Shown piece by piece: positions 1 to 24,920 of a stretch of DNA of 24,920 nt. A program made the position numbers and the translations under genes. Source of the DNA: a virus; IMG/VR virus record IMGVR_UViG_3300025326_000194, positions 1 to 24,920 of that record. One strand, given 5' to 3'. Every line of letters starts with the position of its first letter. The first letter of the stretch is position 1. The notes beneath the pieces were generated by a model. That model was not told where the DNA came from. It saw only the letters and a program-made list of their open reading frames with translations, and did no database searches.

Positions 1-598
1 GATTCGCCGAAAACGCCGTCAGGGATGCATCGTAGTTGTAGAGATAAGTCAAGGCGAGGGACGACCGCGCATTCCCAACATCCATCTCGGGGCCATCCGC
101 CGGCCCATCGGTCTTCGTCAGCGTGATCGCCGTCGGCAGCGTGCCAGGGATTCCCGATCGCCACGGGTGCTCCCGAATGATCGTCAGGCCCATCGTCTGC
201 AGCCAGGAGAGGAACCGGAAGGTCCGGTCAGCCGGATGGGGCAAGCTCATTTCTTTGGCCCCGTAGATCAGAGCGTAGCGGGGGTTTGTCTCCTCGGAAC
301 CTTGCTGCTTCATCCAAACCGGCGTTAGCTGGCTTGGATCCGTTTCGTAGCGGGCTGCTTTCCGCAATAGCGCCGCCAGATTCCTCGCCTGGGTAGCCGC
401 GGCGTCCTGACTGGATCCGTGGATGGAGAGCTTGTAGCTCTCGACAACCTTGCCGCCCGAGATCGGATCGAACATGTTGAGGTTGTCGTCTGTGAGGGAG
501 GTCTCGCCGAAGCCATTCGGCAGGGCCACAATCGGGCTCGGCGTGATGAAGGAGACCGTTGTGGTGCCGTCCGAGATCTCGTGGATGGGGGTTCCCAT
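1..598 (-). CDS. Tail-region protein, 3' end cut off by window edge
   Basis: The frame starts at an ATG (596-598) two bases after the tape-measure stop codon and stays open to the left edge, giving about 199 residues with no stop; the C-terminus is missing. The protein begins MGTPIHEISDGTT and has no signal peptide or membrane segment. Its mixed beta-rich composition, with stretches such as VVESYKLSIHG and RYALIYGAKEMSL, suits a structural protein. Genes directly downstream of the tape measure in siphophages usually encode distal-tail or minor tail proteins, so that role is inferred from position. I do not recognise the family. Reading frame and gene status are secure because the frame is long, collinear with its neighbour and has typical codon use. 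Confidence 0.75.
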   Translation of the reverse strand, partial: MGTPIHEISDGTTTVSFITPSPIVALPNGFGETSLTDDNLNMFDPISGGKVVESYKLSIHGSSQDAAATQARNLAALLRKAARYETDPSQLTPVWMKQQGSEETNPRYALIYGAKEMSLPHPADRTFRFLSWLQTMGLTIIREHPWRSGIPGTLPTAITLTKTDGPADGPEMDVGNARSSLALTYLYNYDASLTAFSAN

Positions 599-600
599 AG

Positions 601-2277
601 CTACAGTCCCGCCAACCGCTTGATCTGCAGGAGGGCCGCGCGATCGTCGAGACCGTTGTTGATAATCTGCTGCTCGATGTTCACGGAGCCGCCTCGATTA
701 TTGCTGTTGACCATGCTCTGCGTCTGTCTGGCGTCCACGATCCTTCCGTTGCCCTCGGGGATAAATGCCTCGGGGCCGGCCTCGCCGACAATGTACCTCA
801 TGCCGGCACGCACGGGGCCGCCGTGCTGGCGACCCGGAGAGTCATAGATCACGGTTCGAGTAGTGATCTCGTGGATGTTGACCGTAATGTTCCTGTTCCG
901 ATAGGTCTTGTCGAAGAGGTTAGCCGCCGCGGTGATCGGGTTCATCATCGCCTTGATCTGTGGGGTTGCGCTCTGGACTGTCTGCACGATCTTGACGCCC
1001 AGATTATCGATCTGCTCTTGCAGGGAGGCCGTCGTTTCTCCCTGAACGGTCTTGATCCAGGCTGCTGCATCCGCTGCGCTCATGCCATAGGTCGTTTTGA
1101 GCGTCTCGGTGAGTGCGGTCGCGTCGATGTCTTCCGCCTTGAATTGGAGGGCCAGATCCGTGAGGCCGACTTGACGCTGCAATTCAGCCCCGGTCTCTGG
1201 GGGCAGCGCGCCCGAACTGACCGCCAGCTCGATCATGGCCGACAGCCTGCCGCCCGCGGCATGACCGGATACCGTGTCGTCCACAAATCCTTGGAGTTTG
1301 GCGAACGTCTCCGTTGGATCTGGGAGGCTGAAGTCGACACCGATATGCGTTTCGCCGATCTTCTTCACGGCCTCGTTGAAGCTAAGAAGTTCTGGGATCG
1401 AGTCGCTGGCCTCGTCCCCCGCTGCTCCCAAATCAGCCGCAAGGGCAGCATAGGCATCCGCTTGCCCCTGCAGGCGGTCAGATTCGGCGGCAAGAGCCCC
1501 AGCTCGCTGATCTGCCTCTTGGCTGATCTTGAGGTTGTGGAAGATTTGCCACGCCAGCGTGTGTCCTTCGACCGCGTTTCTCATTAGCTCTTGGTAATAT
1601 GCGCCCCTCTTGCTCGCTCCGCTGAGATCATTGATAGCCTGGATGACCTTGAAGCTTATGGTCGTCCAGAGACCATTCATCGTATCGTTGAGCAGGTCCA
1701 CCGACTCTTTGTACGCCTTGATGTCTTTCAAGTTCTGGCCGGTCAGGGTCAGACCCAGCCGATCGCTCTCGTCGGCCGCCTTCTTTATCCCCTCGCTTCC
1801 CATCTCCAGGAGCTTGCCCATCTCCAGGCCGTTGCGTCCGAAGGTCTTGATAAGAAGAGCGTTCCGCGCCATCGGATCGCTGAGTGCGTTGTATTGATCC
1901 GCCAGGATCTTGACGTTCTCGATCGTGGGAAGGAAGCCCTGACGCACCGCAACCTTCAACGCTGTGGTCAATGATTCTTGGGAAACAAAAGCGTCATCGG
2001 CGGCCTGGATGAGTCGGCTAGAGTCCTCGGCGCTCATCTCCGTCGCTCGGGAGAGATCCGTCACGGCCTGGCCGTACTGGACCGTCTCGTCCACCATCTT
2101 GGCGACGGCCGCGGCAACCGCTGTAACGGCGCCGGCAGCAACGAGCCCCATCTTCGACACCGAAACGTCTAAACCACCGACGAGCCTCTTGGTTTGGGCC
2201 TCGCCCTGGGCCATGCCCTTCGCCAAGCCTTTGAGGTCGACGGCCGTTCCGAGTGTCGCGATTCCAAGCGTGCCCAT
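601..2277 (-). CDS. Tail tape measure protein
   Basis: This 558-residue protein would sit inside the tail tube, set tail length and be released into the host during DNA entry. The N-terminus is Ala/Gly-rich, with a hydrophobic segment near residues 44-61, followed by long helical stretches and a domain at about 65-220 resembling the N-terminal region of many tape measures. Near residues 494-515 it has the motif VGEAGPEAFIPEGNGRIV, which matches the C-terminal signature found in many phage tape measure proteins. It follows the two chaperone frames, the standard order, and its ATG overlaps the upstream stop by one base (TAATG), implying translational coupling. By the usual 0.15 nm per residue rule the tail would be roughly 80 nm long, which is short for a siphovirus. 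Confidence 0.93.
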   Translation of the reverse strand: MGTLGIATLGTAVDLKGLAKGMAQGEAQTKRLVGGLDVSVSKMGLVAAGAVTAVAAAVAKMVDETVQYGQAVTDLSRATEMSAEDSSRLIQAADDAFVSQESLTTALKVAVRQGFLPTIENVKILADQYNALSDPMARNALLIKTFGRNGLEMGKLLEMGSEGIKKAADESDRLGLTLTGQNLKDIKAYKESVDLLNDTMNGLWTTISFKVIQAINDLSGASKRGAYYQELMRNAVEGHTLAWQIFHNLKISQEADQRAGALAAESDRLQGQADAYAALAADLGAAGDEASDSIPELLSFNEAVKKIGETHIGVDFSLPDPTETFAKLQGFVDDTVSGHAAGGRLSAMIELAVSSGALPPETGAELQRQVGLTDLALQFKAEDIDATALTETLKTTYGMSAADAAAWIKTVQGETTASLQEQIDNLGVKIVQTVQSATPQIKAMMNPITAAANLFDKTYRNRNITVNIHEITTRTVIYDSPGRQHGGPVRAGMRYIVGEAGPEAFIPEGNGRIVDARQTQSMVNSNNRGGSVNIEQQIINNGLDDRAALLQIKRLAGL

Positions 2278-2690
2278 TACTGGATCACCTCAGCCTCAGT
2301 GCCTGTGTCCCCCGAGACGCGGGGGGGTTCGACGACCTGCACGCCCATCTCCCTGAACCACGCGGCCGCCTTCTCGGGATCGTGTTCCAGGATCTCGACA
2401 GGCGGCCCATCTTGCGGAAAACCGATACGGCTCAACGCCGCTAACCTGCGGCTCAATCCCCGGGCGGCCCTGCGATCGGAAAAGGGCATCATGGCGACGG
2501 TCAGGTCCCACTCCATTTCTTGGGCCCGAACTGCCATCATGTGCTCCTCCAGGGGATCGAACAGCCAATCGGGGAGGGTGACGAGCTTCCGCGGGTCGAG
2601 GCCATAGAACCGGACCAGCTCGGCTAAGCGCCTGCCGGTTGGTCCGCTGCCGCTTCCCCCGGGCCGGCCTTTCCCCGCTCTGTCCACCAT
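2277..2690 (-). CDS. Tail assembly chaperone, -1 frameshift extension (lambda gpT-like part)
   Basis: This 137-codon frame overlaps the end of the upstream chaperone gene by 67 bases and lies in its -1 frame. By analogy with lambda G/GT it is probably made mainly as a C-terminal extension of the upstream protein. The slippery heptamer GGGAAAG at 2675-2669 joins upstream residue 109 to residue 8 of this frame, giving a 239-residue fusion. The part after the junction begins GRPGGSGSG, a Gly-rich linker, then a helical domain (RLAELVRFYGLDPRKL). In lambda the long form recruits tape measure protein to the short form during tail assembly. An ATG at 2690 could in principle start it alone, but it has no convincing ribosome binding site. 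The stop overlaps the tape-measure ATG by one base. Confidence 0.85.
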   Translation of the reverse strand: MVDRAGKGRPGGSGSGPTGRRLAELVRFYGLDPRKLVTLPDWLFDPLEEHMMAVRAQEMEWDLTVAMMPFSDRRAARGLSRRLAALSRIGFPQDGPPVEILEHDPEKAAAWFREMGVQVVEPPRVSGDTGTEAEVIQ

Positions 2691-2995
2691 GACAGAATCT
2701 CGGATTTTTGGCTTGTCTTCAGCCCGTTCAGCACATCCTCGGGGATATCCGGCAGAATGAAGCGGACGATCGCATCGATGGCTCCATCCACCTGGCGGGC
2801 CGCTTTCTCATCGGATGGTTTCGCGGCGAACCGGGTAGAGGCGTGTTGCGCTTCCTTCAAAAGAGACTGCAAGCGATTCGCGTCCCGCGCATCGAACTCG
2901 AGGCGTGAGCGGAACAGGATCTTCGTCCCGTCGGCCAACTCGAACTCGTCCCGCTCCGGAAGCAGATCCTGGAAGCGCAGCGCCTTGATGGGCAT
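2624..2995 (-). CDS. Tail assembly chaperone, short form (lambda gpG-like)
   Basis: This 123-residue protein sits between the tail tube and tape measure genes, where siphophages encode their tail assembly chaperone. It starts MPIKALRFQDLL and is a compact acidic/basic helical protein with the segment FELADGTKILFRSRLEF, typical of small chaperones that read like 'tail assembly chaperone' families. The region around residues 100-109 (SWWTERGK) contains the frameshift heptamer, with GGA and AAG as zero-frame codons. Without frameshifting, the protein ends after an Ala/Gly/Pro-rich 14-residue tail (AGPGEAAADQPAGA). The expected role is to coat the tape measure protein and guide tail tube polymerisation. 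The family call relies on order, size and the frameshift more than on sequence identity. Confidence 0.85.
   Translation of the reverse strand: MPIKALRFQDLLPERDEFELADGTKILFRSRLEFDARDANRLQSLLKEAQHASTRFAAKPSDEKAARQVDGAIDAIVRFILPDIPEDVLNGLKTSQKSEILSWWTERGKAGPGEAAADQPAGA
2669..2675 (-). promoter_or_regulatory. Programmed -1 ribosomal frameshift site GGGAAAG
   Basis: On the minus strand the heptamer reads G GGA AAG, with GGA and AAG in the zero frame of the short chaperone. It is identical to the slippery heptamer in lambda G/GT. Slipping back one base re-pairs as GGG AAA and continues into the overlapping frame that ends at 2277. It is followed at once by GC-rich sequence including the self-complementary GGCCGGCC, which could slow ribosomes. 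Frame arithmetic agrees: zero-frame codons begin at positions equal to 1 modulo 3 and the extension at positions equal to 2. Confidence 0.85.
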
Positions 2996-3003
2996 TACTC
3001 ACC

Positions 3004-3576
3004 TCAGCTTGTTTGAGTCTTCAGCCAACCCATTTCGAGGCCGGCTGCCTGGGTGCTGTCCTCGATGATGTGAACCTCGATGTCCAGACCCGGCCGCCCA
3101 TCCTTTGCCCAGGTTGGCTCGGGCTCGCCGCCCATGACGCAGCGCGGGATGTAGTACTGGCCCGGGAATGCACCGTAGGGCGAGAGAGCTGCACCCTTGA
3201 GGAGCAGCGAGTATTCGGTCGGGACGAAGCCCCTCTTGAGCGGGATCGTCTTTGTCGCGGGAGGCCCGCCGACCACGACCACATTCGCCACGCTATTCAG
3301 CACCTTGGCGTAGTTCTCGAGGGTCAGACCGACCAGGGTGAGACTGACGACCACATCCTCTTCGGCGCGCACGGCCTTGACCGGGCCGGGATGATCGTTG
3401 TCCCGGAGGAGCTCGACATCGCCGCCGTGCTTGATCTTCTGGTCGCCGTCGGTCGCACCCAAGACGAGCCAGTTACCGGCGGGCGTCACGTTCACAACAG
3501 GCTCGGCCTCGACCGCTGGGGCGATGTAGGCCACAAGCGTCCCGGTGAGTTGCTCGAAAGGTTTGAGATTCGCCAT
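3004..3576 (-). CDS. Major tail tube protein
   Basis: This 190-residue protein is probably the subunit that polymerises into the tail tube. It starts MANLKPFEQLTGTLVAYIAP and contains alternating beta segments with an AEEDVVVSLTLVGLTLENYAKVLN stretch typical of tube proteins, in which a beta-sandwich is followed by a helix. Size and location, directly after the terminator-like gene and before the chaperone pair, match siphophage order. A clear AGGAG ribosome binding site precedes the ATG, consistent with a highly expressed protein. No sheath gene is present next to it, which argues against a contractile tail. The fold is inferred from pattern and context. Confidence 0.83.
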   Translation of the reverse strand: MANLKPFEQLTGTLVAYIAPAVEAEPVVNVTPAGNWLVLGATDGDQKIKHGGDVELLRDNDHPGPVKAVRAEEDVVVSLTLVGLTLENYAKVLNSVANVVVVGGPPATKTIPLKRGFVPTEYSLLLKGAALSPYGAFPGQYYIPRCVMGGEPEPTWAKDGRPGLDIEVHIIEDSTQAAGLEMGWLKTQTS

Positions 3577-3594
3577 GATTTCCTCCTGCTTACC

Positions 3595-4023
3595 TTAGTC
3601 GATGGCTGGTTCCGCCACGGAACATTCCAGGAACGCCAGCATCACCTCGCCGCTGGTATCCGGATCCACGAACATCGATGGGGCCGAGCCCATCAGGGCG
3701 AAGAACACGAGCGCCTGGCCCTGACTGGTTTGGACCGCTCGGCGGTCAAGGGCCCTCGTCCAGGCCACAAGAGCTCGATAGACCTGGCCGGCCTCATAGA
3801 ACGTCTGGCCGTAGCATCGAACCTCGACACGGGGGTTCTGCACCTCGATGTAGAGATCCGGCTCGCCACCGTCCCAACGCAAGGTCAGCGCCTTGCTGGC
3901 CGCCGGCCAATCGCCTGGCTCCTTGCCGAACTTCTGGCGCAGCGCGACCCGATCGCCGACCTGTTCCTGCAAACCCGGATCCGTGAGGGCTAGGGCGATC
4001 AGGGCTTCGACGGCGTCGATCAT
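3595..4023 (-). CDS. Tail terminator / tail completion protein (DUF3168-like)
   Basis: The 142-residue product fits the small tail-terminator family that caps the tube and joins tail to head. It has a helical N-terminus (IDAVEALIALALTDPGLQEQVGDRV), then beta strands including PDLYIEVQNPRVEVRCYG and a helix FYEAGQVYRALVAW, a layout like DUF3168 proteins. Its ATG overlaps the previous gene's stop as ATGA (4020-4023), so the two are translationally coupled. It lies between a gp10-like protein and the tube protein, as the terminator does in HK97-like phages. The role is supported by order plus the general fold pattern; there is no diagnostic catalytic motif. Confidence 0.75.
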   Translation of the reverse strand: MIDAVEALIALALTDPGLQEQVGDRVALRQKFGKEPGDWPAASKALTLRWDGGEPDLYIEVQNPRVEVRCYGQTFYEAGQVYRALVAWTRALDRRAVQTSQGQALVFFALMGSAPSMFVDPDTSGEVMLAFLECSVAEPAID

Positions 4024-4451
4024 TTGAGCCGTCCCTTGACCTTGCGCACCAGGATCTTCACGAATTGATCCTTGATCCGGTCGAAGGCATTGGTCATAAA
4101 GTGATAACCGCCGAACGAACCGTGGCCCTGGTGGACGGCCATCGCGTATTCCAGGCCTGAGCCGGTCTCAATAGCCAGGCGCCCGCCGCCCCGTTTGACG
4201 TCCGGCTCCTGTCCACCACGAGAGCTCGTGCTTTCCGAAGGCGCCTCATCGTCCGCCCCCCAGTTGTAATCGGGGCTGCCCGTGTGGATCGACCGGCGGA
4301 GCGTTCCCGTGAGCACGCCGTGTCCCTTGTAGAGCTCGCTCTTCGCCGCAGTCTCAAGGCGCAGACCGAACTCCTGCAGCGCGTCGACGGCTGCAGCCTC
4401 GACCTCTTTGACAACCTGTGCGCCGCGCCAGTCAAGCGCCTTGACGACCAC
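4020..4451 (-). CDS. HK97 gp10-like head-tail/tail completion protein
   Basis: This 143-residue protein resembles the HK97 gp10 family. It has an N-terminal helix (VEAAAVDALQEFGLRLETAAKSELY), then the hallmark layout HGVLTGTLRRSIHTG, where the 'tGtLr.Si' segment follows the helix, and later EYAMAVHQGHGSFGGYHFMTNAFDRI, matching the family's 'Ya..vh.G......pfm..A'. The start is a GTG at 4451 with AGGTGG just upstream, and it overlaps the preceding 77-codon gene by 20 bases. It probably acts at the head-tail interface, next to the terminator gene with which it is coupled. The motif match makes this one of the safer connector-block assignments. Confidence 0.85.
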   Translation of the reverse strand: MVVKALDWRGAQVVKEVEAAAVDALQEFGLRLETAAKSELYKGHGVLTGTLRRSIHTGSPDYNWGADDEAPSESTSSRGGQEPDVKRGGGRLAIETGSGLEYAMAVHQGHGSFGGYHFMTNAFDRIKDQFVKILVRKVKGRLK

Positions 4452-4665
4452 TGTCCACCTTGCTCTGCGTCTCCATGTCGCTCTTGTGAATGGCGGCCTT
4501 GCGTTTCGAGATTACCTCTTCACTCGGCTCGTGCTTCTTGTGTTCCTCGGTGGCGACGAACATCAGATAGGCCTCGACCGAGACGAAGCCTTTCTCGCTC
4601 GCCATCCGGTTGAGCTCTTCGAACTTCTCGCCCGAGATTTGTAGCATGAGCGCGTGATTGCTCAT
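4432..4665 (-). CDS. Small ribbon-helix-helix-like protein
   Basis: The 77-residue frame begins at ATG 4665, one base into the stop of the upstream gene (TGATG), with a strong AGGAGG site 7 bases before it; the longer in-frame extension upstream is a shadow of the neighbour. The first 40 residues read as a short strand (ALMLQIS), a helix (EKFEELNRMASEKGF) and a second helix (VEAYLMFVATEEHKK), which resembles the ribbon-helix-helix fold of small DNA-binding proteins. The C-terminus is charged and probably flexible. A DNA-binding protein within the head-tail connector block is unexpected, so it could instead be a structural or assembly factor. Family is unproven. Confidence 0.7.
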   Translation of the reverse strand: MSNHALMLQISGEKFEELNRMASEKGFVSVEAYLMFVATEEHKKHEPSEEVISKRKAAIHKSDMETQSKVDSGRQGA

Positions 4666-5018
4666 CAACTGACCTCCTCGAGGACCGCCGATCGATGATG
4701 GACAGCCCGGCCGCGCACGGCCACCAGGTTCGTGATCCGGAAAGACTTTGGCAACACCTCGCCCGTCTCCAGGGTGATCTCGCCGATCCGATCCCCGATC
4801 CGCACGTCCAGCCCTGCCGGCATCAGGAGCTTCGATGTCGTCACCGTGATCACACCGACCGTTTCGGTGGAAACGATCGTGCGGGTCTTTTCCACGAGCC
4901 GGCAAGGGACATTCGTGAAACGCTCCGACCACTCCTCGTGCTTCTGCCGGTAGGCATCCTGCGTGATCGTCGCACGCTCGATCTTGCAGCGATGGATGAA
5001 ACCGCTCTCGATGCCCAT
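4665..5018 (-). CDS. Head closure / head-tail joining protein
   Basis: This 117-residue protein matches the general pattern of head-closure proteins (SPP1 gp16 / HK97 joining family): a small beta-barrel that plugs the connector. It begins MGIESGFIHRCKIERATITQDAYRQ and has a string of beta segments, including NVPCRLVEKT, VGVITVTTSKLLMPAG and DVRIGDRIGEI. The 'D.y.q....w.......v.cr......' layout is typical for the family. It lies between a beta-rich small protein and the gp10 block, where closure proteins are normally encoded. The stop overlaps the next start by one base, so translation is coupled. The exact family number cannot be settled by eye. Confidence 0.75.
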   Translation of the reverse strand: MGIESGFIHRCKIERATITQDAYRQKHEEWSERFTNVPCRLVEKTRTIVSTETVGVITVTTSKLLMPAGLDVRIGDRIGEITLETGEVLPKSFRITNLVAVRGRAVHHRSAVLEEVS

Positions 5019-5023
5019 TCCAT

Positions 5024-5353
5024 CTAGAGCCTGAACGGATTCACAGTCAGCGACGTCACCTTGGAATAGGTGACCTGGACCAGGCCGTTGGCGTCGTTGT
5101 AGACGTCGGCCGGAAAAGGCCCGACGAGCTGTTCCGTCCCATTCGTCACCGATACGGCCAGATCGGCTACGGCCAGGCCCTCGACCGTCTTCTGGGTGAC
5201 GAAGGTCACGGTGGTCGCAGTGCCGTCGGCATTCTTCACGTGGAAGAAAGTACGGACGCCCTCATTCAGGAAGGCATCGCCGCCGCCGGCCGCCGCGGTC
5301 AGGGCGTAAACCAATCCAGTCTTGGCGATCTGTTGAACCGTGAGTGTCGCCAT
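5024..5353 (-). CDS. Small conserved beta-rich virion protein
   Basis: A 109-residue protein of a type often seen near capsid genes in phages of GC-rich hosts. It starts MATLTVQQIAKTGL, carries a long run of beta strands (TFFHVKNADGTATTVTFVTQKTV, then VADLAVSVTNGTEQLVGPFPADVYNDANGLVQVTYSKVTSLTVNPFRL) and has no membrane segment. I recall the pattern 'FlhvkN....tvtv.t......g.a..D.av.v......igpfp...y....g...v.ys.v..vtv' from phage structural proteins, possibly head decoration. An AGGAGG site lies about 8 bases upstream of the ATG. Its position between the connector and closure genes supports a head-related role, but the function is not established. Confidence 0.75.
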   Translation of the reverse strand: MATLTVQQIAKTGLVYALTAAAGGGDAFLNEGVRTFFHVKNADGTATTVTFVTQKTVEGLAVADLAVSVTNGTEQLVGPFPADVYNDANGLVQVTYSKVTSLTVNPFRL

Positions 5354-5365
5354 TGATGTGTCCTC

Positions 5366-5911
5366 CTAGACGCGGCCGAGGCTCAGCCGCTGCAGGATCT
5401 CGCCTCGCCTGGCCTCCCAGGAAGAGGGCGCCTGGTAGTTGTACTCGCCGGCGAAGTTCTCCGACGCCATCGACGTGCGCTCCAGCGCCGTGCGCACGAG
5501 CTCGACGACCACCGGCTTGCGCTGCGCGTTGTCATCAGCCGGCTTGTACTTGATCTGGATCACCTCGCCCCATTTCGCGGGAACGTTCGTATCCTCGCCC
5601 GCAAGCCAGGCCGATACCCCGTTGAGCCGGGTGACGCGGCCCTGGTCAGGCCACACACGATACTCGCCCGATGTGAGGGTGATCGTGTCCTCAATGATCT
5701 GGCTGACGGACACGACCCGCCGGCGCAGCCACAGGCTCTTCTTGCCGCCGGGGATCGTTTCGGTGATCTCCTGGGCAGCGTCGACGTAGTGCGCACCAAA
5801 GTGGCGGATGACCTCCGCCTCTTCCTGGTCGACGATCGCCTGCAGCTCGGGATCCGTGAGCGCGGTCTTGACTAGGACTTTCACATCGGCTGGCGTTACC
5901 AGGCTGGCCAT
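5366..5911 (-). CDS. Head-tail connector (adaptor) protein
   Basis: This 181-residue product fits the gp6/gp15-type adaptors that form a ring under the portal. It has an N-terminal helical part (TPADVKVLVKTALTDPELQAIVDQEEAEVIRHFG) typical of this family, a middle beta part with the loop VWPDQGRVTRLNG, and a C-terminal helix pair (KPVVVELVRTALERTSMASENFAGEYNYQ). The segment linking 'E.i.....' to 'RVtrL' also matches such adaptors. It follows the capsid-associated genes and precedes closure and terminator genes. The ATG directly abuts the previous stop (TAAATG), and a GGAGG lies about 12 bases upstream. Confidence 0.8.
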   Translation of the reverse strand: MASLVTPADVKVLVKTALTDPELQAIVDQEEAEVIRHFGAHYVDAAQEITETIPGGKKSLWLRRRVVSVSQIIEDTITLTSGEYRVWPDQGRVTRLNGVSAWLAGEDTNVPAKWGEVIQIKYKPADDNAQRKPVVVELVRTALERTSMASENFAGEYNYQAPSSWEARRGEILQRLSLGRV

Positions 5912-6388
5912 TTAGCCCCAAGGGCCTCCCATCGCGTAAGCGGTCAGCGCGAAGGTGAAGGATGCCACGCCTGCTCCGGGGTCGACGATGACATACCGTC
6001 CGCGAATTTGCGACCCGAACAGAGCTGGACGCACTGTGCTGACTGCGGCATCCGAAGTTACAGGGATCGTCGCCGTCCCCGGGGCAGATGGGTCAAGCAC
6101 AGCGACGTGCTTAGCGGCCGCGCCGTCCCCCAGGATTTGCGGGAAATGAACTGCGTTGATCCAGGTTATCCCGTCGTCTGGGGAAACATCGAGGTAGCAA
6201 TCGAAAGTATCGGTGACGTCCGTGGCGAGGGCCGTCACATTGAGAAGCACGATGATGCGCGAGCGTTCGCCCTGATAGGCGACTGGCGTCCCATTCGTGC
6301 CCGCCGACGCGCCACGGGCCGCGGAAGCGAAGAGTACGATCGCTTCGCCTTGGAGAAGGTCGACACCACGCGGGCCACGAAGTGGCAT
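5912..6388 (-). CDS. Beta-rich putative virion protein, family unknown
   Basis: A 158-residue protein with many predicted strands and almost no long helix. Segments such as RSRIIVLLNVTALATDVTDTFDCYLDVSPDDGITWINAVHF and RGRYVIVDPGAGVASFTFALTAYAMG suggest a jelly-roll or immunoglobulin-like fold. It has no signal peptide. The ATG has a GAGGTGA binding site 4 bases upstream, placed immediately after an intergenic hairpin, so its expression may be tuned separately from the gene before it. Position between capsid genes and the connector suggests a capsid decoration or other head-surface role; this is inference. I do not recognise the family. Confidence 0.7.
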   Translation of the reverse strand: MPLRGPRGVDLLQGEAIVLFASAARGASAGTNGTPVAYQGERSRIIVLLNVTALATDVTDTFDCYLDVSPDDGITWINAVHFPQILGDGAAAKHVAVLDPSAPGTATIPVTSDAAVSTVRPALFGSQIRGRYVIVDPGAGVASFTFALTAYAMGGPWG

Positions 6389-6401
6389 GGTTCACCTCAA
6401 A

Positions 6402-6427
6402 GAGAGGGAGGGTTTCCCCTCCCTCTC
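6402..6427 (-). terminator. Intergenic 11-bp hairpin with GAAA loop
   Basis: The minus strand reads GAGAGGGAGGG, GAAA, CCCTCCCTCTC: a perfect 11-bp stem closed by a GNRA tetraloop, followed by TTT and then the GAGGTGA binding site of the next gene. It fits in the 43-base gap between two structural genes. The short T run makes it a weak intrinsic terminator, attenuator or RNA-stability element rather than a complete stop, since the genes downstream need the same transcript unless another promoter exists. Confidence 0.65.
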
Positions 6428-6431
6428 GCGG

Positions 6432-6935
6432 TTAGAGGGCGGCAACGGTCGCGCCCGGGACGAGCGGCACATAGAAGCAGTGCCACTCGACCGAAAGCGT
6501 CAGGTTGCTTGCTACAGAGCCGACGATCCCCAAGGGAAGGGTCGAGCCCGGCCAGATGATCGAGTTGATCATCGGGGTAGCCCGGAACGTCGCTTGGGTC
6601 ACCGGGATCGTGCCCACCACAATGGCCAGGGCCGTGGCGAAGACGCCCGTGATATAGAACAGGGAGCCGACGACCATCGTGGCAACCGTGGTGCTGACCG
6701 CAGAGATGTCCGTTGTTCCAGCCGCGCCGATGAAGACTTTGATCAGCTCGGCGTTGGCGTCTGCGGCGGCGGTTGCGCGCCCGATCAGGCCAGTCAGCAG
6801 AACCGGTCCCGAGTTCTGGAACAGGCTGTGGGACACGCCCGAGGCCGGAACGATGGCCGTCGGACGTGTGACGCGAATCCCCTGCATGATCGCTTGGTAG
6901 GCGTCAATACTCGATGGATTGAACGGTGCAGGCAT
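6432..6935 (-). CDS. Putative virion structural protein, family unknown
   Basis: A 167-residue protein rich in Ala, Thr, Val and Ile with alternating beta strands and small hydrophobic stretches. It opens MPAPFNPSSIDAYQAIMQGIRVTRPTAIVPASGVSH and closes LSVEWHCFYVPLVPGATVAAL. The hydrophobic run near residues 82-112 (STTVATMVVGSLFYITGVFATALAIVVG) could be mistaken for a membrane segment, but the alternating pattern suits packed beta strands. It is flanked on both sides by strong hairpins (6951-6980 upstream, 6402-6427 downstream), which no other gene here shows. Its place just after capsid-region genes suggests a head decoration role. Family unrecognised. Confidence 0.7.
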   Translation of the reverse strand: MPAPFNPSSIDAYQAIMQGIRVTRPTAIVPASGVSHSLFQNSGPVLLTGLIGRATAAADANAELIKVFIGAAGTTDISAVSTTVATMVVGSLFYITGVFATALAIVVGTIPVTQATFRATPMINSIIWPGSTLPLGIVGSVASNLTLSVEWHCFYVPLVPGATVAAL

Positions 6936-6950
6936 GTGTCTTCACTCTCT

Positions 6951-6980
6951 GCGGGCGCCCCCGTTTCCAAGGGCGCCCGC
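6951..6980 (-). terminator. Intergenic 10-bp GC hairpin
   Basis: A perfect 10-bp inverted repeat (GCGGGCGCCC / GGGCGCCCGC) with a 10-base loop lies in the gap between the genes ending at 6997 and starting at 6935. It has no U tract on the transcribed (minus) side, so a classical terminator is doubtful. It may pause transcription, stabilise mRNA ends, or mark a processing site downstream of the highly expressed capsid gene. Confidence 0.55.
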
Positions 6981-6996
6981 CTTTGTCGTTTCAGGA

Positions 6997-7482
6997 TCAA
7001 TCCACGATCGCCGACGGCGGGACAGCCTGCGCGTATCGCTCGAGCAGGAAGAACTCGGCCGCGGTGATGTTGGCCGCGTTCGACGCGCCGGTGATCCCGG
7101 CGATGCAGTCGAACCCGCCCGCCACGTTCAGGGTTGCCGGGTCGATCTGGAAGACGACGAACTTCAGTTTCACCCCGGCGTCGGTTGTGTAATTCACCGC
7201 TGCCGTAGCGCGGGCGAAGGCATCCGATGCAGCCGTGTCGAGGTCGACCCAGATCGGCACCGCCACCGTGATGGGCGTCGAGCCTGCGCCGGCGACGGTC
7301 GTGGCCTGGTTGATCGACAGGGCGATGGTCGCGGCGTTACCCTGCGTGATGTGGAACACCACGTAGGCCATGTGGACGTTCTTGAGCGAGACGAACGCGC
7401 CTGTGCGTCCGCCCGCGTCGGCTGCCGGAGCGAGGCAGTTGACGATCTTGTACTGCTCAGGAAGGAAGGGGAAAGCAGACAT
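6997..7482 (-). CDS. Putative head-associated structural protein
   Basis: This 161-residue protein directly follows the major capsid gene. It starts MSAFPFLPEQYKIVNCLAP and has a regular beta-strand pattern (GAFVSLKNVHMAYVVFHITQ, ATIALSINQAT, VKLKFVVFQIDPATL), ending with AEFFLLERYAQ. The layout 'a..sl.n...a..v..i.q.n....tl.i.qa' resembles small proteins placed after capsid genes in several metagenomic phages, often annotated only as phage protein. A GGAG site is present upstream of the ATG. Decoration of the HK97-type shell is a reasonable inference; direct proof is missing. Confidence 0.72.
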   Translation of the reverse strand: MSAFPFLPEQYKIVNCLAPAADAGGRTGAFVSLKNVHMAYVVFHITQGNAATIALSINQATTVAGAGSTPITVAVPIWVDLDTAASDAFARATAAVNYTTDAGVKLKFVVFQIDPATLNVAGGFDCIAGITGASNAANITAAEFFLLERYAQAVPPSAIVD

Positions 7483-7504
7483 GTCGTTTTTCTCCTTCGC
7501 CCGG

Positions 7505-8803
7505 TTACGACCGGACGGCCAATGTGACGAAAGGCGACAGGCTATTGGAGCCCTTCGCCGGCACCAGGGCTGCGCTCCAGGCCGGTTGGCCGTCCACCCG
7601 GAAGGTGAACCGGAAAGCAGTCTCGTCGGTCAGGAATTGCACGTGGATGGAGCTGGCCGCCTCGATCCCGCCCTTGTCGGCCAGGAAGTACTGCGAGAGG
7701 TCGGCCAGAAGGACGTCGCCGACCGAGCCGATCGTGGCGCAGTTCTCGACGATGACCACAGGGCGACCCTTCAGGCGCCCATAAGGTGCATCGGCCAGAC
7801 CACCGGGCGGCATGTAGGTCGGGACGCCGCCCAGGCCCACCGTCAGGCCCATCGCGTCCAACTGCGGCTCGACGTCCTGGTTGATGAACCAGACCGCGTT
7901 GGGGCGCGACCTGGCCCACATCCGCGCCCACATCTTGGAGATGTTCTCGGAGACGACGGTCGCTGCCCCCTGACCTGCCTCCTTGGCGATGGTCACGAGC
8001 GAGGAAGAGTTCATGACGCCGAGAGGCATGCCGGCACCAGAGCCGGTGTAGATCCCCTCGTCGACCATCCAGGCGATTTCTTCCGCCACCCAGTCGCCGA
8101 CGTTGCTCTCGAGGGCCGCGACATCCGCCAGCTCCTCGTCGGTGGCGTAGTAAATGCACATGAGCTTCTTCAACCGCAGCTCGATCTGGCGGAACTTCGG
8201 CTTGGTCGGCGTCGCCTGCGCGCCCGGCGCCACCCAGTAGGCCTGCAGCCCGCCGTAGCGGGAGCCGGTCGCCCGGGAGGTCTCGTCGACCGCGTTGATC
8301 GTGAGCGAGTTTGACCCCGCCCCGATCGGCCGGCGGTTCGCACGCGAGGCGAATGCGCCGACCTCATAGGCACGGTTCCAGATCTCCGTACCGAAGGTCG
8401 GCTGGAGCAGGAAGCCGCCCTCCGACCCGATCTCCTCGTTCATCCCGAGGGCCTTGACTTCGAAGAGACGCTCGTCGCGTCCCTTGCCAGTCGCCAGATC
8501 TCGGACGGCGACGAGCTGTTCGCCCAGGCTCTTGAAGGGAGCCTTCGCGGACGGGCCACCGTCTGCACCCTTGAAGAAGCCCGCCGGCACGCCCGTCGGA
8601 TCGTTCAGGTATTCATCGGCGGCTTGGGTGCGCTCGAGGCGCTTGGCCTCGGCCATCTTCGCTTCCACGCCATCGAGCAGGCCATCGAGCTCAGTCTGCT
8701 TCTCGGCCGGCATCTCCTTGCCATCGAACTCGGTGAGGATCGCCTGCGCCTTCACGTGCAGCGCGGCAGCCGCCTCGTACAGTGCCTTGATCTTTGCCTT
8801 CAT
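7505..8803 (-). CDS. Major capsid protein, HK97 fold
   Basis: This 432-residue protein is the shell subunit. Residues about 1-65 form a charged helical region that acts as the built-in scaffold (delta domain) and is normally removed by the protease. A linker around residues 66-118 includes the FKSLGEQLVAVRDL segment common in this family. The capsid domain starts near residue 120 with GSEGGFLLQPTFGTEIWNRAYE, the typical 'g.dGGfl.P' opening, and continues with RLKKLMCIYYATDEELADV, EIAWMVDEGIYTGSGAGMPLGVMN, AVWFINQDVEPQLDAMG and KGRPVVIVENC, all typical HK97-fold signatures. A GGAGGT binding site precedes the ATG. Its location next to an S78-type protease gene confirms the call. Confidence 0.97.
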   Translation of the reverse strand: MKAKIKALYEAAAALHVKAQAILTEFDGKEMPAEKQTELDGLLDGVEAKMAEAKRLERTQAADEYLNDPTGVPAGFFKGADGGPSAKAPFKSLGEQLVAVRDLATGKGRDERLFEVKALGMNEEIGSEGGFLLQPTFGTEIWNRAYEVGAFASRANRRPIGAGSNSLTINAVDETSRATGSRYGGLQAYWVAPGAQATPTKPKFRQIELRLKKLMCIYYATDEELADVAALESNVGDWVAEEIAWMVDEGIYTGSGAGMPLGVMNSSSLVTIAKEAGQGAATVVSENISKMWARMWARSRPNAVWFINQDVEPQLDAMGLTVGLGGVPTYMPPGGLADAPYGRLKGRPVVIVENCATIGSVGDVLLADLSQYFLADKGGIEAASSIHVQFLTDETAFRFTFRVDGQPAWSAALVPAKGSNSLSPFVTLAVRS

Positions 8804-8821
8804 GTCGAACCTCCGTCCATC

Positions 8822-9937
8822 TTATCGAGTGCGCAGCGCGATGGCCATCTCGGCTACTCGCATGCGGCGCCGGATCGTCTCGACCGGAAGTGCGGAGTGC
8901 CCTGTGATGGGCGGCTCAGCGGCTGCCAGGAGCTGTTCCAGCGTGATCAGTGCGCCTTGCATTGAGTCGAGCGTGCTCTTCACGCGCTCGACGTTGGCCG
9001 CAGGAAATCCGCGGCCGTCTTTCAGTTCGGCCAGGAGCGGCCTGGCCTTCCCGACGAAATAGAGTGCCTGGACCATCTTGAAGTCCGGCGGCTCTTTATC
9101 GAACTGCTTGTAGTGCGAGGCCAGGTGATCATAGACGCCCCGGCGATCGCCATCAGGAACGTCGGTTCCGGCTTGCAGGAGGCGGCCCATCGCAGCGGCA
9201 ACGCCGCGCCAGACCGCGGGACCGACGCCATCCTTCGAGGCCTTGTGGTGCGGTAGCTTCAGATCGCCGTAGGTCTCCGGCGGCATCGAGCCAGCCCACG
9301 CAAAGTGATTCGCAATCCGGCGCTTATCCGACGCCGTGATCTCTTCCCACGCATCGGCCGTGAACCCGTCCAGCGTCGGGCCTTCCCAGGCCACGCCCTC
9401 ATCGGCGGTGCCGGTGTCCTTGTAGGGAAGGGCAACCTTGAGATTGGTTGTGGCCTCATTCATCCCCCAGTTGACCGGGCTCACATCCCACAGCCGGATC
9501 TCGCGCAGATTGCGGATCTGCATGGCGTCGCCTTCCGCCGGTTCTTTGTCCGCCTTGACCTCGTCATACGAGAAACTGTTCTCCGTGATTGCGCCCTCGC
9601 GAATACCGATCAGGATCTCTTCGCCTCGAGGCGTGGGAAGATACCTCATCTCCCCGTACAGAGCACCGTTTGCTTCGGGATAACGAGAGACCAACTCTGC
9701 GGGCAGTTCGGCCTTGCTGATCTCCTTGAGGACGGTTGGCACGCCGATGGGAGGTTCCCATCGATCGTGCTGCCAGAGAACCTTGATGCGATCCATCCGC
9801 TCGGCGAGTGTCTTGGCGAACGCGCCCAGCCAGATGCGGTCACCGCCGTCATCGACAACGCCCATGACGGCGAAGATCTGCTTGACCGTGCGATCTTCGA
9901 TCTGCTTCAGGAGAAGCGGAAAGCTCTTATGTTCCAC
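8822..9937 (-). CDS. Prohead serine protease, HK97 (S78) family, with C-terminal extension
   Basis: This protease matures the capsid by cutting off scaffold domains. Counted from the GTG at 9937 (371 residues), likely catalytic residues are His57 in LWQHD and Ser121 in TENSFSYD, with Glu146 in LREIRLWDVSPVN at the family's third position. After about residue 180 a second region runs to roughly 280 (ITASDKRRIANHFAW ... DLKLPHHKASKDG ... VWRGVAAAMGRL), an extension seen on many prohead proteases; a helical tail follows. Start choice: the frame opens at GTG 9952 with no binding site, while GTG 9937 has GGAG 6 bases upstream and gives the typical opening MEHKSF. The gene sits immediately before the capsid gene, as expected. 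Confidence 0.93.
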   Translation of the reverse strand: MEHKSFPLLLKQIEDRTVKQIFAVMGVVDDGGDRIWLGAFAKTLAERMDRIKVLWQHDRWEPPIGVPTVLKEISKAELPAELVSRYPEANGALYGEMRYLPTPRGEEILIGIREGAITENSFSYDEVKADKEPAEGDAMQIRNLREIRLWDVSPVNWGMNEATTNLKVALPYKDTGTADEGVAWEGPTLDGFTADAWEEITASDKRRIANHFAWAGSMPPETYGDLKLPHHKASKDGVGPAVWRGVAAAMGRLLQAGTDVPDGDRRGVYDHLASHYKQFDKEPPDFKMVQALYFVGKARPLLAELKDGRGFPAANVERVKSTLDSMQGALITLEQLLAAAEPPITGHSALPVETIRRRMRVAEMAIALRTR

Positions 9938-10000
9938 GCCCATCTCCGTCACACACTAGCACAGGTGCCCTGCGCCATTCTTAGCCGCCCATCGGTGGGA

Positions 10001-11356
10001 CTACAGGATCAGCAGTAGCTCCTCGGCCTCCTGCTCGATCCGCAATCGGCGTTCGGCTTCGGCTTCCACCCGCCGCCGGAAGGCTAGCGGTGAGCCGGCG
10101 CCGCTGGTTGGCACTATCGGGGCCTCTCCAATCGTGGGAGTGCCCCAGATCTCCGCGGAAGCAATGTCGCCGACACCATCGATTTGATAGCCTTCCGTGA
10201 CAGTCGGCTCGCCCCAGGCTTCAGCCGAAATGATGCCGATTCCATCAAGAGTGATCGCAAGCGCCGCCACGCCCCAGGCTTCCGCACTGGCAATCGCACC
10301 GACGCCATCGATGAAGTCGGTGACCGTGGGCTGGCCCCAGAGTTCGCCCGAAGCAATGTCGCCGACCCCGTCGAGGCTCGGCACCGCGTCCAGTGAACCC
10401 CACGCTTCGGCACTAGCAATCGCCCCCACACCGGCTGGCGCAACGACGGCCGCCGGGCCTCCCCAGGCTTCGCCTGAGGCAATGTTTCCGGCCCCGGCCA
10501 GAATGATTACTGTTGCTGGCGATCCCCATGCCTCCGCCGAGGCTATACTGGATGCCGCCAGGACAATGCTTGCGCTTGGATCACCCCATGCCTCGGCGCT
10601 GGCGATGTTCCCAACGCCATCGATAACGACAACTTCGACGACGGTCGGTTCGCCCCAGTCTTCGGCCGACGCGATGCTTGTTGGATTGGCGACCAGGACG
10701 GTGATTGGTTGGCCCCACGCTTCGCCTGAGGCGATGTTGCCAGCACCACTGATGGTTTGGCCGATGCCCGTCTTCGGCCAGAAGGGTCTCCCAAGAATCA
10801 GCAGGAGCGCGGCATTCCTCCGCATCCTGCCGGCTGTGGAAACCAAAGTCACTACGGATTGCTGGCCCCAGGTTTCAGCGGATGGAACATTCCCTACGCT
10901 CCCGAGGACGACAACGGCATCGGGCGTTCCCCATGCTTCGGCTGAGCTGATGGCATTTGTGGCTAGACCCGAGATCGCCGCCGGACCTCCCCAGGATCCC
11001 GCGCTGGGGATATCACCGACTCCTGCCAGCATCACGACGGTGGTCGGTTGCCCCCAGGCTTCCACGGATGCGGTTGCGCCTGCGCTATCTAATAGCGCGA
11101 TCGCGGCAGGCGATCCCCAGGTCTCTGCCGTTGCAATGTCGCCGATCCCGTTGATTGTGGTCAGCGCGGCTAGTTGTCCCCAAGCCTCACCAGAGGGGAT
11201 GTTGCCGACCCCGTTGAGGTTATCAATGACCGATGGAGATCCCCAGGCTTCGCTGGACGCGAGATTGCCGACGCCATCGATGGTCTGCGCTCCCGCTTCT
11301 TTAAACCAAAAATACCTCCCAGTAAGCAAAAGGAAGGCGGCATTGGTCCGGCTCAT
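10001..11356 (-). CDS. Tandem-repeat virion protein with internal duplication
   Basis: The 451-residue protein consists almost wholly of a 20-21 residue repeat built around 'IASAEAWG.P.....................GvG.'. I count 17 copies, with the Trp at residues 38, 59, 80, 101, 122, 142 and 163, then 214, 234, 257, 277, 298, 319, 340, 361, 381 and 404. A second, higher-order duplication is visible: the opening NAAFLLLTGRYFW recurs as NAALLLILGRPFW exactly 176 residues later. The C-terminal 30 residues are charged and helical (RRRVEAEAERRLRIEQEAEEL). Similar 'SAEAfG.P' repeats occur in uncharacterised phage proteins. A beta-repeat fibre or shell appendage is likely. ATGA overlap with the beta-helix gene implies coupling. 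Confidence 0.85.
   Translation of the reverse strand: MSRTNAAFLLLTGRYFWFKEAGAQTIDGVGNLASSEAWGSPSVIDNLNGVGNIPSGEAWGQLAALTTINGIGDIATAETWGSPAAIALLDSAGATASVEAWGQPTTVVMLAGVGDIPSAGSWGGPAAISGLATNAISSAEAWGTPDAVVVLGSVGNVPSAETWGQQSVVTLVSTAGRMRRNAALLLILGRPFWPKTGIGQTISGAGNIASGEAWGQPITVLVANPTSIASAEDWGEPTVVEVVVIDGVGNIASAEAWGDPSASIVLAASSIASAEAWGSPATVIILAGAGNIASGEAWGGPAAVVAPAGVGAIASAEAWGSLDAVPSLDGVGDIASGELWGQPTVTDFIDGVGAIASAEAWGVAALAITLDGIGIISAEAWGEPTVTEGYQIDGVGDIASAEIWGTPTIGEAPIVPTSGAGSPLAFRRRVEAEAERRLRIEQEAEELLLIL
10115..11270 (-). repeat. Tandem 60-63 bp coding repeats
   Basis: Seventeen diverged copies of a 60-63 bp unit encode the Trp-centred protein repeat. On the plus strand the unit is visible as recurring CCCCAGGCTTC-like blocks followed by GC-rich text with GCAATG or GATGTT. 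The copies differ by many substitutions, so this is an old protein-level repeat, not a recent DNA expansion, and there are no constant spacers as in a CRISPR array. Confidence 0.8.
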
Positions 11357-12606
11357 AGGCCCCGAGGACCGCCCTTCAGGGTCTCAAAGGCTCCGAGGTC
11401 GGGATTCGTGCCGCGGCCAAGCGGGATTCCATCATAATCGACCAGATACCCTAAATTCATACCGGCCTCGATAGCCGCGCTTCCAGAGCCCAAATGAAGA
11501 TTTTCGGCCGTTTCATTCACGAATTCTGCGTCCCCGTCAATTTCTGTTCCATCCAACGTGAAGCCTACCGTTGTCCCATCGCGCAGATCATAAAGATTAT
11601 GCGTGTGAATAAAGGTTCCATAATTGGAGATGTTCGTAAGTCCATCTGCCACTATGAGGTTATTTCGCAATTCGAATGCCGATCCAGGATTGGTAGCGAA
11701 ACCAATCACAACCCAACCGTTGTCTCCGGGCTCAGAAATAATGGCCGTATTGTGATGTACCTGCCACGATGAGAAACTTGTACTTCCAAGATTACCTATC
11801 CACCCCATTACTGCGGCCTCGTCAGTCCCCTCAATCAGAACATTGTGGTGAAAAAGCGTGTTCTGAATACTTGCAGTACCATCTGATCCAACTTCCCAGA
11901 AGCCATTCGTGTTTCTACAGAAATTGTGATGGATATGACAACCATCAACACTGACGCTGCTCGCCGCATACCACTCAAAGGCCCGGCCATCTGGATTCCC
12001 AGAAACGCTATCTATGGCCGTGCAGTTTATCAAGGTGTTATAGGATGCCTCATTACCTGATGCGAAGAACCAAATCCCTACGGCTCCATAACCCTCCGTT
12101 TCATGCTCGTAGACCATCTCAAGATCGTGAATATAATTGCTGGTTGCAAGACCACCAGTTCCATACATATAGATCCCAATACCAACGCCAGTGATCTCAC
12201 AGTTCTGAACAATGTGTCCAGTCGTGTTGAATGGTATGTATATGCCTGATTCATTGCAGTTCTGTAATTTTAGGCCATCGATTGTTATGTAGTCTCCAGC
12301 CAGGCGGATAATCCGAGCGAGATTGCCAGTTGCGTTTGAAAATGTTGGATCGTCACCAGATCCATATGCACCTAGAGTGATGCGATTCTGTGATGTACCG
12401 TCGCTGGCAATTGTGAGAGTGATGCTATTGTCTGTTCCAGGACCAGCCCAACTTTCGCCGCGCTTGAATAGGACGGAATCTCCAGCGGCAAAGCCGGGAT
12501 CGGCATCGAATGATTCAACCTTAGAGAGTGTCTGCCAGGCCAGAGCTTCGGTCAGACCGCTATCGGAATCACTGCCCGTCGTGGCGTCAACATAATAAGT
12601 TGTCAT
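11353..12606 (-). CDS. Parallel beta-helix appendage protein (pectate-lyase-like)
   Basis: The 417-residue protein opens YYVDATTGSDSDSGLTEALAWQTLSKV, the classic start of secreted or tailspike beta-helix proteins with the 'yYVd...GsD.n.Gt....pw.tl..v' motif. It then has repeated short turns rich in Asn, Gly and His (IIRLAGDYITIDGLKLQNC, GIYIPFNTTGHIVQNCEITG, NYIHDLE, HIHHNFCRN, FHHNVLIEG, HHNTAIIS), a right-handed beta-helix ladder, and ends PDLGAFE, another family hallmark. Such proteins bind or cut surface polysaccharides. No catalytic residues can be assigned. Base composition is much lower in GC than neighbours, suggesting recent acquisition. ATGA junctions at both ends tie it to the module. 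Confidence 0.9.
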   Translation of the reverse strand: MTTYYVDATTGSDSDSGLTEALAWQTLSKVESFDADPGFAAGDSVLFKRGESWAGPGTDNSITLTIASDGTSQNRITLGAYGSGDDPTFSNATGNLARIIRLAGDYITIDGLKLQNCNESGIYIPFNTTGHIVQNCEITGVGIGIYMYGTGGLATSNYIHDLEMVYEHETEGYGAVGIWFFASGNEASYNTLINCTAIDSVSGNPDGRAFEWYAASSVSVDGCHIHHNFCRNTNGFWEVGSDGTASIQNTLFHHNVLIEGTDEAAVMGWIGNLGSTSFSSWQVHHNTAIISEPGDNGWVVIGFATNPGSAFELRNNLIVADGLTNISNYGTFIHTHNLYDLRDGTTVGFTLDGTEIDGDAEFVNETAENLHLGSGSAAIEAGMNLGYLVDYDGIPLGRGTNPDLGAFETLKGGPRGL

Positions 12607-13436
12607 CCGAGTGTCGCCAAATCAGCGATATTAGGATCGGACAGAACCGAAGTAAAGACCGCGGGATGAGCTGCATAGCCGTCCCAAAGTTGATCCCACG
12701 AGTTCGGACCAGCCGCCGCTATCCGGCAACCACTCGTTGTAAAAGCCGCATTCCACACTCCCAATCCAGTCTGAGTAGACCCGACCTGGGAACCATTCAC
12801 GAAAAACTTCAGTTCATCGGCTGTCAGGTCCCAGGTCATCGCCAAATGGAACCAATCCGTCGTGCTGAGCGTCGTGGTGACACTGTCGGCAGTCGCATCT
12901 GCATAATAGAAGAGCCGCAGTGTGTTCGCAGCGTTTGTCTTGCCGATTTGAACATACTCAGTGCTGTAGTCACCGAATGTCAGGAAACAGCGATAGGTGC
13001 TGTCGCTCCAGACACTCGCGGCGCGCACTCTTGCCCAGATTTGCACAGTTCCAGAATTGAAATCCCAAGCGTCGCGTAAGGCAGCGGAGTAGATGTTGAC
13101 GTTCTCGACAGAGACCGGGGCAAAGAGCGGTGCGCCTTCCCCATCTCCAATTCCAGCTTGGTTCAGGGTCGGCGTATTGAGATATGCCCCATCCATAGAT
13201 GCCGTACCCTCAGCATTATCAGCTACCGTTCCAGAAGTCTCGTTGAGTGGCCAATACGCAAGGGGAGAATAGGAGAGAACCTTCTCGATATAGGTCTGAG
13301 TCGGCGGCGGTTGCGCGCCCACCAGCGTCCCCATGCTCGCGGGGTCGACGCGCTCGACCCCGCGCAGGTTGAGCCTCGGCATGGAGAGGCCTTCTTCGGG
13401 GGCGAGGAGCCCGCTCTCTCTACGCTTGAATCTCAT
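12603..13436 (-). CDS. LamG/concanavalin-like jelly-roll domain protein
   Basis: The 277-residue protein has a short basic N-terminal region (RFKRRESGLLAPEEGLSMPRLNLRGVERVDP) followed by a LamG-like domain from about residue 50. The signs are YSPLAYWPLNETSGTVADN (the standard 'y.pl.ywpl.E.sGt.a.D' opening), TVQIWARVRA, WFHLAMTWD, ELKFFVNGSQVGS and the closing AHPAVFTSVLSDPNIADL, which matches 'YdrALs..ei..l'. These domains bind carbohydrates, fitting a receptor-binding or cell-surface role on the virion. The ATG overlaps the previous stop as ATGA, with GGGAGGGA upstream. The N-terminal part probably anchors it to the particle. Confidence 0.88.
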   Translation of the reverse strand: MRFKRRESGLLAPEEGLSMPRLNLRGVERVDPASMGTLVGAQPPPTQTYIEKVLSYSPLAYWPLNETSGTVADNAEGTASMDGAYLNTPTLNQAGIGDGEGAPLFAPVSVENVNIYSAALRDAWDFNSGTVQIWARVRAASVWSDSTYRCFLTFGDYSTEYVQIGKTNAANTLRLFYYADATADSVTTTLSTTDWFHLAMTWDLTADELKFFVNGSQVGSTQTGLGVWNAAFTTSGCRIAAAGPNSWDQLWDGYAAHPAVFTSVLSDPNIADLATLG

Positions 13437-14554
13437 GCGCTGCTGTCCCTCCCAATCCAGGTGGGCCAGATCCGAGTCACCCCGTCAATGGTAGCCCGGC
13501 AGAGAATCAGATAGAGCGCACCGTCTACAATTCGATTGGTTGGCTCGTTGTATCGGAAATGGCCCAACGCGCCGATCTCGGTCATGGCAGTTAGTGCGAC
13601 CAGATCGGTTGCATCCGCCGCCTTGATCACCTGGATGGTCGGAGACGTGATGCCCGAGGCAAGAAGCTCGCCGTTCCTTATCCAGGAATGGGCATAGCGA
13701 TCATTGCCGCTACCGTCGTCGTCCAGTAATTCTGTGCGGCCCTGGTAGGTATTCATCTCATCGTGTAATGTGCCGTTGTCGATTTGCCCGGTGACTTGGT
13801 TCAGAGCTTCGATGAATAGCTCCAGCGTATCGGCGGCGGTCGCATCTCCACTCACCGATCCCACATCGGAGGACATTCGCCCGCCGACCAGCGCGGCTGG
13901 TAGTCGGCTTTGGATGTCGTTCGTATCCGCGATAATGGCATCCGTCGCGGCGATGACAAGTGACTGATCGGCAGGATCTGACGGGAACGTTGCTGCCAAG
14001 AAACCTGTCGGCTGTGTGTAGGTTGCCATACGACTGGTGATCGCGGCATCGAGGCGGACATCGAGATCGAGCCCGCCCGCATCGCTGATCGGTAGCCCAC
14101 CCGCTGCATCCGCGGCCGCAGCTGGAAGGGCAGTTCCTGCCAGGCCGCGCGTTGCCACGAAGGCGCTCTCAATGAGTAAATCGTTTAGCCCAGCTGCCCG
14201 GAAGCCGATGGACAGGCTGCGCCAAGGCAGGACGCCTGTCGCCCTACCCTCAAACCAGCCGACGCCTTCGGTGTTGTTGTTGATCGAGGCCCCGCCCGAG
14301 GCTGGCATCTCGATGGTGTACTTTGCGTTTCCCTGATTGATCCAGTCGTAATCCCCGCCTGTATCCGTCGGAGTTACCGCGGTTTGCGTGAATGCGCCCG
14401 CCGGAGTGACAAAGTTCCAGACGAGAACGAGGCCAGCCTGGTTATAGACAATACCCGTCTCGATGCTCTTGAAGTCGGTGTCGTCAATCAATGGGAACGC
14501 ATTGACTGGGACCTCGGCCAGGGCCGCGTCCACATCCATCCATAGATCGGGCAT
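13433..14554 (-). CDS. Fibre-associated structural protein, recurrent phage family
   Basis: The 373-residue protein starts MPDLWMDVDAALAEVPVNAFPLIDDTDFKSIETGIVYNQAGL and continues with VWNFVTPAGAFTQTAVTPTDTGGDYDW, a pattern I recognise from recurring uncharacterised structural proteins in metagenomic phages. An N-terminal beta domain (1-125) is followed by a segment beginning TRGLAGTALPAAAADAAGGLPISDAGGLDLD, then coiled, Ala/Asp-rich repeats (residues 160-250) and a C-terminal beta domain. This is the shape of an elongated trimeric fibre. GGGAGG lies upstream of the ATG. Its neighbours, LamG and beta-helix proteins, imply a shared receptor-binding assembly. Whether it attaches to head or tail cannot be read here. 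Confidence 0.8.
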   Translation of the reverse strand: MPDLWMDVDAALAEVPVNAFPLIDDTDFKSIETGIVYNQAGLVLVWNFVTPAGAFTQTAVTPTDTGGDYDWINQGNAKYTIEMPASGGASINNNTEGVGWFEGRATGVLPWRSLSIGFRAAGLNDLLIESAFVATRGLAGTALPAAAADAAGGLPISDAGGLDLDVRLDAAITSRMATYTQPTGFLAATFPSDPADQSLVIAATDAIIADTNDIQSRLPAALVGGRMSSDVGSVSGDATAADTLELFIEALNQVTGQIDNGTLHDEMNTYQGRTELLDDDGSGNDRYAHSWIRNGELLASGITSPTIQVIKAADATDLVALTAMTEIGALGHFRYNEPTNRIVDGALYLILCRATIDGVTRIWPTWIGRDSSA

Positions 14555-14575
14555 CAGAGCCTCCCAAGCGCGCTG

Positions 14576-14980
14576 TTATAGTTTGAAGATCTTATTGGCA
14601 CCATCATCGAAGTTGATGTCCACCGTTCCGCCGGCCGCTGGCGTCAAAGGCAAGCCACTCGCGACCGTGTCGATGTAGCCGATCAGTCTGGCGGTCGCAT
14701 CGGCTCCGGTGTGCTTGAACAGGATCAGCGCATTGCAGGCCACGGCAGCCGTCGCCACAAGCGAGGTATTGGTCGCGTCGGCAATGCCGTCCGTCCCAGT
14801 CTTCCCCGCCAGGGCCGCCGTCCGACCGTTGTCGACCGCGCCGATATCCGTAATGAACTTGTCGGTCGCGTCGAAACTGTAGGTCGAGCGGACGAGCATG
14901 ACCCGGATGTCGTCCGTGTCATAGTCGATCTCGCCGATCAGGAAACCCTCGCGTCCGGGGTTGAAAAGTGAATTCGCCAT
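14576..14980 (-). CDS. Small structural protein linked to fibre module
   Basis: A 134-residue beta-rich protein starting MANSLFNPGREGFLIGEIDYDTDDIRVMLVRSTYSF, with later segments TAAVACNALILFKHTG and GTVDINFDDGANKIFKL. The order 'lF..gre.fl.G.id...d.irv.Lv...y' followed by an alanine-rich middle is a recurring small phage family that I associate with the fibre-like gene next to it. A GGGAG site precedes the ATG. No enzyme motif is visible. A connector, base or fibre-cap protein for the adjacent appendage genes is a reasonable inference, but the family has no known function to my knowledge. Confidence 0.75.
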   Translation of the reverse strand: MANSLFNPGREGFLIGEIDYDTDDIRVMLVRSTYSFDATDKFITDIGAVDNGRTAALAGKTGTDGIADATNTSLVATAAVACNALILFKHTGADATARLIGYIDTVASGLPLTPAAGGTVDINFDDGANKIFKL

Positions 14981-14983
14981 GCC

Positions 14984-15166
14984 TCACGCTCCCACGCCGA
15001 TGGTGTGATCGGCGTCCGATCTCGGCTGTTGCGCGGCCCGGCGGTCGAGTTCCCGCTGGATGTCGCCTTTCTGCTGGCGGATCTGCTGGAGTTTCTCGTC
15101 CAGCGCGATCCGCAATTCGGCCAGTTCGCCCTCGTTCATCTTCGTCAAGTCTTTTCCCGTGGCCAT
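14984..15166 (-). CDS. Small coiled-coil protein
   Basis: A 60-residue protein dominated by a charged helix (GELAELRIALDEKLQQIRQQKGDIQRELDRRAA) with heptad-like spacing, so a coiled-coil dimer or trimer is likely. The ATG has an AAGGAGG site about 8 bases upstream, and the stop lies three bases before the next start. It lies between the portal gene and the appendage genes; it could be a small scaffolding or assembly factor. Family unknown. Confidence 0.7.
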   Translation of the reverse strand: MATGKDLTKMNEGELAELRIALDEKLQQIRQQKGDIQRELDRRAAQQPRSDADHTIGVGA

Positions 15167-15184
15167 GTCAGGCCCTCCTTGCCC

Positions 15185-17698
15185 CTAGTATTCGATCTCG
15201 GATTCCTCATCCACGCCCGTGGCTATGCCGTCCCGCCCGCGCCTGATCCGCTTCGAGCCACGGATGCGCTTGGGCACGGGGATGTCGATCACGTTCTCGA
15301 TGGTGATCGGCGTCGGCTCCACAACATTGGTCACCTCAATGGTCGGCGCGGGGACGGAGATGACCGGCGCTGGCGTGTCTCCGATGGCCTTCCCGATCCG
15401 TTCAATCGCCCGTTCAATCGCATCCGCCACGGGCTGCATGTCCGGCGCAGGTGCCGTGATCTCGTTCTTGATCTCCGGCCGCTGCTCGATGGTCATGTTG
15501 TCGGCTTTGATTTCGATGCCTGGGCCCGGAGTAGGTGCAGCGACCTGGACTTGCGCTGTTCTCAAGGCCTTCGCTGCATCCTCGAGGGCCAGTACCGCGG
15601 CCTTCAACTCCCGCGTCGACATGTCATTCGCTCCATAGATCCGCGGTCTGGCCGAGGCCTCGCCGAAGGACGCGCCCGCCGCGCGGACGCAATTCGGGTG
15701 TTGAATAGGATTCGCATGAAACTCCTCGAGCGTCCAGATCGCGCCATTTGCCTCGACGCAGGGTTCATCTTCGTCGCCAGCACCATTGTCGAAGATTACG
15801 ACCTGGGTGACACCGGCGTCCTCGTAGCGTCCTGCCGTCCCGAGATTCTGCGCCGTCCCGAGCTCGGTCCTAGCAATCGTCCGGGCTCGGTCTTTGTAGG
15901 ATTCCTCGACCACGTCGCGCAGGCCGGGGATGCCTGCGTCGGGATCGCCGCGCACGATATGGTCGATGCTCCAGCCCGCGTCGTGACCCTGCTCGAGAAG
16001 CACGCGGATATTCTCCAGCATTGTATCGTTGATCTCCTTTACCCGCGCCCCGGCCGTCTGCAGCACCCTGGCCACGGCGGGGTCGGCCAGGTCGAAGGCG
16101 ATCTCGACATCCAGCTCTCGATCCAGGATCGGCCAGGTCGCCTTGAGGAGCTCAGTGAAGTAACCGGTCAGGAGATTGGCGAGCTCGTCGCCGTCCTCCC
16201 CCGTGATGAGATCGCCAGCATCCGGCAGGCCCTGCTTTCGAGCGGATGGTCCCGCTCCTGCCTTCGCCCGCTCGATGACCCGATCGGCCAGGCCCGCAAA
16301 GTACTTCTCGAGGGCTGTCTCCATGCTGCGCGCCGTCTTCTCCCGGATCGCCCGCTGCGCCGCGATGACGCCGGCAACCCGGCGGATCTCCGCGGGCGTG
16401 GCTCGCTTGTGCTCCATGCCGCCCGATGACGTCGTCGGCGCGGCCTTCACTTTGCCGCCAGCCCCTTCGATCCTCGCCGGCGACTCGTTCATCACCAGGC
16501 TGCGCAGATAGACATCGCCATTCGCATCCCGCGGCAGGCCCATGACGGCGCGAAATTCGTTGACCAAGATTGCCCCGGCCGAGAGCGCGGGCAGGGCCCA
16601 GGCGCGTTTCGTCTCGTTCTTCTGAGCCAGGGCGACGACCTTATCGGTATCGAATGCGACGATCTTCTTCCCCGGTTCGCCGAACTCGGGCAGCAGATCC
16701 TGGGAGGCCTTGTCGCCCACCGATCGCCACAACGGCACGAGCGTTCTCTCGGTGAACTGGAGTGTCATCCCCTCGACGTTGTTGTAGGTCATCTGCTCCA
16801 GGCCCACGTTCAGGCCGGCGATGACAGGAGGCACGCGGAAGGCCGCGCAGATCCGGGCCTCGGGCACGTGCCGAAGCACGTTGAATTCGAGATCCTTCAG
16901 ATTGGTCGCGAGCTGCTTGATATCCAGGCCGCCCTCGAGGACGGCCACGCCGCCGCGTTCATCGCCCCCATGCTCCTCTTTCCACTGCCCCTGGAGCCTG
17001 TCGAATTGCTCATCTGTCAGCGGTTGCCGTTCCGCCGGCACGACCAGCGCCAGCCGCGGCATAGCATCATTCTTCAGGAGGGCGAAGAGATAGGACGTGG
17101 CCTCGTTATCCGTGTCGACTTCGCGGGCCACGGCGACCAGCGGCGCAAGTCCCTGCTGCGGCTGGAGAGGATCCGGCAGCCAGGGGAACCGCACGACGTC
17201 CTCTTCCGGGAGGATTACCTTCCCTCCCGCGCCGTTGTCGAACTCGTAGTGATCGACCAGGGACATCTCGCCGGCGACAGGCGTCATCTGTCCCGCATGC
17301 ACAGGCCAGAGCTGCACAACTCGTTTGGCCGAGGAGCGCACCTTGTACCAGTAGGCGGTGCCGCCGATGGCTTGGTACACAATCGTGTATTGCAGGAGCT
17401 CCGAACCGCTCATAAAGGGATTCGGGTTGCGAAGCAGAGCAGTCAGCGCGTGATCGTAGAGCGGGGCCCGGCCCGCGTCCGTCTGGTCCCACACGAGGAG
17501 CGGCGGCTCAGGGAACGAAAAGGCCAATGTCGAGATGCACGCGTAGACGGCACCGTTCCCGCGGTAGCCGCCCTGAGCCAGTGCCTGGTAGGTCGGGCGC
17601 ATGAAGCCGCGGCGGGACCAGCTCGGGATGAGAATCAGGTTGCCGGCCGCCTTGAGCAGCCACCGGCCGACGCGCGCGCGCAGGCTCAGCGGAGCCAT
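15185..17698 (-). CDS. Portal protein fused to Mu F-like head morphogenesis domain
   Basis: The 837-residue protein joins two usually separate virion proteins. Residues 1 to about 410 are an HK97-type portal: GNGAVYACISTLAFSFPEPP, LLRNPNPFMSGSELLQYTIVYQAIGGTAYW, RFPWLPDP and NVGLEQMTYNNVEGMTLQFTERTLVPLWRSV are typical. Residues about 430-675 form a minor-head domain with a helical part, TIARTELGTAQNLG (607-620), DEDEPC (642-647) and QHPNCVRA (666-673), the conserved signature of the Mu F / SPP1 gp7 family. Residues 690-837 are a low-complexity Pro/Val/Ile-rich tail ending in a basic patch (KRIRGSKRIRRGRDG). The ATG lies inside the end of terL (13-base overlap). The portal gates packaging; the fused domain may help package internal proteins or set head structure. 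Confidence 0.92.
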   Translation of the reverse strand: MAPLSLRARVGRWLLKAAGNLILIPSWSRRGFMRPTYQALAQGGYRGNGAVYACISTLAFSFPEPPLLVWDQTDAGRAPLYDHALTALLRNPNPFMSGSELLQYTIVYQAIGGTAYWYKVRSSAKRVVQLWPVHAGQMTPVAGEMSLVDHYEFDNGAGGKVILPEEDVVRFPWLPDPLQPQQGLAPLVAVAREVDTDNEATSYLFALLKNDAMPRLALVVPAERQPLTDEQFDRLQGQWKEEHGGDERGGVAVLEGGLDIKQLATNLKDLEFNVLRHVPEARICAAFRVPPVIAGLNVGLEQMTYNNVEGMTLQFTERTLVPLWRSVGDKASQDLLPEFGEPGKKIVAFDTDKVVALAQKNETKRAWALPALSAGAILVNEFRAVMGLPRDANGDVYLRSLVMNESPARIEGAGGKVKAAPTTSSGGMEHKRATPAEIRRVAGVIAAQRAIREKTARSMETALEKYFAGLADRVIERAKAGAGPSARKQGLPDAGDLITGEDGDELANLLTGYFTELLKATWPILDRELDVEIAFDLADPAVARVLQTAGARVKEINDTMLENIRVLLEQGHDAGWSIDHIVRGDPDAGIPGLRDVVEESYKDRARTIARTELGTAQNLGTAGRYEDAGVTQVVIFDNGAGDEDEPCVEANGAIWTLEEFHANPIQHPNCVRAAGASFGEASARPRIYGANDMSTRELKAAVLALEDAAKALRTAQVQVAAPTPGPGIEIKADNMTIEQRPEIKNEITAPAPDMQPVADAIERAIERIGKAIGDTPAPVISVPAPTIEVTNVVEPTPITIENVIDIPVPKRIRGSKRIRRGRDGIATGVDEESEIEY

Positions 17699-19131
17699 CG
17701 GACGCTCAGCTCCGTTTGATCCGGGGATTTGGCTGCCCAGACGGCCAGCGCCAGCGCCCAGAACTTATCGGCGTGGTGCTTCTCGTTGCCCTCGGTATCG
17801 AACACGGTGTTCTTGGCCATCGTCACCTTGCGCTTGATGCTGTGGATCTGGTAGCTCAGCTCACGTTCCAGAGGGATCGGAACCTCACCTCGTTGCATCC
17901 GGACCTTGAGCTCGACAGCCCACAGTTCCTTGGTCGCATTTGTGAAATCCACCCCTGCCGCCCGGCCCGGGAAGGCCTTAGTCAGCTCCTCCGCGATCTG
18001 CATGCCGATGCCGTTCTGATCGATGAGGAAGCTCGTGACCGGCAAGATCTCCAATGCCTTCGTCGCCACGGCACGTTGATCATCGAAGGGCACCTTTGCC
18101 AGGCTGATCGCCAATCGACAGGGAAGCTGCGACGTCGTTCCCTTGCCTACAAATGCCAACTCCGTCAGGTCTTTCCTTCGGCCGATGTCCATGCCACCGG
18201 CAAAGGCTGCCTCAATGGCTCCAACCCTGGAAGCTTCAGCTGCCTCATCGATCAGCCGCAGTGCCGTTTCTACGGAATCAGCGTGCCGATACCAGAGTTT
18301 CTCGGCCTGGGCCATCTCCTGGTTATGCTTGATCTCCTCCCAGGTGATCCAGGCGACTTGTTCATCCACTTCGGCCAGCTCGTATTCCTGGCCAAAGTCG
18401 TCCGTCGGCATGTTCTCGAAGATGGTCGCCAGCCGCTCCGTTCCGAACCAGTGCACGCGCTCTTCGGTCAGCATCTTCGGCGCCTTTTGAAGAGCCGCTT
18501 GGACGTCCTTGCACAGGCCGTCCACCTCCCACCAGGGGATCGAATGCCGACGATAGCCCGGATAGCGGCGCGTCTTCTCCGAGAAGATCTCCCAGAAGAG
18601 CCCACTGGCGCCGAGGGGCGAACTCCCGATCCGCATGCGACCGCCACGCGTAGTCACCGGCAACGCTGCCGCGTAGATCTCTCGGTCCTTGGGATAGTGG
18701 GCGAACTCGTCCAAGTAGACCGTCGCCTTCGCCTTTCCCCGGACCGGCCGGCATGGATGGCTGATCAATCGGCTGCCGTTGGCAAACTCAAGATCCGTGG
18801 CGTTGTCACTCACGAGACGCGGCCGCACTTCCGAGTCAAGTGCCTCGACGATCTGCCTGGCGTAGCGTACCTTCTCCTTCGCCTCATCCTGGTTGATCGA
18901 GACGAAGATCGCTGTATGCCGCTTGATCAGGATGCCCTCGGCTACAGCCTCGGCGGCCGCCGTCCAGGACCAGCCGACCTGACGTGCTTTCCGGTCGATG
19001 GCCAGAAGGGATGAATTGGTAAGGTCCGCGACCTGGAAGCGCTGCCACGTGGCGTCAGATTCGCCGGTGGCCTCCGCCAGATCGAGATACTCGATCAGAA
19101 ATGCAAGCCGGTCGGATGGTCCCGGATTCAC
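17686..19131 (-). CDS. terL: Terminase large subunit
   Basis: This 481-residue motor and nuclease packages the genome. The ATPase part has a Walker A variant in residues 47-57 (RKARQVGWSWT) lacking the usual Lys next to Ser, a Walker B at 138-142 (VYLDE) followed by FAHY, and a coupling segment GSSPLG at 169-174. The nuclease part carries three acidic residues in expected places: Asp315 (GGMDIGRRKDL), Asp371 (FLIDQNGIG) and Asp455 (HHADKFWALALA). The ATG overlaps the terS stop as ATGA, giving coupled translation. Length is close to the family's normal 450-550. The family resembles those of siphophages and gene-transfer-agent-like elements whose Walker A reads R-x-x-G-x-S. Confidence 0.95.
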   Translation of the reverse strand: MNPGPSDRLAFLIEYLDLAEATGESDATWQRFQVADLTNSSLLAIDRKARQVGWSWTAAAEAVAEGILIKRHTAIFVSINQDEAKEKVRYARQIVEALDSEVRPRLVSDNATDLEFANGSRLISHPCRPVRGKAKATVYLDEFAHYPKDREIYAAALPVTTRGGRMRIGSSPLGASGLFWEIFSEKTRRYPGYRRHSIPWWEVDGLCKDVQAALQKAPKMLTEERVHWFGTERLATIFENMPTDDFGQEYELAEVDEQVAWITWEEIKHNQEMAQAEKLWYRHADSVETALRLIDEAAEASRVGAIEAAFAGGMDIGRRKDLTELAFVGKGTTSQLPCRLAISLAKVPFDDQRAVATKALEILPVTSFLIDQNGIGMQIAEELTKAFPGRAAGVDFTNATKELWAVELKVRMQRGEVPIPLERELSYQIHSIKRKVTMAKNTVFDTEGNEKHHADKFWALALAVWAAKSPDQTELSVRWLR

Positions 19132-19598
19132 GCCTCATCACCGTCGCCCATTTCTCCGGAGCCGGCTGCCAATGCAGCCCCGGCAGCTTCCCAGCGCTTC
19201 TTGCGGATCGCTTCCATGTCCCGGACTTCAATCCCGCCCGAGACTTCGCGCTTGTCTGATTGCCCAAGGAATTGCTTCCCGAGCCAAATGAGCATGACTA
19301 CATTGCCGCGCTTCGCCTTCGCAAGCTGAAGGCGGCGAAGGGACATTCTTAGATCGCCTCCGCCTTTTTTTATAGACTCCGCAAAATTCCTGGTAAGGGT
19401 ATCGACAGACACGCCCATCACCAGGGAAATCTCCTCCTGGGTGCAGCCGATGGCTGCCAGATTCTTGACCTGCTCGGGGTTGATCTGCTTCGGCGGGCGT
19501 CCGCGGCCTCGCTTCGATGGGGACTTCGGTGGCTTCGCACGCCGAGGAGCAGCCTTGCGTGGGCGTCCAGAATGAGAAGAGCCCGTGACTTTGCTCAC
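19128..19598 (-). CDS. terS: Terminase small subunit
   Basis: This 156-residue DNA-binding protein recognises the packaging start site. It has a basic N-terminus (RPRKAAPRRAKPPKSPSKRGRGRPPK), then a helix-turn-helix at about 39-80 (INPEQVKNLAAIGCTQEEISLVMGVSVDTLTRNF), and the TerS-typical segment GNVVMLIWLGKQFLGQSDK, found in many small terminases. The start must be GTG 19598: an in-frame TAA lies 4 codons upstream and no other start codon is close. This GTG sits inside a perfect 10-bp hairpin, which could lower its translation. ATGA coupling links it to terL. Function is well supported by the family pattern and by position. Confidence 0.9.
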   Translation of the reverse strand: MSKVTGSSHSGRPRKAAPRRAKPPKSPSKRGRGRPPKQINPEQVKNLAAIGCTQEEISLVMGVSVDTLTRNFAESIKKGGGDLRMSLRRLQLAKAKRGNVVMLIWLGKQFLGQSDKREVSGGIEVRDMEAIRKKRWEAAGAALAAGSGEMGDGDEA

Positions 19599-19604
19599 GG
19601 GCTC
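19579..19604 (-). promoter_or_regulatory. Hairpin over terS start codon
   Basis: Perfect 10-bp inverted repeat (GAGCCCGTGA / TCACGGGCTC) with a 6-base loop. On the mRNA the GTG start of terS lies at the end of the first arm. No U-run follows, so it is not a normal terminator. It may hide the start codon and reduce terS translation, or be a recognition site for TerS itself because phage packaging sites often lie at or within terS. Confidence 0.6.
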
Positions 19605-19643
19605 AACTTATCACATGGAGGTAGTCCTACCGTTAGCCGCGCC

Positions 19644-19856
19644 CTACTCCGTCTTAGGCACCATCACGAGCTCCCAGCGGCCATCTTCGAGATTCCGGAT
19701 CGGCACGACGTTGCTCATCTCCGAGAGCAGAAGCCAGACCCGCTTCCGATTCCATCCGATCCGCCGCCCGATCTGCGCCGGCGTGAGCTTCTCCCCCTCC
19801 CCAAGCCACTTCTGGATCTGCGCCGCTGCCTGGGGAGGCGAAAGGTGGTCAGCCAT
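19644..19856 (-). CDS. Small winged-helix/HTH-like protein
   Basis: A 70-residue protein from ATG 19856: PPQAAAQIQKWLGEGEKLTPAQIGRRIGWNRKRVWLLLSEMSNVVPIRNLEDGRWELVMVP. The segment LTPAQIGRRIGWNRKRVWLLLSEM is a helix-turn-helix, followed by a short wing (GRWELVMVP), so it is probably a small DNA-binding protein. The ATG overlaps the previous gene's last 8 bases. A longer form from GTG 19919 adds 21 residues with no HTH content, overlaps more of the neighbour and has a weaker binding site, so I prefer the short form. It lies just before terS and could regulate late transcription. Confidence 0.65.
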   Translation of the reverse strand: MADHLSPPQAAAQIQKWLGEGEKLTPAQIGRRIGWNRKRVWLLLSEMSNVVPIRNLEDGRWELVMVPKTE

Positions 19857-20085
19857 TCCCGTCGGCGGATGGACTTGAACGGGTTGCGTTATCTCGTCTA
19901 ACGAGGATCCAAGGACCACGTGCGCCTCCGTTCATCGCAAAGATCGCCGATGCCGCTCGGCTTGTCTTCAGCTCGGGCCAAGAGCGAAGGATCGCCAGCG
20001 TGAGAGGTCTCTTTGCTTTGTCCTGCCAGCCGAAGAGATTGCGCGGGCTGAGCAGATAGTTCCTCATCGACCAAGTGCCTCTCAT
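19849..20085 (-). CDS. Small protein of unknown function
   Basis: A 78-residue protein starting MRGTWSMRNYLLSPRNLFGWQDKAKRPLTL. It has no recognised motif; the composition is basic and Trp/Arg/Ser-rich. The ATG is inside an ATGA overlap with the preceding nuclease gene and has a good GGGAGGTGA binding site 5 bases upstream, which argues it is translated. Its C-terminal Ser/Pro/Asn-rich tail overlaps the next gene. Family unknown. Confidence 0.55.
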   Translation of the reverse strand: MRGTWSMRNYLLSPRNLFGWQDKAKRPLTLAILRSWPELKTSRAASAIFAMNGGARGPWILVRRDNATRSSPSADGNG

Positions 20086-20417
20086 GCGGTCACCTCCCGC
20101 ACTTCGATCCCGTAGAGCGCGTGCATCAGTCTGGCTTTGAGCTTGAACAGGCGATAGGAAACGCCCGTGCGAATGCCCTTCACGTCTTCGACGACGAGCT
20201 GGTCCTTCTCCGTATACCGGAAATCCGCGACGTACTCCCCGACCTTCTCGCGGTTCACGGTGAGCTCGTACCGCGGCTGCATGACAAGCCCCGTGATCTC
20301 GCCGGCGTACTCCAACAGCCGCAGTTCACGGTAGCGGCGCGCCTCGGCTTCGCTATCGAAGCGCACTCCTTGCTCGACGGTCGGCCTGGCGTGGTATTTC
20401 GCGCGGGTTTCGGTCAC
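20082..20417 (-). CDS. DUF1064-like PD-(D/E)XK nuclease
   Basis: This 111-residue protein has the DUF1064 layout: VRFDSEAEARRYRELRLLEYAGEITGLVMQPRYELTV, then YVADFRYTEKDQLVVEDVKG. The putative metal-binding core is Asp65 in VADF and Asp78-x-Lys80 in VEDVKG, with Glu23 or Glu25 upstream, which fits the PD-(D/E)XK superfamily. Such small phage nucleases are proposed to act in recombination or resolution of branched DNA. The start is GTG 20417 in a GTGA overlap with the preceding gene. It is next to other small DNA-related genes. Catalytic activity is inferred. Confidence 0.85.
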   Translation of the reverse strand: MTETRAKYHARPTVEQGVRFDSEAEARRYRELRLLEYAGEITGLVMQPRYELTVNREKVGEYVADFRYTEKDQLVVEDVKGIRTGVSYRLFKLKARLMHALYGIEVREVTA

Positions 20418-20671
20418 GTCGCCGGCTGCGAAGGCGCCTCATCATAGACGGGGCCGCCAGCCGTCGCGCCCGTGGGTTCTGCCTTGAACGCATCGGCTGT
20501 CTCAACATGCAGGCGCTGTTCATCGAACCAGTGATTGACCGTCTTCCCGTCCTTGTCGACGTCCCCTTCGACCAGGAAGGAGACACAGCCATTCAAGTAT
20601 TCCGCCTTGCCGGTCACGATCCCCTTGAACCCACTGATGCTGTCCTTCGCCTTGTCGCCTAGCTTGACCAT
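20414..20671 (-). CDS. Small conserved phage protein (GFKGIVTGKAEYLNGC family)
   Basis: A 85-residue protein with the motif KAKDSISGFKGIVTGKAEYLNGCVSFLVEGDVDKDGKTVNHWFDEQRLHV. The pattern 'G...D.vtGf.GiVt..aeYl.gc...lv.p.....dGk....WFDe..l.v' recurs in many phage genomes as a small conserved protein of unknown function, probably an SH3-like barrel. The C-terminal 30 residues are Ala/Pro/Glu-rich and look disordered. AGGAG lies 7-8 bases upstream of the ATG. It overlaps the nuclease start by four bases. Confidence 0.8.
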   Translation of the reverse strand: MVKLGDKAKDSISGFKGIVTGKAEYLNGCVSFLVEGDVDKDGKTVNHWFDEQRLHVETADAFKAEPTGATAGGPVYDEAPSQPAT

Positions 20672-20726
20672 TGAAGTCTCCTGTCGCCGAATGCGACTCT
20701 ATGCGCTCTCAGTTCCGGTATGGCGA

Positions 20727-21332
20727 TCATGGACCGACTACCTCATAAGCGATGGTGCAACTGAAGAAATCGCCGGCCTCGAAGTTGAACGGAAAATTCT
20801 TGTCCAGTCTCCCATTCTGATTAGACTGGTCCGTCCATTTGACCCTGAATACGAACGGCCCATCCTCAAGGGGATAGCGCTCCCAATAGCAGATCCCCCC
20901 GGTCAGACCCCTTTGTCTGTAGCCTCTCCCGATCAACGCCGCGCCGGTTTCAACTGCTTGCGGAAACTTGGGCCTGAAGGCCGGCGAAGGGATCAAGAAC
21001 CAACCACCCTCCGCAATGTCTACAGCATTCAGGACCGCTCCGGTGATCGTGACAATAGCCTGCGAGCCGTTGACCGTTCCCTTGGCCAGCAATGTGCCCC
21101 CGCTTGCAGGTACGCGCTGATCTGGTTCGACGAACCAGGCGAACTGGCTCGTCAGATTGCGATAGGCCAGAGGCGTTGCCGTAGGAGCTGGCGTGGCCGT
21201 CTCGGTCGGCGCCAGCGTCGCGGTCGGCGGCGCCGTCGAGGTTGGCTCCGGGACCACAGTCGGCGTGACTGGAGTGATCGTGCAGGCGGCGATGATCCAG
21301 AAGGCAATCAGGCCTAGCGTGATTTGTTTCAT
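20727..21332 (-). CDS. Secreted lipoprotein with Pro/Thr-rich linker
   Basis: A 201-residue protein with a type II signal: MKQITLGLIAFWIIAAC, where Cys17 follows the lipobox IAA. Residues 18-56 form a Pro/Thr/Ala/Glu-rich linker (PTVVPEPTSTAPPTAT, then TETATPAPTATP) seen in many cell-wall or secreted proteins. Residues 57-201 are a beta-rich globular domain (QFAWFVEPDQRVPASGG ... VFRVKWTDQSNQNG ... FSCTIAYEVVG). It should be exported and anchored to the host's outer membrane leaflet or cell surface. The ATGA overlap and AGGAG site couple it to the preceding gene. In phages such lipoproteins often block superinfection or modify the host envelope, but this is inference. Confidence 0.85.
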   Translation of the reverse strand: MKQITLGLIAFWIIAACTITPVTPTVVPEPTSTAPPTATLAPTETATPAPTATPLAYRNLTSQFAWFVEPDQRVPASGGTLLAKGTVNGSQAIVTITGAVLNAVDIAEGGWFLIPSPAFRPKFPQAVETGAALIGRGYRQRGLTGGICYWERYPLEDGPFVFRVKWTDQSNQNGRLDKNFPFNFEAGDFFSCTIAYEVVGP

Positions 21333-21559
21333 GCTTTAGTCTCCTTGCGGATGAGTTTCCCAAAGCGCATGAGAACCTCACCGAAAATGACATCGCTGTC
21401 CCTCTCGGCGTCAACCGGGATGTGCATGATCCAATCCTTACGCCGCTCGCCGGGGACGTTTCCGCACAGCGCGTTCAGCTCGTGCCATGCCCTCTCAAGT
21501 AGCGCCCCGTCGTCCAGGGCTTTCAACGCGTCAAGTTTCGCTTGCGCCTCCGTGCTCAT
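21329..21559 (-). CDS. Small helical protein of unknown function
   Basis: A 76-residue protein from ATG 21559 (MSTEAQAKLDALKALDDGALLERAWHELNALCG) with GGGAGG 5 bases upstream. It is mostly helical and acidic, ending KLIRKETKA. The longer frame upstream lacks a binding site and runs into the previous gene's tail, so the short start is preferred. It overlaps the lipoprotein gene by ATGA. No motif recognised. Confidence 0.65.
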   Translation of the reverse strand: MSTEAQAKLDALKALDDGALLERAWHELNALCGNVPGERRKDWIMHIPVDAERDSDVIFGEVLMRFGKLIRKETKA

Positions 21560-21569
21560 CGGGCCTCCC

Positions 21570-21833
21570 TTACTCCAGATCCTGCCGGCGTTCCCAGCGA
21601 TCACGTTCGCCCCGGGGATCATCATCCAGCTCTCCAGGGTGCGGCGGCTCGTCTGGCCCCGACATCACATGCGCGGCCGAAGCGGACCGGCTCACGGCAA
21701 CCGGTTCAGTTGCAAGCGCGATCGTCTCCGCGTTCGGATCTGCTTCGAAGATCAGGCAGGCGCAGGTGCGATGCTCACAGCGGCCGGATTGAAAATGACA
21801 ACGCTGATGGTGTCCACAGATGCAGATAGTCAC
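21570..21833 (-). CDS. Small Cys/His-rich putative zinc-binding protein
   Basis: An 87-residue protein starting GTG 21833 (VTICICGHHQRCHFQSGRCEHRTCACLIFEADPN). The first 30 residues carry seven Cys or His pairs arranged as C-x-C-x-H-H and G-x-C-x-H-x-x-C-x-C, a common phage layout for a small zinc-binding module. The C-terminus is Pro/Glu/Asp/Arg-rich and probably disordered. GTGA overlap with the preceding gene supports the GTG start, with GGAG about 9 bases upstream. Function unknown; nucleic-acid or protein binding is plausible. Confidence 0.7.
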   Translation of the reverse strand: MTICICGHHQRCHFQSGRCEHRTCACLIFEADPNAETIALATEPVAVSRSASAAHVMSGPDEPPHPGELDDDPRGERDRWERRQDLE

Positions 21834-22090
21834 GCTTCCACTCCGAGGTCCGGATAGCAATCCCGGATGATCTCCTGGGCCATATCGGCGCCTTCCAGCG
21901 GCCCTCCCCACATCGCACGGAGGACTGCGAATGCGCCAAACTTCCTGCCGCGGACCCACGAATAGATACGGTGCAAATCATTGTCGTCATTGATGCCAAT
22001 GAGCAGCCTGCCAGCTCGCACATAGGTGAGGCCACGCCGCATGATCGCGGCCGAGACCGCCCCGGGGAAGCGACTGGCTGGACTGATCAC
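21830..22090 (-). CDS. Small protein of unknown function
   Basis: An 86-residue protein from GTG 22090 which overlaps the stop of the preceding gene (TAGTG). It reads VISPASRFPGAVSAAIMRRGLTYVRAGRLLIGINDDNDLHRIYSWVRGRKFGAFAVLRAMW and ends DCYPDLGVEA. Upstream in-frame residues belong to a shadow of the neighbour. The coupling pattern at both ends (TAGTG and GTGA) supports translation. No recognised domain. Confidence 0.6.
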   Translation of the reverse strand: MISPASRFPGAVSAAIMRRGLTYVRAGRLLIGINDDNDLHRIYSWVRGRKFGAFAVLRAMWGGPLEGADMAQEIIRDCYPDLGVEA

Positions 22091-22335
22091 TACTGCACAT
22101 CCAATCGTTTCTGAGCCTGCATCCGAGCGAGTCGCTCGCGCACCCTGGACCTGTAGACAATCGCATCCTGCGCCTTGGCAAAGATCCGCCGGCTGAAGCG
22201 CCTGCGCAGCCCATCCGGCGCCGTCAGGATGCTCCGGAAGCGTTCCGGTTCCCAACGCTGCCGGCGAAAGCGCACATAACCGGCGAGGTCGTTCACCATC
22301 CATGTCACGCCCGAGGTGTCGACGAAGTGCTTCAT
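22090..22335 (-). CDS. Small basic protein of unknown function
   Basis: An 81-residue protein starting MKHFVDTSGVTWMVNDLAGYVRFRRQRWEPERFRSILTAPDG. The middle and end are Arg-rich and helical (RRRFSRRIFAKAQDAIVYRSRVRERLARMQ), consistent with nucleic acid or protein binding. ATGA overlap with the HNH gene and TAGTG overlap with the next gene link it into a coupled series. No recognised motif. Confidence 0.65.
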   Translation of the reverse strand: MKHFVDTSGVTWMVNDLAGYVRFRRQRWEPERFRSILTAPDGLRRRFSRRIFAKAQDAIVYRSRVRERLARMQAQKRLDVQ

Positions 22336-22835
22336 CTGCCATCCCAGTAGTAACCGTCGAACTTCGACTCCCGATAGGTCCGCCAGCGAGCTCGTTGGGC
22401 TGCGCCGGCGTGTTTCTTCTTGCGCTCCAGTATCTCCGGATCTTCCATCGTCCGTGCTAGGTTTTCCGAGCGCGGCATGGCCTCGAGATTGGCGGCCCGA
22501 TCATCCAACGAATCACCATTCCGATGACGCACGATCCAACCGGCCGGTAAGGTTCGGCGATGATGCTTCTCCCAAACAAGATGGGAGCGCGATCTCCAGA
22601 CGTTGGGCTCACAGACCTTGATCCAGCAGAGGTTGCCCTTCCTGATGGCCTCGGATCCAACCGGCACCCAGTTCTGCGGCCGACTGCCTGGCTTGAATTC
22701 GGTCTGGCGGCTGCGATGCTGGCCCTTCCAGCCTTTTCGGGCACAGGCCTTCGAGCAGTAGCGCTTGCGCTCGATCAGAGCGGGACGCAACATCACGAGG
22801 CCGTTGCAGACCTGGCAGCGCTTGAGGACGCTCAC
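22332..22835 (-). CDS. HNH endonuclease with N-terminal zinc motif
   Basis: A 167-residue protein from GTG 22835, overlapping the ParB-like stop as GTGA. The N-terminus has a Cys cluster (CQVCN near residue 8, then YCSKAC) that should bind zinc. Then comes an HNH_3-like domain: SHLVWEKHHRRTLPAGWIVRHRNGDSLDDRAANLEAMPRSENLARTM, with the family's spacing H...W...H, v.H.NGd..DnR..NLe.....N. This nicks or cuts DNA. It may be a free-standing homing-type enzyme, or support packaging as some phage HNH proteins do, although it is 2.7 kb from terS. Upstream in-frame codons belong to the ParB overlap. Confidence 0.87.
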   Translation of the reverse strand: MSVLKRCQVCNGLVMLRPALIERKRYCSKACARKGWKGQHRSRQTEFKPGSRPQNWVPVGSEAIRKGNLCWIKVCEPNVWRSRSHLVWEKHHRRTLPAGWIVRHRNGDSLDDRAANLEAMPRSENLARTMEDPEILERKKKHAGAAQRARWRTYRESKFDGYYWDGR

Positions 22836-24601
22836 TCGTCGTCCTCCGCGGTCTCTGTTTCCGTGGAAGCGGGCTCGTACCCGGCGGCGATCTCGTCCCA
22901 ATCCTTCGGGAGCCTGGCCCCGAGAGTCTTCGCGACGCCCGCAAGGTGCTTAGCTACCGCCTGGGGGCCCTTCCTGGCATCGCGGAAATCGAGCGCGCTG
23001 ATCAGTACGGCGGAGGCGATCCGCGCCCGCAGCGTGGCCAGGCGGGCGGCCTTATCCTTCGATACTCCGGCCTTCGAGCGTCCCTCGTCATCCCGAAGGG
23101 CGTCATGGATCATTTCAAGGCCGGCGATGCTCTCGCTGTTGACGAGCGCCTCGGCCAGGATCGGGCCCGCCTGTTGGCGGACGAAGTTTTGCGCCGCGCG
23201 CTGGAGCGCCCATTCCCGGTCCTGCTTCTTGCGTTGCGCCTCGTAGTCGTATCGAGGGCTGCCTACCCTTTTCTTGTCGGCCGCTAGGGCCTTCTCCGCC
23301 GGCTTACCAACACGGATCAGCTCGACGACGTGCGAGCCTGTGCCTGGTCCTTTGCGGTAGCCCGGCGTCTTGCCCCGGAGCCGTAGGCTGGCGTCCTTGG
23401 CGTCGAGCAGTTTCTGCCAGGTCGAGTGCAGTCTCTCTTCCATGCGGTATGGCTCATCAGCGTTGACGTATTCGATCGGCGCCGAGATATGTGCCTTGCC
23501 ATCGGCTGCCGGGTCGTAGATCGGGATCCCGAGCTTCTTGCTTAGCCGCCGCGTCTCTGCCGCAATCCAGGCCCGCCGCTTCTGCGTCCAGCAGACCTTG
23601 ATCCCGCAGTAGTGCGAACCATCCAGGACCTGGTGAAACTCGCAGGCACTGCACGGGGGCGGCGCAACGAGCTGGCGGATCCACGTTGCCGTGTCTTCAC
23701 CAATGCCCCAGAGCGTGTCGATGCCCACGGGGTCTGTACCGGAGGCCAGAGCGAAGATGATCTCCGAGAGCGCCTGATCCGGTCCCGCGTTCTTGAGATC
23801 CGATTTTTTGAGCCGGATGGCAAGACGCTCTGGAAGCATCTTGAGCAGAGCTGTAGGCGACGGTGGATCCACCGTGGCCTTCCAGTCCAGCCGCCACAGG
23901 CCTTCGCCGGCTCGAATCTTGTCGCTGTCTTCGTCAGTGCTCTTGCTCGCCTGCCACCGGGCGACCATGCGGAAGGATTCTTCTCCGAGGACATCACCAA
24001 TCCACGCTGTGATCTCCTCGGCACTCTCATAGCCGCCGGCGGTGAGCTTGATCGCCATACCCTCGACGCGTTGTGGTGCCAGCTTTTGCAGCGTCAAGAG
24101 CTTACGTGCTGTGCCCTCGGTGATTTGTGCGCCCACCTGGCCCTGCACCGCTGCCGGCAGCTCGAGCAGGCGGACCTTGTTACGCACGGCCGAAGCCGAC
24201 AAATGGAACAGCTCACCGATCTCCTCGGACGTCTTCCCAAATTGGTCCCGGTAGGTCGCCATCGCCCGAGCTTCCTCGATCGGCGTGAGCTCCTTTCGCT
24301 CGAGGTTCTCCCGGATGGCTAGCTCGAACATCTCCTGGTCCGAAAGCTCGCGGACGTCGACGGGCATCTGCTCAAACTCACGATGCCCATCCGCGACGAG
24401 CTTGCGATATGCAGCAAGCCTCGTGTGCCCGAACGCCAGCTGCACTCCCTTGCCGTCGGCTCGCCGACCTACGGGCACCTGGAGCAACCCGACCTTTAGG
24501 ATCGAGCCGGCCACTTCCACGACCTGGTCGGGATCCTCTCGCTCCCGGGTCTGGTAGGGGTTGGGCGACAGCTGATCGATCTTCATGATGGCGATGTTCA
24601 T
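22832..24601 (-). CDS. Large ParB-like protein with central zinc-type Cys cluster
   Basis: A 589-residue protein. Residues 1-105 are a ParB N-terminal domain: IDQLSPNPYQTR, FGHTRLAAYRKL (58-68, the GxRR-like CTP-binding box), and the ENLERKELTPIEEA segment (98-111). A helix-turn-helix region (about 120-150, TSEEIGELFHLSASAVRNKVRLLEL) follows. The middle contains a Cys cluster, Cys317, Cys320, Cys332 and Cys337 (CSAC...YCGIKVC), likely zinc-binding. The rest is a long charged helical tail. It is much longer than usual ParB (about 280-350). Phages use such proteins as partition, transcription or nuclease factors. GGGAGGT lies 6 bases upstream. Upstream palindromes could be its binding sites. 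Confidence 0.88.
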   Translation of the reverse strand: MNIAIMKIDQLSPNPYQTREREDPDQVVEVAGSILKVGLLQVPVGRRADGKGVQLAFGHTRLAAYRKLVADGHREFEQMPVDVRELSDQEMFELAIRENLERKELTPIEEARAMATYRDQFGKTSEEIGELFHLSASAVRNKVRLLELPAAVQGQVGAQITEGTARKLLTLQKLAPQRVEGMAIKLTAGGYESAEEITAWIGDVLGEESFRMVARWQASKSTDEDSDKIRAGEGLWRLDWKATVDPPSPTALLKMLPERLAIRLKKSDLKNAGPDQALSEIIFALASGTDPVGIDTLWGIGEDTATWIRQLVAPPPCSACEFHQVLDGSHYCGIKVCWTQKRRAWIAAETRRLSKKLGIPIYDPAADGKAHISAPIEYVNADEPYRMEERLHSTWQKLLDAKDASLRLRGKTPGYRKGPGTGSHVVELIRVGKPAEKALAADKKRVGSPRYDYEAQRKKQDREWALQRAAQNFVRQQAGPILAEALVNSESIAGLEMIHDALRDDEGRSKAGVSKDKAARLATLRARIASAVLISALDFRDARKGPQAVAKHLAGVAKTLGARLPKDWDEIAAGYEPASTETETAEDDE

Positions 24602-24920
24602 CCTGAACCTCCCGCGGGTGTCCGCACCGAGTGTGCGCGGCAGTCATCGGCCACACTCGTGCCCCGGTGCCCTTCCGCTATCAGGCCGCCACACTTGTCG
24701 CACCGGAAGTACCCGTCGGGAACGACGACGTCGGCGATTCCGACCGGTCGGATTCGGGGTCGGGATTTCCGACCCGAACCGTTATTAACCGAGGTCTCAG
24801 AACTTAAGATCTTAAGATCAAGTTCCTTAAGGATCGGGTCGGATTCCGACCCGTCGGATTCCGACCCGTCGTGAATTCCGACTCCGCCAGATGTGGCCGG
24901 TCCAGATTGCCCCTTGTCAG
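24598..24920 (-). CDS. 3' end of a gene with C-terminal Cys/His cluster
   Basis: The frame is open from the right edge to TGA 24598, which overlaps the ParB-like ATG as ATGA. The visible 106 residues are low complexity (GIHDGSESDGSESDPILKELDLKILSSETSVNN), then GRKSRPRIRPVGIADVVVPDG, and end with a Cys/His cluster (YFRCDKCGG, then DDCRAH). The start is outside the window, so the N-terminal function is unknown. The DNA in this linker is unusual: tandem palindromes and an AT-rich island. A replication initiator with an internal origin, as in lambda O, would fit, but this is inference. Confidence 0.7.
   Translation of the reverse strand, partial: DKGQSGPATSGGVGIHDGSESDGSESDPILKELDLKILSSETSVNNGSGRKSRPRIRPVGIADVVVPDGYFRCDKCGGLIAEGHRGTSVADDCRAHSVRTPAGGSG
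24757..24775. repeat. Inverted repeat GGGTCGG...CCGACCC
   Basis: Seven-bp perfect arms with a 5-base centre (GATTT) repeat the core of the tandem palindromes about 80 bp away. A further related near-copy, GTCGGCGATTCCGAC, sits at 24730-24744. Together with the tandem copies they bracket an AT-rich segment. Confidence 0.65.
24781..24834. other. AT-rich palindromic island (possible DNA-unwinding element)
   Basis: By direct count this 54-base stretch has 19 G/C, about 35%, within GC-rich DNA. It contains the perfect 14-base palindrome CTTAAGATCTTAAG (24803-24816) and CCTTAAGG (24825-24832), between two groups of GTCGG/CCGAC palindromes. This mix of iteron-like repeats and an AT-rich block is like a phage replication origin. 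The role is unproven. Confidence 0.5.
24836..24885. repeat. Tandem palindromic repeats (GTCGGATTCCGAC)
   Basis: Two perfect 15-bp direct repeats (24838-24852, 24853-24867) and one degenerate third copy ending near 24885. The first copy lies within a 17-base palindrome, GGGTCGGATTCCGACCC, with 8-bp arms around one central base. The unit is in frame with the overlapping gene and encodes GSESD. It resembles iterons or operator sites. Confidence 0.75.

Follow-up and report, generated by a model that had tools for sequence, protein, structure and literature searches.

A candidate replication origin of the lambda type lies inside an O-like replication initiator gene at the right end of the window (the whole stretch of DNA analysed, a complete IMG/VR contig, linear and 24,920 bp long, from a tailed phage), and this region very likely serves as the origin. 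The earlier note had proposed an origin within an initiator gene at this position, and the proposal is supported by the identity of the initiator, the array of sites, the constraint at the DNA level and the place where the duplex is weakest. In the proposed mechanism, the O-like winged-helix initiator would bind GTCGGAATCCGAC dyads, probably as dimers, in the DNA that encodes its own flexible linker. The nucleoprotein complex would then open the adjoining weak duplex at 24782–24831, and the helicase would be loaded there. Table 1 lists the features of the region.

Table 1. Features of the candidate origin region and the adjacent gene (positions in the window)
Feature	Position	Strand	Remarks
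ParB-like protein gene	22832–24601	-	ParB_N + HTH_ParB; start codon overlaps the initiator stop codon
O-like replication initiator gene, C-terminal 106 codons	24598–24918	-	open frame leaving the contig at its right end
C-terminal Cys/His cluster, CxxC...CxxH	24598–24705	-	predicted beta-beta-alpha, moderate confidence
Iteron-like dyad GTCGGAATCGCCGAC	24730–24744	-	frame 0, second cluster
Inverted half-sites AATCCGACCGGTCG	24741–24754	-	second cluster
Iteron-like dyad GTCGGAAATCCCGAC	24759–24773	-	frame 1, second cluster
Candidate unwinding element	24782–24831		weakest 50-bp duplex of the contig; contains CTTAAGATCTTAAG
Exact iteron GTCGGAATCCGAC	24838–24850	-	frame 2; within the dyad 24835–24853
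Exact iteron GTCGGAATCCGAC	24853–24865	-	frame 2
Degenerate iteron-like dyad GTCGGAATTCACGAC	24868–24882	-	frame 0

The N-terminus of the initiator is outside the window, and its winged helix is known from a close relative alone, contig 3300025326_000200 (L004/G002), whose DNA is 89% identical across the initiator region. This is the one further close relative of the gene found in viral contigs; genome contigs yielded none. L004 has the full gene (L004:3375–4004, 209 codons), and the gene in the window is tied to it by a collinear alignment, so that the array falls within DNA coding for a replication initiator. The 209-aa protein has an N-terminal winged helix of the HTH_36 type (4e-6), and its residues 1–149, i.e. 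the N-terminus and linker, match PHROG 391, “replication initiation O-like” (E = 8.8e-15). A PHROG search with the C-terminal part encoded in the window alone gave zero matches. The predicted structure of the L004 protein shows a confident winged helix-turn-helix (wHTH) at residues 1–90 (pLDDT 91–98), and the repeat-coding part is predicted to be a disordered linker. Thus a winged-helix initiator domain, on which the earlier note had made its proposal depend, is present in the gene of the relative, and the linker that it had read from the repeats, ahead of a Cys/His end, is found there in the full-length protein.

Foldseek searches of the PDB with the L004 wHTH yield generic winged helices alone, of MarR/Fur-type repressors, and a search of a viral fold library yields phage HTH proteins, one of which is annotated as replication protein O. 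Pfam Phage_rep_O (PF04492) does not match the L004-type protein (P0003), which has HTH_36 instead; lambda O does match.

The terminase, portal, head and tail genes are on the minus strand of the window, and the phage is probably temperate. An open reading frame upstream of the L004 initiator gene (L004:872–1948) has apparent tyrosine-integrase-like C-terminal motifs, which suggest a temperate phage.

The initiator gene is on the minus strand, and in gene sense the repeat unit is the dyad GTCGGAATCCGAC. Its two exact copies are 15 bp apart, and the 15-mer GTCGGATTCCGACCC is present as an exact tandem pair at 24838–24852 and 24853–24867. The dyad at 24835–24853 is CGGGTCGGA-T-TCCGACCCG, with a single base between its two 9-bp arms. 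The tandem repeats, the degenerate third copy and the related dyads are all present where the earlier note put them; the 17-base palindrome that it described is also present, as the inner part of this longer dyad. The half-site GTCGGAAT (one mismatch or none) occurs nine times at positions 24700–24920, versus 13 times in the remaining 24.7 kb, where there are at most two per 80-bp stretch and no exact copy. A scan of viral contigs for the exact 15-mer gave 44 matches, 43 of which are single copies and were counted as chance; the tandem pair is found in L004 alone.

Within the gene, the GTCGGAATCCGAC motif is found in each of the three reading frames, and the encoded peptides differ (GSESD, RKSRP and VGIAD). 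At both k = 8 and k = 9, the window part and the L004 gene each surpass all 2000 synonymous-codon shuffles in repeat load and in multi-frame repeats; none of 16 other genes in the window is above all of its own 300 shuffles. Because the motif is found in three reading frames and the load is above every synonymous shuffle, the repeats as read from the sequence serve the DNA and not the protein alone.

A comparison of silent sites, which involves two sequences only (the window and L004), shows no third-position changes in 33 codons of the 5′ array. The ParB-like gene has 32 changes in 150 codons (p = 0.0016 versus the 5′ array) and the Cys/His domain 12 in 38 (p = 0.0002 versus the 5′ array). 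The 3′ cluster is less conserved than the 5′ array, with 4 changes in 27 codons. The invariance of the 5′ array could instead stem from recent recombination. The earlier note had looked to conservation of the repeats despite a changing protein sequence, and the three frames, the 5′ array free of silent changes and the shuffles that are exceeded agree with this. The multiple near-identical sites are thus constrained at the DNA level.

The weakest duplex of the contig is situated between the two clusters of sites. By nearest-neighbour stability, none of 24,871 windows of 50 bp is weaker than 24782–24831, and the weakest 30-bp duplex is at 24801–24830. With 70-bp windows there are three weaker places, all in a low-GC gene at 11.5–12.3 kb. 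The earlier note had pointed to an AT-rich block here. It has 35.3% GC over 24782–24832 and includes the 14-bp AT palindrome CTTAAGATCTTAAG at ~24803–24816, as described, but the palindrome is not conserved in L004. The gap sequence in L004 has been replaced, does not contain CTTAAGATCTTAAG and has 51% GC, yet it is still near the weakest of its 8.4 kb (2 of 8416 windows are weaker); low stability is therefore kept although the palindrome is not. The array thus adjoins an easily melted tract whose sequence is not conserved. As a functional site in itself, the CTTAAGATCTTAAG palindrome is ruled out by its lack of conservation in L004. GC skew shows no clear switch in the L004 contig, and in the window contig the array is at the very end; this is neutral with respect to an origin.

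The low-GC gene (window positions 11353–12606) has an unusually low GC content (~50–54% versus ~62%), and several of the contig's weakest duplexes lie in it. It displays a weak PHROG match to a hydrolase and was possibly acquired recently.

Lambda O was used as a positive control. It displays a repeat load of 91 versus 35 and a multi-frame score of 25 versus 5, and none of 2000 shuffles reaches it; its weakest 50 bp is directly 3′ of the annotated iterons. Lambda P is without the repeat signature in the same shuffle test.

A survey was made of 41 non-redundant O-like genes (L004 among them, as L059), with 73 mechanical open reading frames from the same loci as controls, some of which may not be genes. 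Repeat load is above all 400 shuffles in 22 of the 41 O-like genes versus 3 of the 73 controls (4%), and multi-frame repeats exceed all shuffles in 13 of 41 versus 2 of 73. A weak tract is present in the linker of 11 of 40 O-like genes at the 5% level. The repeat load in about half of the O-like genes suggests that an origin within the initiator gene is common in this family. Site sequences are group-specific: one group has CAGGGGTGA every 21–23 bp in rotating frames, and enteric phages have GTCAGAATCTGAC-like sites every 15 bp. The CAGGGGTGA arrangement is seen in the O-like genes of L061, L062, L087, L097, L133 and others, and on sequence grounds these genes are strong candidate origins of other uncultured phages.

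Sites like those in the window are more common in initiators with an STV recognition helix (p = 0.0005), which the relative of the window has, and the more alike two recognition helices are, the more repeated 7-mers are shared. Site sequence would accordingly appear to follow the recognition helix; overall relatedness confounds this covariation.

An origin inside the initiator gene is established in lambda, whose ori in gene O consists of iterons and an AT-rich tract, and in Stx phages, whose origins have been placed on conditional-origin plasmids of the R6K type (PMC7466680). Likewise, oriL of SPP1 is inside gene 38, the gene of the origin-binding protein; SPP1 also has an oriR, and its helicase and loader are phage-encoded (PMC6316719). 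A literature search found these cases, lambda/Stx and SPP1, and no survey of HTH_36 initiators.

As in lambda, dyad sites are repeated where the initiator gene of the window codes for the linker, the weakest duplex comes after them, and there are repeats in several frames in excess of what coding requires. It differs in several respects. The iterons of lambda are 18 bp and 20–24 bp apart, whereas the window has a 13-bp dyad, mostly in 15-bp steps, and its sites flank the weak tract. The initiator is of the HTH_36 type, not Phage_rep_O (PF04492), and has a Cys/His C-terminus. In lambda, P is next to O; no helicase-loader gene (an analogue of lambda P) was recognised beside the initiator, and a ParB-like gene is found there instead.

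The O-like initiators of the enteric phages Citrobacter phiNP and Yersinia YeP1 (PHROG 391, with SKSD linkers) share with the window a 15-bp spacing of sites, whose sequence is similar (GTCAAAATCTGAC / GTCAGAATCCGAC), and a similar recognition helix (STV). Their initiators differ in an N-terminal domain that is only ~30–33% identical and, in phiNP, in a C-terminal domain that is Phg_2220_C. Arthrobacter phages Kels and Toulouse (Decurrovirus) have a short HTH initiator gene of the same layout (a wHTH, a repeat-bearing linker and a Cys-rich C-terminus), but an unrelated iteron of ~25-bp units with CCCCCGGGGGGG. SPP1 oriL likewise has direct repeats and an AT-rich unwinding element inside the gene of the origin-binding protein (PMC6316719), a likeness of anatomy drawn from the published description.

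The adjacent gene offers another explanation, which the earlier note had also raised, namely that the array would serve the ParB-like protein, as its centromere-like or operator cluster, and not the initiator. The overlap of this gene with the initiator stop codon would make it a natural neighbour of its own site. The two are separable, however. G002 (the L004 genome) has a ~2-kb deletion that cuts the ParB-like gene inside HTH_ParB, and the array is present there with its 5′ part identical. Conversely, the ParB-like protein of contig G001 is complete (52% identical), yet no such array is found there, and the initiator of G001 is a different one (PHROG 3926). A parS-type centromere would be kept with an intact cognate ParB and be present beside its homologues, which is not what is found. 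In addition, enteric phages have similar sites in their O-like genes, and the annotated genes displayed next to these encode methyltransferases or hypothetical proteins, not ParB. A ParB-binding cluster is accordingly disfavoured and considered improbable. Slightly less probable still is that the array combines the functions of origin and partition site, being recognised by the O-like initiator as well as by its ParB-like neighbour; the prophage could then persist as a plasmid, and, in contrast to lambda, initiator sites would be present to either side of the unwinding tract.

The deletion in G002 corresponds to window positions 22122–24136 (L004 ~4464). It removes most of the ParB-like gene, i.e. 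its last three quarters, together with an HNH endonuclease gene, and its junction is at imperfect TGCAGG..CAG repeats. A different initiator (L003:2855–3442, PHROG 3926) is located upstream of a related ParB-like gene; its linker is a simple repeat (GAGGTAGAGG/GAGGGAGAGG) and its C-terminus bears a Cys cluster, and it possibly represents another origin within an initiator gene, of a different type.

Repetition in the DNA might also be a by-product of tandem duplication in a low-complexity protein linker, with no function at the DNA level. The tandem 15-bp units do encode GSESD twice, and the linkers of related proteins are also repetitive. Yet the motif is present in three frames, and the 5′ array displays no silent drift; because the load is above all 2000 synonymous shuffles, the repeats are not a mere by-product of a repetitive peptide. 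Related linkers, moreover, hold a DNA motif in rotating frames, as with CAGGGGTGA in L062, L087 and L097. This explanation is given very little likelihood. A role as an operator, at which the initiator or another phage regulator would repress the early operon while the origin is elsewhere, appears just as improbable. Dyad operators are common, and the repressor matches of the wHTH would fit such a role, though they are generic for this fold. The sites, on the other hand, are deep inside a gene, to either side of the contig's weakest duplex, and not at a recognised promoter, and the family annotation (PHROG 391) is replication initiation.

An origin within the initiator gene is thus the preferred interpretation. 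The design is already known; what is particular here is the site sequence, the two-sided layout, the Cys/His C-terminus and the ParB-like neighbour. The analysis gives an uncultured phage a specific candidate origin together with its putative binding site. It further indicates that the sequence of an O-like phage can reveal its origin, as repeats beyond coding need, in rotating frames, beside the weakest duplex. If site sequence does track the recognition helix, this would make an initiator-to-origin code testable.
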